From Halolamina litorea (GTDB taxonomy: Archaea; Halobacteriota; Halobacteria; Halobacteriales; Haloferacaceae): 64,000 nucleotides of DNA. Below the pieces are notes generated by a model that worked only from the letters and a program-made list of their open reading frames with translations, made no database searches and was not told the DNA's origin. Below, piece after piece: positions 1-64,000 of this stretch (position 1 is the stretch's first letter; each line of letters starts with the position of its first letter). Where the stretch lies: NCBI RefSeq assembly GCF_026616205.1, contig NZ_JANHGR010000001.1:558001-622000 (forward strand), given 5' to 3'. The translations under genes were made by a program, and so were the position numbers.

Positions 1-252
1 GGGCGCGAGGCAGTTCGCGACGAACGCGGCCGGGTCGTCGGCGTCCTCCACGAGGTCGACGCGGGTGTTCAACTGCTCCTCGGCGGCGGCGACGGTTTCG
101 CCGTCCGGGCCGATGGCCGCGCCCATCTCGCCGGCGGGCACGACGAACACGATCCGATCCTCCTCGACCAGACAGTCAGTCGGCGTGACGCCGGTCGCGT
201 CGGCGAAGGCGGCGATGTACTGCCGTGCGTCGTCCGACAGCGTGACCGTCAT
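1..252 (-). CDS. nusA: NusA-like KH-domain transcription termination factor (partial)
   Basis: Last gene of the RNA polymerase operon in this window; its 3' end lies beyond base 1, leaving 84 residues. The start ATG is the complement of 250-252. The visible protein begins MTVTLSDDARQYIAAF and contains a KH-type segment (residues about 32-60, with the GAAIGPDG loop equivalent to the KH GxxG motif). This matches the short archaeal NusA-like proteins, which carry only KH domains. In euryarchaea this gene normally follows rpoA2 and precedes rpsL, so position and sequence agree. It probably binds RNA during elongation or termination; that role is inferred from the family. Confidence 0.88.
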   Translation of the reverse strand, partial: MTVTLSDDARQYIAAFADATGVTPTDCLVEEDRIVFVVPAGEMGAAIGPDGETVAAAEEQLNTRVDLVEDADDPAAFVANCLAP

Positions 253-286
253 CGGCGACCCGCCGTCGACTCGGAGAGCCGACCCA

Positions 287-1525
287 TCAGTCGTCGGCGG
301 ACTTCGGCGTCGACGCCGAGCCCATGCGGAGGTCCACGTCGCCGGTTCCGATCGAGACCGGCTTCCCGACGATCACGTTCTCGATCACGCCGTCGAGGTC
401 GTCGACCTCGCCGTGGATCGCGGCGTCGAGCAGGTGGTTGACGGTGACCTCGAACGCCGCGCGGGCGAGCACGGAGTCCTTCGACCCCGAGATCCCGTGG
501 CGACCGATCGACTCGATCGTCCCGCGGTTGGTCATGATGTCCGCCACCAGCATCAGGTGCCGGACGTTCACGTCGTCGAGCCCCTGTTCCTGCAGGGTCT
601 CCTGGGTCTCGTTGATGATCGTCTCCCGGGCGGCCTCGATCCCGAGCTGTTTGTGGATCTCGTGGATGTTGTTACACGTCGAGCGGCTGGTGTCGACGCC
701 CTCGATCTCGAGCACGTCGCCGAACGCCGACCCCTCGGTGTAGAGGACGAACTCCTCCTCGTCGCTGTCGTCCATCTCTTCCTTCCGGATGACGACGCGG
801 GAGACCTCCTCGATCCCCTTGAACACGACTTCGCGGAGCTCTTCGACCAACTGGAGCAGTTCGCGGTAGCTGGGCTGCTCGGGGCCGAAGGCGATGGCGG
901 TCCCCTTGCGCTTGGTCGCCACCTTGAGTTCGCTCTCGATGGTGTCCTGTATCTCCTCGGCGATGGTGCCCACGTCGTCGTAGGTCGGCCAGCGCTTCTG
1001 GAGCGTCTCCTCGTTCAGGTCGATCGTGACCTGCATGTCCGCGACGTTGGTCGAGACGTTCCCCAGTGCGAGCACCTTCGTCGCCTCGATCTGCCAGACG
1101 ACCTCGCGGGCCTTGTCGCGGTCGGTCGCGTACTCGCCGTCGAGGTGGACCGTCATCGTCGGCGTGTCCGGCGTCTTCCGGGCGTCGACGAGTTCGATCA
1201 GTCGGGGCAGTCCCTGTGTCACGTCGATCTCCGCGACCCCCGCGAAGTGGAACGTGTTCATCGTAAGCTGGGTCCCCGGCTCACCGATCGACTGGGCCGA
1301 CACCGTCCCGACGGGGTCGAGCGCGTCGACGCGGGTCTCGTCGTAGCGGGTGACGACGGCCTTGACGATCTCGTCGATCTGTTCGGGTGTCGCGCCCTCG
1401 TTCTCCTCGATGGCGCCGTAGACCCGGTCCTTCAGTCGCCGCGGGAGGTCGGTCCCCTCGACGAGCGTCTCGGTGTCCTCGTCGATGTGTTCGAAGCTCT
1501 CGGGGAGCGCGTCGGCATCAGTCAT
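287..1525 (-). CDS. rpoA2: DNA-directed RNA polymerase subunit A'' (Rpo1C)
   Basis: C-terminal part of the split largest subunit, 412 residues. The invariant segment [15 protein letters not shown] (residues about 79-93) belongs to the trigger-loop/bridge-helix region near the catalytic centre, followed by [18 protein letters not shown]. The start ATG overlaps the end of rpoA1 by 8 nt, indicating translational coupling, so A' and A'' are made together. It assembles with A', B', B'' and the small subunits into archaeal RNAP. Length is close to other haloarchaeal A'' proteins and no intein is present. Confidence 0.97.
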
Positions 1526-4442
1526 CGCTCACCCCCTGTCCCGCCTTGTTCAGGCCGGGACCGGCGTACTCCGAGATGTTGGTCTCCTCCTGCTTCTCGC
1601 CGAGGAAGCGAGCCTTCTGGTCCTCGCTGCTGAACTCGGCGTCCAGCACGCGCTGGGTGATCGCCTCCACGTCGACGGGGTCGTCCTCGTCGTAGGCGAC
1701 GTTGACCGGCGAGGTGCCGTCCTCGCCGAACTCGAACTGGACGACGGTGCCGGAGGTGTCCCGGACGGTGCCGTCGTACTGCGCTTCCAGTTCCGAGAGC
1801 GCGTTGATGAGGCGGCGCTGGAGGTAGCCGGACTTCGAGGTCCGGACTGCCGTGTCCACCAGCCCCTCGCGGCCACCCATCGCGTGGAAGAAGAACTCAC
1901 GCGGGGTCAGCCCCGAGCGGTAGGAGTTCTCGACGAAGCCGTGGGGCGCCGCCGAGAGGTCGTCGCGCTTGTAGTGGCTGAGGGTGCGGTCCTCGTAGCC
2001 ACGGTTGATGCGCTCGCCACTGACGGTCTGCTGGCCGACGGAACCGGCCATCTGGGTCAGGTTCAGCATCGACCCACGTGCACCGGAACGGGCCATGACC
2101 ACGGCCGGGTTGTCGTCGGCGAAGTAGTCGTCGGCGATCTCCCCGGCGGAGTCACGCGCCTTGCCCAGCGTCTGCATGATCTTCAGTTCGAGCGTCTCGT
2201 CGACCGTTCGGCCGGGGATCGAGTTGAGGTCCCCCGCACGGTAGGTCTCGATCAGCTCCTCGATGCGCTCGTGGGCGTCGTCGATGGCTTCGTCGACCTG
2301 CTCGCCCGCCGCGGCCGGGATGGACTCGTCGTCGATCCCGATCGAAAACCCGAAGTGCATGATCGAGCGCATCGCGAGCGTCGCCACCTCGTTGACGAAT
2401 ACGCGTGCGCGCGTCTTCGAGTACTCCTTGGTGATCGTGTCGACGATGTCGCCACCGAACGCACCGACGGCGCCCTCGTCGATCGTCCCCTGGATCAGCT
2501 GTCCGTCCTCGATGACGACCTCGTCGTCGGCCTCGGAGATGAACTCGAGGTTGAGGTCGTCGGGGAGGAGCTCCGAGAACACCGTTCGGCCGGTCCAGTA
2601 CGGCTGGCCGTCCTCCTCGCCGTCAGCCTCGGGCAGCTCGTCGACGCTCGTCGCACGGAGCAGGTCCAGCGCCTGGTTCTCCGAGAACGTCGGGTTGTTC
2701 CGGGTCAGCAGGTAGGTCCCGCTGATGTGGTCCTGAATGGCGCCGATGATGTTCTTCCCGAAGCGCGGGCTGAGCATCTGCTCCTGAACGCGCATCAGGA
2801 CGCGGGCCTCCGCACGGGCCTCCTCGTTCTGGAGGGCGTGCATGTTCATCTCGTCGCCGTCGAAGTCGGCGTTGTACGGCGTACAGACCGTCGTGTTCAG
2901 GCGGAACGTCTTGTACGGCATCACGACGACCTCGTGAGCCATGATCGACATCCGGTGCAGCGACGGCTGTCGGTTGAACACGATGATGTCGCCGTCGGTC
3001 AGGTGCCGGGAGACCTCCCAGTCGGGCTGGACCTTCTCCGCGAGCTCCTCACAGTTCTTCTCGGTGACCTTCAGTCGGCGGCCGTCGGGCCGCTTGACGT
3101 AGTTGGCGCCGGGGTGGCCCTCGGGGCCGTTCCGGACGTAGGTCCGTGCCTCCTCGATGTTGCGCTCGGAGACGTTCATCGTCTGGGTCATCTCTCGCGC
3201 GACGCGCTCGGGGACGCCGACCTCGTTCAGCGAGAGCGTCGGGTCCGGCGAGATCACGGTACGCGCCGAGAAGTTCACACGCTTACCCGAAAGCGAGCCA
3301 CGGAAGCGACCCTCCTTCCCCTTCAGTCGCTGGGAGAGGGTCTTCAGCGGCCGCCCCGACCGGTGCCGGGCCGGCGGCGTCCCGGAGATCTCGTTGTCGA
3401 CGAACGTGGTGACGTGGTACTGGAGCAGCTCCCAGAGGTCCTCGATGATCAGCTGGGGCGCACCCGCCTCGCGGTTCTCCATGAACCGCTGATTGATACG
3501 GATGATGTCCACCAGCTTGTGGGTCAGGTCGTCCTCGGAGCGCTGGCCGTTGTCCAGCGTGATCGAGGGACGAGTGGTGACCGGCGGGACCGGCAGCACC
3601 GTCATGATCATCCACTCGGGCCGGGAGGTCTCGGGGTTGACGCCGATGTTCGCCAGGTCCTCGTTCGGGATGTCCTCGAACCAGTCCCGGATGTCGCTGG
3701 GCATCAGCTTGTTCTCGTCCTCCTCGGTGAGGTCGATGTCCAGCGCCTTCTCGAGTTCCTTGCGGTCGTCCTCGCGGGGACGGAACTCGCCGCTCAGGAT
3801 GTCGTTGACGCGGTCGAGCGCGATGCCGGTCCGGTCGGCGAGGTCGGTCGGGGCCATCCCCTCCTCGTCCTCGTCGTCGGGCTGCATCGCCTCGGCGATC
3901 ATGTCCGAGTACTCGCCGGCCAGCACGTCCTGTACCTCGTAGTAGGTGGTCGGCTTCTCGTGTTTGATGTCGTACTGGGTCTCGCCACAGTACGGACAGC
4001 GGGAGGCCTTCCGGGCCTGTCGGATCGCGGCCTTGAGCACGTCGTCGGGGTCGTCGCCGAGCTCCTTGGCGCGCTTCAGTCGCTCCGCGTACTCGGCCTG
4101 CTCGTCCTCGGTGAGCGAGAGGCGGCCGCAGTCACGGCAGGTACCGCGCAGCAGGCGGCGGATCAGCTTGGCGAAGCCGACGTGGATCACCGGCGCCGCG
4201 AGCTCGATGTGGCCGAAGTGGCCGTTACACGAGCCCGAGTGCTGACCGCAGGTTCGACACTCCAGCCCGGGGTCGATGACCCCGAGTCGGGGGTCCATGA
4301 GCCCCATGTCGATGGGGTAGCCGTCGTCGTCGTACGTGTCGGCGGTGATCACCTTCGTCGCGGACATGTCCCGGTACGTTTCCGGGTCCATCAGGCCGAA
4401 GCTGATCTCGCCGATCTCCTTGGGTGAGCCTGAGATTGACAT
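1518..4442 (-). CDS. rpoA1: DNA-directed RNA polymerase subunit A' (Rpo1N)
   Basis: N-terminal part of the split largest subunit, 974 residues. It carries the catalytic Mg-binding motif [10 protein letters not shown] (about residue 520). The clamp zinc sites are intact: [17 protein letters not shown] near residues 62-79, then CRDC and CPYC pairs further on. RQPSLHRMS and [12 protein letters not shown] are further signature blocks. The start ATG lies immediately after the rpoB1 stop (adjacent bases), and the 3' end overlaps rpoA2 by 8 nt. No intein or frameshift is visible. The retained zinc cysteines contrast with their loss in RpoB1 and TFB in this same window. Confidence 0.98.
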
Positions 4443-6275
4443 TTATACTGCGTCCTCCAGTTCCAGCTTGGGTCGAATGCCGAGCGCCTTCATCTCGTCG
4501 AGCAGGAGCTTGAACGCGTAGCTGACCTCCAACTCGTGGATGTTGTCCTCGTCTTTCGTGATGGGGTCGTACACCCGGCGCTGCTCCACGTCCTCGACCG
4601 CCACCATCCCGGTGTCCTCCGAGATGTACACCGTCTCGCGGTCCGAGGAGTCGAGCAGTCGTTCCTTCAGCGCCATCGCGGCACCGTGCCCGATCAGCAC
4701 CTCACGCTCCATCTCGCCCACACGGAGCCCACCCTCGCGGGCGCGCCCCTCGGTGGGCTGGCGGGTGAGCACCTGCACCGGCCCGCGCGAGCGGGCGTGC
4801 AGCTTGTTGCTCACCATGTGGTACAGCTTGTGGTAGAAAATCGTCCCGACGAAGATCTCCGCGTCGATCTTCTCGCCGGTGACGCCGGAGTACATGACCT
4901 CCTTGCCCGAGGACTTGAAGCCGCGCTCCTCGAGGCTGCTGCGGAGTTCGTCCTCGCCCTCGCCCTGGAAGGCGGTCCCGTCGACGCGGCGCCCTTCGAG
5001 CGCGCCGACCTTGCCGCCGAGCATCTCCAGCACGTGGCCCACGGTCATCCGCGAGGGGAGCGCGTGGGGGTTCATCACGAGGTCGGGGATGAGCCCTTCC
5101 TCGGTGAACGGCATGTCCTCCTGGGGTGCGAGGTGGCCCACGACACCCTTCTGGCCGTGCCGGGACGCGAACTTGTCCCCGAGTTCGGGGATCCGCTCGT
5201 CGCGCACCGAGACCTTCGAGAGCTTCGAACCGTCCTCGCCCTCCATCAGCGTGACCGTGTCGACGATGCCGTCCTCGCCGGACCGCATCGTGACCGAGGT
5301 CTCCCGTCGCTTCTGGGGCGAGAGCCCGCCGAGGTCCTCCTGCTCCTCGAGGAACCGGGGCGGCGAGGTCTTGCCCAGCAGCACCGAGTTCTCGTCGACC
5401 TTCGTCTCGGGGTTGACGAGGCCGTCCTCGTCGAGGTGCGTGTAGGCGTCCTCACCGCGTGCACCGCGCACGTCCTGCGAGGGCGTCTCGAAGCGGTCCT
5501 CCTGACCGCCGGGGTAGCGGCGCTCCTCACCCTCGTAGGTGCGGAAGAAGTGCGAGCGGGCGAGGCCACGCTCGACCGACCCCTGGTTCATGACCAGCGC
5601 GTCCTCGATGTTGAACCCCTCGTAGGACATGACCGCGACCGTGAAGTTCTGGGCCGCGGGTCGCTCGTCGAACCCGATCTGCTCGGTGGTCTGTGTCTTG
5701 ACCATCGACAGCTGCGGGTAGTGCAGGAGGTGCTGGCGCGTGTCCGGTCGGATCCGGTAGTTCGCGCTCGGGATCCCGAGTGACTGCTTCATCATCCCCG
5801 CGCCCATCGTGATACGCGGCGACGCGTTGTGTTCGGGGTAGGGGATCATCCCGGCGCCGATCCCGAAGATCAGCTGCGGGTCGACCTCGAGGTGCGTGTG
5901 GTCCTCGGTCACGTCCTCCTCGTCGACGGCGACGAGGATGTCCTCCTCCTCCTCGGCGTCGATGAACTCGACGATTCCGCGGTCGACGAGGTCGCTGAAC
6001 TCGAGTTCGTCGTCCTTGACGGCCTCGACGTGCTCGTCGGCCAGGCGGGGCTCGCCGTCGTCGACGACGATCAGCGGGCGGCGCGCGCGGCCCGCGTCGG
6101 CGTTGACGATGACCTCGCGGGTGCGGTCCTTGACCGCGACGTTGACCATCTCGCTGACCTCGCCCTGTCGGCGGGAGTCTCGGATCTGTGCTGCCAGCTC
6201 GTGGGGGTCGGGGTGCGTCCCCACGAGGCTGCCGTTCACGTAGACCTTCGCAGGTCGTTGCTGTTTTCCTGCCAT
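4443..6275 (-). CDS. rpoB1: DNA-directed RNA polymerase subunit B' (Rpo2C), zinc-ribbon cysteines absent
   Basis: C-terminal part of the split second subunit, 610 residues. Diagnostic blocks include [15 protein letters not shown], the [15 protein letters not shown] active-site loop, and a C-terminal clamp anchor [16 protein letters not shown]. The C-terminal zinc ribbon that normally has CxxCG ... CxxC is present in register, but all ligands are replaced: SEDTG at residues 552-556 and DPIT at 570-573. No frame disturbance is seen, so this looks like real substitution rather than error. It is 1 nt downstream of rpoB2 and directly abuts rpoA1. Confidence 0.97.
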
Positions 6276-6276
6276 C

Positions 6277-7845
6277 TCAGTCGTCCGCGGGTGTGGTTCG
6301 TTCGACGCCCTCGATACCGGGGATGCCTTCGACGCCCATGTCGTCGAGTTCGCGCTTGAGTTCGCGCTCGTCCTCGACGTGCTGGGAGAGCTCCATCGCC
6401 TGTGCGAAGTTCTTCACGAGGCCACAGTTGGGCCCCTCCGGCGTTTCGGAGGGACAGATACGGCCCCACTGGGTCGCGTGCAGGTCACGCGCGTCGAAGT
6501 GGGGCTGGGAGCGGCTGAGCGGCGAGCGCAGCCGTCGCAGGTGGGAGAGAACGCCCATGTAGTCGGTTCGGTCGACCAGCTGGGAGACGCCCGAACGGCC
6601 ACCGACCCAGTTCCCGGTGGCGATCGGGTGTTCGAGGCGCTCGGTCAGCACGTCCGAGCGGACGACCGTGTTGACGCTGAGGTCACGGTTCCGCATGTTG
6701 GCGCGCTCGAGCTGGTACTTCACGTCCCGGGAGAGCTTGTTCAGCGCGGTCCGGAACAGGTCCTTCATCAGGTCGCCGCTGACCTTGAGGCGCTTGTTGG
6801 AGTAGTGGTCCTTGTCGTCGGAGTCGCGTCGACCGAGGGCGAGTTCGAAACACGCCTCGGCCATCCGGCAGAGGTAGTACGCCTTGTTGATGCGGACGTC
6901 CTCCTCCTCGACGCCCTCCTCGTGGAGGTGCGGGAGCAGGTAGCGGTCGATGACGTAGTTCGCCCGCTTCAGCTGGTAGTTCTTGCCCTGGCCGGAGGCG
7001 ACGCGCTTCCCGAGGGTCTCGATGGCGCCCTCCTCGGTCTGGACGTCGGCTTCCTCCAAGTTCTCCAGCATGAACTTCACGATCTCGGGGTCCTCCGAGA
7101 CGCGGTGGACGATCTCCTCGTCGGACTCCAGCCCGAGGGCACGGACCAGCGTCACGAACGGCACGGAGCCGGAGACGGAGGGGAAGCTCACTTCGAGCAG
7201 CCCCTCGCGGTTGCGCTCACACAGCACGAGCGCGCGGTAGCCACGGCGCTGGGAGAACGTCTTGGCCACCTGGATGTCGTCGCCGTACTTCGTGTCGTGC
7301 TCCGCGAGGATCTTGTTCGGCGCGAGGTCCTCGCTGGTCATCAGCACGCGCTCGGAGCCGTTGACGATGAAGTAGCCGCCGGGGTCGACGGGGTCCTCGC
7401 CGATGTCGACCAGTTCCTCGTCGGTGAAGCCGTCGATGTTACACTTGTTCGAGCCGACCATGATCGGCATGCGGCCGACCTTCGTCTCGGTCTGGTCGAC
7501 GACCTCCTCGGGCTCCTCCTCGCCGCCGCGAACGATGGACATCTCCATGAACACGGGGGCGGCGTAGGTGATGTTGCGCAGGCGGGCCTCCTGCGGGTAG
7601 AGCAGCTCCTCGGAGCCGTCGGCCTCGCGGACCCGCGGCGTCAGGATACGGACGTTGCCGAGTTCGACCCAGACGGGCTCCTGTCCTTCCTTGTCGCCGA
7701 TGTCGGTGCCGATCGTCTCCTTCTCGTCGACGACGTCCTGCATGCCGCGGTCGAGGAAGTTGTTGAACGACCGGAAGTGGTGCTCCGCCAGACGCTCCTG
7801 GGAGAAGTACTCCCGGGAGACCGCACGGCGGTCTTCTCGGTCCAT
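6277..7845 (-). CDS. rpoB2: DNA-directed RNA polymerase subunit B'' (Rpo2N)
   Basis: N-terminal part of the split second-largest RNAP subunit, 522 residues. It starts [28 protein letters not shown]-like and contains the lobe/protrusion and fork-loop blocks, including [14 protein letters not shown] and the terminal [20 protein letters not shown] motif that lies against the active site. The B''/B' split is the normal state in many euryarchaea including halophiles. The start ATG overlaps the last base of the rpoH stop codon, and the gene is followed after 1 nt by rpoB1, so the subunits are translated from one message in near-equal amounts. Confidence 0.98.
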
Positions 7846-8072
7846 TATTCGACCACCAGTCTGTAGACGACGGCGGTGTCTGTGGTGCGCGAGTCGCGCT
7901 CGATGCGAACGACGTCGCCGGGCTCTGCCTCCTTGGGCAGGGCGGGATCCCTGCGCTTGATTTTGGGTAGGTTCGTCTTCTTCACTTGGTACTCCTCCAG
8001 CACCTCCTCGATCTCGGGCTCATCGAGGAGTGTGTGCTCCGGAACCAGTTCGTGTTGGCTTACGTCTACCAT
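7845..8072 (-). CDS. rpoH: DNA-directed RNA polymerase subunit H (Rpo5)
   Basis: A 75-residue protein, homologue of the C-terminal domain of eukaryotic Rpb5. It opens [16 protein letters not shown] and has the family core [19 protein letters not shown] and [12 protein letters not shown]. It is the promoter-proximal gene of the rpoH-rpoB2-rpoB1-rpoA1-rpoA2-nusA operon, as in other euryarchaea. The stop codon overlaps the rpoB2 start by 1 nt. It sits at the RNAP jaw and contacts downstream DNA (family knowledge). Confidence 0.97.
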
Positions 8073-8114
8073 AGGTGTGGGGCGTTCAGAGAATCGGTCA
8101 CGAGATACTACGGC

Positions 8115-8141
8115 CGTATTTTAGCCGGCGCCATATAACGC
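8115..8141 (-). promoter_or_regulatory. Candidate promoter of the RNA polymerase operon
   Basis: Read on the minus strand, two TATA-like elements precede rpoH: TTATATGG (around 8132-8139) and TAAAATAC (around 8116-8123). With the usual TATA-to-start distance of about 26 nt these would place transcript starts near 8111 or 8092, giving leaders of roughly 20-40 nt. The exact start cannot be decided from sequence. Confidence 0.45.
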
Positions 8142-8157
8142 TTGCTAATGTAGGTCG

Positions 8158-8184
8158 CGCGTGCGCGAGCGGTTGACGCACGCG
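8158..8184. repeat. 8-bp inverted repeat between rpoH and tRNA-Asp
   Basis: CGCGTGCG (8158-8165) and CGCACGCG (8177-8184) form a perfect 8-bp inverted repeat with an 11-nt loop. It lies just upstream of the TATA-like elements of the RNAP operon, within the 264-bp divergent gap 8073-8336. It could be an upstream binding site or only a GC-rich hairpin. Nothing else coding is seen in this gap. Confidence 0.4.
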
Positions 8185-8278
8185 GGATGGTCGCGTGGTC
8201 ACCAGCGGCCCGGTCGCGTCGGCGTCATCGGCGACACCACGGCACGCGTATTCGTCCCATGGCGACGATGGATAACAA

Positions 8279-8287
8279 GCCTTATCT
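8279..8287 (+). promoter_or_regulatory. TATA-like element upstream of tRNA-Asp
   Basis: GCCTTATCT lies about 50 nt before the mature tRNA. A start about 26 nt downstream (near 8310) would leave a short 5' leader for RNase P to remove. Confidence 0.4.
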
Positions 8288-8336
8288 AGCCGACGGCAAT
8301 ACGATTGAGTGTAGTAAGGCAGCGGCCTGAAAGCGT

Positions 8337-8409
8337 GCCCGGATGGTGTAGTGGCCCATCATACGACCCTGTCACGGTCGTGACGCGGGTTCAAATCCCG
8401 CTCCGGGCG
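8337..8409 (+). tRNA. tRNA-Asp (anticodon GTC)
   Basis: A 73-nt cloverleaf. The acceptor stem GCCCGGA (8337-8343) pairs with TCCGGGC (8402-8408), leaving G8409 as discriminator. The anticodon stem CGACC/GGTCG (8364-8368, 8376-8380) closes the loop CTGTCAC with anticodon GTC at 8371-8373. The T arm contains GGTTCAAATCC. CCA is not encoded and must be added. No intron. It sits alone between the RNAP operon and the convergent otsA gene. Confidence 0.97.
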
Positions 8410-8424
8410 TCTTCTCTCTCTAAC
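8410..8424 (+). terminator. Pyrimidine-rich tract after tRNA-Asp
   Basis: TCTTCTCTCTCTAAC directly follows the tRNA. T-rich tracts act as intrinsic terminators in archaea, so this is the likely 3' end of the tRNA transcript. Confidence 0.4.
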
Positions 8425-8508
8425 TCAACCCCCGAGCGAAACGCTCGTTCTCTCACTCTCTCCCGACCCGGTAGCGTGACGCTCGCGCTCTCGGCTTCTC
8501 CAACCGCG

Positions 8509-10002
8509 TCAGTCGTCGGCGACGACCGACGCCGTTCCCGTGAGTACCTGCTTCTGTGCCGCCAGCCACGCGTCGATGTCCTGTTCCCGGACCGCCGCCT
8601 GCATCGTCCCAATCCGCTCGCGCCGTTCGTCGGCGTCCATCCCGAGCGCCTCGCCGATCGTCGACGCGAACCCCGACACGTCGTAGGGGTTGACCGGGAG
8701 CGCCGCCGGGCAGAGCGCCTCGGCGGCGCCGACGAATCGGCTGAGAACGAGCACACCGGGGGTGTCGGCGGCCGTGGCGCCCTGCGCGGCGACGAACTCC
8801 TTGGCGACGAGGTTCATCCCGTCCCGCCGCGAACTCACCACCGCCACGTCGGCGTGCCGGTACAGCCCGGCCAACTCGCGGTCGTCGATGCCCTCCTCGA
8901 TGTAGATGGCCGGCGTCCAGTCCTCGGTCCCGTGGACCCGGTCCAGTTCGTTGATCCGGGCGCGGACGTCGTCGTAGTAGCGCCGGTAGGCCGGAATGCG
9001 GTCGCGCGTTCGGGTCCCCTTCTGGACGTAGGTGAACTCGCCGACGAGCCCTGGGTTCTGCTCCAGCAGGTACGAGAGTGCGTCGAGGCGCTCGACGATC
9101 CCCTTCGTGTAGTCGAGGCGGTCGACGCCGAGCACGATCGAGCGGTCCGCGGGCAGGTCGTAGCGCGCGGCGACGCGCTCCCAGTAGTGCTCGGCGGCGT
9201 CGCTCGCGGCGTTCGCGGCGACGCGGTCGGTATCGACGCCGATCGGCGAGGCGTACGTCTCGACGGTCCGCCCCTCGTAGCGGATCTCGCCGGCCGGGGT
9301 CAGCGCCGCGTCGGGGACGAATCGGGCCACGCACTCCCGGAAGTTCGCGGCGTAGCGGTCGAGGTGGAAGCCGACCGCGTCGTTGCCGAGCAGCCCGCGG
9401 AGCAGTTCGGTCGCCTGCGGGCAGATCTCGAAGAACTCCGGCGTCGGCCACGGGACGTGCCAGAAGTGCACCAGTCGCGCGTCGGGGATGGCCTCTCGGA
9501 CGTCGCCCGGCGCCAGCGCGAGGTGGTAGTCCTGGAACCAGACCACGTCGGGGTCGGCGTCGCAGATCCGCTCGGCGAAGCGGCGGTTCGCCTCGCGGTA
9601 GGCCGGGGCGAAGTCGGGGGCGACGTTCACCGGGTCGGCTTCGAGGTGGCAGATCGGCCAGAGCACCTGGTTGCTGTAGCCGTAGTAGTAGTTCTCGACC
9701 AGCCGCCGCGGCAGGTCCAACCGCGAGAGCGTGTAGCCCGGCCGGTCGTCGCTATCGCCGGTCGCCACCTCCGGTGGCAGGTCCACCCGGCCGTTCGGTG
9801 CCACCGCGGGGTCGAAGTCGGCGTCGCCGCTGCCCCACGCGACCCACGTCCCGCCGGTCTCGGCGACGACGCCGTCGAGTGCGGTCACGAGCCCTCCCGT
9901 GGGGCGCTCGACCGTCGGCTCCCCGTCGTCGTAGTCGTGGACGTACGGCTCACGGTTCGAGGCGACCACGAGCGACCGATCACCCAGGGCGTCGTCGATC
10001 AC
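8509..10002 (-). CDS. otsA: Trehalose-6-phosphate synthase (GT20 family)
   Basis: A 497-residue retaining glycosyltransferase expected to make trehalose-6-phosphate from a nucleotide-glucose and glucose-6-phosphate, for compatible-solute synthesis. Seen: VVASNREPYVH at the N terminus, the glycine-rich PTGGLVTALDG loop, WFQDYHLALAP, FWHVPWPTPEFFEICPQ, GVDRLDYTKGIVERL and SRRDGMNLVAKEF, all GT20 blocks. The chosen start is GTG at 10002 (complement); longer upstream frames run antisense through the neighbouring gene and lack homology. No OtsB-like phosphatase is present in this window. It is divergent from the pterin-binding gene and convergent with tRNA-Asp. Confidence 0.93.
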   Translation of the reverse strand: MIDDALGDRSLVVASNREPYVHDYDDGEPTVERPTGGLVTALDGVVAETGGTWVAWGSGDADFDPAVAPNGRVDLPPEVATGDSDDRPGYTLSRLDLPRRLVENYYYGYSNQVLWPICHLEADPVNVAPDFAPAYREANRRFAERICDADPDVVWFQDYHLALAPGDVREAIPDARLVHFWHVPWPTPEFFEICPQATELLRGLLGNDAVGFHLDRYAANFRECVARFVPDAALTPAGEIRYEGRTVETYASPIGVDTDRVAANAASDAAEHYWERVAARYDLPADRSIVLGVDRLDYTKGIVERLDALSYLLEQNPGLVGEFTYVQKGTRTRDRIPAYRRYYDDVRARINELDRVHGTEDWTPAIYIEEGIDDRELAGLYRHADVAVVSSRRDGMNLVAKEFVAAQGATAADTPGVLVLSRFVGAAEALCPAALPVNPYDVSGFASTIGEALGMDADERRERIGTMQAAVREQDIDAWLAAQKQVLTGTASVVADD

Positions 10003-10122
10003 GCCCGGAGGTGGTCGCCGACCGGTGTTGAACCCATCGGGAGCGGCACGTTCGTGGCTCGTGCCGGCCGGACTCGGTGCCACATCCAGCACACCTTTCC
10101 CCGAGCCCTCGGACGTGGAACC

Positions 10123-11382
10123 ATGAACCCCGTCGACATCGCCGGCCTCCCCGTCGGGGAGGGTCACCCGCCGCGGATCATGGGCGTGCTGAACATGAGC
10201 GTCGAGTCGAACTACGGCCCCAGCACGTGGGGCGACGTGGAGCACGCCGTCGAGCACGCCGAGGAGATGGCGGCCGAGGGTGCCGACATCATCGACGTGG
10301 GACTGCAGTCCTCGAACCCGAAGAACCCGTGGCAGGCCGTCGACACCGAACTCGAGCGGCTCGAACGCGCGCTGGAGGTCCTCGACGCCGCCGAGGTCGA
10401 CGCCGTCTGGTCGATCGAGACGCGCTACGCCGAGGTCGCCGATGCGGCCCTCGAGGGCGGTTTCGACATGGTCAACGACGTGTGTGGCTTCGCGGACCCC
10501 GACATGCCAGACGTGTGTGCGGCACACGACGCCGCCGTGGTGAAGATGGCGTCGCCGCCGGACATCCAGTCGCCGGGCCACCTCCGCTCCATCGACGACT
10601 GCTTCGCCGCGCTGGCCCGCGGCGGTTTCACCGAGAAGACGATCATCGACCCGGCCTTCGGCGGCTGGTACGACGAGAAGACCTACGAGGACAACTGGGA
10701 GATGTTCCGTCGCCTCCGGGAGTTCCGCGCGTTCAACCGGCCGATCCTGACCGCCACCAACCGCGAGGACTTCCTCGGCGACATCGCCGACCGGCCCGAG
10801 ACCGAGGACCAGCTCGCCGTCAGCATCGCCGCGGCGACGATGGAGGTCGAGCGCGGCGCCGACATCGTCCGAACCCACGACGTGCCCGAGACGGCCGACG
10901 CTGTTGCCGTCGCCGACTTCCTCGGTGACCGACGCGCGGTCGAAAGCGGCCCGGCCGCCCACGATGGCGACGACGAGGCGGGCGTCCACGCCGCCGAACT
11001 CACCGGCGTTACGCCGCGGGAAGTCGCACGGAACACGCTGATCCGAGAGCACGACGGCGTCGACCCCGCGCTCGCGGTGACACTCACGTTCGCCGCCGGC
11101 GACCTCCCCGAGGCCGCGCGCGAGGAACTGATGGCGGTCGGCGGGGAGTACGGCCTGCTCGTCGCCGCCGACGACGCCGGGGCAGTCGTCTCCGGCGACC
11201 ACGTCGACGCCGCTGGCGACGACTCGGAGGGTGGACAGGGAAGCAGCCCCGCGGGCGAGGGGACGTTCGTCTCCGGCACGCTCGCAGCCTACGAGGACGC
11301 ACTCCCGGAACTGTCGGGGACGCCCGCGCTCGAAGCGCTCACGACGACGATCCGGGAAGCGCTGGAGCGCGAGCGACTGTAG
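10123..11382 (+). CDS. Dihydropteroate synthase-like (pterin-binding) protein with C-terminal extension
   Basis: A 419-residue protein with a TIM-barrel pterin-binding core in residues about 15-270. Matching DHPS blocks are IMGVLNMSVESNYG, GADIIDVGLQSSNP, MVNDVCGFADPDM, DPAFGGWYDEK, TATNREDFLG and RTHDV. The canonical STRP loop after DVG reads SSNP, so substrate binding may differ. A further 150 residues after the barrel have no recognised domain and include an acidic low-complexity stretch. Start ATG 10123. It may act in folate or another pterin pathway, but no other folate gene is adjacent. Convergent with the gene at 11383, with no gap. Confidence 0.8.
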   Translation: MNPVDIAGLPVGEGHPPRIMGVLNMSVESNYGPSTWGDVEHAVEHAEEMAAEGADIIDVGLQSSNPKNPWQAVDTELERLERALEVLDAAEVDAVWSIETRYAEVADAALEGGFDMVNDVCGFADPDMPDVCAAHDAAVVKMASPPDIQSPGHLRSIDDCFAALARGGFTEKTIIDPAFGGWYDEKTYEDNWEMFRRLREFRAFNRPILTATNREDFLGDIADRPETEDQLAVSIAAATMEVERGADIVRTHDVPETADAVAVADFLGDRRAVESGPAAHDGDDEAGVHAAELTGVTPREVARNTLIREHDGVDPALAVTLTFAAGDLPEAAREELMAVGGEYGLLVAADDAGAVVSGDHVDAAGDDSEGGQGSSPAGEGTFVSGTLAAYEDALPELSGTPALEALTTTIREALERERL

Positions 11383-11682
11383 TCAGCCCCGCCGCAAGAG
11401 CAGGATCGGCACGCCCACCGCCACGAGAACCACCGCCGCGCCGAGGATAGCCAGCGGCTCGCCGGCCAACAGCCCCGACGCGGCGTCGACGACCGCAGCC
11501 CAGATCGCGTCACGGAAGGCGACGATCCCAGCGACGAGGAAGCTCAGCCCCAACAGGAGCAGGAGCAGTACCACGACCCCGCGGACGGGGCTCTGTCGGA
11601 TCGCCAGCTTGAGCCGTTCGCGGAAGCTCGGCATGCCGTCGTCCCACGCGCCGACCCGGTCCCGTTCGTCTGATCGACTCAC
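11383..11682 (-). CDS. Small two-helix membrane protein coupled to the HerA-like ATPase
   Basis: A 99-residue protein of unknown function. After a charged N terminus it has two hydrophobic segments (residues about 34-55 and 75-95) joined by a short loop, ending LLLRRG, as expected for a small hairpin membrane protein. The start is GTG at 11682, overlapping the upstream ATPase stop as GTGA; an alternative is ATG at 11634 (83 residues). The tight overlap implies co-translation with the ATPase and suggests a functional partnership, perhaps membrane anchoring, which is inference. Confidence 0.7.
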   Translation of the reverse strand: MSRSDERDRVGAWDDGMPSFRERLKLAIRQSPVRGVVVLLLLLLGLSFLVAGIVAFRDAIWAAVVDAASGLLAGEPLAILGAAVVLVAVGVPILLLRRG

Positions 11683-12827
11683 ACGTCCTCGTTCGGCCCC
11701 ACGCACCTGTCGGTTTCCCTTCCGGCGTCGGGAGGACTCGCAGTGAGCCCGCTCGCCCGCGGCGTGTGCCCGCCGTGGGGGGTATGTCGCTCCCGTATCC
11801 GGACGCTGTGAGTCGACTCGGTGGCGTCGTCGACGATCAGCGCCTCCCCCTGGCCCGAGGGGAGTCGCTCCCGGAGCGTCCCGGTGAGGTACGTCGGGCT
11901 CGCGGCGGCGAGCGCGTCGATGTCGGCGCCGCTGGTGAGTCGGTGCGCCACGAGTAGGTCCGCCTGCGAGGCCGCGACTGCAGGGAGTGCCGACGGTCGC
12001 TGGGTCGCCAGCAGGAGCGACACGCCCGGCGTGCGCCCCCGAGTCAACAGCGTCCGGAGTGCCGCGCCCGCGACGCCGTCGACGGCGACGTGGGCCTCGT
12101 CGACAAACAGCCACGGCAGCCGCGGTGGACGGTCGCCTTCGTCACCCGTTCGCGCGTCGTACAGCAGCCGTGCGACGGCGGCGACCACGGCACTCGTCGC
12201 CGCGTCGTCGGCCCCGGCGAGCGAGAGCACGGTCGCTTCCGGGCCGAACAGCTCACTTGCTGTGAGCCCGTCCTGGTCGAACACGTCCCAGTCCCTCGCC
12301 CGCCCCAAGTGGTTCCGCGCGGCGCGCTGGTGTTCGCGTGGCGCTTCGAGCGACTCGACCTGCTGAAGCATTCCCGACAGCGTCGGCGCCGACGAGGCTG
12401 CGTCCCAGACGAGCGCTCCCGGTCCGCTCTCCGGATCAAGCCCGACCAGTTCGGGCCAGTCAGTCGCCGGGATCGCGTCGGCTCGGATCGTCGGTCGTTC
12501 GACGACGCGCGCCGGCACCGGCTCCGTCCCATCGCCGTTTCTTCCCCCGCCAGCATCGGCTGTGAGCCCGCCGAACGCCCCTATCGGGTCGACGACGACC
12601 GGGGCGACGCCACGTGCCCGGGCGGCTGCCTCGGCGAGCACGCCCAGTGTGTGGGACTTCCCGGCGCCGCGCTTGCCGACGACGAGCCCCGCATGGGGGT
12701 GATCGAGGTCGATCCCGACCGGTGCACCAGTACTGTCGTCCCGGGCGAGATAGCGCCCCAGACGCCCGGTCGGTGGTGCCTCCCCCTTCGCAGTCGACTC
12801 TCGCGTCTGCCGGCCGACGACGTGCAT
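11679..12827 (-). CDS. HerA/VirB4-like ATP-binding protein (DUF87-type)
   Basis: A 382-residue P-loop ATPase of the HerA/FtsK superfamily. Walker A is GKRGAGKS (residues 51-58), following the typical LDHPHAGLVV strand. Walker B is LPWLFVDEAH (about 233-242), and a sensor strand LLATQRPSALP follows. I chose ATG 12827 because a TATA-like element at 12871-12878 would start transcription near 12847; a TTG at 12857 is also in frame. HerA proteins in archaeal DNA-end resection pair with NurA, but no NurA is adjacent here. Instead the partner is a small membrane protein, so the role may be DNA translocation at the membrane or something else. Confidence 0.8.
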   Translation of the reverse strand: MHVVGRQTRESTAKGEAPPTGRLGRYLARDDSTGAPVGIDLDHPHAGLVVGKRGAGKSHTLGVLAEAAARARGVAPVVVDPIGAFGGLTADAGGGRNGDGTEPVPARVVERPTIRADAIPATDWPELVGLDPESGPGALVWDAASSAPTLSGMLQQVESLEAPREHQRAARNHLGRARDWDVFDQDGLTASELFGPEATVLSLAGADDAATSAVVAAVARLLYDARTGDEGDRPPRLPWLFVDEAHVAVDGVAGAALRTLLTRGRTPGVSLLLATQRPSALPAVAASQADLLVAHRLTSGADIDALAAASPTYLTGTLRERLPSGQGEALIVDDATESTHSVRIRERHTPHGGHTPRASGLTASPPDAGRETDRCVGPNEDV

Positions 12828-12867
12828 GGCGAGGGTGGTCTCGCCATCGCCCTTCAACTCCCGCCCG

Positions 12868-12880
12868 GCGTTTGAAGTAC
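12868..12880. promoter_or_regulatory. Shared divergent promoter element
   Basis: The AT-rich core TTTGAAGTA around 12871-12879 can act in both directions: on the plus strand it is about 27 nt before ATG 12903, and on the minus strand it would start transcripts near 12847, before the ATPase ATG at 12827. Confidence 0.35.
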
Positions 12881-12902
12881 GGTGACGGGGCCAGGGGGAC
12901 CT

Positions 12903-13385
12903 ATGCTCGATCCGAGCCGCATCCGGGACCCGATCACCGACCGTCTCGCCACGCTCCGCGACGACGAACGCGCCATCGAGGGGCTGCCGGTCCGCCTCGT
13001 CGTCTCCTTAGTCGTCGGCGCCGCCTGTCTGAGCGTGATGCTGAACCTCGTCAACGGCGTCGGGAGCCTCGCGGCCAGCGAACTCGACGTACAGCCCCGG
13101 ACGGAGGTCGTCGAGACGGGGCCACAGGACCTGACGCTGCAAGTCGTCGACGCCGAGGGCGGCCCGGTGTCCGGTGCGACCGTCGTCGTCGACGGCGGCA
13201 CCGCCAGCGTCGACGGCGTCGCCACCGCGACGACCGGCGCCGACGGCAACGCCACCGTCTCGGTGGAGCCGACGCTGGGGGCCAATCAGGAACGCGGGAC
13301 GCTGTCTCTCGACGTGAAGCCGCCGGCTGGGGGGTCGTTCGTCGACCGGCGCGAGAACAGCCACGTGCTGGTGATCCGGCCGTGA
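12903..13385 (+). CDS. Membrane-anchored protein with Ig-like/carboxypeptidase-regulatory-like domain
   Basis: A 160-residue protein. One transmembrane helix (residues about 28-50, in GLPVRLVVSLVVGAACL) follows a 26-residue charged segment. The remainder looks like an extracellular beta-sandwich: LTLQVVDAEGGPVSGATVVV is typical of carboxypeptidase-regulatory or bacterial Ig-like repeats. Start ATG 12903; a GTG at 12882 is possible. Divergent from the HerA-like ATPase across 75 bp and overlapped by the next small ORF as GTGA. Function unknown; the arrangement suggests a cell-surface component linked to the divergent ATPase and membrane protein. Confidence 0.7.
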   Translation: MLDPSRIRDPITDRLATLRDDERAIEGLPVRLVVSLVVGAACLSVMLNLVNGVGSLAASELDVQPRTEVVETGPQDLTLQVVDAEGGPVSGATVVVDGGTASVDGVATATTGADGNATVSVEPTLGANQERGTLSLDVKPPAGGSFVDRRENSHVLVIRP

Positions 13386-13522
13386 GCCGGTCGGCTCCGC
13401 CCCGGGACGCATCGTCACCGGTGATCGAGGGGCTGCCGCGATACCTGCTCGTCGGGCCGGCGCTCGCCGGCGTCACGCCGCAGGCCGTCGTCGCGGCGTC
13501 ACCGTATCGCCGGTCGCCGTAG
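13382..13522 (+). CDS. Possible small ORF coupled to the upstream membrane protein
   Basis: A 46-codon frame starting at GTG 13382, inside the stop of the preceding gene (GTGA). It encodes a short polar start, then IEGLPRYLLVGPALAGV, which resembles the IEGLPVRLVVSLVVG membrane anchor of its upstream neighbour. The 15-bp DNA string encoding IEGLP is identical in both (12975-12989 and 13424-13438). It could be a real membrane peptide or a remnant of a duplicated anchor. It ends in a 17-bp direct repeat shared with the next gene end. Confidence 0.4.
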   Translation: MSRSAPPRDASSPVIEGLPRYLLVGPALAGVTPQAVVAASPYRRSP

Positions 13523-13549
13523 TCCCACCTACCGCCGGTCGCCGTAGTC
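13508..13549. repeat. 17-bp direct repeat at converging gene ends
   Basis: CGCCGGTCGCCGTAGTC occurs at 13508-13524 and again at 13533-13549 (period 25). The first copy contains the stop of the small plus-strand ORF; the second lies just inside the 3' end of the PIMT-like gene. It looks like a local tandem duplication. Confidence 0.75.
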
Positions 13550-14329
13550 GCCCCAGTCGGGAGCACCCGACCGGCGCTCGCGCCCGGAGAGTCGCTCGTC
13601 CCAGTCCAACCACTCGTGTTCCCAGCCGTGGGAGGGGCCACGCTCCGCGTGTTCGCGGTCCTCCCGGTGGGTTCGGTTCCGGGTGACGCCGGGCTGTTCG
13701 CCGTCGACCAGCAGCGGCGCGAACCGGACCGGCCCGCGCTCGTCGACGCGACGGTAGCCATCCGGGGCGTCGGTGTCCCGGGTCACGGCCACGAGCGTCT
13801 GGTCTGTGTTGCCCTTTGGGTACACCAGCCGGCCACCCTCGGCCAACTGTTCGAGCAGCGACCGGGGGGGCTCGACGACGGCCGCCTCGACCAGAATCCG
13901 GTCGTAGGGGGCGTACTCCGGCAGGCCGTCCGAGCCTTCGCGGCAGTCGACCAACACCTCGCCGTAGCCGGCGGCTTCGAGGTTCTGTCGGGCGCGGTAG
14001 ACCTGCCGCCGGGAGATGTCGAGTGCGTGAACGCGCCGGCCGTCGAGTATCTCGGCGAGCACGGCGGCCGTGTAGCCGACGCCAGCGCCGACGACGAGCG
14101 CCTCCTCACCCCCCTGGGGGTCGAGTGCGGTCAGCAGGCGGGCGACCGTCCCCGGCGCGAGCGCGATCGCGCCGTCGCTCGTCGACGGTCGGTTGTCGTA
14201 GGGGGCGTCCTCGACGAACTCGCGTCGGGGAACCGTTCGCATTGCGACGCCGATGGCCTCCGGGAGGGGCCGGCCGAGGTCGTGTTCCAGCCCGTCGACC
14301 ATGTCGTCCCGGAGCACCGCGGGATCCAT
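13529..14329 (-). CDS. PIMT-like SAM-dependent methyltransferase, substrate motif not conserved
   Basis: A 266-residue class I methyltransferase resembling protein-L-isoaspartate O-methyltransferase. It has the PIMT N-terminal helix region (AMRTVPRREFV), the SAM motif VVGAGVGYTAAVLAEI (about 79-94) and the YDRILVEAAV strand. The signature PIMT substrate loop, QTVSAP in the canonical copy at 15360-15989, reads AIALAP here (residues 54-59). The isoaspartyl-binding Thr and Ser are therefore gone. A charged 60-residue tail rich in Glu, Arg and Asp is added. It probably has a different substrate or a non-repair role. Often auto-annotated as pcm. Confidence 0.75.
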   Translation of the reverse strand: MDPAVLRDDMVDGLEHDLGRPLPEAIGVAMRTVPRREFVEDAPYDNRPSTSDGAIALAPGTVARLLTALDPQGGEEALVVGAGVGYTAAVLAEILDGRRVHALDISRRQVYRARQNLEAAGYGEVLVDCREGSDGLPEYAPYDRILVEAAVVEPPRSLLEQLAEGGRLVYPKGNTDQTLVAVTRDTDAPDGYRRVDERGPVRFAPLLVDGEQPGVTRNRTHREDREHAERGPSHGWEHEWLDWDERLSGRERRSGAPDWGDYGDRR

Positions 14330-14388
14330 ACCCTCGGCTCGGAGATACGGCTATTTGAACCCGACGGTGGCGCCGACCCCGGAGCGCG

Positions 14389-15315
14389 CTACTCCTCGCG
14401 CCGCCCGGCGACCGCCTGATACGGCGTCCCCGGCACGTCGGCCGTTTCGACAGCCACCAACCCGGCCCCCTCGAACCACGCAGTCACCTCCGCCTCGTCG
14501 TACGGCCGGCCCGTCCCGGTCGCCAGCGCCGCCGTCGCCACCCGTGGCGCCGCCGGCGAGCGGTCACCGAGCGGCTCGACCAGCACCGCGGCACCGCCCG
14601 GGGCGACGGTTTCGGCAGCCGCCGCCACGGTAAAGCGGTTCTCGTCGGGCGACGCCCGCCACGCCGCGTCGACGCTGAGCACGAGGTCGAACGTCGTCGC
14701 CACGTCGGCGAGGCTGGCGGCCCGAACGGTCACCGACGTGCCCGACAGCAGCGGCTCGACGGCCTCCGCCTCCACGGCCCCGTCGAGAAGCGTCACGTCG
14801 AGGCCGCGCTCGGCGAGCGCACGGGCGTGCGGGCCGGGACCGTCGGCGATCACGAGCGCGCGTTCCGCGTCGGGGGCCGCAGCGAGCGCGGCTTCGACGG
14901 TGGCGTCGACCGTCGCGTCGTCGGTTGCCTCGACGGCACCCAGCCGGTGGCGGAGCCCGTCATCCGGTTCCATCGGCGGCACGCCGGTCTGCATCGTTCG
15001 CGGGAGTTCGGCGTAGGCGCCGAAGCGGTCCAGCGCGGCCGGGGTCGTTCCCACCGAACGTAGGTCCCGCGTCGCCAACAGCCCCAGTGCGCGGTTGGTC
15101 GGCTCGACGCCGTCGTCCATGCGGTGGAGGAACCCCAGATCGACCAGCGTGTCCACGACGATGGTCGCCGCGCGCTCGGTGACGCCTGCGGCGTCAGCGG
15201 CCTCCGGTGCCCCACCGGGTTCGCGTAGCAGCGCCCGCAACAGCCCCGTCTCGCGGGCTGCCCACAGCAGCGCGAGCGTCGGGGTGTCGAGCTCTGGATC
15301 TCCAGCGGTCGGCAT
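14389..15315 (-). CDS. Winged-helix plus class I SAM-dependent methyltransferase
   Basis: A 308-residue protein of the O-methyltransferase/transcription-regulator-like architecture. The N-terminal about 90 residues form a winged-helix dimerisation-type domain (LLWAARETGLLRALL, then a helix-turn-helix-like stretch ending LVDLGFLHRMDDGV). The C-terminal part is a Rossmann methyltransferase (ALVIADGPGPHARALAERG, then FDLVLSVDAAW). The glycine motif is unusual (DGPGPHA) but still SAM-like. ATG 15315 is preferred over a TTG 27 bases upstream. It sits between two PIMT-type genes; substrate unknown. Confidence 0.72.
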   Translation of the reverse strand: MPTAGDPELDTPTLALLWAARETGLLRALLREPGGAPEAADAAGVTERAATIVVDTLVDLGFLHRMDDGVEPTNRALGLLATRDLRSVGTTPAALDRFGAYAELPRTMQTGVPPMEPDDGLRHRLGAVEATDDATVDATVEAALAAAPDAERALVIADGPGPHARALAERGLDVTLLDGAVEAEAVEPLLSGTSVTVRAASLADVATTFDLVLSVDAAWRASPDENRFTVAAAAETVAPGGAAVLVEPLGDRSPAAPRVATAALATGTGRPYDEAEVTAWFEGAGLVAVETADVPGTPYQAVAGRREE

Positions 15316-15359
15316 CGACCGTGTCACGGGAGAGCGGAGCAAAAGCGGTTTGGGTCTGA

Positions 15360-15989
15360 CTACTCGCCCTGCATCCGGACGAACCGCACGCCTTCGAGCG
15401 TCTCGCGGTCCGTTCGGCCCCCTTCGTGGACGGTCATTAGGACGAGCTGTTGGCTCCCGTCGCCGACGGGTGCGAGCACTCGACCGCCGGCGCGGACCTG
15501 CTTGACGACCGCTGGCGGCACTTCCCGAGCCGCACAGGTGAGGTACGCGGCGTCGTACGGCGCGTGTTCGGGCCAGCCTTCGTGGCCGTCACCGGTGCGG
15601 ACCGCGATGTCGTCCCCCAGCCGGTCGAACGTCTCCCGGGCGCGTTCGGCCAACTCGGGGACGTACTCAACCGAGTAGACGTTTCCCGGGCCGACGACTT
15701 CGGCCGTGACGGCGGCGTGGTAGCCACAGCCCGTCCCGACCTCCAGCACCCGGTCGCCCCGTTCGAGGCCGAGGTGTTCGATCATCATCGCCACCATGTG
15801 TGGCGCCGAGACGGTCTGTCCGCTGCCGATCGGGAGCGGCTTGTCACGGTACGCGTCGTCGCGCTGGGGCGCGGGGACGAACTCGTGGCGGGGCACCGCC
15901 CGAATCGCCTCGGCGGTCACGTTGCGCTCGATGACGCCGCGCTCACGCAGTCGTTCGACCAGCCGGTCGCGGCGCGCCGCGAACTCCAT
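15360..15989 (-). CDS. pcm: Protein-L-isoaspartate O-methyltransferase
   Basis: A 209-residue canonical PIMT that methylates L-isoaspartyl residues in damaged proteins so they can revert to aspartate. Seen: HEFVPAPQRDDAYRDKPLPI, the substrate loop GSGQTVSAPHMVA, SAM motif I VLEVGTGCGYHAAV, and YDAAYLTCAAREVPPAV. Length fits the family (about 210). Start ATG at the complement of 15987-15989. It is the first of three minus-strand methyltransferase genes (15989 down to 13529), which may be co-transcribed. Confidence 0.94.
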   Translation of the reverse strand: MEFAARRDRLVERLRERGVIERNVTAEAIRAVPRHEFVPAPQRDDAYRDKPLPIGSGQTVSAPHMVAMMIEHLGLERGDRVLEVGTGCGYHAAVTAEVVGPGNVYSVEYVPELAERARETFDRLGDDIAVRTGDGHEGWPEHAPYDAAYLTCAAREVPPAVVKQVRAGGRVLAPVGDGSQQLVLMTVHEGGRTDRETLEGVRFVRMQGE

Positions 15990-16074
15990 GGTCGCCGGTT
16001 TCGGCGGCAGCGACTAAGGCAGTTCGGCGTTTGCGTGGCGAAACTACTTCAGGTGGCGGCCGAACAGGGACCGT

Positions 16075-17220
16075 ATGCAGACCGGCGGCTATGCGGACGC
16101 GGTGGCGAGGGCTGAGCAGTTCGCTCGGGGGAACCCGGAACTGGCCGTCGCCGCCGTCGTGTTGGTCGTGCTCGCGATAGCCGGTCTCTTAGCCCTGCTC
16201 CGGTATCGACGACCCGTCGGCGTACGGTTCAAGGAGGCGCTCGCGGACCGGGACCGCGTCGCCGTCTTGATGCACCCCGACCCCGACCCCGACGCGATGG
16301 CTGCGGCGGTCGGCGTCGCCCGACTCGCCGAACAGGTCGACTGCGAGCCGACCCTCCAGTTCTCCGGACAGATCCGCCACCAGGAGAACCGCGCGTTCCG
16401 TAACGTCCTCGACCTCGACATCCAGGGGATCGACCACGTCTCGGAGTTGGCCGCCGAGTCCGTGGTGTTGGTCGACCACAACCACCCCCGTGGGTTCGAG
16501 GGCGCCGACGGCGTCCTCCCCTTCGCCGTCATCGACCACCACCCCGGCGAGGGCACCGGCGAGGAGTTCACCGACGTGCGGACGGACTACGGCGCGAGCG
16601 CCAGCATCGTCGCCGAGTACTTCGGCGACGTCGGCGGCAAGCCGGTGCCGCCGGACGTTCACGAGAGCGAGGTCGAGGCGCGCTTCACCCTCCCCTCCCG
16701 GGAGTGTACGGGGTTACTCTACGGGATTCTCGCCGACACCCGCCACCTCACGACGGGTGCGGCCGCCGAGGACTTCAACGCCGCCGCCTCGATCGCACCC
16801 GGCGTCGACGAGGACGCACTCGACCGGATCGCCAACCCGCAGGTCAGCGGCGAGACCCTCGACGTGAAAGCCCGCGCCATCGCCGGCCGGCAGGTCGAGG
16901 GATCGTTCGCCGTCAGCGACGTGGGGACGCTCTCGAACGCCGACGCCATCCCGCAGGCCGCCGACGAACTCATCACCTTGGAGGGGATCACCGCCGTCGT
17001 CGTCGTCGGCGAACGCGACGGCACGGTGAACCTCTCGGGACGCTCCCGGGACGACCGGGTCCACATGGGCCGAGCGCTCCAAAGCGCGGTCGAAGGGATA
17101 CCGAACGCCGGCGCCGGCGGGCACGCCCGGATGGGTGGCGGCCAGTTCCCGGCCGCCGCCGAGGTGTCCCGCGAGGCGCTGGTCGACGCCATTTTCGACA
17201 GCCTCGAAGGCGACGTGTAG
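16075..17220 (+). CDS. Membrane-anchored DHH-family phosphoesterase
   Basis: A 381-residue DHH/DHHA1 phosphoesterase with an N-terminal transmembrane helix (residues about 24-43, VAAVVLVVLAIAGLLALL) that would place the catalytic part in the cytoplasm. Metal-binding motifs are MHPDPDPDAMAAA (DHxxxDxD variant), VLVDHNHP and FAVIDHHPG. The C-terminal DHHA1 domain ends GGHARMGGGQFP. Such proteins act as nanoRNase or cyclic-nucleotide phosphodiesterases in relatives; the specific substrate here is unknown. Start ATG 16075. Confidence 0.85.
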   Translation: MQTGGYADAVARAEQFARGNPELAVAAVVLVVLAIAGLLALLRYRRPVGVRFKEALADRDRVAVLMHPDPDPDAMAAAVGVARLAEQVDCEPTLQFSGQIRHQENRAFRNVLDLDIQGIDHVSELAAESVVLVDHNHPRGFEGADGVLPFAVIDHHPGEGTGEEFTDVRTDYGASASIVAEYFGDVGGKPVPPDVHESEVEARFTLPSRECTGLLYGILADTRHLTTGAAAEDFNAAASIAPGVDEDALDRIANPQVSGETLDVKARAIAGRQVEGSFAVSDVGTLSNADAIPQAADELITLEGITAVVVVGERDGTVNLSGRSRDDRVHMGRALQSAVEGIPNAGAGGHARMGGGQFPAAAEVSREALVDAIFDSLEGDV

Positions 17221-17286
17221 CGGTTTCCCGCCGGCTCCCCGCTGCCGAACGGCAGCCATATCCCCGTCGGACCGCTCGCTCCACCA

Positions 17287-18387
17287 ATGGCGACCCACGA
17301 CGCGACGTGGCGCTACCGCGACCGGTTCGGGGACCGCTACGGCCGCACCTACTTCCGCCGCTTCGGCCCGGGCGTCGTCTCCTCGATCGGTGCCGGCAGC
17401 TACCGCGGCGACCCGACCGCCGCCGTCGACGAGCGCCACCACGACGCGCTCGTCACCGCATTGCAGAACGGCTGTAACGTCGTCGATACCGCGCCCGACT
17501 ACCGCTGTGGCCGCGCCGAGGGCGTCGTCGGTGACGCGCTCGCCGCCGCCGACACCGACCGCGAGTCGGTCCTTCTGTCGACGAAGGGCGGCTTCGTCCC
17601 CTTCGACGGCGAGCGCCCGACGGACCCTGCGGCGTACGTCCGGGAACAGTTCGTCGAGCCGGGAATCGTCGACCCTGCCGACCTCGCGCGCGGCAGCCAC
17701 GCGATCAGCCCCTCGTTCCTCGACGCGATGCTCGACCGCTCGCTCGACGCGCTGGGCGTCGATGCGGTGGACTGTTACTACGTCCACAACCCCGAGACTC
17801 AGCTGTCGGCGCGCCCACGTGAGGACGTGTACGACCACCTGCGAGCGGCGTTCGAGCACCTCGAACGGGAAATCGACGCGGGTCGGATCGGCCGCTACGG
17901 CGTGGCGTCGTGGGATGCGTTCCGCGTGTCCGCCGACCACGAGCAGTACCTCTCGCTCGCCCGCGTGCTCGACTGTGCCCGGGCGGCCGCCGAGGCGGTC
18001 GGGCACGACGCCGACGACCACGGGTTCGAGGCGCTCCAACTGCCGTTCAACGTCCACATGGCCGACGCGTTCACCGTCGACAACCACGAGGACCCAGAGA
18101 GCGGCGAGGCCGTCAGCGCGCTGGAGTTCGCCCACCGCGAGCGACTCTCGGTGGTCGCCAGTTCGGCGCTCATGGGCGGGGAGTTGGTCGACGGCCTCCC
18201 CGCGGACGTCGCCGCGGAGTTGGCCGGCGACAGCCCGGCCCAGCGAGCGATCAACTTCGCGCGCTCGGCGCCGGCGGTGGTGTCGGCGCTCGTCGGGATG
18301 GGTCGCCCGAGCCACGTCCGGGAGGACCTCGCCGCCGGCACGTTCGACCCGTTGGGGGCGTCGGCGTTCGACGCGGTGTTCGAGTAA
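17287..18387 (+). CDS. Aldo/keto reductase family protein
   Basis: A 366-residue TIM-barrel oxidoreductase of the AKR superfamily, probably NADPH-dependent. The catalytic tetrad is recognisable: Asp/Tyr in VVDTAPDYRCGRAE, Lys in LLSTKGGF, and His in DCYYVHNPE. The C-terminal NADP-binding region (SSALMGGEL ... SALVGMGRPSHVRE) is present. It follows the DHH gene by 66 bp on the same strand. The natural carbonyl substrate cannot be deduced. Confidence 0.88.
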   Translation: MATHDATWRYRDRFGDRYGRTYFRRFGPGVVSSIGAGSYRGDPTAAVDERHHDALVTALQNGCNVVDTAPDYRCGRAEGVVGDALAAADTDRESVLLSTKGGFVPFDGERPTDPAAYVREQFVEPGIVDPADLARGSHAISPSFLDAMLDRSLDALGVDAVDCYYVHNPETQLSARPREDVYDHLRAAFEHLEREIDAGRIGRYGVASWDAFRVSADHEQYLSLARVLDCARAAAEAVGHDADDHGFEALQLPFNVHMADAFTVDNHEDPESGEAVSALEFAHRERLSVVASSALMGGELVDGLPADVAAELAGDSPAQRAINFARSAPAVVSALVGMGRPSHVREDLAAGTFDPLGASAFDAVFE

Positions 18388-18435
18388 CGCGACTGACCCG
18401 AACGGCTTTTCCCCGCGTGTTCGTTACGCGGTGGC

Positions 18436-18720
18436 ATGACTGACACCGACGGCGACGTGGTCGCCGAGGCCGACCCCGAGGAGGAACCCGAGCGAGAGAT
18501 CCAGCTCATCGAGGACGACAGCGGCTTCTGGACGCTCGTGGACTCCGAACACGGCCCCGTCGGTGACGCGCCGACGAAGGCTGCCGGCCTGACGCTGATG
18601 GAGGGCTATCTCGAAGACATCGACGTGGAAATCCCCGACGTCGAGCCCGCAGAGCCCGAGGAGGACGACCGTCCCGAGCAGTTCCCGCCGGACCCTGCCG
18701 ACCTCGACGACCCGCAGTAA
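18436..18720 (+). CDS. Small acidic hypothetical protein
   Basis: A 94-residue, very acidic protein with no recognised domain. A central block LIEDDSGFWTLVDSEHGPVGDAPTKA, about residues 24-49, looks like a short beta-rich fold, flanked by Glu/Asp/Pro-rich disordered ends. It lies 48 bp after the aldo/keto reductase and before ppsA. Codon usage is typical of the genome, supporting a real gene. Confidence 0.65.
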   Translation: MTDTDGDVVAEADPEEEPEREIQLIEDDSGFWTLVDSEHGPVGDAPTKAAGLTLMEGYLEDIDVEIPDVEPAEPEEDDRPEQFPPDPADLDDPQ

Positions 18721-18762
18721 CCTGTCGGCCGAGACGGAGTCGGCCCAATCGTCCGGAACCTT

Positions 18763-18769
18763 CTTTAGA
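18763..18769 (+). promoter_or_regulatory. TATA-like element of ppsA
   Basis: CTTTAGA lies about 26 nt before the ppsA ATG (18792), which implies a leaderless transcript. Confidence 0.5.
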
Positions 18770-18791
18770 CGTACACCGACATCTTCACCCG

Positions 18792-21059
18792 ATGGGAGTA
18801 CTCTGGCTCGACGACGTTCGCGCCGCAGACCTGGAGACTGTCGGCGGGAAGGGCGCCTCCCTCGGTGAACTCACCGGGGCGGGGCTGCCCGTGCCGCCGG
18901 GATTCGTGGTCTCGGCGGGAACGTATCGGGCGTTCATCGAGGAGGCTGGCATCGACGAGGAACTGTTCGCGGCGATGGATGTGGACCCGGAGGACTCCGA
19001 GGCGCTGAAGGCGGCCTCCGACAAAGCACACGAACTGATTCTGGACACCCCGTTCCCCGAGGAAGTGCGTGAGGAGATCCTCGCGGCCTACGAGCAACTG
19101 GGCGAGAACGCGTTCGTCGCCGTCCGGTCGTCGGCGACCGCGGAGGACCTGCCCGACGCCTCGTTCGCGGGCCAGCAGGAGACGTATCTCAACGTCCAAC
19201 GCGACAACCTGCTGCAGCGTGTCAAGGAGTGCTGGGCGTCCCTGTTCTCCCAGCGCGCGATCTACTACCGCGAGCGCAAGGACTTCCCGCACGACGCCGT
19301 CGACATCGCCGTCGTCGTCCAGGAGATGGTCGACGCCGAGAAGTCCGGCGTGATGTTCACGTCCCACCCCTCCACGGGCGAGCCCCGGATCATCATCGAG
19401 GCCGCGTGGGGGCTTGGCGAGGCGGTCGTCTCGGGGACGGTCTCCCCGGACAACTACGTCTACGACCGGAAGAGCGAGGCCGTGGAGGAGGTCACGGTCG
19501 CCGACAAGAAGGTCAAGATGATCAAGGACCCCGAGACCGGCGAGACCGTCGAGAAGTCGGTCCCGCCGGGCCGGCGAAACGCCCGCGTGCTCTCGGACGA
19601 CGAGATCGAGGAACTGGTCACGCTCGGCGAGCGCGTCGAGGACCACTACGGCCAGCCACAGGACGTGGAGTGGGCCATCGTCGACGGCGAGGTGTTCATG
19701 CTGCAGTCCCGACCGATCACCACCATCGACGACGAGGACGCCGAACTCGAAGAGGAGCGCGAGACCGCCGAGAACGGCGCCGACGGCGAGGTGCTGATTC
19801 GCGGCCTCGGCGCGTCGCCGGGCGTCGTCTCGGGCGAGGTCCGTGTGGTCACCGAACTCGACCAACTGGACAAGGTCGGTGACGGCGACATCCTCGTCAC
19901 CGAGATGACGATGCCGGACATGGTGCCCGCGATGAAGCGGGCGGCCGGGATCGTCACTGACGAGGGCGGCATGACCAGTCACGCCGCCATCGTCTCCCGC
20001 GAACTCGGCGTGCCCGCCGTCGTCGGCACCGGCAGCGGCTCCCGCGAACTCGTCGACGACCAGGTCGTCACCATCGACGGCGACCGCGGCACCGTCATCG
20101 AGGGGCGTACGGAGCCGGCCGAACCGGACCACGAACCCGTCGAGGAGGTCCGCCCGAAGACGCCCGTCAAACCCATGACCGCAACCGAAGTGAAAGTCAA
20201 CGTCTCGATCCCGGAAGCGGCCGAACGCGCGGCCGCGACCGGCGCCGACGGCGTCGGCCTGCTCCGCATGGAGCACATGGTCCTCACGCTCGGTAAGACC
20301 CCCGAACGCTACATCGAGGAGGAGGGCGGCGAGGCCTACGAGCAGCAGTTGGTCGACGGCATCCAGGGCGTCGCCGAGGAGTTCTACCCCCGGCCCGTGC
20401 GGGTCCGCACCCTCGACGCCCCGACCGACGAGTTCCGCTCGATGGAGGGCGGCGAGGACGAACCCAACGAGCACAACCCCATGCTCGGCTGGCGCGGCAT
20501 CCGCCGCAGCCTCGCTAAGCCCGGCGTGTTTAAGCACGAACTCGCGGCGTTCCGTAAGCTGTACGACATGGGCTACGACAACGTCGAGCTCATGCTGCCG
20601 CTGGTCAACGACGCCGAGGACGTCATTCAGGCCAAGAAGCTGATGGAGGACGCCGGCATCGACACCGAGAAGCGCAACTGGGGCGTGATGATCGAAACCC
20701 CCGCCAGCGCGCTGATGGTCGAGGAGATGGCCGAGCAGGGCATCGACTTCGCCTCCTTCGGCACGAACGACCTGACCCAGTACACGCTGGCGGTCGACCG
20801 GAACAACGAGCACGTCGCCGGGCGGTTCGACGAACTCCACCCCGCCGTGCTCGAACTCATCGCCGACACCATCCAGACCTGCCGTGAGTACGACGTCGAT
20901 ACGTCCATCTGCGGGCAGGCGGGCTCCAAGCCCGAGATGGTGAACTTCCTCGTCGAGGAGGGTATCTCCAGCATCTCCGCGAACATCGACGCCGTCCGCG
21001 ATGTCCAACACGAGGTCAAGCGCGTCGAGCAGCAGTTGCTCCTCGACTCGGTCCGCTAG
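18792..21059 (+). CDS. ppsA: Phosphoenolpyruvate synthase
   Basis: A 755-residue enzyme converting pyruvate and ATP to PEP, AMP and phosphate for gluconeogenesis. Domains in order: N-terminal ATP-grasp-type nucleotide-binding domain (KGASLGELTGAGLPVPPGFVV, AVRSSATAEDLPDASFAGQQ), the phosphohistidine swivel domain with GGMTSHAAIVSRELGVP carrying the phosphorylated His, and the C-terminal PEP/pyruvate barrel with FGTNDLTQYTLAVDR and the catalytic Cys in TSICGQAGS. Length is normal for archaeal PpsA. The TATA-like element indicates its own leaderless transcript. Confidence 0.97.
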   Translation: MGVLWLDDVRAADLETVGGKGASLGELTGAGLPVPPGFVVSAGTYRAFIEEAGIDEELFAAMDVDPEDSEALKAASDKAHELILDTPFPEEVREEILAAYEQLGENAFVAVRSSATAEDLPDASFAGQQETYLNVQRDNLLQRVKECWASLFSQRAIYYRERKDFPHDAVDIAVVVQEMVDAEKSGVMFTSHPSTGEPRIIIEAAWGLGEAVVSGTVSPDNYVYDRKSEAVEEVTVADKKVKMIKDPETGETVEKSVPPGRRNARVLSDDEIEELVTLGERVEDHYGQPQDVEWAIVDGEVFMLQSRPITTIDDEDAELEEERETAENGADGEVLIRGLGASPGVVSGEVRVVTELDQLDKVGDGDILVTEMTMPDMVPAMKRAAGIVTDEGGMTSHAAIVSRELGVPAVVGTGSGSRELVDDQVVTIDGDRGTVIEGRTEPAEPDHEPVEEVRPKTPVKPMTATEVKVNVSIPEAAERAAATGADGVGLLRMEHMVLTLGKTPERYIEEEGGEAYEQQLVDGIQGVAEEFYPRPVRVRTLDAPTDEFRSMEGGEDEPNEHNPMLGWRGIRRSLAKPGVFKHELAAFRKLYDMGYDNVELMLPLVNDAEDVIQAKKLMEDAGIDTEKRNWGVMIETPASALMVEEMAEQGIDFASFGTNDLTQYTLAVDRNNEHVAGRFDELHPAVLELIADTIQTCREYDVDTSICGQAGSKPEMVNFLVEEGISSISANIDAVRDVQHEVKRVEQQLLLDSVR

Positions 21060-21079
21060 ACCGACAGCAGAACTCCGCC

Positions 21080-21103
21080 TCCGGAACCCGTTTTTCGGCG
21101 CCG
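21080..21103. terminator. Candidate terminator between ppsA and the ABM gene
   Basis: The T5 run at 21091-21095 in the 45-bp gap between convergent genes is flanked by short CCG/CGG complements. It may end the ppsA transcript. Confidence 0.4.
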
Positions 21104-21104
21104 T

Positions 21105-21410
21105 TCAGACGTCCAGTTCGGTGCGCTCGCTCACGTCGTAGCGCACGACGTCCGGCTCACCCGCCAGCAGGTCGGGCAGTTCCGCCTCGAACGCCTCGAA
21201 GTGCTCGCTCTCGCTGTGGGCGCCGAAGGCGTCCTCGTCCTCGTACAGTTCGGTGAAACGCAGCGTGTTCGGCTCCAGCACGTCGGTGGCGGCGTCGTAT
21301 TCGAGGACGCCCGCCTCCGCGCGGGAGGCCTCGACCAGTTCGGCCGCGTTCTCGAGTGCTTCCGCACGCTTCTCGGGGTCGATCGGGAACGTCGCGTGGA
21401 CGTGGATCAT
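21105..21410 (-). CDS. Antibiotic biosynthesis monooxygenase (ABM)-domain protein
   Basis: A 101-residue dimeric ferredoxin-like-fold protein of the ABM/YgiN quinol monooxygenase type. Seen: [20 protein letters not shown] at the start, then [15 protein letters not shown] and [23 protein letters not shown], which match the family's conserved E(x)GxLxY and the second-strand/helix pattern. It may oxidise a quinol or act as a stress-related small oxygenase; the substrate is unknown. It is convergent with ppsA and divergent from nikR. Confidence 0.85.
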
Positions 21411-21469
21411 CCACCGGAACGAGCGCCGGTGCGGGGATACGGCTTGGGGAACCGGCCCGGACTGCTAAG

Positions 21470-21477
21470 GATTAATA
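21470..21477 (+). promoter_or_regulatory. TATA-like element of nikR
   Basis: GATTAATA lies about 27 nt before the nikR ATG at 21501, consistent with a leaderless mRNA. Any operator for divergent control of the ABM gene would fall within the 90-bp gap. Confidence 0.5.
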
Positions 21478-21500
21478 ACGAACAGCGCTTGAGTTGCTAC

Positions 21501-22019
21501 ATGACCGTCGTCAGCGTCTCGATGCCCGAGGAACTGCTCGAACGGATCGACAGCTTCTCCGAGGAACACGGCTACACCGGCCGGAGCGAGGTCGTCCGCG
21601 AGGCCGCCCGGAACCTGCTCGGGGAGTTCGAGGACCGCCGACTGGAGGACCGCGACCTCATGGCCGTCGTCACCGTGCTCTTCGACCACGAGACCACCAG
21701 CGTCGAGGAGCGGATGATGCAACTACGCCACGAACACGAGGGGCTGGTCGACTCGAACTTCCACTCCCACGTCGGCGAACACCACTGCATGGAACTGTTC
21801 GTGTTAGAGGGCTCGCTGGCCGAGATTTCGACGTTCGTCGGCAAGATCCGCGCCACCCGGGACACGCTCACCGTCGACTACTCCGTCACGCCGATCGACG
21901 GCTTCGACCCCACCTCGGGGCTCGGCCCGCTCACCAGCCACGCCGGCGACGATGTCACGGACGGGGGCACCGACGGCGCCGAGGACGCCGACACGGACGA
22001 CCACGGCCACGACCACTGA
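21501..22019 (+). CDS. nikR: NikR-type nickel-responsive ribbon-helix-helix regulator
   Basis: A 172-residue regulator: N-terminal ribbon-helix-helix DNA-binding domain ([17 protein letters not shown], then [14 protein letters not shown]) and a C-terminal ACT-like metal-binding domain. The nickel ligands are present at H77, H88, H90 and C96 ([14 protein letters not shown]), matching H76/H87/H89/C95 of E. coli NikR shifted by one. An extra acidic, His-containing tail (DDHGHDH) extends beyond the usual 130-140 residues and might bind metal. No nickel transporter lies nearby, so its target genes are probably elsewhere. Confidence 0.93.
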
Positions 22020-22025
22020 CTCCCG

Positions 22026-23453
22026 CTAGAGCCAGCCCTCGTCGACCGCCGTGACGAGCGCCGACCCCGCGGCGCGCCAGTCGTCGCTGGCCCGTTCGTA
22101 CAGCGCCGCTGCGCGTTCGGTCGCCTCCTCGACGGCCGCCGCGGGGTCGGCGTCGACGAACGTCCCCTCCCGGACCACCGACTCCCCGGCCACGAACACG
22201 TCCCTGATCTCCCGTCCCGTCGTCGAGTAGACGAGGTTCGGCACCGCGGTGTGGAGCGGCGAGTCGACGGCCGGCGCCGTCGAGAGCTGGTCGGTTTCGA
22301 CGACGAGCAGATCCGCTCGCGTGCCCGGCGCAAGCGTCCCCACCTCGTCGGCGATACCCAGCGCCTCGGCGCCGCCGACAGTCGCCAGCCGCAGCGCCTC
22401 GGGCGCCGTCAGCGCCGTCGGATCCGTGTGTTCAACCTTCGAGAGCGTTGCCGCAGTCCGGGCCTCGCGGAACATCGAGTGGTGGCCCGGGCCGGGTGCT
22501 TGGTCGGTGCCGATGCCGACGGCGGCGCCGTACTCCCGGAACTCCGCGACCGGGGGGACGATCCCGTCGATGGCCGCGATCGAGGAGGGACAGCCGAGCA
22601 TCGACGCCCCGCTCTCGGCGAGGTGGCGGCGCTCCTCGGGGCTGGCGCCGTGGCAGTGGACCGCGACGAGCGCGTCGTCGACGACCCCGAGGTCGGAGAG
22701 CACCGAGACCGTCGAAGCGTCCGCGCCGTAGCGTTCCTCGACCTGGATGGCCTCCCGCTCGCCCTGTGCGGTGTGGAGGTGGAGCTTCGCGTCGCGCTCA
22801 CGCGCGTGTTGGTGGACCGCGTCGAGGAGTTCGGGCGAGACCATATCCAGCGCCTGTGGCCCGTAGGCGGGCGTGACGAGCGGGTCGTCCGCGAAGGACT
22901 CGAACAACCGATCCGCGCGGGCAAGCGCCCGCTCGCCCTGCTCGCGGTCGAAGGGGTAGAGCTCTCTGGGCCCGAGGTCGCCGCGCTCGTCGGGGACCTC
23001 GTTGATCGTCTCGACGGCGACGACGCCGACGCCGAGGGGCTGGTACACCTCCTCGGCGAGTGTCCCCACGTCGCCGGCGTACTCACAAACCGTCGTCGCG
23101 CCGGCGCGGACGGCCTCCATCGCGCCGAGTCGGGCGCCCGCGATCCGGTCGCCCTCGTCGGCGGCCGCAGAGAGCGGCCCGAGCGCGCGGTTCATCCACT
23201 CGATCTCGGGCACGTCCTGTGCGGCGCCGCGCAGCAGCGTGTGGGACATGTGGGTGTGGGCGTTCACCAACCCCGGCATGACGACGCCGCCCTCGGCGTC
23301 GACGGTGCCCGCGTCACCCGGTTCCGGTGCCTCGGCGGCGGGGCCGACGTAGCTGATCCGGTCGCCGTCGATGCCGACAGCACCGTCGTCGACGATTCCG
23401 AGTCGGTCCCCACGCATCGTGAGCAGCGTGGCGTTCCTGACGAGCGTGTCCAT
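22026..23453 (-). CDS. Amidohydrolase, MTA/SAH deaminase-like (TRZ/ATZ family)
   Basis: A 475-residue metal-dependent hydrolase of the amidohydrolase superfamily. Seen: the metal-binding HTHMSHTLLRG after MPGLVNA, LHLHTAQGEREA, AVHCHGASPEE and the catalytic Asp in GIGTDQAPGPGHHSMF. The closest described members deaminate S-adenosylhomocysteine, methylthioadenosine or 5'-deoxyadenosine. Start ATG is the complement of 23451-23453; the frame stays open much further upstream but without homology. The 3' end is 6 bp from the end of nikR, so the genes are convergent. Confidence 0.87.
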   Translation of the reverse strand: MDTLVRNATLLTMRGDRLGIVDDGAVGIDGDRISYVGPAAEAPEPGDAGTVDAEGGVVMPGLVNAHTHMSHTLLRGAAQDVPEIEWMNRALGPLSAAADEGDRIAGARLGAMEAVRAGATTVCEYAGDVGTLAEEVYQPLGVGVVAVETINEVPDERGDLGPRELYPFDREQGERALARADRLFESFADDPLVTPAYGPQALDMVSPELLDAVHQHARERDAKLHLHTAQGEREAIQVEERYGADASTVSVLSDLGVVDDALVAVHCHGASPEERRHLAESGASMLGCPSSIAAIDGIVPPVAEFREYGAAVGIGTDQAPGPGHHSMFREARTAATLSKVEHTDPTALTAPEALRLATVGGAEALGIADEVGTLAPGTRADLLVVETDQLSTAPAVDSPLHTAVPNLVYSTTGREIRDVFVAGESVVREGTFVDADPAAAVEEATERAAALYERASDDWRAAGSALVTAVDEGWL

Positions 23454-23543
23454 ACGCGGGGCTGGGGTGGTCGGTTCTTGAAAGTTCGCCGCGCTCGGAC
23501 CGCTACCCCGGAGCTTTTCACCGCGTGTTTCATGGACTGCTGT

Positions 23544-24215
23544 ATGACTGACTCCGACGGCGTCGTCGAGACCGACGACGTCTTCGACGCCGGAGGCGAC
23601 GACGCCGACGAAGTGGTGGTGTTCTCGGACTACGTCTGCCCGTTCTGTCACCTCGGGCGTGCCTCCCTCGAACAGTACCGCGAGGGCCGCGAGGCGCCCC
23701 TCGACGTCGAGTGGCATCCCTTCGACCTCCGTGGCTACCGCCGCGACGAGAACCGCGAGATCGAAGCGGAGGCCGACGACGGGAAAGACGAGGAGTACTT
23801 CGACCGCGTCCGGGAAAACGTCGAGCGCCTCAGCGAGAAGTACGGCGTCGACACCGACATCGACGCGGTGCCCGACACCGACTCGTGGGACGCCCAGCAG
23901 GCCGCCTTCTACGTGCGCGAGGAGCACCCCGAGCGGTTCGCGGCGTTCGACGACGCGCTGTTCGAGGCGTTCTGGGACGACCACCGCGATATCGGCGACC
24001 TCGACGTGATCGCCGACGTGGCCGAGTCGGTCGGCCTCGACGGCGCGGAGATCCGGGAGGCCGCCATCGACGAGGAGTGGGCCGACCGCCTCGAAGCGCA
24101 GTTCCAGGAGGCTCGCGACCGCGGCGTGACCGGCGTGCCGACGTTCGCCGCCGACGGGCACGCGGCCCGCGGTGCGGTGCCGCCCGAGCAGCTCGAACGG
24201 CTGATCGAGGGCTGA
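23544..24215 (+). CDS. DsbA/FrnE-family thioredoxin-fold oxidoreductase
   Basis: A 223-residue DsbA-like protein of the FrnE/2-hydroxychromene-2-carboxylate isomerase type. The active-site CPFC follows VVVFSDYVCPFCHLG (residues about 26-40). A long helical insertion (residues about 60-175) and the cis-proline motif GVTGVPTFAADG near the C terminus complete the fold. There is no signal peptide, so it is cytoplasmic. Start ATG 23544; ATG 23532 adds four residues (MDCC). Likely a thiol-disulfide oxidoreductase; substrate unknown. Confidence 0.88.
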   Translation: MTDSDGVVETDDVFDAGGDDADEVVVFSDYVCPFCHLGRASLEQYREGREAPLDVEWHPFDLRGYRRDENREIEAEADDGKDEEYFDRVRENVERLSEKYGVDTDIDAVPDTDSWDAQQAAFYVREEHPERFAAFDDALFEAFWDDHRDIGDLDVIADVAESVGLDGAEIREAAIDEEWADRLEAQFQEARDRGVTGVPTFAADGHAARGAVPPEQLERLIEG

Positions 24216-24240
24216 GCGGCCGTCCGGTTCCCACGAAACA

Positions 24241-24450
24241 CTTATACTTTGCTTCCGTTAGCTCGGCTGTCGCGATGCCGCCCCGGTTCGGGGTAGGGGC
24301 CTTATCGGGGGGGCACCGCGGCGATGCGCGCATCGCCGTGTGGTCGGCCAGACGTGGCCGTTCACCCACGGCGGACTTTATCGTCGAGACACCGACCCGC
24401 GAGCCGTGGCGCTCCTCGGCGCCCGCGACCCACACGCGCCGACCCGCAGG
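24241..24450 (+). ncRNA. Candidate structured small RNA upstream of mutS
   Basis: The 266-bp gap between the FrnE-like gene and mutS has no convincing ORF. It begins with a strong TATA-like element (ACTTATAC, 24240-24247) that is too far from mutS to serve it directly. It continues with several perfect hairpins: CCCCGG/CGGGG at about 24281-24293, a 20-bp palindrome at 24319-24338, and CGGCCA/TGGCCG with a GACG tetraloop at 24345-24360. mutS has its own TATA-like element at 24453. An independent small RNA is therefore plausible. No box C/D motifs were found and the class is unknown. Confidence 0.35.
24319..24338. repeat. Perfect 20-bp palindrome
   Basis: CGGCGATGCG is followed directly by its exact reverse complement CGCATCGCCG. 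As DNA it could be a dimeric protein site; as RNA it would form a stem only with a reduced loop. It lies 144 bp upstream of mutS. Confidence 0.85.
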
Positions 24451-24452
24451 GC

Positions 24453-24457
24453 TTTAG
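24453..24457 (+). promoter_or_regulatory. TATA-like element of mutS
   Basis: TTTAG centred 27 nt before the mutS ATG (24482) fits a leaderless haloarchaeal promoter. Confidence 0.45.
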
Positions 24458-24481
24458 CCGCCGACCCGCCGAGGGCAGTCC

Positions 24482-27151
24482 ATGTCGCAGGGTATCGTCG
24501 GGGAGTTCCTCTCCCTCAAATCCGAGACCGACGCGGATCTCCTGATGATGCAGTGTGGGGACTTCTACGAACTGTTCGCCGACGACGCCGAGACCGTCGC
24601 CGACGAACTCGACCTCACCGTCTCCCAGAAGTCCTCCCACGGCTCCTCCTACCCGATGGCGGGCGTCCCGCTCTCGGAGCTCACCCCCTACCTGACCGCG
24701 CTGGTCGAGCGCGGCTACCGCGTCGCCGTCGCCGACCAGTTCGACGCCGACGACGGCTCGAAGTACCGCGAGATCACCCGCCTCGCGTCCCCCGGAACCC
24801 TCGTCGAGACCACCGACGACGACGCTCAGTACCTCGCCGCAGTTGTCGAGGGTGACACCGGCGAGTACGGCCTCGCGTTCGCCGACATCACCACGGGCCG
24901 CTTCCTCGTCACGGCCGTCGACGACGCCGACGCCGCGAGCGCCGAACTCTACCGCTTCGCCCCCTCCGAACTGCTTCCCGGTCCCGCCGTTCGTAACGAC
25001 GACGCCCTCCTCAGCCGACTCGGCGAGCGCCTCGACGCCACCCACACGCTCCGGCCGAGCGACGAGTTCGGGCCCGGCCGCGCGCGCCATCGCGTTCGTG
25101 ACCGGTTCGGCGAGTCCACGCTGGAGAGCGTCGGCCTCGACAGCGACTCCCCCGCAGTTCAAGCCGCCGGCGCCGTCCTCGCGTACGTCGAGGAGACCGG
25201 CCTCGGCGTCGACGCGGCGATGAGCCGACTCCAGCACTACCGCCCGGACGACCACCTCGATCTGGACGCGACAACCCAGCGCAACCTCGAACTGGTCGAG
25301 ACGATGCAGGGGGGCAGCGACGGCTCGCTGTTCGACACCGTCGACGCCACCGTCTCCTCGCCCGGCCGACGGCTGCTCCGGGAGTGGCTCACTCGGCCGC
25401 GCCGCGACCGCGAACTCCTGACTCGCCGCCACGACGCCGTCGAGGCGCTCGCCAGCGCCGCGCTGGCCCGGGAAGCGCTGCGGGACTGTCTCGACGACGC
25501 CTACGACCTCGAGCGGCTGGCCTCCCGCGCCGCCTCCGGGTCGGCCGACGCCGGCGACCTACGCTCGGTGCAGGACACTCTCGGCGTGCTCCCGGCGCTC
25601 GCCGACGCCATCGACGGCACGCCGCTCTCGAACTCCCCGCTCCCCGCGGTGCTCGAAAAGCCCGACCGGGGCGCTGCCGCGGCGCTCCGTGAGGAACTCG
25701 CGACGGCGCTCCGGCCCGACCCGCCGAAGACGGTCACACAGGGGGGCATCTTCCGGGAGGGCTACGACGAGGAACTGGACGAACTGATCGAACGCCACGA
25801 GGAACTCGAACAGTTCCTCGACACGCTCGCGGATCGGGAGAAGCAGCAACACGGCCTCTCCCACGTCACCGTCGACCGGAACAAGACCGACGGCTACTAC
25901 ATCCAGGTCGGCAAGAGCGTCGCCGACCAAGTGCCCGAACACTACCGCGAGGTGAAGACGCTCAAGAACTCCAAACGGTTCGTCACCGAGGAACTGGAGG
26001 AGAAGGAACGCGAGATCATGCGAGTCGAGGAGGCCCGCGGGGAACTGGAGTACGAACTGTTCGAGGACCTCCGCGAGCGCGTCGCCGACCACGCCGAACT
26101 CCTGCAGGACGCCGGCCGCGCCATCGCCGAGGTGGACGCGCTGGCCTCGCTGGCGGATCACGCCGCCCGGAACGACTGGACACGCCCCGAACTCACCGAC
26201 GGCGACGCGCTGCGCGTCGAAGCCGGCCGGCACCCCGTCGTCGAGACCACCACGGAGTTCGTCCCGAACGACCTCCACCTCGACCGCGACCGGCGGTTCC
26301 TGATCGTCACCGGGCCGAACATGAGCGGGAAGTCAACGTACATGCGCCAGGCGGCGCTCATCACCCTGCTCGCGCAAGCCGGGAGCTTCGTCCCCGCCCG
26401 ATCCGCCGAGGTCGGCCTCGTCGACGGCATCTACACCCGCGTCGGGGCGCTGGACGAACTCGCACAGGGGCGCTCGACGTTCATGGTCGAGATGCAGGAA
26501 CTGAGCAACATCCTCCACTCCGCGACGGAGGACTCGCTGGTCATTCTGGACGAGGTGGGCCGCGGGACCGCGACCTACGACGGCATCTCGATCGCGTGGG
26601 CCGCCACGGAGTATCTCCATCGGGGCAACGACCCGCGCACGGAGGGGACCCCTGCCGGCCCCAAAGTACTCTTTGCGACACACTACCACGAACTGACCGC
26701 GCTCGGCGACCACCTCGACGGCGTCGCGAACGTCCACGTCGACGCCAAGAAACAGGGCGATGACGTGACGTTCCTGCGGACGGTCAAGGAGGGCGCGGCC
26801 GATCGTTCCTACGGTATCAACGTCGCCGAACTCGCGGGCGTCCCCAGCCCAGTGACCGATCGAGCGGACGAGATCCTCGACCGACTCCAGCAGGACAAAG
26901 CCATCGACGTGAAGAGCGGCGATTCTGGCTCCCGGCAGGTCGTCTTCGACCTTGAGCAGGCAGAAATCCAGAACGAAGCCCCACCGTCTGGGGAGCAGGC
27001 CGGCGCTACGCAGGCAGACGGCGACGACCGATTGACCGAGGCCGAACGCGATGCGGTTCGTGAACTCCGAGAGATGGACGTAAACAGCACCCCCCCGATC
27101 GAACTCTCTCAGCGGTTGCAGGAGTTACAGCAACGCCTGAAAGAGGATTGA
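24482..27151 (+). CDS. mutS: DNA mismatch repair protein MutS
   Basis: An 889-residue MutS1-type mismatch recognition ATPase. The mismatch-contacting motif GDFYELF (residues 26-32) is intact. Connector, lever and clamp regions follow. The ATPase has Walker A TGPNMSGKSTYMRQ (about 608-621), a Walker B region SLVILDEVGRGTATYDG, and LFATHYHELTAL. The C-terminal tail after about residue 800 is acidic and linker-like and ends with a helical segment. The related mutL gene follows at 29531, but a lipoprotein gene and a Nudix-like gene separate them. Confidence 0.97.
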   Translation: MSQGIVGEFLSLKSETDADLLMMQCGDFYELFADDAETVADELDLTVSQKSSHGSSYPMAGVPLSELTPYLTALVERGYRVAVADQFDADDGSKYREITRLASPGTLVETTDDDAQYLAAVVEGDTGEYGLAFADITTGRFLVTAVDDADAASAELYRFAPSELLPGPAVRNDDALLSRLGERLDATHTLRPSDEFGPGRARHRVRDRFGESTLESVGLDSDSPAVQAAGAVLAYVEETGLGVDAAMSRLQHYRPDDHLDLDATTQRNLELVETMQGGSDGSLFDTVDATVSSPGRRLLREWLTRPRRDRELLTRRHDAVEALASAALAREALRDCLDDAYDLERLASRAASGSADAGDLRSVQDTLGVLPALADAIDGTPLSNSPLPAVLEKPDRGAAAALREELATALRPDPPKTVTQGGIFREGYDEELDELIERHEELEQFLDTLADREKQQHGLSHVTVDRNKTDGYYIQVGKSVADQVPEHYREVKTLKNSKRFVTEELEEKEREIMRVEEARGELEYELFEDLRERVADHAELLQDAGRAIAEVDALASLADHAARNDWTRPELTDGDALRVEAGRHPVVETTTEFVPNDLHLDRDRRFLIVTGPNMSGKSTYMRQAALITLLAQAGSFVPARSAEVGLVDGIYTRVGALDELAQGRSTFMVEMQELSNILHSATEDSLVILDEVGRGTATYDGISIAWAATEYLHRGNDPRTEGTPAGPKVLFATHYHELTALGDHLDGVANVHVDAKKQGDDVTFLRTVKEGAADRSYGINVAELAGVPSPVTDRADEILDRLQQDKAIDVKSGDSGSRQVVFDLEQAEIQNEAPPSGEQAGATQADGDDRLTEAERDAVRELREMDVNSTPPIELSQRLQELQQRLKED

Positions 27152-27208
27152 CGGGTCGGAAGCGGCGGCCGGGGCATCTGCGGTCGCGGTTTATGTCGAC
27201 ACAACAGG

Positions 27209-27217
27209 TTATATTTA
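27209..27217 (+). promoter_or_regulatory. TATA-like element of the lipoprotein gene
   Basis: TTATATTTA is unusually AT-rich for this region and lies about 27 nt before ATG 27241, so the gene probably has its own strong leaderless promoter. Confidence 0.55.
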
Positions 27218-27240
27218 GGGTGGGTTCTTGGGGCCAACTG

Positions 27241-28983
27241 ATGAAGCGACGACAGCTTCTCTTTACTGGAACCGTTGGACTGTCGACTGTCTTAGCCGGC
27301 TGTAGTTCTCTCACTGGCGACGATGGGGACAGTAGTGCAACGGATGGACCGTCCGACGATAGCGAATCGGGGGACACGGCGACGCCGACCGGGCCCGCCG
27401 AGTTCGAGGAAGTCACGCTGGCTGCCCCCAGCAGTGTGACCGTCGGTTCGGAGTTCTCGCTCACGGCGGCGGCGACGAACGTCGGCGGCGAGACCGGGAG
27501 CTACGAAGGGACCGTTCAGCTCGTGACAGAAAGCCAAGGGACGGAGGACGGCTCGGATGGGACGACCTCGTTCGAGGCGTCGTTCACTATCTCGGACGTT
27601 CCCCCGGGCGAGACCGGTGAAACGGAGGTCTCCGCCCCGGCGTTCGATACGGTGGACGACTACGAGTTCGGTCTCGCCGACGCGGACGCCTCGGTCACGG
27701 TTCGGCCCGCCCCGGAGACGGCCGGCGTCGGCGAGACGCTCGCCCTCGGTGAGGATCTGGCCGTGACGGTCGATGACGTGGCCGTTCAGGAGTCGGTTTT
27801 CTACCCCACGTCCCGATCGAGTGGGCTTTCGACCTACGAAGAGGTCGGCGCGTTCGGGGCGCCGTCGGGTCACGTCCTCGCGGTCGTAACCGTCACCGTC
27901 GAGAACACGGGGACGTCGACGACCACCGCTGCGAGAGGCACGATAGGCATCAACGACGCTGAGTGGTACGGCGACGGCGAGGGCTCCCCCCGGTCGGTCT
28001 TGGGCCGCTCCAGCAGTCGGTTTTACAGCGGCGGGCTGCCGGAAATCTCCCCGAGCGAGTCGGTGACAGGCTACTACCTCGCGAAAGTCCCGCGCGAAAC
28101 GGCACGCGGGACGATCGAGATTACCGGTCAGGCCGACAAAACCGGGACCCTTCCCGAACGGGTCTGGACTGCCGAGCACGACGGTGACCAACGTTCGCTC
28201 CCGGAACTGACGCTTCAGTCGATCGACGCACCCGACACGACAGCGCTCGGCCGAGACTACGAGCTCACGGCGACGGTCGCGAACGAGGGCGACGCGGCCG
28301 GCACACTCCGAGGGGTGGCTCAGTGGGACGCTGACGGGACGTGGGCACAGCTTTCGACAGCGACGACCCACGCGAATCTGGATATCGACCGGGGAACCGG
28401 GGGCGTGGTCGAACGCCAGATCGAGGCGGGTGAGTCGACGGAGGTCACGCTCACTAGCTTCTCGGTTTACAACCGCCAGCACACGTATCGGCTCCAGCCG
28501 TTCAGCAACGAGTGGCAGGTCGACTTCCAAGGGGCGGACCTCTCGATGGGCGACCGGCTCAAGTCCAGCAGCAACGCGAACATCGTCGTCTCGGACCTTC
28601 GGGTACAGGACACCGTCACTGTCTACGACGACTGGGAAGACGAGGTTCAGGAGGCACAGCCCGACGACGGCAACAAGTACGTTGCAGTGCAGTTCCGCTT
28701 CACGCAGCGCAACGACGGCGACTACACGTCGACGCCATCGACCAGTGACTTCAGCATCGTCGCCGAGGGCAACAGCGTCGGCAGTAGCACGTACGTCGAC
28801 GATTCGATCCGAGAGGATTGGTACGAGCCGATCGAGGGCGACCTCGATGAGCAGGCGGAGCTGGCCGGCTGGAGCTTCTACGAGGTGCCGACGGAGTACG
28901 CGGAGAGCGACCTCGCTGTCAAGTACGAAGTGAGTGCGGGCATGGGATCGAGCGTGAGCACGGTCGCGACATGGACGCAGTGA
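27241..28983 (+). CDS. Secreted Tat-type lipoprotein with Ig-like and DUF4352-like domains
   Basis: A 580-residue predicted surface lipoprotein. The signal has a twin-Arg-type start (MKRRQLL) and lipobox LAGC with the lipidated Cys at residue 21, followed by a Ser/Asp/Gly-rich linker. The exported part contains CARDB/Ig-like beta-sandwich repeats (VTLAAPSSVTVGSEFSLTA; LTLQSIDAPDTTALG). It ends with a DUF4352-like domain (VVSDLRVQDTVTVYD ... KYVAVQFRFTQRNDG). Function unknown. It is less GC-rich than its flanks and sits between mutS and mutL, which suggests later insertion. Confidence 0.82.
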   Translation: MKRRQLLFTGTVGLSTVLAGCSSLTGDDGDSSATDGPSDDSESGDTATPTGPAEFEEVTLAAPSSVTVGSEFSLTAAATNVGGETGSYEGTVQLVTESQGTEDGSDGTTSFEASFTISDVPPGETGETEVSAPAFDTVDDYEFGLADADASVTVRPAPETAGVGETLALGEDLAVTVDDVAVQESVFYPTSRSSGLSTYEEVGAFGAPSGHVLAVVTVTVENTGTSTTTAARGTIGINDAEWYGDGEGSPRSVLGRSSSRFYSGGLPEISPSESVTGYYLAKVPRETARGTIEITGQADKTGTLPERVWTAEHDGDQRSLPELTLQSIDAPDTTALGRDYELTATVANEGDAAGTLRGVAQWDADGTWAQLSTATTHANLDIDRGTGGVVERQIEAGESTEVTLTSFSVYNRQHTYRLQPFSNEWQVDFQGADLSMGDRLKSSSNANIVVSDLRVQDTVTVYDDWEDEVQEAQPDDGNKYVAVQFRFTQRNDGDYTSTPSTSDFSIVAEGNSVGSSTYVDDSIREDWYEPIEGDLDEQAELAGWSFYEVPTEYAESDLAVKYEVSAGMGSSVSTVATWTQ

Positions 28984-29144
28984 CCGGCTAGCGCGGTCCC
29001 CTCTGGCTCGAAACACCGCTGGGGCCGGCGCGCTTTCGGCGGTCTCGACGACGCGTGTCGACGGCCCAATGAGCGCATCGTTCTTTGGGACGGGGTGTGT
29101 GTCCCCGATATGAACGGACAGTCAGTCGACGCGGAGGGGTCGGC

Positions 29145-29528
29145 GTGACCGACAGCTTCGCCGTCACCCAGAAGGCGGTGCTGCTCGGCCCGAACGACCG
29201 CCTGCTGCTGCTCGAGAACGCCAACGGCGTCTGGGAGTTCCCCGGCGGCCAACTCCGCGTCGGCGAGAACCCCATCACCGGCCTGAAGCGCGCGATCCGC
29301 GGGACCACCGGGCTCGACGCGACCGTCGACGGCCCGGTCCTGAACACCGCGTGGGAGATCGAGGAGGGCGGCGCCTTCGCCGCCATCTACCGCGCTCACA
29401 GCCCGACCGAGGCGGCGACGCTGGCCGGCGACCACGTCCGGGCGGTCTGGGTCGAACCGACCGAAGCCATCGAGCGCGACCTCAACACCACCCAGAAGCG
29501 CGCCATCGAGCGTGCGGGGCTGCTCTGA
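29145..29528 (+). CDS. Nudix-fold protein with degenerate catalytic box
   Basis: A 127-residue Nudix-fold protein (AVTQKAVLLGPNDRLLLLE, then VWEFPGGQL). The Nudix box position is clear (residues 35-57), but the catalytic pattern RExxEExG reads R49-A-I-R-G-T-T-G56, so all three metal-binding glutamates are replaced. Hydrolase activity is therefore doubtful; it may bind a nucleotide as a sensor or partner. The start is taken as GTG 29145. Its stop is 2 nt before the mutL ATG, so it is tightly coupled to mutL. Confidence 0.8.
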   Translation: MTDSFAVTQKAVLLGPNDRLLLLENANGVWEFPGGQLRVGENPITGLKRAIRGTTGLDATVDGPVLNTAWEIEEGGAFAAIYRAHSPTEAATLAGDHVRAVWVEPTEAIERDLNTTQKRAIERAGLL

Positions 29529-29530
29529 CG

Positions 29531-31900
29531 ATGGGTGAGAAGCGGAACGACGGCGGGAGCGCGGACGACGCCGACGACACGAACGCCACGGATGACGGAC
29601 CGAGCATCGCTGCACTCGACGACGCGACCGTCAAGCGCATCGCCGCCGGCGAAGTCGTCGAACGACCCGCCTCAGTCGTCAAGGAACTGGTCGAGAACGC
29701 CATCGACGCCGACGCCTCCCGCGTCAGCGTCGCCGTCGACCGGGGCGGCAAGGACGGGGTCCGCGTGCGCGACGACGGGGTCGGCATGACCGCCGCCGAA
29801 CTCGATCTGGCGGTCCGGGACCACCACACTTCGAAGATCGGCGACATCGGCGACCTCGAAGCCGGCGTGGGCACGCTCGGCTTCCGCGGCGAGGCGCTGG
29901 CGGCCATCGGCGCCGTCTCGCGGACGACGGTCCGGTCGAAGCCCCGCGGCGGCGAGGTGGGCCACGAACTCACCGTCGCCGGCGGCGACATCGGCGACCC
30001 CTCGCCCGCTGGCTGTCCCGAGGGAACCGTCGTCGAGGTCGAGGACCTGTTCTACAACGTCCCCGCGCGGCGGAAGTTCCTCAAGACCGACGCCACGGAG
30101 TTCGACCACGTCAACACTGTCGTCACGCAGTACGCGCTGGCCAACCCCGACGTCGCCGTCTCGCTCGAACACGACGGCCGCGAGGTGTTCGCCACCGACG
30201 GCACCGGGAACCTCCGCTCGACGGTGCTCTCGACGTACGGTCGCGAGGTCGCGGAGTCGATGGTCGACGTGGAGTGGCGCGCCGAGGAGGCCGGAGTGGA
30301 GGCGGACGCTACCGAGATCGACGCCCCCGTCCTCTCGGTGCAGGGGCTCGTCTCCCACCCGGAGACCACCCGCGCTGGCCGGGAGTACCTCTCGACGTTC
30401 GTCAACGACCGCTACGTCACGGCCTCTGCGCTCCGTGAGGCCGTCCTCGACGCCTACGGCGGGCAGTTGGCGCCGGACCGCTACCCCTTCGCCGTGCTGT
30501 TCGTCGAACTCGACCCTGCGACGGTCGACGTGAACGTCCACCCGCGGAAGATGGAGGTCCGATTCGACGACGAGGCGGGCGTGCGCGGGGCCGTCAGCGA
30601 GGCAGTTGAGGAGGCGCTACTCGCGGAGGGCCTGATCCGAACCTCGGCCCCCCGCGGGCGCTCACAGGCCGACGAGACACCGATCCGCCCCGGAAGCGAG
30701 ACCGACGAGGTCGTCGGCGGCGCCGATACCGCTCACGAGGAAGCGAGCGGCGTCGACGAGCGCCGGACGGAGCGGCGAACGACGACGGAGAAGCGATCCG
30801 GGCTCGGTGTCCCCGACTCCGGGCTGTCCGACGAGACGTCGCCGGACGGCGCGACCGACACGGCGATCGACGACTGGAGCGACGACGCTGACCCCGACGC
30901 TGACGACGCAGACGACGAACCGACCTCGGTGGCGGCGTCGCCGTCCACCGACCCGCCCGACGCCGACGACGAGGCGGACGACTGGACGGTCGACCTCTCC
31001 GGTGGATCGAGCCGTTCGCCCACGGGACGACCGAGTTCGACCCGAACGGGCGATTCCGGGGGTTCGACGCCGACTGACGACACCGAGGCCGACACGCCCG
31101 GCGACGATGGGTCGGGCCCCAGTCTATCGTCGTCGCCGTCGCCGTCGTCACCCTCTACGCCCGAGCCGAGCCGAACGGACGAGTCCTCGGCCCCGAATCG
31201 GGAGCGGTCCGCGGACCGCGAGCGGTCGTTCTCAACGGCGACCCAGCAGGCGCTCGGCGGGGGCACCGCCGAGGCGGGTGGGGAGTTCGACTCGCTGCCG
31301 TCGCTGCGGGTGCTCGGACAGCTTCACGACACCTACGTCGTCGCCGAGAGCGACGACGGGCTGGTGTTGATCGACCAGCACGCCGCCGACGAGCGGGTGA
31401 ACTACGAGCGCCTCCAGCGCGCGTTCGCCGACGGGATGGCGAGTCAGAGCCTCGCCGAACCGGTCGGTCTGGAACTCACCGCCCGCGAGGCCGAACTGTT
31501 CGAGCGCTACGTCGACGCGCTCGGCGATATCGGGTTCGAGGCTCATCGGGCGGGTGATCGCACAGTCGAGGTGACGGCCGTGCCGACGGTGTTCTCGACG
31601 ACGCTCGACCCCGAACTGCTGCGGGACGTGCTCTCGGCGTTCGTCACCCAAGAGGACGGCGGTGCGCCCGTCGAGGACGCCGTCGACGACCTGCTCGCCG
31701 ACCTCGCGTGTTACCCGTCGGTGACGGGCAACACCTCGCTCACCGAGGGGTCGGTGAGCGACCTGCTGTCGGCGCTGGACGGCTGTGAGAACCCCTACGC
31801 CTGCCCGCACGGTCGCCCCGTGATCGTGGCGGTCTCCGGCGAGGAGATCGGGGATCGGTTCGAGCGCGACTATCCGGGGCACGGCGGACGCCGGCACTAG
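29531..31900 (+). CDS. mutL: DNA mismatch repair protein MutL (endonuclease type)
   Basis: A 789-residue MutL. The GHKL ATPase has ENAIDA (about residue 55), DDGVGM and TLGFRGEAL (about 116-124). The C-terminal domain carries the nicking endonuclease motif DQHAADERVNYE (about 615-626) and the ACYP and CPHGRP metal-site motifs, so it is an incising MutL. Between them is a disordered, Asp/Ser/Thr/Pro-rich linker of about 200 residues (roughly nt 30640-31270). The first 25 residues are also acidic and precede the usual start. ATG 29531 is 2 nt after the Nudix stop. Confidence 0.97.
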   Translation: MGEKRNDGGSADDADDTNATDDGPSIAALDDATVKRIAAGEVVERPASVVKELVENAIDADASRVSVAVDRGGKDGVRVRDDGVGMTAAELDLAVRDHHTSKIGDIGDLEAGVGTLGFRGEALAAIGAVSRTTVRSKPRGGEVGHELTVAGGDIGDPSPAGCPEGTVVEVEDLFYNVPARRKFLKTDATEFDHVNTVVTQYALANPDVAVSLEHDGREVFATDGTGNLRSTVLSTYGREVAESMVDVEWRAEEAGVEADATEIDAPVLSVQGLVSHPETTRAGREYLSTFVNDRYVTASALREAVLDAYGGQLAPDRYPFAVLFVELDPATVDVNVHPRKMEVRFDDEAGVRGAVSEAVEEALLAEGLIRTSAPRGRSQADETPIRPGSETDEVVGGADTAHEEASGVDERRTERRTTTEKRSGLGVPDSGLSDETSPDGATDTAIDDWSDDADPDADDADDEPTSVAASPSTDPPDADDEADDWTVDLSGGSSRSPTGRPSSTRTGDSGGSTPTDDTEADTPGDDGSGPSLSSSPSPSSPSTPEPSRTDESSAPNRERSADRERSFSTATQQALGGGTAEAGGEFDSLPSLRVLGQLHDTYVVAESDDGLVLIDQHAADERVNYERLQRAFADGMASQSLAEPVGLELTAREAELFERYVDALGDIGFEAHRAGDRTVEVTAVPTVFSTTLDPELLRDVLSAFVTQEDGGAPVEDAVDDLLADLACYPSVTGNTSLTEGSVSDLLSALDGCENPYACPHGRPVIVAVSGEEIGDRFERDYPGHGGRRH

Positions 31901-31945
31901 TGAGCCGGCATCGGCCACGGCGGACGCCGGCAGTAGCGACCGTCC

Positions 31946-33109
31946 CTATTCGCTCCCCAACTCCGCCGCCAGTTCCTGGGCGACCTGCAGGCCGAGGGCG
32001 GTCTTGCTCCCGGTGAACTCCGTGTAGCCGCCGTTCCGGACGAACAGCACCCGCGTCTCGTCGTCGCCCATCACGCTCGCGTCGTTGGCGACGACGAACG
32101 CGAGGTCCGATCGATCCTGAATCCGCCGGGCCTCCGAGACGAGCGCCTCGTGGCCCCCCGCCGTCTCGGCTTTGAACCCGACGATCGGGAGCGTCGGGTG
32201 GGCCTCACGGACGGCGTCGATGAGCTTCGGCGCGGGCGTCAGAGGGAGGGTTCGCTCCTCGCCGGACTTCAGCTTCTCCGGGGCGGCGTCGACGGTGAAG
32301 TCCGAGATCGCCGCCGCCGAGATCAGCGCGTCGGCGCCGCCCTCGGCGGCGTCGAGCACCGCATCGAGCATCTCCGCGGCACTCTCGACCTGGTGTACGT
32401 CGGCGTACGGCACGTCGTCGCCGTCGTGGACCAGCGTCACGTCGGCGCCGAGGACGTGGCAGCCCCGGGCGATCGCCCGCCCGGTCTTCCCCGACGCGCG
32501 GTTGGTGAGCACCCGGATCGGGTCGATCGGCTCGCTCGTCGCGCCGGAGGTGACGACGACGTGGTCACCGTCGAGGGGGTTATCGGCGGCCGCGCGAGCG
32601 GTTTCGGTGACAATGGCCTCCTCGGTGGCGATCTTCGCTTTCCCCTCCTCGATACGGGGGTCGACGAACTCGACGCCCCACGACTCGACGGTCTCGATGG
32701 CGTCCAGCACGCCCGGGTGATCGTACATCGGTTCGTGCATCGCCGGCGCGATGACGACCGGCACGTCCGCGCCGAGGGCGGTCGTCGCCGTCGTCGTCAC
32801 CGGCGTGTCGTCGACCGCTGCAGCGATCTTCCCGACGGTGTTGGCGGTGCAGGGGGCGATCAGGAGCACGTCCGCCCAGCCATCGCGGCCACAGAGTTCG
32901 ACGTGTTCGACCCGGCCCGTGAGTTCGGTGATCGGCTCGTGGGCCGTGGCGAACTCGACGGCCCACGGGTGAACGATCCCCTGTGCGCCCTCGCTGAGGA
33001 CACCACGCACCGCCGCACCCTGTCGACGGAGTTCGTGGGCCAACTCCACGACTTTCACGGCGGCGATGCTGCCCGTGACTCCGAGCGCGACGTTGACGCC
33101 TTCGAGCAT
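31946..33109 (-). CDS. coaBC: Bifunctional phosphopantothenoylcysteine decarboxylase / phosphopantothenate-cysteine ligase
   Basis: A 387-residue Dfp/CoaBC protein for coenzyme A synthesis. The N-terminal flavin decarboxylase (residues about 1-180) has GVTGSIAAVKVVELAHELRR, LIAPCTANTVGKIA and PAMHEPMYDHP. The last has His where bacterial CoaC has the PAMNxxM Asn, and the Cys flap ACGDxGxGRM is replaced by a segment containing EEGKAKIA; both look like the archaeal form. The C-terminal ligase has VVTSGATSEPIDPIRVLTNRASGK and SAAAISDF. Start ATG is the complement of 33107-33109. Divergent from the NRDE gene. Confidence 0.94.
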   Translation of the reverse strand: MLEGVNVALGVTGSIAAVKVVELAHELRRQGAAVRGVLSEGAQGIVHPWAVEFATAHEPITELTGRVEHVELCGRDGWADVLLIAPCTANTVGKIAAAVDDTPVTTTATTALGADVPVVIAPAMHEPMYDHPGVLDAIETVESWGVEFVDPRIEEGKAKIATEEAIVTETARAAADNPLDGDHVVVTSGATSEPIDPIRVLTNRASGKTGRAIARGCHVLGADVTLVHDGDDVPYADVHQVESAAEMLDAVLDAAEGGADALISAAAISDFTVDAAPEKLKSGEERTLPLTPAPKLIDAVREAHPTLPIVGFKAETAGGHEALVSEARRIQDRSDLAFVVANDASVMGDDETRVLFVRNGGYTEFTGSKTALGLQVAQELAAELGSE

Positions 33110-33163
33110 CACTGACCGGTCGCGCGCAGGGGGCTTAAACGTCCGCCGCGCGTACGTCGCCCC

Positions 33164-33913
33164 GTGTGTACGCTGACGCTCGCGTGGCAGGTCTTGGACG
33201 ACGCTCCCGTCGCCGTCGCCGCCAACCGCGACGAACGACGTGACCGGCCCTCCGAGCCACCCGCCCGGATCAACGACGACCCGACCGTGATCGCCCCGCG
33301 TGACGCCGAAGCCGGCGGCACGTGGCTGGGATACAACGAGTCGGGGCTGTTCGTGGGGATCACCAACCGCTGGACCGACGCCGACCTCGCCGGCGAGCGC
33401 TCCCGGGGGCTGCTCGTCCGTGACGCCCTCGAACAGCCCTCCGCCGAGGCAGCACTGGCACTGGTCGAGGAAGAGGTCGCCGAGGCCGAGTACGCGGGGT
33501 TCAACCTCGTGCTCGCCGACGCCGATGCGGCCTACCTGCTGGAGTGGGACGGCCGCCTCCTGACCCGCGAACTGGAGCCGGGCGTCCACGTCATCGTCAA
33601 CGTCGGCGCCAGCGACGCGCCCGCGATTCCGGTCGGGGAGGCCGAGCGCGGGCAGGAACAGGCCGCCGACGCCGCCGCGGTCCGGACCGAACTCCTCGCC
33701 CACCCAGAGGAGAGCAGCACGGAGTGGCTCGACCGCGCGAAGGCGGTTCTCGGAGATCACGAGTACGGCGTCTGTGTCCACGAAAACGGCTACGGGACGG
33801 TTTCGGCGGCCGTGCTCGCCCTCGACGCCGACGGCGGGGTCGCCTTCGAGTTCGCCGACGGTCCGCCCTGTGAGACCGCCTTCGAGGCGGTGGACGCCGC
33901 CGACTTCGAGTAA
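33164..33913 (+). CDS. NRDE (TANGO2-like) family protein
   Basis: A 249-residue NRDE-domain protein, the prokaryotic relative of TANGO2. Seen: MCTLTLAW at the start with Cys2 in the position of an Ntn-type nucleophile, the family signature AANRDERRDRPSEPP, and GGTWLGYNESGLFVGITNRW. Starts with GTG 33164, which puts Cys directly after the initiator Met as in the family. Its biochemical function is not settled; heme-related or lipid roles have been suggested for eukaryotic relatives. It lies 54 bp from the divergent coaBC start. Confidence 0.88.
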   Translation: MCTLTLAWQVLDDAPVAVAANRDERRDRPSEPPARINDDPTVIAPRDAEAGGTWLGYNESGLFVGITNRWTDADLAGERSRGLLVRDALEQPSAEAALALVEEEVAEAEYAGFNLVLADADAAYLLEWDGRLLTRELEPGVHVIVNVGASDAPAIPVGEAERGQEQAADAAAVRTELLAHPEESSTEWLDRAKAVLGDHEYGVCVHENGYGTVSAAVLALDADGGVAFEFADGPPCETAFEAVDAADFE

Positions 33914-33933
33914 CCCGGCTTCGCCTACCGGGT

Positions 33934-34683
33934 TCAGTTCCGGAGTTTCGGGAGCGTCTGCCAGAGGAACGCGGAGGGGACCAGCCGGCTTCCAGGGTCG
34001 TAGCCCATCTTTCGCTGCCACGCGATCAGCGCCAGCGCCGTCGGTTCGGGGGCGAACACCATCGCTCGCACGTCCATCTCGCTGCCGCTCTCGGCGCGCT
34101 CGTGGGCGGCCTCGATCAGGTGGTTCAGCGCAGGCTCGAACGCCGCTCGGTCGCCTTCGACGGCGGAACGGAGGGCAGCCGTGGAAGATTCGGCCCACTC
34201 GTTGTTCGGAGCCGTCCCGGCCAGCGCCTCGCGGGCGTCCTCGTCGTCGCCGGCGGCCGCGGCGGCGACCGCTCGGGCGTAGTGGTACGGGTGGTCGTCG
34301 AGTAGGACGCCGGGCTCGGGCTGCTGGTCGACCATCGCGACGGTGTCGGCCATCGCGCGGACGCGGCCGGGATCTGCCGAGAGCAGAGCCGCGTACGTGC
34401 CGCGCCAGGCGTGCAGCGGGATCGCCGCGTAGTCCGTGCCCGCGGGGTCGGCGATCCTGGCTTCGACGCTCTCGCGGTAGTCGTCGGCGGCGCGGCCGAA
34501 GGCGTCGTGGGCGGCCTCGAAGCCGTCGAACGCGAGCGCGAAGGTACCGACGCCGACGCCGGCCTGCGCGCGCCGGGCGTACTCGTCGGGCGTGGACGCC
34601 TCGCGGTCGCAGCGGCGCTGTGCGGCCTCGTAGCGCTGACGTGCGATCGCTTCGGCCTCGCCGGTGAGCGGAACGTCGATCAT
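33934..34683 (-). CDS. Helical hypothetical protein
   Basis: A 249-residue, mostly alpha-helical protein with no domain I can name. Several Ala/Arg/Glu-rich helices (AEAIARQRYEAAQRR; FEAAHDAFGRAADDYRE; ARAVAAAAAGDDEDAREALAG) give a TPR-like periodicity. The C terminus (PEPTALALIAWQRKMGYDPG) is the most conserved-looking part and resembles Imm49-type helical proteins, a weak suggestion only. No signal or membrane segment. Convergent with the NRDE gene. Confidence 0.7.
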   Translation of the reverse strand: MIDVPLTGEAEAIARQRYEAAQRRCDREASTPDEYARRAQAGVGVGTFALAFDGFEAAHDAFGRAADDYRESVEARIADPAGTDYAAIPLHAWRGTYAALLSADPGRVRAMADTVAMVDQQPEPGVLLDDHPYHYARAVAAAAAGDDEDAREALAGTAPNNEWAESSTAALRSAVEGDRAAFEPALNHLIEAAHERAESGSEMDVRAMVFAPEPTALALIAWQRKMGYDPGSRLVPSAFLWQTLPKLRN

Positions 34684-34768
34684 GGGCCGACTGGGGTGCG
34701 GGCGCCGAAAACCGTACCGGACCGGGAAACCGTGATTCGCCGGAACACTGTGGGGTCGATTACGCCGG

Positions 34769-35047
34769 TCAGCGGCGGAGTCGAGAGCCGATCACGCCGC
34801 CGACGACGAGGCCGGCCGCGAACCCGGCAGCGGCGACGCGGCGACGCCGCGCGGCCACTTCCGCGGGGAAGTACTCCTCGGTCAGGTCGAGGGTGCGTTC
34901 GGCGATCTGGTGGCGCGCGACGGCGGCCTCCTCACTCTCGGCCGCCCGGGCCCGGAGCGCCGCGTAGCGCGCCCGAAGCTGTTCGGCGGCGATGTCGGCG
35001 TCGACGGTCCGGCCGCCCGCGTACTGCTGAATCTTGGGGAGTTCCAT
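34769..35047 (-). CDS. Small membrane-associated hypothetical protein
   Basis: A 92-residue protein. Residues 1-65 are helical and charged (AAEQLRARYAALRARAAESEEAAVARH), followed by a basic RRRR stretch and one glycine-rich hydrophobic segment at the C terminus (AAAGFAAGLVVGGVIGSRLRR). This looks like a C-terminally anchored or hairpin membrane protein. Unknown function. Confidence 0.6.
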   Translation of the reverse strand: MELPKIQQYAGGRTVDADIAAEQLRARYAALRARAAESEEAAVARHQIAERTLDLTEEYFPAEVAARRRRVAAAGFAAGLVVGGVIGSRLRR

Positions 35048-35131
35048 AGCTCAGTATCCGCTCGGGGAGGAGATAACTGTTGCGTGCGTAAGGACAGAAG
35101 TTCGCACGGCCCGGCGGCGCCGGCGTGCGGG

Positions 35132-35722
35132 TCAGAGCGGAAAGCGCGCGACAGTCCGGTAGTCAGCGCCCTCGTCGGTCAGCACCGAGCGCTCGAGTCG
35201 CAGTTCGTCGACCCTGAAGCGCCCGACCGTCGGGTCGGTGTTCCGGAGGTAGTCCTGTACGAGGTCCTTCCCGCGCGCGTCGTCCATCCGCGCGAGGGTG
35301 ACGTGCGGTGTGAACTCTTTCTCGGCGGCGTCGAAGCCGCGGTCGGTCGCCTCGGTTTCGAGTGTGGCCGCGAGCGCTTCGAGGTCTGCGGCACCGTCGC
35401 GGACGCCGGCCCACACCACCGAGATGTACTCCTCGGAGGGGAACGCCCCGAGGCCGCCGACTTCGACCTCGAACGGCGGCAGATCAGCCGCATCGACGGC
35501 GGCGGCGCCGGCGGCTTTCGCGTCGGCGACGGTCGGGCCGCCGTCGCCTCGCTCGCCGTTCCCGGCTTCCTCCTCGGGCACGTCGCCGAGGAACTTCATC
35601 GTCAGGTGGGCCTGTGTGGGGTCGGTGAATCGCAGTCCGTCGGCACCGCAGAGGTCGTCCTGCAGGGCGGCGAACGGCTGCGTGAGTCCTTCGGGGAGGT
35701 CGATGGCGAAGAACAGTCGCAT
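35132..35722 (-). CDS. thpR: RNA 2',3'-cyclic phosphodiesterase (LigT/ThpR)
   Basis: A 196-residue 2H phosphoesterase. Both catalytic HxTx motifs are visible: HLTMKFLGD (about residues 40-48) and HVTLARM in the second half. The N-terminal MRLFFAIDLPEG is typical. Members hydrolyse 2',3'-cyclic phosphodiester ends of RNA and were first described as 2'-5' RNA ligases. Start ATG is the complement of 35720-35722. Divergent from the TPR gene. Confidence 0.93.
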   Translation of the reverse strand: MRLFFAIDLPEGLTQPFAALQDDLCGADGLRFTDPTQAHLTMKFLGDVPEEEAGNGERGDGGPTVADAKAAGAAAVDAADLPPFEVEVGGLGAFPSEEYISVVWAGVRDGAADLEALAATLETEATDRGFDAAEKEFTPHVTLARMDDARGKDLVQDYLRNTDPTVGRFRVDELRLERSVLTDEGADYRTVARFPL

Positions 35723-35803
35723 ACGCGCTACAGGTCCCGACGGGCGCTAAACGTTGGGGCCGGACGCGTAACCCTTACCCCCGACGACGACGAACCGCGG
35801 GTA

Positions 35804-36547
35804 ATGAGTGATAACCCCCGTGAGGACCGTGACCACCAGTTCTCGGAGGGGCAGGGGCTCCCCGACGAGTTCGAGGAGTTCGACCTCGACCCGCCGGAGC
35901 TGAAAGTCGACCCCGCGAAGGTCGACCCCGTGGACACACGGGTGCTGTCGGACCTGCTCGACGAACGAAACATCGCCAAGGACGAGGTCGACACCGACCA
36001 ACTCATCGACGTCGGCGTCTCCTACACCCGGATCAACCGCTTCGAGGAGGCGACCGAGACGTTCGAGCGCGCCGCCCAGTTCGCCGAGGACCCGAGCAAG
36101 GAACAGGAGGCGTGGGTCAACAAGGGCGCCGCCCACGCGGAGCTGGAGGAGTACGACGCCGCCATCGGCGCGTACAAGGAGGCCATCGACATCGACGACG
36201 ACTCCGAGCACGCCGCCACCGCCGAGACGAACCTCGCCTACGCGCTCTGGGAGTTCGGCCAGAGCGAGGAGGCGCTGCGCCACGCCGAGAACGCCGTCGA
36301 AATCGACCCCCGGTTCGCCCAAGCGTGGTACAACCGCGGGTTCTTCCTGCTCGAACGCGGGCTAGCCGAGGACGCCGTCGACTGCTTCGAGAACGCCCAG
36401 CGACTCGGGATGGGGAACGCCGAAGTGCTCGAGGAGAAGGTCCGGGCACTGGAGGAGGTCGGCCGCGAGGAGGAAGCCGAGGAGGTGCGACAGCGCGCCG
36501 AGGAGATGCGCGAGGAGGCCGAACAGCAGATGGTCGAGGAGTTCTAG
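35804..36547 (+). CDS. TPR-repeat protein
   Basis: A 247-residue tetratricopeptide-repeat protein. After an acidic N-terminal 60 residues, TPR units begin at IDVGVSYTRINRFEEATETFERAAQF and continue through AWVNKGAAHAELEEYDAAIGAYKEAI, the ALWEFGQSEEALRHAENAVEIDP unit and AWYNRGFFLLERGLAEDAVDCF. The C terminus is a charged coiled-coil-like helix (EEAEEVRQRAEEMREEAEQQ). Likely a protein-interaction scaffold. Its stop codon directly abuts the start of the DUF424 gene, so they form an operon. Confidence 0.88.
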   Translation: MSDNPREDRDHQFSEGQGLPDEFEEFDLDPPELKVDPAKVDPVDTRVLSDLLDERNIAKDEVDTDQLIDVGVSYTRINRFEEATETFERAAQFAEDPSKEQEAWVNKGAAHAELEEYDAAIGAYKEAIDIDDDSEHAATAETNLAYALWEFGQSEEALRHAENAVEIDPRFAQAWYNRGFFLLERGLAEDAVDCFENAQRLGMGNAEVLEEKVRALEEVGREEEAEEVRQRAEEMREEAEQQMVEEF

Positions 36548-36847
36548 ATGCTCCTCCGCGAACGACAGACCGAGCGGGGCCTGCTGGTCTCCGTCTGTGA
36601 TCCCGGCCTGCTCGGGGAGACGTTCGAGAGCGGCGAGATCTCCCTGACCGTCGAGGAGTCGTTCTACGGGGGCGAGAACGCCGTCGAGGCCGACGCCGAC
36701 GCCGTCGTCGCCGGGCTTCGACGGGCGTCCGTGGCCAACCTCGTCGGCGAGGAGTCCGTCGGCGTCGCCGTCGAAGCCGGCCTCATCGACGAGGCGACGG
36801 TGCTCGAGGTCGGCGAGACCCGCCACGCGCAACTGTTGCAGATATAG
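36548..36847 (+). CDS. DUF424 family protein
   Basis: A 99-residue archaeal DUF424 protein: MLLRERQTERGLLVSVCD at the start, then LLGETFESGEISLTV and SFYGGE. The family is widespread in archaea and structurally known but has no firm role; links to translation or RNA have been proposed from genomic context. The ATG follows the TPR stop with no intervening base. Confidence 0.88.
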   Translation: MLLRERQTERGLLVSVCDPGLLGETFESGEISLTVEESFYGGENAVEADADAVVAGLRRASVANLVGEESVGVAVEAGLIDEATVLEVGETRHAQLLQI

Positions 36848-36889
36848 GGTCGTGGCCGATGGCCGATTTCGGCCGGCACTGCTCGGTTC

Positions 36890-37080
36890 TGTTTGGCTCG
36901 CTCGCCACTCACGACAAGCGGTACGCGAGGCGAGCGTGGCGCTAGGCGGTGTAGAACGGCGGGAGGAAGCCCGCCCGTGTGGGACGAGCGGGGCAACGGT
37001 CAGCCGGGAGCGGTGCCGGAATGCTAAGTCGTGGGTGTGACAACGCGTTCGGGTCGGCTGAACGTCTCCCTGTAAAACAA
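36890..37080. other. Structured non-coding DNA upstream of sufS
   Basis: The 383-bp gap 36848-37230 has no supported gene. It contains an 8-bp inverted repeat CGCTCGCC (36899-36906) / GGCGAGCG (36929-36936) and a tight hairpin GGCGGG (36958-36963) / CCCGCC (36970-36975) with loop AGGAAG. Further GC-rich stems run to about 37065, ending near an A-rich string (GTAAAACAACAAAAG, about 37072-37086). It could be a small RNA, a decayed transposon end (for example IS200/IS605-type) or a sufS leader. I cannot decide between these. Confidence 0.35.
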
Positions 37081-37142
37081 CAAAAGGGCCGACGGGCTAT
37101 CCTCCCACCGGCTATACTGATGGGGGATTGCCACAGATGGAC

Positions 37143-37150
37143 ACTATATT
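37143..37150 (+). promoter_or_regulatory. Possible TATA-like element of sufS
   Basis: ACTATATT is the most AT-rich promoter-like string before sufS. A start near 37174 would leave a leader of about 57 nt before ATG 37231. Another TATA-like string, CTATACT, lies about 40 bp further upstream. Confidence 0.35.
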
Positions 37151-37230
37151 GATTGGGAATCCTGCTCCCGGCCACGCGTCGTTCCCCCACTACCGAAGCC
37201 CCCTTGCCCCTCGAACCCCTGTATCCGGCA

Positions 37231-38505
37231 ATGGCTACATCCGACGTGAGCGGCCTCGACGTGGAGGCCATCCGCGAGGACTTCCCGATCCTCGACCGGA
37301 AGATCGGCGGTGACGTGACCGTGCCCGGTCCCGACGAGGGCGACGACAAGCCGCTGTACTACCTCGACAACGCCGCGACGAGCCACACCCCCCGGCAGGT
37401 CGTGGAGGCGATGACCGAGTACTACTACGAGTACAACTCGAACGTCCACCGCGGCATCCACAGCCTGAGTCAGGAGGCCTCCGTGGCCTACGAACAGGCC
37501 CACGACCGAGTCGCCGAGTTCATCGGCGCCGACGGGCGCGAGGAGATCGTCTTCACCAAGAACACCACCGAGGCGTTCAACCTCCTCGCCTACACGTGGG
37601 GCCTGACCGAACTCGAGCCCGGCCAGAACGTCGTCACCACGCAGATGGAGCACCACGCCTCGCTGGTGACGTGGCAACAGCTCTGTGAGAAACAGGGTGC
37701 GGAGGTCCGCTACGTCGAGATCGACGACGACGGCCGACTAGACATGGACGACTTCCGCGCGAAGGTCGACGACGACACCGCGATGGTGAGTGCGGTCCAC
37801 GTCTCGAACACGCTCGGCACGGTCAACCCCGTCACCGAGATCACGGAGATCGCTCACGAACACGGCGCGCTCTCGTTTATCGACGGCGCACAGGCGGTGC
37901 CGACCCGCCCCGTCGACGTCGCCGAGATCGATGCCGACTTCTACGCCTTCTCGGGCCACAAGATGCTCGGACCGACGGGGATCGGCGTCCTCTACGGCAA
38001 GCGCGACCTGCTGGAGGACCTCCCGCCGTTCCTCGTCGGCGGCTCGATGATCCGCCGCGTCGAGTTCGAGGGCGCAACGTGGGAGGACCTGCCCTGGAAG
38101 TTCGAGGCCGGAACCCCGCCGATCGCCGAGGCGATCGGCCTGACGGCGGCGATCGACTACCTCGAAGACGTGGGGATGGAAGCGATCGAGCGCCGCGAGT
38201 GGGAGCTCGCGAGCTACGCCTACGAGCGGCTGAACGAGTTCGACGACATCGAGATATACGGCCCCGAGACCGACCGCGGGGGGCTGGTGAGCTTCAACCT
38301 CGAGGGTGTCCACGCACACGACCTCTCCTCGATCCTCGACGACCACGGCGTCGCCGTCCGCGCCGGCGACCACTGTACCCAGCCGCTGCACGACGTGCTC
38401 GACGTGCCGGCGTCGACGCGAGCGTCGTTCTACCTCTACAACACGACCGACGAGATCGACGAACTGATCGAGGCCGTCGACACGGCCCGACAGCTGTTCG
38501 CCTGA
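37231..38505 (+). CDS. sufS: Cysteine desulfurase SufS
   Basis: A 424-residue PLP-dependent cysteine desulfurase supplying sulfur for Fe-S cluster assembly. Seen: YYLDNAATSHTPRQVV, SNVHRGIHSLSQEA, the PLP lysine in FYAFSGHKMLGPTGIGVLYG, and the active-site Cys region AGDHCTQPLHDVLDVPASTRASFYLYNT-like block, which is the group II SufS type. ATG 37231 starts the family-typical N terminus; the frame is open further upstream without homology. A 60-nt gap separates it from sufU, so the two probably form one operon. Confidence 0.96.
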   Translation: MATSDVSGLDVEAIREDFPILDRKIGGDVTVPGPDEGDDKPLYYLDNAATSHTPRQVVEAMTEYYYEYNSNVHRGIHSLSQEASVAYEQAHDRVAEFIGADGREEIVFTKNTTEAFNLLAYTWGLTELEPGQNVVTTQMEHHASLVTWQQLCEKQGAEVRYVEIDDDGRLDMDDFRAKVDDDTAMVSAVHVSNTLGTVNPVTEITEIAHEHGALSFIDGAQAVPTRPVDVAEIDADFYAFSGHKMLGPTGIGVLYGKRDLLEDLPPFLVGGSMIRRVEFEGATWEDLPWKFEAGTPPIAEAIGLTAAIDYLEDVGMEAIERREWELASYAYERLNEFDDIEIYGPETDRGGLVSFNLEGVHAHDLSSILDDHGVAVRAGDHCTQPLHDVLDVPASTRASFYLYNTTDEIDELIEAVDTARQLFA

Positions 38506-38568
38506 GGCGGCGCCGACCGGACTGCCGACCCCGGAACCCTTTTCCGCCGAAACCACCTGTTTCGGGAC

Positions 38569-38985
38569 ATGAGTGGCGACATGTACCGCCAGCAGATCCT
38601 CGACCACTACAAGAACCCGCGCAACTACGGGGAGCTTTCCGACCCCGACTTCTCGCACGTGGGGGAGAACCCCTCGTGTGGCGACACGATCCAGGTCGAC
38701 GTGACGCTGGCCGACGACGACGACACCATCGAGCAGGTCTCCTTCGTTGGCGACGGCTGTGCGATCTCGCAGGCGGCGGCGTCGCTGTTGACCAAGGAAC
38801 TCCCCGGCAAGAGCATCGACGAGCTACAGGCGATGGACACCGACGACATCGTCGACCTCCTCGGCGTCGACGTGTCGCCGATGCGGATCAAGTGTGCCGT
38901 ACTCGCCCGGCAGGTCGCTCAGGACGGCTCGAAGATCTACCGCGGCGAACTCGACGCCGACGACCGCACGATCACCGAGGAGTAG
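38569..38985 (+). CDS. sufU: SufU-type iron-sulfur scaffold / sulfur-transfer protein
   Basis: A 138-residue IscU/SufU-family protein that receives sulfur from SufS. The three conserved cysteines are visible: ENPSCGDTIQ, GDGCAISQAAASLL and MRIKCAVLAR. SufU-type proteins typically bind zinc and activate SufS. Start ATG 38569 gives MYRQQILDHYKNPRNYG after MSGD, matching the family N terminus. Confidence 0.94.
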   Translation: MSGDMYRQQILDHYKNPRNYGELSDPDFSHVGENPSCGDTIQVDVTLADDDDTIEQVSFVGDGCAISQAAASLLTKELPGKSIDELQAMDTDDIVDLLGVDVSPMRIKCAVLARQVAQDGSKIYRGELDADDRTITEE

Positions 38986-39094
38986 CCCGGCGGTCACGGC
39001 CGCTCCCCGGCACCGACAGGGCCCCTCGGCCCCGTTCGCCGTTCCTCTCGGATGGCGGTACGTTTTTGCGACCCGGTCTCATCTGCGATAACGA

Positions 39095-39439
39095 ATGGCC
39101 GCGGACGAGATCATCGAGGTGCTTGGCCACAAGTACAACCCGGAGATCCTCGAAGCCGCGAGTGAACCCAAGTCCGCACAGGAGCTATCGGACGAACTCG
39201 GCGTGCCGATCGCCACCTGCTACCGGCGTATCGAGGAACTCACCGAGGCGGACCTGCTCGAACTCCACGACCGGCCCCTTTCGGAGGAGCACCGCCGGAT
39301 CAGGGTGTACCGGCGCTCGGTCGAAGAACTCACCGTCGACTTCCGGGACGGCCTGAGCGTTGAGGTCGAGCGGCGTTCCGAGGTCGCCAACACGTTGGAC
39401 GAGGTCTGGCGTCGAATGTCGGCGGACGGCCAGCGTTAG
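39095..39439 (+). CDS. Winged-helix (ArsR-like) DNA-binding protein
   Basis: A 114-residue winged-helix regulator. The helix-turn-helix is ILEAASEPKSAQELSDELGVPIATCYRRIEEL (about residues 16-50), with a wing LLELHDRPLSEEHRRIRVY and a dimerisation-type C-terminal helix. No metal-binding site is obvious. It is convergent with a KaiC-like gene and the stop codons overlap by 4 nt (TTAG). The two may be functionally linked. Confidence 0.82.
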   Translation: MAADEIIEVLGHKYNPEILEAASEPKSAQELSDELGVPIATCYRRIEELTEADLLELHDRPLSEEHRRIRVYRRSVEELTVDFRDGLSVEVERRSEVANTLDEVWRRMSADGQR

Positions 39440-40176
39440 AAGCCGGGCTGTTCTTCGTTGCCCATCATCGAGAAGCCGCCGGCGCGGTCGTAGACGGTGA
39501 TCCCGCCCTCGCCGATCTCCATGGGGAAGATGTCGGTGTTGATGTCCTGTTTGCGCATCTTCGCCACCCAGACGTAGCGGTTCACGCCGTTGTCGGTCGG
39601 CGTCTGGATGAAGTAGATGTTGCCATCGGTCAGGAAGTTCTCCAGGCCGATCTCGGTCTCGGGGAAGACGGCGCCCTGTTCGTTGATCAGCAGGGAGGTC
39701 AGCCCGTTCTTCTTGAGGATGTCCGAGAACTTCAGGAGGTAGGTCCGGTTCTCCTTCTCGGTGTCGAAAAAGAGGCTGAACATCGTCAGCGAGTCGAGCA
39801 CCAACCGGTCGTAGCTGGTGCCGGCGAAGTCCTGTAACAGGTGGTCGATGGCGGTGTTGAAGTCCTCCTCGCGGAGCATCGTCGACTTGTCGTACACCTT
39901 GATGTCACCGTTCTCGACCAGTTCGCCCCAGTTGTCGAAGCCGATCGACTCCGCGGCCTGCCGGATGTCCTCGGCGTTCTCCTCGAAGGAGATGTAGATA
40001 CCCTTCTCGTCGAACTCCTCGACGCCGCTGTGGAGGTACTGGATCCCGAAGATGCTCTTGCCAGTGCCGGGGTTGCCACTCACCAGCACCGTCGAGTTCT
40101 CGACGATGCCCCCGTTGAGAATCGCATCGAGGCCGTCGACCCCGGTCTCGGTGACATCGACCATACGTACCTGCAT
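39436..40176 (-). CDS. Single-domain KaiC/RAD55-like ATPase
   Basis: A 246-residue RecA-superfamily ATPase of the KaiC/RAD55 type. Walker A is SGNPGTGKS (about residues 33-41) and the Walker B region is YDRLVLDSLTMFSL. It opens VDVTETGVDGLDAILNGGI as in KaiC domains, but only one domain is present. Similar haloarchaeal proteins are called HTR-like and are thought to act in signalling. It probably integrates an ATP-dependent signal; no kinase or circadian partner is seen here. ATG 40176 is used; an internal ATG four codons later is also possible. Confidence 0.85.
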   Translation of the reverse strand: MQVRMVDVTETGVDGLDAILNGGIVENSTVLVSGNPGTGKSIFGIQYLHSGVEEFDEKGIYISFEENAEDIRQAAESIGFDNWGELVENGDIKVYDKSTMLREEDFNTAIDHLLQDFAGTSYDRLVLDSLTMFSLFFDTEKENRTYLLKFSDILKKNGLTSLLINEQGAVFPETEIGLENFLTDGNIYFIQTPTDNGVNRYVWVAKMRKQDINTDIFPMEIGEGGITVYDRAGGFSMMGNEEQPGF

Positions 40177-40260
40177 AGACTCGCGGGGGGAATTAAGCCC
40201 ACCGGGTCCGGTAGGGCGGTCCGGTACGGGTCCGAAGGGGGCCGGACCGATGCCCGGGGC

Positions 40261-41694
40261 TCAGTCCCCCAGTTGCTCGCCGACGATCTCGTCGGCGCGT
40301 TCGAGGAACGCGTCCCGGGCGTCGCGGGGGATCGTCGCCCCCGCGGCCACGTCGTGTCCGCCGCCGCCGCCGCCGACGGCCGCCGACGCCTCGGACATCA
40401 CGACCGAGAGGTCGAGTCCGTCCCGAACGAGGAAGCCGCTGCCCCGCGCGGAGACCTTCAGTTCCTCGGCGTTCTCCTCGGCGAAGGCGACGATGGGCTG
40501 GTCGCGCCGGACGCCGTCGGCGCCCAGCGCCATGCCGGCGATGATGCCCACGATGGTCTCGCGGATGCGCGTCCCGGCGTCGAACCACTGGAGGTGCTCC
40601 TCGTGTTCGACGCCCTCGTTTTTCACCCACTCCAGCCCCTCCGAGAGGTTCCGACGGTGGGTTCGGAGCAACCTCCGGGCCTCCTCCAGGGCGTCGCCAC
40701 GGTAGCCCAGACAGACCGCCAGTCCCACGTCGGCACGCTCGTAGCGCGCGGTGGCGTTGAGCACCGTCGAGAACTCGCTCACGTCCCGCAGTTCGGTGCC
40801 GACGGCCTCGGCGGTGAGCGTGTACGTCGTCGTCGTGACGCTGTTGACCCGTTCGGGGGGGACCCCGCGGGAGATGGCGTGACGCATCAGCGCGCTGGCG
40901 ACGGTCTGGCGCTCCTCGAAGGAGAGGTCGACCCACCGACGCCAGTCGCCGTCGACCTGCAGGTCCACGTCCAGGTCGGAGAGGAACCGGATCGACCCGT
41001 TCTCGTCGCCCGAGATGCCCGGGATCCGGAGTTCGCTCGCGTACTCCAGAAGCTTCGGCAGCGGGCGGGTCTGGCGGCCGTACAGCGAGATGTCGGTGAC
41101 CTCCTCGAGGACGCCGGCCTCGACGCCCTCGGCGACGACCCCCTCGTTGGCGCCGATCAGGCCGCCGTCGGTGTCCTGCATGTCGCCCACGGCGCCGACG
41201 ACGGCGAGCGCGGCGAGGTCGCGGTTGTCGACGCCGTCGGTCTCCATCGCGCGGGCGAGGACGTAGGTCGCGCCCGCACCGGAGAGTTCCGCGGCGCCGT
41301 CGATGCCGAACAGGAGGGGGTTCAGGTGCAGGTCCGTGTCGGGGTCCTCGCCGTCCTCGACGGTCGCTGGCTGGTGGTGGTCGGCGACCACGGGCGTGAA
41401 GTCGCCGGCGTCCTCGTGAGGGACGATGTCGTCCAGTTGGCCGCTCCCGAAGTCGGTGAAGAGCGCCACGTCGTGCTCGGTGGCGGCGATGCGATCGATC
41501 GCTTCGGCGTCCAACTGCTTCTCGAAGGTCGTCTCGAATGGGACCCCGGCCCGCTCCAGTGCGGTGGCGGCGATGGCGCCGCTAGTGAGGCCGTCGGCGT
41601 CGATGTGGGAGGCGAGCACGACGGAGTCGGCGGCGAGCAGGCAGTCGGCGCAGTCCGCTGCCCGCTCGGCCATCGCGGGGACGGGATCGCTCAT
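40261..41694 (-). CDS. RecJ-like DHH-family exonuclease/phosphoesterase
   Basis: A 477-residue DHH/DHHA1 protein of the archaeal RecJ-like (GAN-related) group. Metal motifs are VLASHIDADGLTSGA (residues about 26-40), VALFTDFGSGQ, and PVVADHHQPAT carrying the DHH signature. The C-terminal DHHA1 domain has GGGGGGHDVAAGATIP. Such proteins degrade single-stranded DNA or RNA and in archaea associate with the replisome or with repair. Start ATG is the complement of 41692-41694. Confidence 0.9.
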   Translation of the reverse strand: MSDPVPAMAERAADCADCLLAADSVVLASHIDADGLTSGAIAATALERAGVPFETTFEKQLDAEAIDRIAATEHDVALFTDFGSGQLDDIVPHEDAGDFTPVVADHHQPATVEDGEDPDTDLHLNPLLFGIDGAAELSGAGATYVLARAMETDGVDNRDLAALAVVGAVGDMQDTDGGLIGANEGVVAEGVEAGVLEEVTDISLYGRQTRPLPKLLEYASELRIPGISGDENGSIRFLSDLDVDLQVDGDWRRWVDLSFEERQTVASALMRHAISRGVPPERVNSVTTTTYTLTAEAVGTELRDVSEFSTVLNATARYERADVGLAVCLGYRGDALEEARRLLRTHRRNLSEGLEWVKNEGVEHEEHLQWFDAGTRIRETIVGIIAGMALGADGVRRDQPIVAFAEENAEELKVSARGSGFLVRDGLDLSVVMSEASAAVGGGGGGHDVAAGATIPRDARDAFLERADEIVGEQLGD

Positions 41695-41769
41695 GGCTTG
41701 GCGGGACTGGGCGCGCCTCGGTGTTTAAGCTCTCGCTTGGGGCGAGCCGACGGCCCCGCCAGCGCGTGC

Positions 41770-43053
41770 TCAGTCGTCGCCGGTGACGACCGCCACCGAC
41801 TGGATCTCCTCGGGGTCGCCGTCGAGCGTCGCCAGCACCATCCCGGCGGTGAGCAGCGCGAGGCCGGCACAGACCAGATACTCCGTGCCGATGCCGACCG
41901 TCGACGCCAGCGGGAGTGCGACGAGCGGGCCGATCGTCGAGCCGAGGTCGCCGAAGACGTTGTAGACGCCGCCGAGTTTCCCCACGTCCTCGCCGGGTGC
42001 GATGTCACCCAGGTAGGCCAGCAGCGGCGGGCCGGTCCCGCCGACGCCGATCCCGATCATCGCCACGCCGGCGACGGTGCCCTCGACCGTGGGGAGGAAC
42101 GCGAGCAGCGCGAACCCGCTGGCGAGCAGGCCCAGCGCCGGGATGACGGTGTAGGTCCGCGACGGCAGGCCGTCGGAGAGTCGGCCGACGAGCAGCGTCG
42201 TCACCGACATCGCGAGCACCGAGACGGCCATCACGATACCGCTGGCACCGGTCTCGCCGAGCGACCCCAGGGAGATGCCGTTCTCGGTGGTGTAGAGCAC
42301 CGCCGTCGAGAGCAGGATACCCGCGTAGAGCAGCCGAACCGAGAAGTTGGTGGCGCCGATCCCGAACACCCGCGCGTCCGAGCGAACGACCGCCGGGAGA
42401 TCACGCAGCCGCGTCGTGGCCGTGGAACTCCCTTCGACGTTCGGGAGGACGACGAACGCCACGAACGCGGCGAACAGGCCCAACACCCCGGCGATCACGA
42501 ACGCCCCAGAGTTGCCGTACGCCTCCGAGAGCACGCCACCGAGGATCAGCCCCGCGGGGAAGCCGAGGCTCTGTCCGCCGCGCATGTAGCCCACCCACTT
42601 CCCGCGGTTCGCCGGCGAGGTGACGTGGGTGACTGTCGTGAACGCGCCGACGAACACGAACGCCGAGCCGACCCCCCAGACCGCACGCGAGAGGAAGAAC
42701 AGCGCCGCACCCGACAGGGGGATCGGCCCCGGATCCAGTCCGAGCACGTAGCCGAAGGGGACCAATCCCTGCACGACGAGACCGATCAGCATCGGCCGCC
42801 GGGTGCCGAACCGGTCGAGCACCTGCCCGGCGGGCGTCGCCAGCAGCAGGCGGGTAAACCGGTTGATCGAGAGGATCAGGCCGACAACGAACGCCGAGGC
42901 GCCGATGACCGACCCCAGCGCGGGGAGGATGGGGAATGCGACGCCGCCGCCGACGCCGCCGAAGAACACGCCGGCGACGATGGCGCCGACCACGACCGGG
43001 ACGCTCGGGTCCTCGTCGTCGATGGCCGGCGTGGAGAGCGTTGGGAGCCCCAC
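41770..43053 (-). CDS. Major facilitator superfamily transporter
   Basis: A 427-residue integral membrane protein with about 12 predicted helices. The MFS motif A-like loop LLATPAGQVLDRFGTRRPMLIGLVVQ lies between helices 2 and 3. The second half repeats the pattern (TLLVGRLSDGLPSRTYTVIPALG). The substrate is unknown; the sequence resembles drug/sugar-type exporters. It starts 3 nt after the stop of the amidohydrolase gene, so the two are likely co-transcribed and the transporter may handle the hydrolase's substrate or product. Confidence 0.9.
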   Translation of the reverse strand: MGLPTLSTPAIDDEDPSVPVVVGAIVAGVFFGGVGGGVAFPILPALGSVIGASAFVVGLILSINRFTRLLLATPAGQVLDRFGTRRPMLIGLVVQGLVPFGYVLGLDPGPIPLSGAALFFLSRAVWGVGSAFVFVGAFTTVTHVTSPANRGKWVGYMRGGQSLGFPAGLILGGVLSEAYGNSGAFVIAGVLGLFAAFVAFVVLPNVEGSSTATTRLRDLPAVVRSDARVFGIGATNFSVRLLYAGILLSTAVLYTTENGISLGSLGETGASGIVMAVSVLAMSVTTLLVGRLSDGLPSRTYTVIPALGLLASGFALLAFLPTVEGTVAGVAMIGIGVGGTGPPLLAYLGDIAPGEDVGKLGGVYNVFGDLGSTIGPLVALPLASTVGIGTEYLVCAGLALLTAGMVLATLDGDPEEIQSVAVVTGDD

Positions 43054-43056
43054 CGC

Positions 43057-44247
43057 TTACCAGGCGTACTCCTCGCGGGGGTCGACAGCGTCCGCGTCGC
43101 GGTCGAAGACGTGTTCGCCGTCGACGAACACGTGCTGCGTGCGGCTGTCGACGCGCCAGAACTCGCCGTTCCAGACGGCAACGTCGGCGTCGGTGCCCGG
43201 TTCGAGCGTACCCACGCGGTCCTCGATGCCGAGGATCTCCGCGGCGTTGGTGGTCACGGCGTCGAGTGCCGCCTCCGCGGGCAGGCCCTCACGAACCGCC
43301 AGTCCCACGCACACGTCGAGGTGCTGCTGTGGCAGGACCGGCGCGTCGGTCTGGATGGCGACCTTGACGCCGGCGTCGTGGAGGATGCCCGGCGTCTCGA
43401 AGGTGATGTTCCGCAGTTCGTACTTCGAGGCCGACGAGATGGACGGGCCGACGACCGCGGGGACGTCGCGCTCGACGAACTCGTCGGCGACGACGTGGCC
43501 CTCGGTCGCGTGCTCGATCGAGAGGTCGTCGATGCCGAACTCCTCGCCGATCCGGAAGACGGTCATGATGTCGTCGGCACGGTGGGCGTGGACCCGCAGC
43601 GGGAGGTCGCCCGTCAGCACCCGCGAGAGGTTCTCCATCCCGAGGTCACGCTCGAAGGACTCGTCCTCCGCGGCGGCGTCTTCCTTCCGGTCGAGGTAGT
43701 CCTCGGCCTGCATGAACTGCTCGCGGAGCGTCGCGGCGACGCCCGGGCGGGTGGAAGGCTGGCGCCCCTCGCGTTCGCCGTGGAAGCGCTTGGGGTTCTC
43801 GCCCATCGCGGCCTTCATGCCGTCTTCCTTGATGAGCATCTCGTCGGCACGGTCGCCGTAGGTCTTCATCGAGACGATGATGCCGCCGATGACGTTGCCC
43901 GACCCCATCCGGCTCGAGACGCTGGTGACGCCGTTCTGGAAGGCGTGTTTGAGCTCCTCGTCGCGCGGGTGGAAGCCGTCGAGGGCGTTGACGTTCGGCG
44001 TCGTCGCCGAGGTGCCCTCGTTGAAGTCTGCGTCCTCGGGCTCGGCCCACTCGGCCATCCCGGCGTGGGAGTGGGCGTCGACGAGCCCCGGGGTGACGTG
44101 GGCCCCGTCGACGTCGATCTCCTCGGCGTCGGCCGGCGCGTCGACCTCCCCGACGGCCGCGATCTCGCCGTCCTCGATCAGCACGTCGCCCTCGATCGTT
44201 CCCCGCTCGGTCTGGGTGTGGACCGTCCCGTTCCGGATGACTCGCAT
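43057..44247 (-). CDS. Amidohydrolase family protein
   Basis: A 396-residue metal-dependent hydrolase of the imidazolonepropionase/dihydroorotase-like amidohydrolases. Seen: metal site TPGLVDAHSHAGMAEWAE, GENPKRFHGEREGRQP, LPLRVHAHRADDIMT, SIEHATEGHVVADEF and AIQTDAPVLPQQHL with the catalytic Asp. The GxENPKR region resembles the subgroup acting on cyclic amides or dipeptides. Start ATG 44247. It precedes the MFS gene by 3 nt. Confidence 0.88.
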   Translation of the reverse strand: MRVIRNGTVHTQTERGTIEGDVLIEDGEIAAVGEVDAPADAEEIDVDGAHVTPGLVDAHSHAGMAEWAEPEDADFNEGTSATTPNVNALDGFHPRDEELKHAFQNGVTSVSSRMGSGNVIGGIIVSMKTYGDRADEMLIKEDGMKAAMGENPKRFHGEREGRQPSTRPGVAATLREQFMQAEDYLDRKEDAAAEDESFERDLGMENLSRVLTGDLPLRVHAHRADDIMTVFRIGEEFGIDDLSIEHATEGHVVADEFVERDVPAVVGPSISSASKYELRNITFETPGILHDAGVKVAIQTDAPVLPQQHLDVCVGLAVREGLPAEAALDAVTTNAAEILGIEDRVGTLEPGTDADVAVWNGEFWRVDSRTQHVFVDGEHVFDRDADAVDPREEYAW

Positions 44248-44371
44248 ACTCGCGAGTGGCTTCGGGGGAACAAATGATTTCGGTTCGAAGCAGCCCCGTC
44301 GGTCCTGCCCGCCGCTGACGGTACCGTGGCTGAGGGCGACGGTAAACGGGAAAAGACGGCCCGGAGACGCC

Positions 44372-45352
44372 TTAGAACGAGACGTCCAGGTCCAGCGCGT
44401 CCATCTGCTCCTTGTAGCGGTTACGGATCGTGACGACGGTCACGTCAGCGATGTCGGCGATCTCGCGCTGTGTCCGCTGGTCCGAACAGACCAGCGACGC
44501 CAGGTACACCGCGGCGGCGGCGAAGCCGGTCGGCGACTTGCCGGCGTGGAGACCGAGTTCGGTCGTCTCTTGGACGATCTCGGCGGCCTTCTGTTGGGTC
44601 GTGTTCTCGAGGTCGAGTTCGCTCGAGAACCGCGGGATGTACTGGCCCGGCTCGACGGGCTTGAGCGAGAGCGATAGCTCCTCGCTGATGTATCGGTACG
44701 AACGGCCGATCTCGCGGCGCTCGACTCGGGAGACCTTCGTCAGGTCGTCGAGGCTGCGCGGGATGCTCTCCTGTCGGCAGGCGGCCATCAGGGACGCAGT
44801 CCCCATCCCCTCGATGGAGCGCCCGCGGATCAGGTCACGATCGAGCGCCTGTCGGTAGATCACGCAGGCGATCTCACGGACCGACTTGGGCACGCCCGTC
44901 GCGCTAGCCATTCGGTCGATCTCCGCGAGTGCCTGCTGGAGGTTCCGTTCGCCGGACTCCTGTGTTCGGATACGCTCCTGCCACGTACGTAGCCGCTGCA
45001 TCCGGGAGCGCTTCTCCGCGGAGAGCTGGCGGCCCGAGGCGTCGGTGTCGCGCCAGTCGATGTCGGTCGTGAGACCCTTGTCGTGGCGGGCCTGCGTCAT
45101 CGGCGACCCGACGCGGGATTTGTTCTGTCGCTCGGAGTGATCGAACGCGCGCCACTCGGGCCCGTGATCGATGTTCTCTTCCTCGACGATGATCCCCGTC
45201 TCCTCGTGGACCAGTTCGCCCTTGTCCGTGCGGACGAGTTCGTCCTCGTCGATGTCCTCGGCGTCGAGGGTTTCGACCTCGTCGTCGAAGCGGTCGTCCG
45301 TTCGCTGGCGGTGCTCCTCTCGGCCGTGGGCTCGCGATTTGGGCTGGGTCAC
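44372..45352 (-). CDS. tfb: Transcription initiation factor TFB lacking zinc-ribbon cysteines
   Basis: A 326-residue archaeal TFIIB homologue. The B-reader region (DHGPEWRAFDHSERQNKSRVGSPMT, here residues 62-86) and two cyclin repeats (from ERNLQQALAEIDRMASATGVP and SPTGFAAAAVYLASLV) are intact, with a C-terminal HTH-like TVVTIRNRYKEQMD. The N-terminal zinc ribbon that docks RNAP is recognisable in register, but its CxxC-x15-CxxCG ligands are D30, D33, H49 and T52. Starts with GTG 45352. Haloarchaea carry several TFBs, so this may be a specialised one. Confidence 0.95.
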   Translation of the reverse strand: MTQPKSRAHGREEHRQRTDDRFDDEVETLDAEDIDEDELVRTDKGELVHEETGIIVEEENIDHGPEWRAFDHSERQNKSRVGSPMTQARHDKGLTTDIDWRDTDASGRQLSAEKRSRMQRLRTWQERIRTQESGERNLQQALAEIDRMASATGVPKSVREIACVIYRQALDRDLIRGRSIEGMGTASLMAACRQESIPRSLDDLTKVSRVERREIGRSYRYISEELSLSLKPVEPGQYIPRFSSELDLENTTQQKAAEIVQETTELGLHAGKSPTGFAAAAVYLASLVCSDQRTQREIADIADVTVVTIRNRYKEQMDALDLDVSF

Positions 45353-45391
45353 TGATCTGGGTTTGAGGTCGTCGCCGCACGCTGCGTTGAC

Positions 45392-45474
45392 ACGTCGACT
45401 GCTTCGACGTTCGGCCCATCCGGGCCATCGAGACCTCCGTCCCAGTGTCGGACGGCCCCACTAGTTCCGTCCGA
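45392..45474 (-). promoter_or_regulatory. Structured 5' leader of tfb: three hairpins
   Basis: Between the TATA-like element near 45527 and the GTG start lie three perfect inverted repeats: ACGTCGA/TCGACGT (45392-45398, 45404-45410), GGCCC/GGGCC with a 4-nt loop (45413-45417, 45422-45426), and an 8-bp TCGGACGG/CCGTCCGA (45448-45455, 45467-45474). A transcript starting near 45502 would include all three. They may form a regulatory leader controlling TFB translation or stability. Confidence 0.45.
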
Positions 45475-45524
45475 GAGAGTGAGTTTGCATTCCGGCATTA
45501 CACAGATGAGTAAGTTTTGCTACG

Positions 45525-45530
45525 GTATAA
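45525..45530 (-). promoter_or_regulatory. TATA-like element of tfb
   Basis: On the minus strand TTATAC follows the A-rich GGGGAAATCC, a possible BRE. Transcription would start near 45502, about 150 nt before the GTG codon, unusually long for a mostly leaderless genome. The same string read on the plus strand could serve the other direction. Confidence 0.45.
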
Positions 45531-45750
45531 GGATTTCCCCGGAGCGCACTCAGTGATAACACCGATTGAGCGCTTCTAACCCACGAATTCAGCGATAACG
45601 AGATATCGGTTAACACCAGCCTACCCGCTTCCGTACGGCGAGTAGGCGGTTACTACTGCTGTGCTAGCATGGGTCATGGTCGGAACAGAACTAAGTAGTG
45701 GGGCTTCACAGGTGCAAGCAGGTCGAACGATGCGTTCCAAGACAGCCACA

Positions 45751-45786
45751 CTCGGACTCGCCTGCCACACCAGTGGCGAGTCCGGG
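45751..45786. repeat. 10-12 bp hairpin in the tfb upstream gap
   Basis: CGGACTCGCC (45753-45762) and GGCGAGTCCG (45775-45784) are perfect complements separated by 12 nt, extended outward by T-G and C-G pairs. The loop can itself form GCCAC/GTGGC. The 637-bp gap 45353-45989 has no convincing gene. Short open frames on both strands there lack family resemblance. The hairpin may belong to a small RNA or a terminator. Confidence 0.5.
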
Positions 45787-45989
45787 ATGACCGGAGTGGG
45801 CCGGTCCGGCTACCTTGGGATTGCATCCGTACGTCCGCAGGTTCGGTCCGATCGGCTCGCAGCGTGAATCGGTTCACGGCGGCCCGGTCGGTGCGAACCT
45901 GCACTCTCCTGAGCCGTCTGTTCACGCCGCGGGCCAACTCCCACGGGAGCTGGTCCCCCAGCACGTTCGAGTCGTGGTGGGAGCATGCG

Positions 45990-46298
45990 ATGAGCACCAA
46001 AAGTTCCGACGGGTCGGCGGTTCGCCGTCAGCCCGTGGGCGTCACCTGTACAGTCAGCGTCCCCCGCAACGCCGCCGGCGACCTCGAAACCGGCGTCCGC
46101 AACCGCCTCCGCGGCGCCGACGGCGTCGACGCGGTCGACGAGATCGACCTCGAGGGCATCCGCCCCGGTCTGAACGACCTCACGGTCACCGTTTCGGCCT
46201 CGCTTGGCGTCGACGACGCCGCCGACGTTGCGGCGGGCTTGGAGGAACGCTTCGGCGTCAGCGACGTCGAAGTCGAGTTACGGACCGGTCCCCCCTGA
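45990..46298 (+). CDS. Small acidic hypothetical protein
   Basis: A 102-residue protein from ATG 45990. A predicted alternating beta/alpha fold (VGVTCTVSVPRNAAGDLETGVRNRL; LNDLTVTVSASLGVDDAADVAAGLEERFG; VSDVEVELRTGPP) suggests a small ferredoxin-like domain. The acidic composition and codon use match the genome. An upstream ATG at 45864 is in frame but the added 42 residues are basic and Ser/Arg-rich, unlike real genes here. Function unknown. Confidence 0.6.
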   Translation: MSTKSSDGSAVRRQPVGVTCTVSVPRNAAGDLETGVRNRLRGADGVDAVDEIDLEGIRPGLNDLTVTVSASLGVDDAADVAAGLEERFGVSDVEVELRTGPP

Positions 46299-46366
46299 TC
46301 GCCGGACTCGCCCCTCCGACACCGCCGGGATCGGCCCTCCACCTTTTTGACGACGCTTCCGCGCAG

Positions 46367-47455
46367 CTACTGCGGCCCCCACTCCCACGCCTCGGCGTCC
46401 TCGTCGGGGTCGGGGGCACCGAAGTACGCCTCGCGCAGCGACTCGCCCCCCCGGTCGCCGCCGAGGTACTCCCGACGGCGATAAGCGTCGTCGATGCGCG
46501 CCTGGAACGCCACCAGGCTGTCCCACTGCATCCCGGCGAAGCCGGCGGCGACGAGCACGAACCCGACCACGGCGGCCAACCCCAACTGCTCGCCGAGGAA
46601 GAGGAAGCCGATCACCGCGGCGACGACGGGCGTGACGTAGTTGACGACGCTCGCGCGCACCGGCCCCATGCTGTTGAGCAGTTCGTAGTAGAGCAGGTAG
46701 CCGACCGCCCCACAGACGACACCGAGGTAGAGCACCGCCCCGACCGTCTCGAAGCGGAGGAGTTCCAACTCCCCCGTCGGCTCGCCGAGGACGACGCTCC
46801 CGAGGTGCAGTTGGATCGCGCCGACGGCCATCATCCACGCCTGGGAGGTGGTCGTCGGCAGCGTCGGCGGCAGCCGTTCGAGCAGCACCGACCCGAGCGC
46901 GAACGCCGCCGCGGCGCCGAACAGGACTGCGACCCCGACCATCGTCCCGTCGTCGTTGGGCAGCGTCGCCACCGCGTCGCCGGCGACGCCGACGCCGAGC
47001 GAGGGCAGCCCCCAGTGTGGCTCCCAGCCGCCGATGATGGCGACGCCGAGCAGGCCGAGCACCGAGCCGACCACGGTACGCACCCCCAGCCGGGCGTCGA
47101 GGAGCACCCACGCGAACACCGGCGTCAGTACCGGCGAGACGCTCTGCAGGATCGCCGCGACCGAACTCGGCACGTACTGCTGGCCGACGAACAGGCCGCC
47201 GATGTTGATCGCGATCAGGAACGTCCCGCCGATCAGGACCGTGGTCCACTCGTGGCGTTCGCGGGGGAGCACTCGCTCGCCGGCGATGAGGACGACGCCG
47301 AACAGGAACAGCGTGGCGGCGTCGTAGCGCAGCCCCGCGAACAACAGCGGCGGAAGCTCACGGAGCCCCACGTCGATGGCCGCGTACGACGAGCCCCAGA
47401 CCAACGCGAGCAGCGCGAACACGCCGTACTCCCGCAGTCCGGTGCCAGCACTCAT
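46367..47455 (-). CDS. EamA/DMT-family transporter
   Basis: A 362-residue protein of the drug/metabolite transporter superfamily with 10 predicted helices in two EamA repeats (from GVFALLALVWGSSYAAIDVGLRELPPLLFAGLRY and from VLYLGVVCGAVGYLLYYELLN). WGSSY and the PVVAAVIGFLFLGEQL block are typical. A soluble acidic C-terminal tail of about 50 residues follows the last helix. ATG 47455 gives the typical start; a longer frame adds basic residues only. Probable metabolite exporter, substrate unknown. Divergent from pus10. Confidence 0.88.
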   Translation of the reverse strand: MSAGTGLREYGVFALLALVWGSSYAAIDVGLRELPPLLFAGLRYDAATLFLFGVVLIAGERVLPRERHEWTTVLIGGTFLIAINIGGLFVGQQYVPSSVAAILQSVSPVLTPVFAWVLLDARLGVRTVVGSVLGLLGVAIIGGWEPHWGLPSLGVGVAGDAVATLPNDDGTMVGVAVLFGAAAAFALGSVLLERLPPTLPTTTSQAWMMAVGAIQLHLGSVVLGEPTGELELLRFETVGAVLYLGVVCGAVGYLLYYELLNSMGPVRASVVNYVTPVVAAVIGFLFLGEQLGLAAVVGFVLVAAGFAGMQWDSLVAFQARIDDAYRRREYLGGDRGGESLREAYFGAPDPDEDAEAWEWGPQ

Positions 47456-47572
47456 GAAGAGAAACTGTCTCAGCCGACACAAGCGAACGGGAAGTATCTG
47501 TGGCACCGCCGGGGACACCGCCGCTGCGCGGGAAGGGCAAGGTAGTTACCCGTTCCGCCCCCGACTCCGGCC

Positions 47573-48856
47573 ATGAGCGTACTCGAGGACGCCCGCGCCG
47601 TCGACGCCGTCGGGGGTGTCTGTGACGCCTGTCTGGGTCGGGTGTTCGCCGACCGGAGCTTCGGCCTCACCAACCGCGAACGGGGCCGCGCGCTCCGGAC
47701 GACGATCGGACTCGAAGACGACGAGCCGCCGGCGTCCGTCGAGCCGGCGGACTGTTGGGTGTGTGAGGGCCACTGTGGCGCCTTCGACGCGTGGGCCGAA
47801 CGCGCCGCCGAAGCCGTCGAGGGCGTCGAGTTCGGTACCTACCAGGTCGGCACCCGGCCGCCGGCGCTGATCGAGGAGAACGAACGGATGCTGCGTGAGG
47901 ACGCCGGCCTCGACGCCGACGCGGGGGAGCCGTTCAAGAGCGAGTTCAACCGCGAGGTCGGCAAGCGCGTCGGCCGACTCACCGGAACCGAGGTCGACTT
48001 CGAGCGCCCCGACGTGCAGTTCCTGCTGGACCTCGGCGACGACGAGGTCGAGGCGAAAGTCAACTCCGCGTTCGTCTACGGGCGCTACCGGAAGCTCGTC
48101 CGGGACATCCCGCAGACGAAGTGGCCGTGTTCGGCCTGCAAAGGCAGCGGCCGACAGGGCCGGGAGCCCTGTGAGGAGTGTGACGGCCTCGGCTACCGCT
48201 ACCCCGAGAGCGTCGAACAGCTGACCGCGCCGGTCGTCGAGGACGTGATGGACGGCGTCGGCGCGACGTTCCACGGCGCCGGCCGCGAGGACGTTGACGC
48301 CCTCATGCTCGGCACGGGCCGGCCGTTCGTCATCGAGATCGAGGAGCCACGCCGCCGGACCGTCGACACCGATCGGCTCCAGTCGGACATCAACGCCTTC
48401 GCCGAGGGGAAAGTCGAGGTCGAGGGACTGCGCCTCGCCACCCACGACATGGTCGAGCGCGTCAAGCGCCACGACGCCTCGAAACGCTACAGCGCGCAGG
48501 TGGCGTTCGAAGAGGCCGTCGACGCCGAGGCGTTCGCCGAGGCCCTCGCCGAACTCGACGGCACGACGATCGAACAGGAGACCCCGAACCGCGTCGACCA
48601 CCGCCGGGCGAGCAAGGTCCGCACCCGCGACGTCTACGAGATCGAGGGCGACCTCGAGGACAGCCACACGGCGACCGTCGAGGTCCACGGCGCCGGCGGC
48701 CTCTACATCAAGGAACTCATCTCCGGCGACGAGGGCCGGACGAACCCCTCGCTCGCGGGCCTCCTCGGCATCGGCGCCGAGGTGACCGCCCTCGACGTGC
48801 TCCGGGTCGACGGCGAGAGCGAGCCCTTCGAGAACGCGGCGTTCTTCCGGGACTGA
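47573..48856 (+). CDS. pus10: tRNA pseudouridine(54/55) synthase Pus10
   Basis: A 427-residue Pus10, which makes pseudouridine 54 and 55 in the archaeal tRNA T arm. N-terminal zinc-binding CDACLGRVF and [11 protein letters not shown], a THUMP-containing region, and a central four-Cys CSACKGSG ... CEECDGLG finger. The catalytic domain carries the Asp in [19 protein letters not shown] and EIEGDLEDS later. Start ATG 47573. It overlaps rnhB by 1 nt (TGATG), so these are translationally coupled. Confidence 0.96.
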
Positions 48857-49506
48857 TGCAGATCGGCGCCGACGAGGCCGGTAAAGGCCCCGCGCTGGGG
48901 CCGATGGTCGCCGGCGCGGTCCGTGCCGACCCCGGCGACCTACCCGCGGGACTCGACGACTCGAAGAAGCTCTCACCGGCGCGCCGCGAAGAGCTTGCTG
49001 CTGCGCTGCGCGACCATCCCGCGATACGGGTCGCCACGGCCGCGATCGAACCCGCACGGATCGACGCTCCCGAGACCGACATGAACACGCTGGGCGTCGC
49101 CGCGCAGGCGGAAGCGATCGCCGCAGTCGCCGGGGCCGACGACGACGTGGTCGCCGACGCCGCCGACACGGACGAAGGCCGGTTCGGTCGCCGACTCCGG
49201 GATGCCGTCGCCGAGCGCGGGACCGCCCTCACGGTCACCGCCGAACACGGTGCCGACGAGGCTCACGCCATCGTCTCCGCGGCCAGCGTCGTCGCCAAGG
49301 TCGAGCGGGACCGCCGGATGGCCGAGATCGACACCGAGTACGGACGTGACGTCGGGAGCGGCTACCCCTCGGACCCGACGACACGAGCCTTTCTCGTGGA
49401 CTACGTCGACGAACACGGGACACTCCCCGGGTGTGCGCGGACGACGTGGGCGACGTGCGAGGACGCCCTCGCGGCCGCCGAGCAGTCCGGCCTGAGCGAC
49501 TTCTAG
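48856..49506 (+). CDS. rnhB: Ribonuclease HII
   Basis: A 216-residue RNase HII that cuts the RNA strand of RNA-DNA hybrids and single ribonucleotides. The N-terminal catalytic [19 protein letters not shown] contains the DE pair, LDDSKKLSP follows, and the second acidic site is [36 protein letters not shown] is the substrate-binding end. Start ATG 48856 overlaps the pus10 stop. The stop overlaps that of the convergent MGMT gene by 4 nt. Confidence 0.96.
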
Positions 49507-49904
49507 AAGCGATCCAACCCCTCGCCGCGCTCGAACGCCAGCAGCCGCCGCTTCGCGTCGACGCCGCCCGGCGCCGAGAAGCCGCCGGTCCCGTCCGCGC
49601 CGACGACGCGGTGACAGGGAACGACGACCGGGAGTGGGTTCGCCCCGCAGGCCTGTCCCACGGCGACGGCACCGGAGCCCATCCGGGCAGCGATGTCGCC
49701 GTACCGCCGCGTCTCGCCGTACGGGATCGCCGCCATCGCGCGCATCACGTCGCCGAGGTGGCCCGCCGGGTAGTCCACCGTCAGGTCGAACGCCTGTCGC
49801 TCGCCGGCGGCGTACTGGTCGAGTTGGCGCCGGACCTCGTCGTCGCTCTCGGCGAGCAGGCTCGTGTCCAGGTCGTAGGCGTCGCCACGCAGTCGGACGC
49901 GCAT
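49503..49904 (-). CDS. MGMT-family methylated-DNA-protein cysteine methyltransferase, arginine finger replaced
   Basis: A 133-residue O6-alkylguanine alkyltransferase domain. The winged-helix part [13 protein letters not shown] and the acceptor-cysteine motif [14 protein letters not shown] (Cys97) are intact, and the N-terminal domain is only about 45 residues. The arginine finger that normally flips the base (GAARAVG in Ogt; human Arg128) is V80 in [11 protein letters not shown]. The protein could have altered or weak repair activity. ATG 49904 starts [13 protein letters not shown]. Convergent with rnhB. Confidence 0.88.
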
Positions 49905-49947
49905 CTACCGGGGGGAGCGTTCCGGCGGACAAAAGGCTCGCGCCCGG

Positions 49948-50229
49948 TCAGCGGAACGGCGGGAGCGCCCAGCCGTACGCGATGCCCGCGAGTAGCCCGA
50001 CGAGCGCCAGCGCGGCGACGACGAGGAACGGTACGCCGAGGATCAGGAGCAGTCCGAGCAGGACCGGCACGACCAGCACCGCGAACGCAACGCCGCCGAG
50101 CACCTGCATGAGCGCCCACAGCGGCGAGTCACGTTCTTCACGGACGATCCGCCGGACGGCGGCTTCGGTTCCCGGGTCGAGGTCGCCGTCGTCGCCGCTC
50201 GCGTCGCTGTCGTCGGTAGTGGAGGGCAT
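49948..50229 (-). CDS. Small membrane hypothetical protein
   Basis: A 93-residue protein. Residues 1-38 are acidic (DDSDASGDDGDLDPGTEAA) with an RRIVREERDSPLW helix, then two hydrophobic helices (VAFAVLVVPVLLGLLLILGVPFL and VAALALVGLLAGIAYGWALP). It resembles DUF-type accessory proteins found near membrane genes. It lies between MGMT and secD on the same strand. ATG 50229 is preferred; GTG 50235 is possible. Unknown function. Confidence 0.68.
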   Translation of the reverse strand: MPSTTDDSDASGDDGDLDPGTEAAVRRIVREERDSPLWALMQVLGGVAFAVLVVPVLLGLLLILGVPFLVVAALALVGLLAGIAYGWALPPFR

Positions 50230-50270
50230 ACCCACCGGTTCGTGAGAACGGGAGAAAAGCGCTCCGCCGG

Positions 50271-51872
50271 TCAGTGCTCGCCGGTCAGCAGCGAGCGCAG
50301 GATGTCACCGTAGGCCGGCCGCGTGACCAGCACCCCGACGAGCACGCCGAGGATGGTGAAGATCGCGAACCCGCTGAGTTGGCCGAGCGAGAGCACCGCC
50401 AGCGGCGAGAGCGCGACGATGGTCGTCGCCGCCGCGGCGCCGATCACCCAGAACGCCTTGCGGAAGCGGCTCTGGAACACCCGCTGGCTGCTCACCTCGC
50501 CCTCGCTCATCACCTCGTCGGCGATGATGATCAGGTCGTCAACCCCGGTCCCGATGGCGGCGATGAAGCCGGCGATCACCGAGAGGTCGACCGGGTAGCC
50601 GAGCGCGGCGGCCGCACCCATCAGCACCACGACCTCCGAGAGCGCGGTGACGATCATCGGCCCCGCCACCTCGACGCGGCGGTAACGCGCGAACACGACG
50701 CCGCTGACCGCGAGCACCGCGGCGACCCCTGCGAGCAGGGAGTTCGTCTTGAAGCGGTCGGACTGCGAGGGGGCGACGTAGAGCATCGAGTTCGAGTCGA
50801 GGTCGAGTTCGGCCGGCAGGGCGCCGGCGCGGAGGTTGATCGCGACTTCCTGTGCCGTCGAGAGGTTCCCGGTGGTCAGGCTGAACCGCGGGTCGTTGGC
50901 CCACGTCCCATCGCGCATGGGTTCCGCCAGCGTCGAGCGGACGCCGAAGGAGTTCAGCACCTCGCCGTCCTGCACGAGCAGGATACAGGGCTCCGTCGAG
51001 TTGGGGCTCTGCCGGTAGCGACACTCCGTGCCGCCCTCCTGTGCGAGGCCCGTGTCACGGAACCGTTGCTGGACCTCCTGTGCGCTGTCCTCGGCGACGA
51101 CGACGCCGACCTCGGCGCCCTGGCCGCCCTCGGTCTGTCGGGCGTTACCGACCTGCGAGAGGTCGTCGGAGTCCATCACCGTCGTCCGGACGTACGTCCC
51201 GTTCTCGTTGCGGTGGTACGCCTGGATCAGCACCTGGCCGCGGGACTCGACGAGTTCGCGCACCTGGCTCTGGTTCGCGTTGGGCACCTCGACGACGATA
51301 ACGTCGCCGCCGACGACCCGGACGGTCCCGCCCGAGAGGCCGGCCTCGTTGACCTTCTGGCTCAGGATCGACACCGAGGTCTGTTGAGTCACGGCGGAGA
51401 CGCGGTTCTCGACGTTCTCGGCCGGGTAGCCGGCCTCCGAGAGCGCGGCGTCGAGGTCTGCTGCGGTGACGTTGTCGGCGGTCACCTCGACGACGGTCGT
51501 CTGCTGTCTCGTCTCGCCGTACTCGCCGGGGAACCGCACGGTCACGTCAGACGTCGACGCGTTCGCGATGTTACTGGCAACGTCGGACCGAACAGTCGCC
51601 GCCTCGGTCCCGGACGGGACGTCAACCCCGGTCGCGTGTACCCCGATCAGGGGTGCTTGGATCCGCGTCCCGCCGGCGAGTTCGAGGCCGTACTGGATGT
51701 TCGTGATCCCGGAGTCCTCGACGGCGGCGTCGTCGCCCCCGCCGTTCCCGCCGGAACTCGCGGCGAGCGTCGGCGAGAACAGCGCGAACGTGCTGGCGAG
51801 CACGATGGCGACCAGCAGGACGACTCGCCAGTTGCGCTTGATACTGGCCCACGTTCCCTCGTCGTCGGCCAT
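50271..51872 (-). CDS. secD: Protein-export membrane protein SecD
   Basis: A 533-residue SecD. An N-terminal helix (VVLLVAIVLASTFALF) precedes a large extracytoplasmic P1 domain. Five more helices follow the VAINLRAGALPAELDLDSN segment. GVDDLIIIADEVMSEG and AGFIAAIGTGVDDLI are RND-type conserved segments. With SecF it uses the ion gradient to assist late stages of Sec export. ATG 51872 (complement) overlaps the secF stop by 1 nt. Order secF-secD is reversed relative to E. coli but usual in haloarchaea. Confidence 0.94.
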   Translation of the reverse strand: MADDEGTWASIKRNWRVVLLVAIVLASTFALFSPTLAASSGGNGGGDDAAVEDSGITNIQYGLELAGGTRIQAPLIGVHATGVDVPSGTEAATVRSDVASNIANASTSDVTVRFPGEYGETRQQTTVVEVTADNVTAADLDAALSEAGYPAENVENRVSAVTQQTSVSILSQKVNEAGLSGGTVRVVGGDVIVVEVPNANQSQVRELVESRGQVLIQAYHRNENGTYVRTTVMDSDDLSQVGNARQTEGGQGAEVGVVVAEDSAQEVQQRFRDTGLAQEGGTECRYRQSPNSTEPCILLVQDGEVLNSFGVRSTLAEPMRDGTWANDPRFSLTTGNLSTAQEVAINLRAGALPAELDLDSNSMLYVAPSQSDRFKTNSLLAGVAAVLAVSGVVFARYRRVEVAGPMIVTALSEVVVLMGAAAALGYPVDLSVIAGFIAAIGTGVDDLIIIADEVMSEGEVSSQRVFQSRFRKAFWVIGAAAATTIVALSPLAVLSLGQLSGFAIFTILGVLVGVLVTRPAYGDILRSLLTGEH

Positions 51873-52750
51873 TATCGGTTCACCCCCTCGAACTTCCACC
51901 AGCGAAGCAGCGACATGTTCAGCATGTAGGTGTTCAGCAGGTCGGTCGCCAGCCCGAAGACGAGGATCAGTCCGATCGAGGAGAGCAGGCCGATACCGAA
52001 CGCCGTCGCCACGACCGTCATCACGATCATCGCGGCGATGGAGGTCAGGGTCATCGTGATCCCGGTCTCCATCGCGCGATAGGCCGACTCGTAGAAGCTC
52101 CCCTGCCGTCGGAGCACGTGGTTGTTGAGCAGGATGTCCGAGTCGACGGAGTACCCGATGATCATCAGGAGCGCGGCGACCGAACCGAGCGTGAGTTGGA
52201 TCCCGAGGACGTTCATCAGCGCCAGCGGCACGACCACGTCGGAGAACGCCGAGAGCACGACGGCGATGCTCGGGACGAACGTCCGGAACATCGCGAACAC
52301 GAGTACGCTCATACCCACGAAGGCGATGGCGATGCCGCCGAGGGCTTGGATCTGTGCCTCCTCACCGAAACTGGCGGAGGTGCCGTCGATGGAGAGCACA
52401 CTGAACCCCGCGGCCTCGGCCTGACTCTGGAGGGTGTTGCTTTCGACGCCCTCGCCGAACGTCAGGATGTAGGTGTTCTCCTCGGCGATCGGTTGGACGT
52501 TGCTCGGTGCGGGGTCGAAGGCGTCGCTGATCTGCTGTTGTGGGTTCGCACCGTCGACGCCGACGCGCATCTCGGTCCCGCCGGAGAACTCGACGCCGAG
52601 GTCGACCGGCGCGCCGGTGGTGACCCAGACCCCACCGATGATGAGGAGGGCGACCAGCAGCACGCCGAGGGGGACGGCGATGAGCTGTCGGTTCGTGTAC
52701 TCGGAGTAGTCAACCTCCGGAAGCCCGAAGGGGAGGTCGGCAGCGGGCAC
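51872..52750 (-). CDS. secF: Protein-export membrane protein SecF
   Basis: A 292-residue SecF with six predicted helices. The first helix LGVLLVALLIIGGVWV is followed by the conserved periplasmic LGVEFSGGTEMRV. MIIGYSVDSDILLNNHVLRRQG is the SecF signature (VVGYSINDTVVVFDR in bacteria). Starts with GTG at 52750. Divergent from the NfeD gene. It forms a two-gene operon with secD through a 1-nt overlap. Confidence 0.95.
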   Translation of the reverse strand: MPAADLPFGLPEVDYSEYTNRQLIAVPLGVLLVALLIIGGVWVTTGAPVDLGVEFSGGTEMRVGVDGANPQQQISDAFDPAPSNVQPIAEENTYILTFGEGVESNTLQSQAEAAGFSVLSIDGTSASFGEEAQIQALGGIAIAFVGMSVLVFAMFRTFVPSIAVVLSAFSDVVVPLALMNVLGIQLTLGSVAALLMIIGYSVDSDILLNNHVLRRQGSFYESAYRAMETGITMTLTSIAAMIVMTVVATAFGIGLLSSIGLILVFGLATDLLNTYMLNMSLLRWWKFEGVNR

Positions 52751-52900
52751 TCACCTCACCTCCCGGACGAACTGGTTCATACCGCCGATTTCCTCTCGCG
52801 TGCCGAATAAGCCTTCTCTTACCGTGACGGAGCGGGGGTCGGTGCCGCCGGAACCCCCCGGAGCCAACGTTGATACGTACCGCGGTCCAAGCGCGGGACG

Positions 52901-53533
52901 ATGCTGCTCCAGTCCGGGCTCCTCGATCCGTCGACGCTGCCGTTGCTGCTGGTCGCCGCAGGGATCGCGCTCTCCATCGCGGAGGCGCTGGCGCCGGGGG
53001 CACACTTCGTCGTCGTCGGCGTCTCGCTGCTCGCCGCGGGACTGATCGGCCTGCTGGTCCCCGGCTTGGGGGGGCCGTTCGTGCTCGCCGCGCTCGTGCT
53101 CCTGTTCGGAATCGTCACGCTGTACGGCTACCGTGAACTCGACATCTACGGCGGCAAGGGACAGGCCCAGACCAGCGACTCCTCGGACCTGAAGGGTCAG
53201 ACCGCCCGCGTCACCTCCCGGGTCACCCCCAGCGAGGGCGAGGTCAAGATCGACAACGGCGGCTTCAACCCCTACTACTCCGCCCGCACCATCGACGGCG
53301 AGATCCCCGAGGGCGAGGAAGTGATGGTGATCGACCCCGGCGGCGGCAACGTCGTCACCGTCGAGTCCCTCGGCGCCGTCGAGGGGAGCCTCGACCGGGA
53401 GATCGAACGCGCCCGCGCCGAGAACGCCCGGAAGGACGCCGCAGGCGAGCGCAACGACGACACCGCCGCCGCCGATGCTGACGCGGACTCCGACGCCGAC
53501 GCCGAGGAGGAGTTCGAGCGCGAGACCGAGTAG
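52901..53533 (+). CDS. NfeD-like membrane protein
   Basis: A 210-residue NfeD homologue. Three hydrophobic helices (LLLVAAGIALSIAEALAPGAHFV and two more to about residue 85) are followed by an OB-like NfeD domain (DLKGQTARVTSRVTPSEGEVKI ... GEEVMVIDPGGGNVVTVE). An acidic, coiled-coil-like tail ends the protein. In many genomes NfeD pairs with an SPFH/stomatin protein, which here is the next gene. A TATA-like string (GTTGATACG) lies 27-30 nt before ATG 52901. Confidence 0.88.
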   Translation: MLLQSGLLDPSTLPLLLVAAGIALSIAEALAPGAHFVVVGVSLLAAGLIGLLVPGLGGPFVLAALVLLFGIVTLYGYRELDIYGGKGQAQTSDSSDLKGQTARVTSRVTPSEGEVKIDNGGFNPYYSARTIDGEIPEGEEVMVIDPGGGNVVTVESLGAVEGSLDREIERARAENARKDAAGERNDDTAAADADADSDADAEEEFERETE

Positions 53534-53559
53534 CCCGTTTTTCTCCCTCGGCCCGGCCC

Positions 53560-53579
53560 CTGACTGAACGCACAGTCAG
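53560..53579. repeat. 7-bp inverted repeat just before the SPFH promoter
   Basis: CTGACTG (53560-53566) and CAGTCAG (53573-53579) are perfect complements with a 6-nt spacer, located between the NfeD stop and the SPFH TATA-like element. The position fits an operator or a terminator stem. A T5 run at 53538-53542 earlier in the gap may end the NfeD transcript. Confidence 0.5.
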
Positions 53580-53590
53580 CATTTCGGGAA

Positions 53591-53598
53591 ACTATTAA
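53591..53598 (+). promoter_or_regulatory. TATA-like element of the SPFH gene
   Basis: ACTATTAA lies about 27 nt before ATG 53624, consistent with a leaderless transcript separate from the NfeD message. Confidence 0.5.
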
Positions 53599-53623
53599 GA
53601 CACCAACAGCCCAACCCCGAGCT

Positions 53624-54763
53624 ATGGTTATAGTACCGCTACAGGTCGGTGGCGTCGTCGGTGGCGTCGTCGGGCTGTTGTTCCTCCTCGTCGTGATCGC
53701 GGCGGTCTGGCAGGCCGTGGAGATCGTCGACGCGACGGAGAAGAAAGCCCTCACCGTGTTCGGGGAGTACCGGAAGCTGCTCGAACCGGGTATCAACTTC
53801 ATCCCACCGTTCGTCTCCCAGACCCACGCGTTCGACATGCGAACGCAGACGCTTGACGTCCCCCGACAGGAGGCGATCACCCGTGACAACTCCCCGGTCA
53901 CCGCCGACGCCGTGGTCTACATCAAGGTGATGGACGCCCGGAAGGCGTACCTCGAAGTGGACGACTACAAGACCGCGGTCTCGAACCTCGCCCAGACCAC
54001 CCTGCGTGCGGTGCTGGGCGACATGGAACTGGACGACACGCTCAACAAGCGCCAGGAGATCAACGCCCGGATCCGCAAGGAACTCGACGAACCCACCGAC
54101 GAGTGGGGGATCCGCGTCGAGTCCGTCGAGGTCCGCGAGGTCAACCCCTCGAAGGACGTCCAGCAGGCCATGGAGCAACAGACCTCCGCCGAGCGCCGCC
54201 GCCGCGCCATGATCCTCGAAGCACAGGGGGAGCGACGCTCCGCCGTCGAGGAAGCGGAGGGGGAGAAGCAGTCCAACATCATCCGCGCACAGGGGGAGAA
54301 GCAGTCCCAGATCCTCGAAGCGCAGGGTGACGCGATCTCCACCGTGCTCCGCGCGAAGTCCGCCGAGTCGATGGGCGAGCGGGCGATCATCGACAAGGGG
54401 ATGGAGACTCTGGAGAACATCGGTATGGGCGACTCCTCGACGTTCATCCTGCCCCAGGAGCTCACCTCGCTGGTCGGCCGCTACGGCGAGCACCTCACCG
54501 GGAGCAACGTCCAGGAGAAAGAGAGCCTGAACTCCCTCGACTTCGACGCCGAGACCCGGGAGATGCTGGGCCTCGACGACATCGAGGACATCCTCGGTCA
54601 GATCGACGAGGCCGCCGCCCTCGACACCGAAGCGATGGAGGAGGAGGCCGAGAAGATCATGTCCGGCGACACCGAGCCGGACATCCAGTCCGCCGACGAC
54701 GTGGTCGCCGAGGCCGACGACGAGATGGCCGACGCGGTCGCCGAGACAGAGGAGTCCGGCTGA
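53624..54763 (+). CDS. SPFH/Band 7 (stomatin-like) membrane protein
   Basis: A 379-residue SPFH-domain protein. An N-terminal hydrophobic helix (residues about 5-25, GGVVGGVVGLLFLLVVIAAVW) anchors it to the membrane. The Band 7 domain runs from about residue 40 (LTVFGEYRKLLEPGINFIPPFV) through LRAVLGDMELDDTLNKRQEIN. A long coiled coil (MEQQTSAERRRRAMILEAQG; repeated GEKQSQILEAQGDAI) follows, and the C-terminal region is acidic and disordered. It resembles QmcA/stomatin and is probably a membrane scaffold working with the preceding NfeD. Confidence 0.93.
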   Translation: MVIVPLQVGGVVGGVVGLLFLLVVIAAVWQAVEIVDATEKKALTVFGEYRKLLEPGINFIPPFVSQTHAFDMRTQTLDVPRQEAITRDNSPVTADAVVYIKVMDARKAYLEVDDYKTAVSNLAQTTLRAVLGDMELDDTLNKRQEINARIRKELDEPTDEWGIRVESVEVREVNPSKDVQQAMEQQTSAERRRRAMILEAQGERRSAVEEAEGEKQSNIIRAQGEKQSQILEAQGDAISTVLRAKSAESMGERAIIDKGMETLENIGMGDSSTFILPQELTSLVGRYGEHLTGSNVQEKESLNSLDFDAETREMLGLDDIEDILGQIDEAAALDTEAMEEEAEKIMSGDTEPDIQSADDVVAEADDEMADAVAETEESG

Positions 54764-54812
54764 CGCCGGATCACCCTCACGAATCGTTCCTCGCCATCGA
54801 AATTTTCGCCGG

Positions 54813-54840
54813 TTATATGACTCCCGACTAGTAACGACTA
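54813..54840 (+). promoter_or_regulatory. thiB promoter with direct-repeat operator candidate
   Basis: TTATAT (54813-54818) is a good TATA box about 28 nt before ATG 54844. Between it and the start lie two copies of CGACTA at 54825-54830 and 54835-54840, exactly 10 bp apart, so they face the same side of the helix. This suggests a regulator binding across the transcript start. No TPP-riboswitch sequence was found in the 80-bp gap. Confidence 0.45.
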
Positions 54841-54843
54841 ATC

Positions 54844-55989
54844 ATGAAGCGACGCACGTACCTTCGAACCGCTGGCGTCGGGGCTGCGGGGCTACTGGCC
54901 GGCTGCTCGGCGGAACCGACCGGCGACGACACGGCGTCGCCGACCGACGGGAGCACCGACACGCCGGCGGGGACGACTACCGGCACCCCCGAGGGGACGC
55001 CGACGCTCCGCGTGGGTACCTACACCTCGTTCATCGACGCCCCGAGCACGAGCCCCGGCGCGTGGGTCAAAGAGCAGTTCGAGGCCGAACACGACGCCAC
55101 GATCGAGTGGTTCGCCCCCGAGGGCGGCATCGACTACTTCCTCCAGCGACGCAACCAGGGGGTCACTGTCGACACCGACCTCTACGCCGGCCTCACGCCG
55201 GAGAACATGGTCCGCGCCGACGACAACCTCCAGGACGGCGACTCGCTGTTCGACGCCGTCGACACGGGGAACATCAGCAACGCCGACCACATCATCGAGG
55301 AGTACCAGTTCGACCCGCAGGGTCGGGCGCTCCCGATGGGTGCAGCCTACATCAGCCTCGTCTACAACCAGAACATGCTCGACGAGCGCGGCGTCGGCGC
55401 CCCCGAGACGTTCGAGGACCTCACGACCGACGACTACAGCGACGCGCTCCTGATCCCCAACCCCCAGAACAGCGAGACGGGGCTGGAGTTCATGTTCTGG
55501 ACGATCAACGAGTACGGCGAGGACGGCTACCTCGACTACTGGCAGCGCCTGCTCGACAACGGCGCCCGCATCCTCGAGGGCTGGGGGGCCGCCTACGGCG
55601 CCTACAGCGAGGGGGAGGCGCCGATGGTCGTCTCCTACTCCACCGACCAGGTGTTCGCCGACATGTCCGACGCCGACATGGCCGAACACCAGATCGGCTT
55701 CCTGAACGGCGAAGGGTACGCCTACCTCGAAGCGATGGCTCGCTTCAGCGACACCGACAAGCCGGACCTAGCCGAGTCGTTCATGTCGTTCATGCTCCGG
55801 CCCGAGATCCAGGCCGAAGTCGCCCAGCGAAACGTCGCGCTGCCGGCGGTCGACAACGCCGAACTCCCCCAGAAGTTCGACGACCTGACGCCCGAACCCG
55901 AGACGGTCGTGTCGTTCGACTACGACCGCCTCTCCGGGAACGTCGACGGCTGGCTGGAGGAGTGGTCACGGCAGGTCGCCACCCAGTAG
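54844..55989 (+). CDS. thiB: Thiamine-type ABC transporter substrate-binding lipoprotein
   Basis: A 381-residue solute-binding protein. Tat-type signal MKRRTYLRTAG and lipobox LAGC place the lipidated Cys at residue 21, followed by a Thr/Asp/Pro-rich linker. The body matches ThiB/iron-type class II binding proteins (LRVGTYTSFIDAPSTSPGAWVKEQFE; DNLQDGDSLFDAVDTGNI). Thiamine is the best guess from homology and from the permease and ATPase that follow without gaps. It could instead bind another small cation or cofactor. Confidence 0.85.
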   Translation: MKRRTYLRTAGVGAAGLLAGCSAEPTGDDTASPTDGSTDTPAGTTTGTPEGTPTLRVGTYTSFIDAPSTSPGAWVKEQFEAEHDATIEWFAPEGGIDYFLQRRNQGVTVDTDLYAGLTPENMVRADDNLQDGDSLFDAVDTGNISNADHIIEEYQFDPQGRALPMGAAYISLVYNQNMLDERGVGAPETFEDLTTDDYSDALLIPNPQNSETGLEFMFWTINEYGEDGYLDYWQRLLDNGARILEGWGAAYGAYSEGEAPMVVSYSTDQVFADMSDADMAEHQIGFLNGEGYAYLEAMARFSDTDKPDLAESFMSFMLRPEIQAEVAQRNVALPAVDNAELPQKFDDLTPEPETVVSFDYDRLSGNVDGWLEEWSRQVATQ

Positions 55990-55990
55990 C

Positions 55991-57766
55991 GTGGCGGCGA
56001 TCCGCCACCGACTCGAAGCGGTCACGTTCCCGCTGGCCGCCGTCTCGACGCTCGTCCTGCTGACGCTGCTGTTCTACTACCCCGTGGGTCGGGTACTCTC
56101 GGAGGCGATCTGGCGCGAGGGGCGACTCACCGCCGAGCCCCTACTCGTGGTGCTTCGGGACCCCTTCTTCTTCGGCGTCCTCGCACAGGCCGTCGACGAC
56201 CCGTCGGTGCTGTGGACCAGTTTCGAACCCCACCACCTCGGTCCGATCACGTACCCGTTCCCGAACTACCGGCTGGGGCTGTTCGGCTTCACCGCCTACC
56301 AAGCGCTCCTCTCGACGGTCGCGAGCGTCGCGCTGGGGCTCCCGGGGGCGTACGTGCTCGCCCGCTTCGAGTTCCCCGGTCGGAAGACGATCCGTTCGCT
56401 GACCGCGGTGCCGTTCGTGATGCCGTCGATCATGGTCGCCATCGGCTTCATCGCCACGTTCGGCCGCAACGGCGTGCTCAACACCGCCCTCACCGGGCTC
56501 GGGCTCCCGCGGGTCGAACTGCTGTACACGCTGCCGATCATCGTCCTCGCTCACGCCTTCTACGACGCGCCGCTGATCGCCCGGGTGACGGCGACGGCGT
56601 GGGAGAGCGTCGACGCCGGCACCGCCGAGACGGCCCGGAGCCTCGGCGCGTCGCCGCGGCGGGCGTTCGTGGACGTGGTGTTCCCCCAACTGCTGCCGGC
56701 GATCCTCACCGGCGCGCTGTTGACGTTCATCTTCTCGTTCATGTCGTTCGCCATCGTGCTCGCGCTGGGGGGTCTCCAGTTGGCGACCGTCGAGGTCTGG
56801 GTGTACCACCGCGTCGGCCAACTCGACTACGCCGGCGCCTCGGCGCTGGTGACCCTGGAGATGGTGTTCTCGCTCGTCCTGACGTACGCGTACCTCCAGT
56901 ACGAGGCACGCCAGCGCGCCGAGAGCGCCGCCCGGCCGGCGCCGCGAAAGCCGCTGTTCGGTCGGCTCAACCTCGACCGAGTGGCCGTCTGGGGCTACGT
57001 CGCCGTCGCGCTGGTGGTGTTCGTCACGCCGATGGCGAGCATGCTGCTTTCGAGCGTCACCGGCCCGAACGGGCTCACGCTCGCGCACTACCAGTTCCTC
57101 GTCGACCGACAGCTGACCGCCGAAGCGTTCCAGATCAAACCGCTGACGGCCATCACCAACTCCCTCATCTACGGCGTCGGCAGCCTCGCCATCGCCGTCC
57201 CGATGGGGGTGTTGCTGGCGGTCGTCTCCACCCGGGACGTTCCCGGGAGCAAACTGATCGACACGCTCTCGATGGCGCCCTTCGCCGTCTCCGGGGTCGT
57301 CGTCGGCCTCGGTCTGCTGCAGGGACTCGTGTTCGGCACCGAGGCGTTCGGCTACCGTTTCACCGTCACCGGCGCCGTCGCCGTCGTCGCCGCCCACGCC
57401 GTCGGCGCGTACCCCTTCGTTACGCGCAACGTCGCGCCGCTGCTGGCGACCATCGACCGCTCGGTCGTCGAGTCGGCGCGCACCCTCGGCGCCTCGCGGC
57501 TCCGGGTACTGCTCGACATCGAACTCCCGCAGGTGTTCGCCGGCGTCGTCGCCGGCGCAGCGTTCGCCTTCGCCATCAGCATCGGGGAGTTCGATTCGAC
57601 GGTGATTTTGGCCAGTGGGAGTTCGGCGTACACCATGCCGGTCGCCATCGAACGCTTCATCGGCCGACGCCTCGGTCCCGCGACGGCGATGGGCTGTGTC
57701 CTGCTCGTCGTCACCGCCGCCAGCTTCCTCGTCATCGACCGCCTCGGCGAAGGGAGGGGGATGTAG
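55991..57766 (+). CDS. thiP: ABC transporter permease (ThiP-like, fused double permease)
   Basis: A 591-residue permease formed by two fused BPD-type transmembrane domains, as in ThiP and FbpB. Each half has the EAA loop contacting the ATPase: ETARSLGASPRRAFVDVVFPQLLPAI and ESARTLGASRLRVLLDIELPQVF. About 12 helices are predicted. Starts with GTG 55991, 1 nt after the thiB stop, and its stop adjoins the thiQ ATG, so one operon. Confidence 0.88.
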   Translation: MAAIRHRLEAVTFPLAAVSTLVLLTLLFYYPVGRVLSEAIWREGRLTAEPLLVVLRDPFFFGVLAQAVDDPSVLWTSFEPHHLGPITYPFPNYRLGLFGFTAYQALLSTVASVALGLPGAYVLARFEFPGRKTIRSLTAVPFVMPSIMVAIGFIATFGRNGVLNTALTGLGLPRVELLYTLPIIVLAHAFYDAPLIARVTATAWESVDAGTAETARSLGASPRRAFVDVVFPQLLPAILTGALLTFIFSFMSFAIVLALGGLQLATVEVWVYHRVGQLDYAGASALVTLEMVFSLVLTYAYLQYEARQRAESAARPAPRKPLFGRLNLDRVAVWGYVAVALVVFVTPMASMLLSSVTGPNGLTLAHYQFLVDRQLTAEAFQIKPLTAITNSLIYGVGSLAIAVPMGVLLAVVSTRDVPGSKLIDTLSMAPFAVSGVVVGLGLLQGLVFGTEAFGYRFTVTGAVAVVAAHAVGAYPFVTRNVAPLLATIDRSVVESARTLGASRLRVLLDIELPQVFAGVVAGAAFAFAISIGEFDSTVILASGSSAYTMPVAIERFIGRRLGPATAMGCVLLVVTAASFLVIDRLGEGRGM

Positions 57767-58804
57767 ATGGCCCGCATCGAACTCGACGGCGTCCGCAAGA
57801 CCTTCGACGACGCCGTCGCGCTCTCGGAGGTCTCCCTCACCGTCGAGGAGGGGGAGTTCTTCACGCTCGTCGGCCCCTCGGGCTGTGGGAAGACGACGAC
57901 GCTCAGAACGATCGCCGGGCTGTCGTCGCCGACCGAGGGCACGGTCCGCTTCGACGGCGAGGACGTGAGTGACACGCCCGTCGAGGACCGCAACGTCGGC
58001 GTCGTGTTCCAGAGCTACGCGCTCTTTCCCCACATGACCGTCGCGGAGAACGTCCGCTACGGCCTGCGTTTCACCGACCCACCTCGGGGGCTGACCGTCG
58101 ACGAGCGCGTCGAGGAACTGCTCGAACTGGTCGACCTCCCGGGAATGGGCGACCGTGAGCCCGACGAACTCTCCGGCGGCCAGCAACAACGGGTCGCACT
58201 GGCCCGCGCGCTCGCGCCCGCCCCGGACGTGCTCCTGCTCGACGAGCCGATGAGCGCACTCGACGCGCGGCTACGCGAGCAGCTACGCCGTGCCATCAAG
58301 CGTATCCAGCAGGAACTCGACGTGACGACCGTCTACGTCACCCACGATCAGGAGGAGGCGCTGGCCGTCTCCGATCGGCTCGCGGTGATGCACGGCGGCG
58401 GTGTCGAGCAGGTCGGCACCCCCGTCGAGGTGTACGAACGCCCCGAGACCGAGTTCGTCGCCTCGTTCGTCGGCGAGAACAACGTCTTCTCGGGGCCCGT
58501 CACCGACCGCGAGGGCGACGAACTGGCCGTCGAGGTGGAGGGGGAGACGTTCCACGTCGACGCCGGCGACGCCGACGTGGCCGTCGGCGACAGCGTGACG
58601 TTCTGCGTGCGCCCCGTGGCACTCGACACCGACGCCGGCCACAACCGATTCCCGGTCGCGCTCGGAACCACGGAGTACCTCGGCGGCACCACGCGCCTCT
58701 ACGGCGAGTGGGCGGGCCGCGAGATGGTGCTCCGGCTGCCCGAGCCGCCCGACACCGACGCCATCACGGTCGGGTTCGACCCGGCCGACGCGATCGTACT
58801 GTAA
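57767..58804 (+). CDS. thiQ: ABC transporter ATP-binding protein (ThiQ-like, with TOBE-type tail)
   Basis: A 345-residue importer ATPase. Walker A is VGPSGCGKTTTLRTIAG (about residues 35-51), then the Q-loop VVFQSYALFPHMTVAENV, signature LSGGQQQRVALARAL, Walker B VLLLDEPMSALD, and the switch His in VTHDQEEALA. A C-terminal TOBE-like domain of about 110 residues follows, making it longer than bacterial ThiQ and closer to PotA/MalK architecture. Substrate assignment to thiamine rests on the adjacent thiB. Confidence 0.9.
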   Translation: MARIELDGVRKTFDDAVALSEVSLTVEEGEFFTLVGPSGCGKTTTLRTIAGLSSPTEGTVRFDGEDVSDTPVEDRNVGVVFQSYALFPHMTVAENVRYGLRFTDPPRGLTVDERVEELLELVDLPGMGDREPDELSGGQQQRVALARALAPAPDVLLLDEPMSALDARLREQLRRAIKRIQQELDVTTVYVTHDQEEALAVSDRLAVMHGGGVEQVGTPVEVYERPETEFVASFVGENNVFSGPVTDREGDELAVEVEGETFHVDAGDADVAVGDSVTFCVRPVALDTDAGHNRFPVALGTTEYLGGTTRLYGEWAGREMVLRLPEPPDTDAITVGFDPADAIVL

Positions 58805-58810
58805 GCGGGG

Positions 58811-59008
58811 TCAGCGCCCGTATCGCACGTACGAAATCAGCAAGAACGCACCGACAGCGCCCAGAACGAACCCCACTACGCCGGCGACGCCGGAAACGGA
58901 CCGGCCGAGGAGGGCGCCGACGACCAACCCGGAGAACAGCGACCCGAACACGTACAGCGCGCCGGTCTGCCACTCCCCGATCAACTCGACCGCCGAGTTC
59001 TCGCTCAT
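58811..59008 (-). CDS. Small two-helix membrane protein
   Basis: A 65-residue protein: ALYVFGSLFSGLVVGALLG and VAGVVGFVLGAVGAFLLISYV are its two hydrophobic helices, with a short RSVSG turn between. It resembles the small hypothetical membrane proteins common in haloarchaea. It is convergent with thiQ, 6 bp from its end. Unknown function. Confidence 0.65.
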   Translation of the reverse strand: MSENSAVELIGEWQTGALYVFGSLFSGLVVGALLGRSVSGVAGVVGFVLGAVGAFLLISYVRYGR

Positions 59009-59095
59009 ACGCCACGACCGCCCGCGGATGGCATAGTGTTTCCCCCGTTGGGAAAGCCGGTACGCTGAAGGGCCGAATCCTGTAACCTACGGGTG

Positions 59096-59854
59096 ATGAT
59101 CACGCTCGCTTCCGACTTCGGCACACCCTACCCAGCAACGATGAAGGGCGTCATCCTCCGGCAGTGCGACGCCCGACTGGTCGACATCGCCCACGACTTC
59201 CCCCGGCAGGACGTGCGCGCCGCCGCGTTCTGGCTCCGGGAGGTCCTCCCCGAATTCCCGCCGGCCACTCACCTCGTTGTCGTCGACCCCGGCGTCGGCA
59301 CCGACCGCGCCGCGGTCGTCGTCGAGGCAGGCGACCACCGCATCGTCGCCCCCGACAACGGCGTCGCGCTCCCGGCGGCCCGCCGCATCGTCGACGACGA
59401 CGAGGAGATCGAGGTCTACGAGGTCGCCTACGACGACGACGAGACCGCGAGCAACACGTTCCACGGCCGGGACGTGTTCGCGCCCGCCGCTGCGCGGGTC
59501 CACGAGGTCGACGAGGTGGCCCACGCCGACGACGTGACGCCGGTCGACGACTGGGTCGACCTGACGTTCCCCGAGCCGATCCGCGACGAGGACGCCGCGA
59601 CCGGCGAAGTGCTGGTCGTCGACGACTTCGGGAACACCATCACCAACATCCCCGGCCACGTCCTTGACGGCCACACATCCGTTCGGGTCAACGACGAGTT
59701 CGCGCCCGTCGAGGACGCCTACGCGGCCCGCGACCCCGGCGAGCGCCTCGTGACCGTGGGAAGCCACGGCTACGTCGAGTTCGCGGTCAATCAGGGCCGC
59801 GGCGACGAGGCGTTCGACCTGACCGTCGGGGACGCCGTCGACCTGGACTGGTAG
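59096..59854 (+). CDS. SAM hydrolase (SAM hydroxide adenosyltransferase, DUF62)
   Basis: A 252-residue DUF62 protein that hydrolyses S-adenosylmethionine to adenosine and methionine. Seen: MITLASDFGTPYPATMKGVI, ARLVDIAHDFPRQD, VVVDPGVGTDRAAV, APDNGVALPAAR, FHGRDVFAPAAARV and DDFGNTITNIPG, which match the fluorinase/chlorinase-like family without the halide-binding changes. Start ATG 59096; GTG 59093 is one codon earlier. Confidence 0.92.
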   Translation: MITLASDFGTPYPATMKGVILRQCDARLVDIAHDFPRQDVRAAAFWLREVLPEFPPATHLVVVDPGVGTDRAAVVVEAGDHRIVAPDNGVALPAARRIVDDDEEIEVYEVAYDDDETASNTFHGRDVFAPAAARVHEVDEVAHADDVTPVDDWVDLTFPEPIRDEDAATGEVLVVDDFGNTITNIPGHVLDGHTSVRVNDEFAPVEDAYAARDPGERLVTVGSHGYVEFAVNQGRGDEAFDLTVGDAVDLDW

Positions 59855-59914
59855 AACCCCACAGGCTCTCCGCGACCGGGTCGTTTTCAGCCTGCGGCCC
59901 CAAGTACGTGGGAC

Positions 59915-61840
59915 GTGCCACCAGACGACGATGACGAGTTCGCGGAGCTCCGCGCCGAGGAGGGAAACGCCATCCTCAGGCTCTTTCGGGAGTACGGTCG
60001 GGAGCGCTTCCCCACCTTCGCCGGCGGCGCCGTTGCTGCCGTCGTACAGATGCTCATGGAGTTGGTTCCCTCGCTGCTGCTCGCGGTCGCCATCGACTCC
60101 CTGTTCTTCGACACGACGGCGTTCTCGTTGTTCCTCGTGCCCGAGTCGTGGATCCCCGCCGAGCCGGGCCCGCAGTTCCTGCTCGCCGGGACGCTGATCG
60201 CCGCCGCCTACGCCGTCGGCGCGGGCTCCAGTTGGGTGAACAACTACCTCTGGAACAGCTTCTCCCAGCACTTCCAGCACTCCGTGCGCGTCGATACCTA
60301 CGACGCGCTGCAGCGACAGGGCGTGGAGTTCTTCGACAACCGCCAGACCGGCGAGGTGATGAGCATCCTGAACAACGACGTGAACCAGTTGGAGGGGTTC
60401 CTGACGACGAACCTCAAGAGCTTCATCACCATCCTCGTCCGGGTCGGTGGGATGGGCGTCGTGATGCTGATCATCAACTGGCGGCTGGCGCTCATCCCCG
60501 TCGCTGCCATCCCGATACTGGGCTACCTGAGCTACTGGTTCGTCGAGGCGATCCACCCGAAGTACCAGGAGGTCCGGTCGGCGGTCGGGAAGCTCAACAG
60601 CCGGCTGGAGAACAACATCGGCGGCATCGAGACGCTGAAGTCCTTCACCACCGAGCGCTTCGAGACCGGCCGCGTGCGTGACTCCTCGCGGGACTACCTC
60701 GACTCCCAGTGGGACGCCATCACCACCCGGATCAAGTTCTTCCCCAGCCTGCAGGTGACGACCGCGGCGGCCTACGTCGTCGTCTTCTTCGTCGGCGGCT
60801 GGTGGGTGGTGACTGGCTCGCCGCCCCACCCGTTCTTCTCCGGCGGCGACCCGAACGCCGCCCTGAGTGCCGGGACGCTCGTGCTGTTCTTGAACTACTC
60901 ACGGCGGTTCGTCTACCCGATGCGCCAGATGGGCCAGATCATCAACGGCTACCAGTACGCCGAGGCCGCCGGCGAGCGCATCGTCGGCCTGCTCGACAGC
61001 GAGAGCCGTGTGAGCGCCGACGCCGACGGCATCGAACTCGACGAGGTCGACGGCGACGTGGTCTTCGACGACGTGGACTTCGCCTACCGCGACGAGGCGG
61101 GCGAGGCCGAGGAGACGGTGCTGCGCGGGATCAGCTTCGAGGCCGACGCCGGCGACTACGTCGGCCTCGTCGGCCCCACCGGCGCCGGGAAGTCGACGAC
61201 GATGAAGCTCCTCCTGCGCTTCTACGACCCCGATTCGGGGACGATCTCCCTCGACGGCCACGACGTGGCCGACGTGGACCTGCGGAGCCTCCGCGAGCAC
61301 GTCGGCTACGTGAGTCAGGAGCCGTACCTGTTCTACGGCACCGTCGCCGAGAACATCGCCTACGGCGTCCCCGACTACGACGAGGACGAACTGCGCGAGG
61401 CCGCTGAAACCGCCGGTGCCCACGAGTTCGTCGCCGACCTGGAGGACGGCTACGACACGATGGTCGGCGAGCGCGGAGTCAAGCTCTCTGGCGGCCAGCG
61501 CCAGCGGATCGCGCTCGCCCGCACCGTGCTGCGGGACCCGGACGTGCTCGTCCTCGACGAGGCGACGAGCCACGTCGACAACGAGACGGAGGCGGTAATC
61601 CAGAACAGCCTCGACGCCCTGACCGAGGACCGCACCGTCTTCGCGATCGCCCACCGGCTCTCGACGGTCCGGAGCGCCGACCACATCCTCGTGATGGACG
61701 ACGGCGAGATCGTCGAGCGCGGGAGCCACGAGTCGCTGATCGACGAGGAGGGCCTCTATGCGAACCTCTGGCGCGTACAGGTCGGGGAGATGGAGGCGCT
61801 CCCCCGCGACTTCGTCCAGCGGAGCCTCGAAGCGGAGTAG
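59915..61840 (+). CDS. ABC transporter with fused transmembrane and ATPase domains
   Basis: A 641-residue type IV exporter-type half transporter. Six predicted helices occupy residues about 20-345. The nucleotide-binding domain has Walker A VGPTGAGKSTTMKLLLRF, Q-loop YVSQEPYLFYGTVAENIAYG, signature LSGGQRQRIALART, Walker B VLVLDEATSHVD, and AIAHRLSTVRSADHI. Probably works as a homodimer exporting a lipid or drug-like molecule. GTG 59915 starts VPPDDDDEF. Confidence 0.93.
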   Translation: MPPDDDDEFAELRAEEGNAILRLFREYGRERFPTFAGGAVAAVVQMLMELVPSLLLAVAIDSLFFDTTAFSLFLVPESWIPAEPGPQFLLAGTLIAAAYAVGAGSSWVNNYLWNSFSQHFQHSVRVDTYDALQRQGVEFFDNRQTGEVMSILNNDVNQLEGFLTTNLKSFITILVRVGGMGVVMLIINWRLALIPVAAIPILGYLSYWFVEAIHPKYQEVRSAVGKLNSRLENNIGGIETLKSFTTERFETGRVRDSSRDYLDSQWDAITTRIKFFPSLQVTTAAAYVVVFFVGGWWVVTGSPPHPFFSGGDPNAALSAGTLVLFLNYSRRFVYPMRQMGQIINGYQYAEAAGERIVGLLDSESRVSADADGIELDEVDGDVVFDDVDFAYRDEAGEAEETVLRGISFEADAGDYVGLVGPTGAGKSTTMKLLLRFYDPDSGTISLDGHDVADVDLRSLREHVGYVSQEPYLFYGTVAENIAYGVPDYDEDELREAAETAGAHEFVADLEDGYDTMVGERGVKLSGGQRQRIALARTVLRDPDVLVLDEATSHVDNETEAVIQNSLDALTEDRTVFAIAHRLSTVRSADHILVMDDGEIVERGSHESLIDEEGLYANLWRVQVGEMEALPRDFVQRSLEAE

Positions 61841-61885
61841 TCAACCCGCCGGAACGTTTTCGTTGATTGCCAACAATTGGCACGC

Positions 61886-62173
61886 ATGGACACCTACATG
61901 GCGCTGGTCGACGTGACCGACGAGACGGTCCAGAACGTACAGGACCTGGCGACCATCTGGGGCGACCTCACGGGCGACATCGAGGCGCTGGGCGGCGAAC
62001 TCACGGACGCCTACGCCGTCCTCGGGGAGCACGACTTCCTGATCGTGTTCGAGGCCGACGGCCGCGACGCCGCCTTCCAGACCTCCGTCTCCATCGAGCG
62101 CTACGGGCTGGACACCCAGACGATGGAACTGATCCCCGTCGACGAACTCGGCGGGCTGGTCGCGGACATCTAG
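61886..62173 (+). CDS. GYD-domain protein
   Basis: A 95-residue GYD-family protein with a ferredoxin-like fold: MDTYMALVDVTDETVQNVQDL at the start, DAYAVLGEHDFLIVFEADGRDAAF and SIERYGLDTQTMELIP in the second half. The role of the family is unknown. ATG 61886; a TTG 9 nt upstream is possible. It sits between the ABC exporter and an M20 amidohydrolase. Confidence 0.85.
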   Translation: MDTYMALVDVTDETVQNVQDLATIWGDLTGDIEALGGELTDAYAVLGEHDFLIVFEADGRDAAFQTSVSIERYGLDTQTMELIPVDELGGLVADI

Positions 62174-62261
62174 CTTTCGGTCACGTCTCGGGTGGACGGC
62201 TGACAATCGCCGCCGCTCGGACCTAGCAACCCTTTTCGAGCCGCGGTAACACGGGACAGTC

Positions 62262-63662
62262 GTGACCAAACAGCAGCTGTTCGACGACATCGAGGCCGAC
62301 GAGGACTGGCTGACCGGCCTCTCGACGGATATCTGGGAGAACCCCGAAGTCGCCCTGCAGGAACACGACGCCGCCGAGGCGCTGGGCGACGCGCTCCGGG
62401 AGGAAGGGTTCAGCGTCGAGTTCGGCGTCGCCGGTATCGACACCGCGTTCGTCGCCCGTTACGGCGATGAGGGGCCGGTGGTCGGGACGATGGGGGAGTT
62501 CGACGCGCTCCCGGGAATGAGCCAAGCCGCGACCGCCGAACCCGAACCGATCGAGGAGGGCGGGCCGGGGCACGGCTGCGGCCACAACCTCTTCGGCGTC
62601 GGCAGCCTCGCCGGCGCCATCGCGGTCAAGCGCGCGATCGAGCGCGGCGACGTTGAGGGCTCGGTCGTCTACCTCGGCACGCCCGCCGAGGAGGTCGGCG
62701 CCGGCAAGGTGTACATGATTCAGGACGGCGCGTTCGACGGCCTCGACGCCGTCGTCTCGTGGCACCCCGGCTGGACTAACGCGCCGAACAAGGGCTCCTG
62801 CCTCGCGGTGGACACTTTCTCAGTCCGGTTCGAGGGTGAGAGCGCCCACGCCGCGGCGGCGCCCGAAGCCGGCCGGTCGGCGCTCGACGGCGTCCAACTG
62901 CTCGGCAACGGGATCGAGTTCATGCGCGAGCACGTCGCCGACCCGGTCCGGATCCACTACGTCGTCACCGACGGCGGGCAGGCCGCCAACGTCGTCCCCG
63001 CCGAGGCGTCGATGGAGGTCATGGTCCGGGCGCCCGACCGCGCGGCCGTCGAGGCCGTCTCCGATCGTGTGCGCGACGCCGCCGAGGGCGCGGCGCTGAT
63101 GTCCGGCACCGAGGTCGACGTGACCAAGACTTCCGGGATGTACGGCGTCCTCCCGAACCACACGCTCGGGGACACCATCCTCGCGAACATGGAGGCCGCC
63201 GACTTCCCGCTCTCCGAGGAGCAGGAGGCCTTCGCCGCCGACCTGAAGGAGACCCTCGGGAGCCCATCCTACGCCGACGTGCCCGCTGACCGCCGTGACG
63301 AGGCCGCCGAGGCGGCGATGTTCACCGAACCACTCGACGCGCCCGACGAGGGAACGACCGGCTCTTACTCGACGGACTCGGGCGACGTGTCGTGGACCGT
63401 CCCGCTGGGGCGCTTCCGCGCGGCGACGTGGCCGGCGGGCACGCCAGCCCACTCGTGGCAGGCCGTTGCCGCCGGGAAGGACCTCGGCACCGCGGGGATG
63501 CTCTTCGCCGGGAAAGTGGTTGCTGGGTCGCTCTACGACCTGCTCACCGAGAACGAACTGCTCGAAGAAGCGACCGCGGAGTTCGAGGAACGGAAGGGCG
63601 ACCGCGAGTACGAGTCGCCGCTGCCCGCCGACGCCGACCCCTACGAACTCACCGACCGCTGA
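62262..63662 (+). CDS. M20-family amidohydrolase (AbgB-like)
   Basis: A 466-residue metallopeptidase-type hydrolase similar to p-aminobenzoyl-glutamate hydrolase subunit B. Metal motifs are visible: [42 protein letters not shown] and VSWHPGWTN, with the dimerisation domain around [19 protein letters not shown]. Starts with GTG 62262. The real amide substrate is uncertain. A TATA-like CCTTTTCG lies about 30 nt upstream. Confidence 0.9.
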
Positions 63663-63741
63663 GTACGCGGGCTGCTCCGGCGGCCGCTCTCCCCGCGCCG
63701 GACCCCGTAGTTTAAACCCGAGAGCGGGCAAGATTCCGGTA

Positions 63742-64000
63742 ATGAAGCCGACGGAGCTGTCGGGCCTCCCCGGCGGCGTGGGCGAGCACCTCGAGGGCGA
63801 GGGCGTCGAGGAGCTCTACCCGCCGCAGGCAGAGGCCGTCGAGGCGGGCGTGACCGACGGCGAGAACGTCGTCGCCGCGGTCCCCACCGCCTCCGGGAAG
63901 ACCCTGATCGCCGAACTCGCGATGCTCTCCGCGGTCCAGCGGGGCGGGACCGCCCTCTACATCGTCCCGCTGCGCGCGTTGGCAAGCGAGAAGAAGACCG
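63742..64000 (+). CDS. hel308: Hel308-type DNA helicase (partial)
   Basis: The first 86 codons of a superfamily 2 helicase running off the right edge. It begins [17 protein letters not shown], then [13 protein letters not shown] (Q-like motif), Walker [16 protein letters not shown] and motif Ia [13 protein letters not shown]. These match archaeal Hel308, which unwinds stalled replication forks. The ATG lies about 27 nt after a TTTAAAC string, consistent with a leaderless promoter. Confidence 0.9.

Follow-up and report, generated by a model that had tools for sequence, protein, structure and literature searches.

A transcription factor B (TFB) of 326 aa, encoded at 44372..45352 on the reverse strand of the window (the 64,000-nucleotide stretch of Halolamina litorea DNA analysed here), carries an N-terminal ribbon that lacks all four zinc ligands; domain and tree evidence assign it to a group of Cys-less paralogues termed here ‘type II’. 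In archaea and eukaryotes alike, docking of RNA polymerase is attributed to the zinc ribbon of TFB/TFIIB. The analysis described below makes it probable that the window protein is a functional TFB in which this ribbon is present in a metal-free version.

Two stretches of the window TFB match PF00382 (TFIIB cyclin repeats; E 3.8e-43), the NCBIfam TFB model covers residues 30-325 above its cut-off, and a Foldseek search recovers TFB and TFIIB, with the Pyrococcus TFB core 1d3u as the top structural match. Both cyclin-like repeats expected of the TFB/TFIIB family are present, as is the B-reader/linker (residues 64-110; 45023..45163, reverse strand), a conserved segment with the invariant pattern GPEWRAF...KSRVG...P.T...HD.GL.T.I.W, of which the GPEWRAF...KSRVG region is common to the window TFB and to four-Cys TFBs. 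The remaining family feature, four Cys/His ligands in an N-terminal zinc ribbon, is absent: the Pfam model Zn_Ribbon_TF (PF08271) aligns with residues 42-70 only and falls below its cut-off, and the ribbon contains zero cysteines. The initial annotation, which described a normal B-reader and cyclin repeats combined with a ribbon devoid of cysteine, was correct on both points. By core, reader and NCBIfam model the protein is classified as a TFB, but one without a canonical zinc ribbon.

A sequencing error or a wrongly called start is ruled out as the source of the missing cysteines. The GTG start codon is the earliest start available downstream of the preceding stop, and the closest orthologue, from the independently sequenced Halolamina salifodinae DSM 26232 (91% identical), also has a Cys-less ribbon, as do more than 50 other TFBs. 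The initial annotation had allowed that a corrected read or an alternative start might restore the cysteines. The genome from which the window derives encodes nine full-length TFBs: besides the window TFB, its paralogue L002 is also Cys-less, and the other seven have an intact CxxC...CxxC ribbon. A viral or plasmid origin was also rejected, as the top phage matches are just 23-28% identical and the plasmid matches are related TFBs. The nearest plasmid ribbon match, from Natrinema (H46), proved to be canonical, with an apparent frameshift in the record. On the Natrinema thermotolerans plasmid CP031304 (L112, ∼ 2900-3000), the TFB is annotated with a late start because the record seems to be frameshifted inside the CPEC knuckle.

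The register of the ligand columns was taken from an alignment of 53 Cys-less with 28 canonical four-Cys TFBs, in which the columns fall on A31, I34, H49 and T52 of the window TFB. Among the Cys-less proteins P, L, V or A predominate in column 31, and column 34 holds V, L, I, F or M. In column 49, H is present in 49 sequences and D in the other 4 (Halosegnis-type sequences and one more); in column 52, all sequences have T except one with S, giving 52 of 53. Moreover, the strands predicted for a construct of L003, a four-Cys paralogue from the same genome, at residues 23-25 and 32-34 match those at 39-41 and 47-49 of the window TFB, so that positions 31 and 34 correspond to the first pair of canonical Cys, in agreement with the alignment. 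The ligand positions had initially been read as D30, D33, H49 and T52. Indeed, H49 and T52 are the third and fourth columns, but the first pair is A31/I34, and D30 and D33 lie one position off the ligand columns, within a strongly acidic stretch. The unchanged spacing that had been remarked upon says little, since the separation of the Cys pairs in canonical haloarchaeal TFBs itself varies from 13 to 16 residues. When the original register is applied, 25 of 59 rows show D/D/H/T; as three rows are duplicate Halolamina loci, this amounts to 23 of 56 distinct loci. The ligands themselves are all-or-none: each of the 53 and 28 aligned TFBs has either zero or four. This distribution, together with conservation across most of the family, indicates that the Cys-less state exceeds chance.

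The conserved ribbon hairpin (residues 39-62; 45167..45238, reverse strand) is preceded by acidic pentads (EVETL DAEDI DEDEL, residues 25-39; 45236..45280, reverse strand) that include D30 and D33 and stand where a canonical ribbon has its first zinc knuckle; across the Cys-less TFBs this replacement comprises one to five pentads of the form D-x-x-x-[VIL]. At L002 and other type I loci, as described below (for example L051, L069 and L022), the number of tandem copies ahead of the hairpin ranges from one to five among close relatives, in the manner of an expanding and contracting repeat.

The same alignment bears on whether any metal is bound. A different metal site formed by the two Asp, the His and the Thr, as first envisaged, is not borne out: D30 and D33 are outside the ligand columns and unconserved (D33 is Gly in H. 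salifodinae, giving D/G/H/T, and position 30 is non-acidic in some Cys-less relatives), and in several relatives Asp takes the place of H49. The ribbon might instead bind metal weakly, or at a different site, via H49 and nearby acidic residues such as the near-invariant D35. Here the strong conservation of H49 (49/53), T52 (52/53) and D35 (kept in 52 of the 53) is in favour, and the retention of H49 and D35 beyond the needs of a wholly metal-free ribbon makes weak metal binding possible; the Haloferax TFE-alpha ribbon, with a single Cys, does bind zinc weakly (PMC5861453). Even so, such a site is considered unlikely, given that hydrophobic residues or Pro occupy both ligand columns of the first knuckle, that Asp replaces H49 in the sequences listed above and position 30 is not always acidic, and that acidic residues abound in the tail, which makes their conservation weak evidence. 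A metal-free ribbon in a specialised TFB, also put forward at the outset, is the better supported of the initial readings on account of the hydrophobic residues in the first two columns, the purifying selection and the way in which type II has altered its BRE-reading helix, as described below.

A profile of the Cys-less N-terminus was run over 292 genomes of the order, and the scores fell into two separated groups, the high group being Cys-less and the low group four-Cys wherever inspected. Within the window's family a DNA pattern for the hairpin had matches in at least 134 of the 151 genomes, representing 23 of 25 genera, with 0 matches for the reversed pattern used as control; the figure is a lower bound, since G074 and G183, whose Cys-less copies read GDL and not GEL, were missed. 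Outside the family a Cys-less TFB was present in 5 of 222 sampled genomes, as counted by hand from the best profile score. The hairpin pattern had no match in four other genomes of the window's own genus (G001, G003, G005 and G006) or in genera g17 and g18, which suggests that a Cys-less TFB of this pattern is not essential everywhere. By these counts, carriage of a Cys-less TFB is the rule within the family, and the window gene is no lone oddity. The state is at the same time not general among haloarchaeal TFBs, a prospect that had been raised as an objection: four Cys are present in seven of the nine TFBs of the window genome and in those that were inspected from other families.

The majority of Cys-less loci sit in one common neighbourhood, termed ‘type I’. 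In other families the type I neighbourhood holds a four-Cys TFB (L098, L099, L100, L104 and L110), and in Natrinema thermotolerans a four-Cys TFB lies in this neighbourhood beside PadR and rnhA-operon genes. The presence of four-Cys TFBs at the syntenic locus indicates that the Cys form is ancestral and that, on synteny, the loss is derived. A single clean clade for the loss was not recovered on a core tree built without the ribbon, in which ribbon types and cores are mixed. This mixing is likely to result from gene conversion between TFB paralogues, a process reported for Halobacterium (as cited in PMC7865254). A separate case is L107 (G206:C30), a four-Cys TFB at an L003-type locus whose core groups with the Cys-less type I cores of its genus (L069 and L070); here gene conversion is likely to have swapped the core and kept the ribbon.

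Summed pairwise dN/dS values (Nei-Gojobori; the pairs are non-independent and the values hence descriptive) were 0.15 for the type I ribbon and 0.29 for the type II ribbon. Canonical ribbons from the same group gave 0.33, and the tail immediately preceding the Cys-less ribbon gave 0.85 (type I) and 0.65 (type II). As judged from substitution patterns, the Cys-less ribbon is under purifying selection and is clearly not decaying. A non-functional, drifting domain might have been suspected from the loss of all four ligands, which could look like decay, and from the existence of relatives without any Cys-less gene. It is contradicted by the selection data, with 0.15-0.29 in the ribbon against 0.65-0.85 in the adjoining tail, and by the occurrence of the motif in 134 of 151 genomes; together with the start-codon and orthologue evidence that excludes an artefact, this renders decay or error highly improbable. 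The predicted fold is consistent with a retained hairpin: AlphaFold2 returned a beta-hairpin for the Cys-less ribbon with mean pLDDT 76-84, and the canonical ribbon (L003 construct, modelled from a different alignment) gave 47-62, a comparison that is not strict; both models contain no metal, and the confidence depends on the alignment.

On the core tree the window TFB falls in the type II group together with sequences from Halolamina, Halobaculum, Halobium and Halosegnis (support 94/88, not starred). Type II evolves faster than type I, with a core dN/dS of 0.26 vs 0.07. Its specific changes include Y106S, which lies in the B-reader/linker, K123T, K131Q and L269H, plus Q303D and E306V in the helix-turn-helix at residues 303-311 (44420..44446, reverse strand), which we take, from established knowledge of TFB/TFIIB, to be the BRE-reading helix. 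The changes in this helix suggest that type II has an altered promoter (BRE) preference. A nucleotide pattern derived from this helix proved too strict for mapping the clade.

Fast evolution of type II and its changes in the B-reader and BRE-reading helix would also fit a factor that docks RNA polymerase abnormally, acting on TBP-DNA as a competitor or promoter-specific modulator with poor polymerase recruitment, or with recruitment via other contacts, the more so as canonical TFB/TFIIB contacts the dock mainly through its zinc ribbon (PMC7865254). Against this, the hairpin and reader are conserved under purifying selection and have many residues in common with canonical TFBs, and in almost every genome of the family type I still occupies the locus that ancestrally belonged to an ordinary TFB. 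Abnormal docking is thus considered improbable, and retained docking by a metal-free ribbon is preferred.

The TFB gene is preceded by a leader ORF of 49 aa (MPECKLTLSDG...; 45349..45498, reverse strand), the TGA stop of which overlaps the TFB GTG start (GTGA). A putative BRE/TATA promoter element, GGGGAAATCCTTATA (45526..45540, reverse strand), lies 33 nt ahead of the leader ORF start, and in six loci (the window, L011, L012, L015, L043 and L047) the distance from the start of a TATA-like element to the leader ATG is exactly 33 nt. The first 60 nt of the leader ORF are 100% identical between the window and H. salifodinae, with 77-97% identity in TFB coding windows and mostly 40-53% farther upstream. 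Similar leaders starting with MP precede the Halobaculum orthologues. The constant position of the TATA-like element suggests that translation of the leader ORF probably starts on a leaderless transcript, with translation of TFB coupled to it, and the leader ORF may provide translational or RNA-level control of TFB. Structure in the leader RNA is modest in the window (z -2.0) and was absent from the two Halobaculum-type leaders examined. The leader ORF was also considered as a repeated or known element; it is single copy in the window genome and has no convincing relatives beyond the orthologous loci.

In the model that best accommodates these data, acidic pentads would have supplanted the first zinc knuckle, leaving hydrophobic residues in its ligand columns, and hydrophobic packing and the pentads, in place of zinc, would stabilise the hairpin at high salt concentrations. 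The beta-hairpin, which is predicted to fold without metal, would retain RNA polymerase docking, and initiation by a Cys-less TFB would in consequence be independent of zinc and of free thiols. The window copy, as a type II protein, would be a further specialised paralogue with a changed BRE preference and control by the leader ORF. A broader proposal, which is advanced tentatively, is that nearly the whole family initiates some of its transcription through a TFB in which the docking ribbon has gone from zinc-held to metal-free and salt-stabilised, giving zinc- and thiol-insensitive initiation beside the ordinary zinc-dependent TFBs. A natural, conserved, ligand-free ribbon separates the ‘ribbon fold’ from ‘zinc’, and so makes the real requirements of docking testable. 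With a Cys-less TFB in nearly all family genomes, the puzzle of why haloarchaea have many TFBs also becomes testable on one chemical axis, that of metal and thiol dependence; the genetically tractable Haloferax is presumably among the genomes that carry one.

The four-Cys paralogue L003, which by resemblance is a putative member of the TfbB/D/F-like group of haloarchaeal TFBs, has the same B-reader, cyclin repeats and overall length as the window TFB and is ∼ 62% identical to it over residues 11-321. It differs in having CPEC...CDDCG, whereas the window TFB lacks the four ligands, has acidic pentads for the first knuckle and carries the type II core changes. No description of Cys-less TFBs was found in the open-access literature, which was partially covered, and the main text of earlier haloarchaeal TFB phylogenies does not mention zinc (PMC4230888). 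The nearest precedent for the ribbon is Haloferax volcanii TFE-alpha, likewise an archaeal initiation factor with a zinc ribbon whose ligands were lost in haloarchaea: three of the four Cys are lost, zinc binding is weak and the protein is still functional (PMC5861453). TFE-alpha is, however, a separate factor that retains one Cys and weak zinc binding, and coupled loss in the window genome is rejected, as its TFE-alpha has kept four Cys. The closest functional analogy is provided by the zinc-independent paralogues of ribosomal proteins, of which PMC13343924 and PMC7363858 give examples. Bacterial C- paralogues such as the alternative L31 and L36 are Cys-free copies beside Cys-bearing ones, much as two Cys-less TFBs accompany seven four-Cys TFBs in the window genome; they are typically induced by zinc limitation. 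A difference is that the type I TFB has taken over the very locus of the Cys form.
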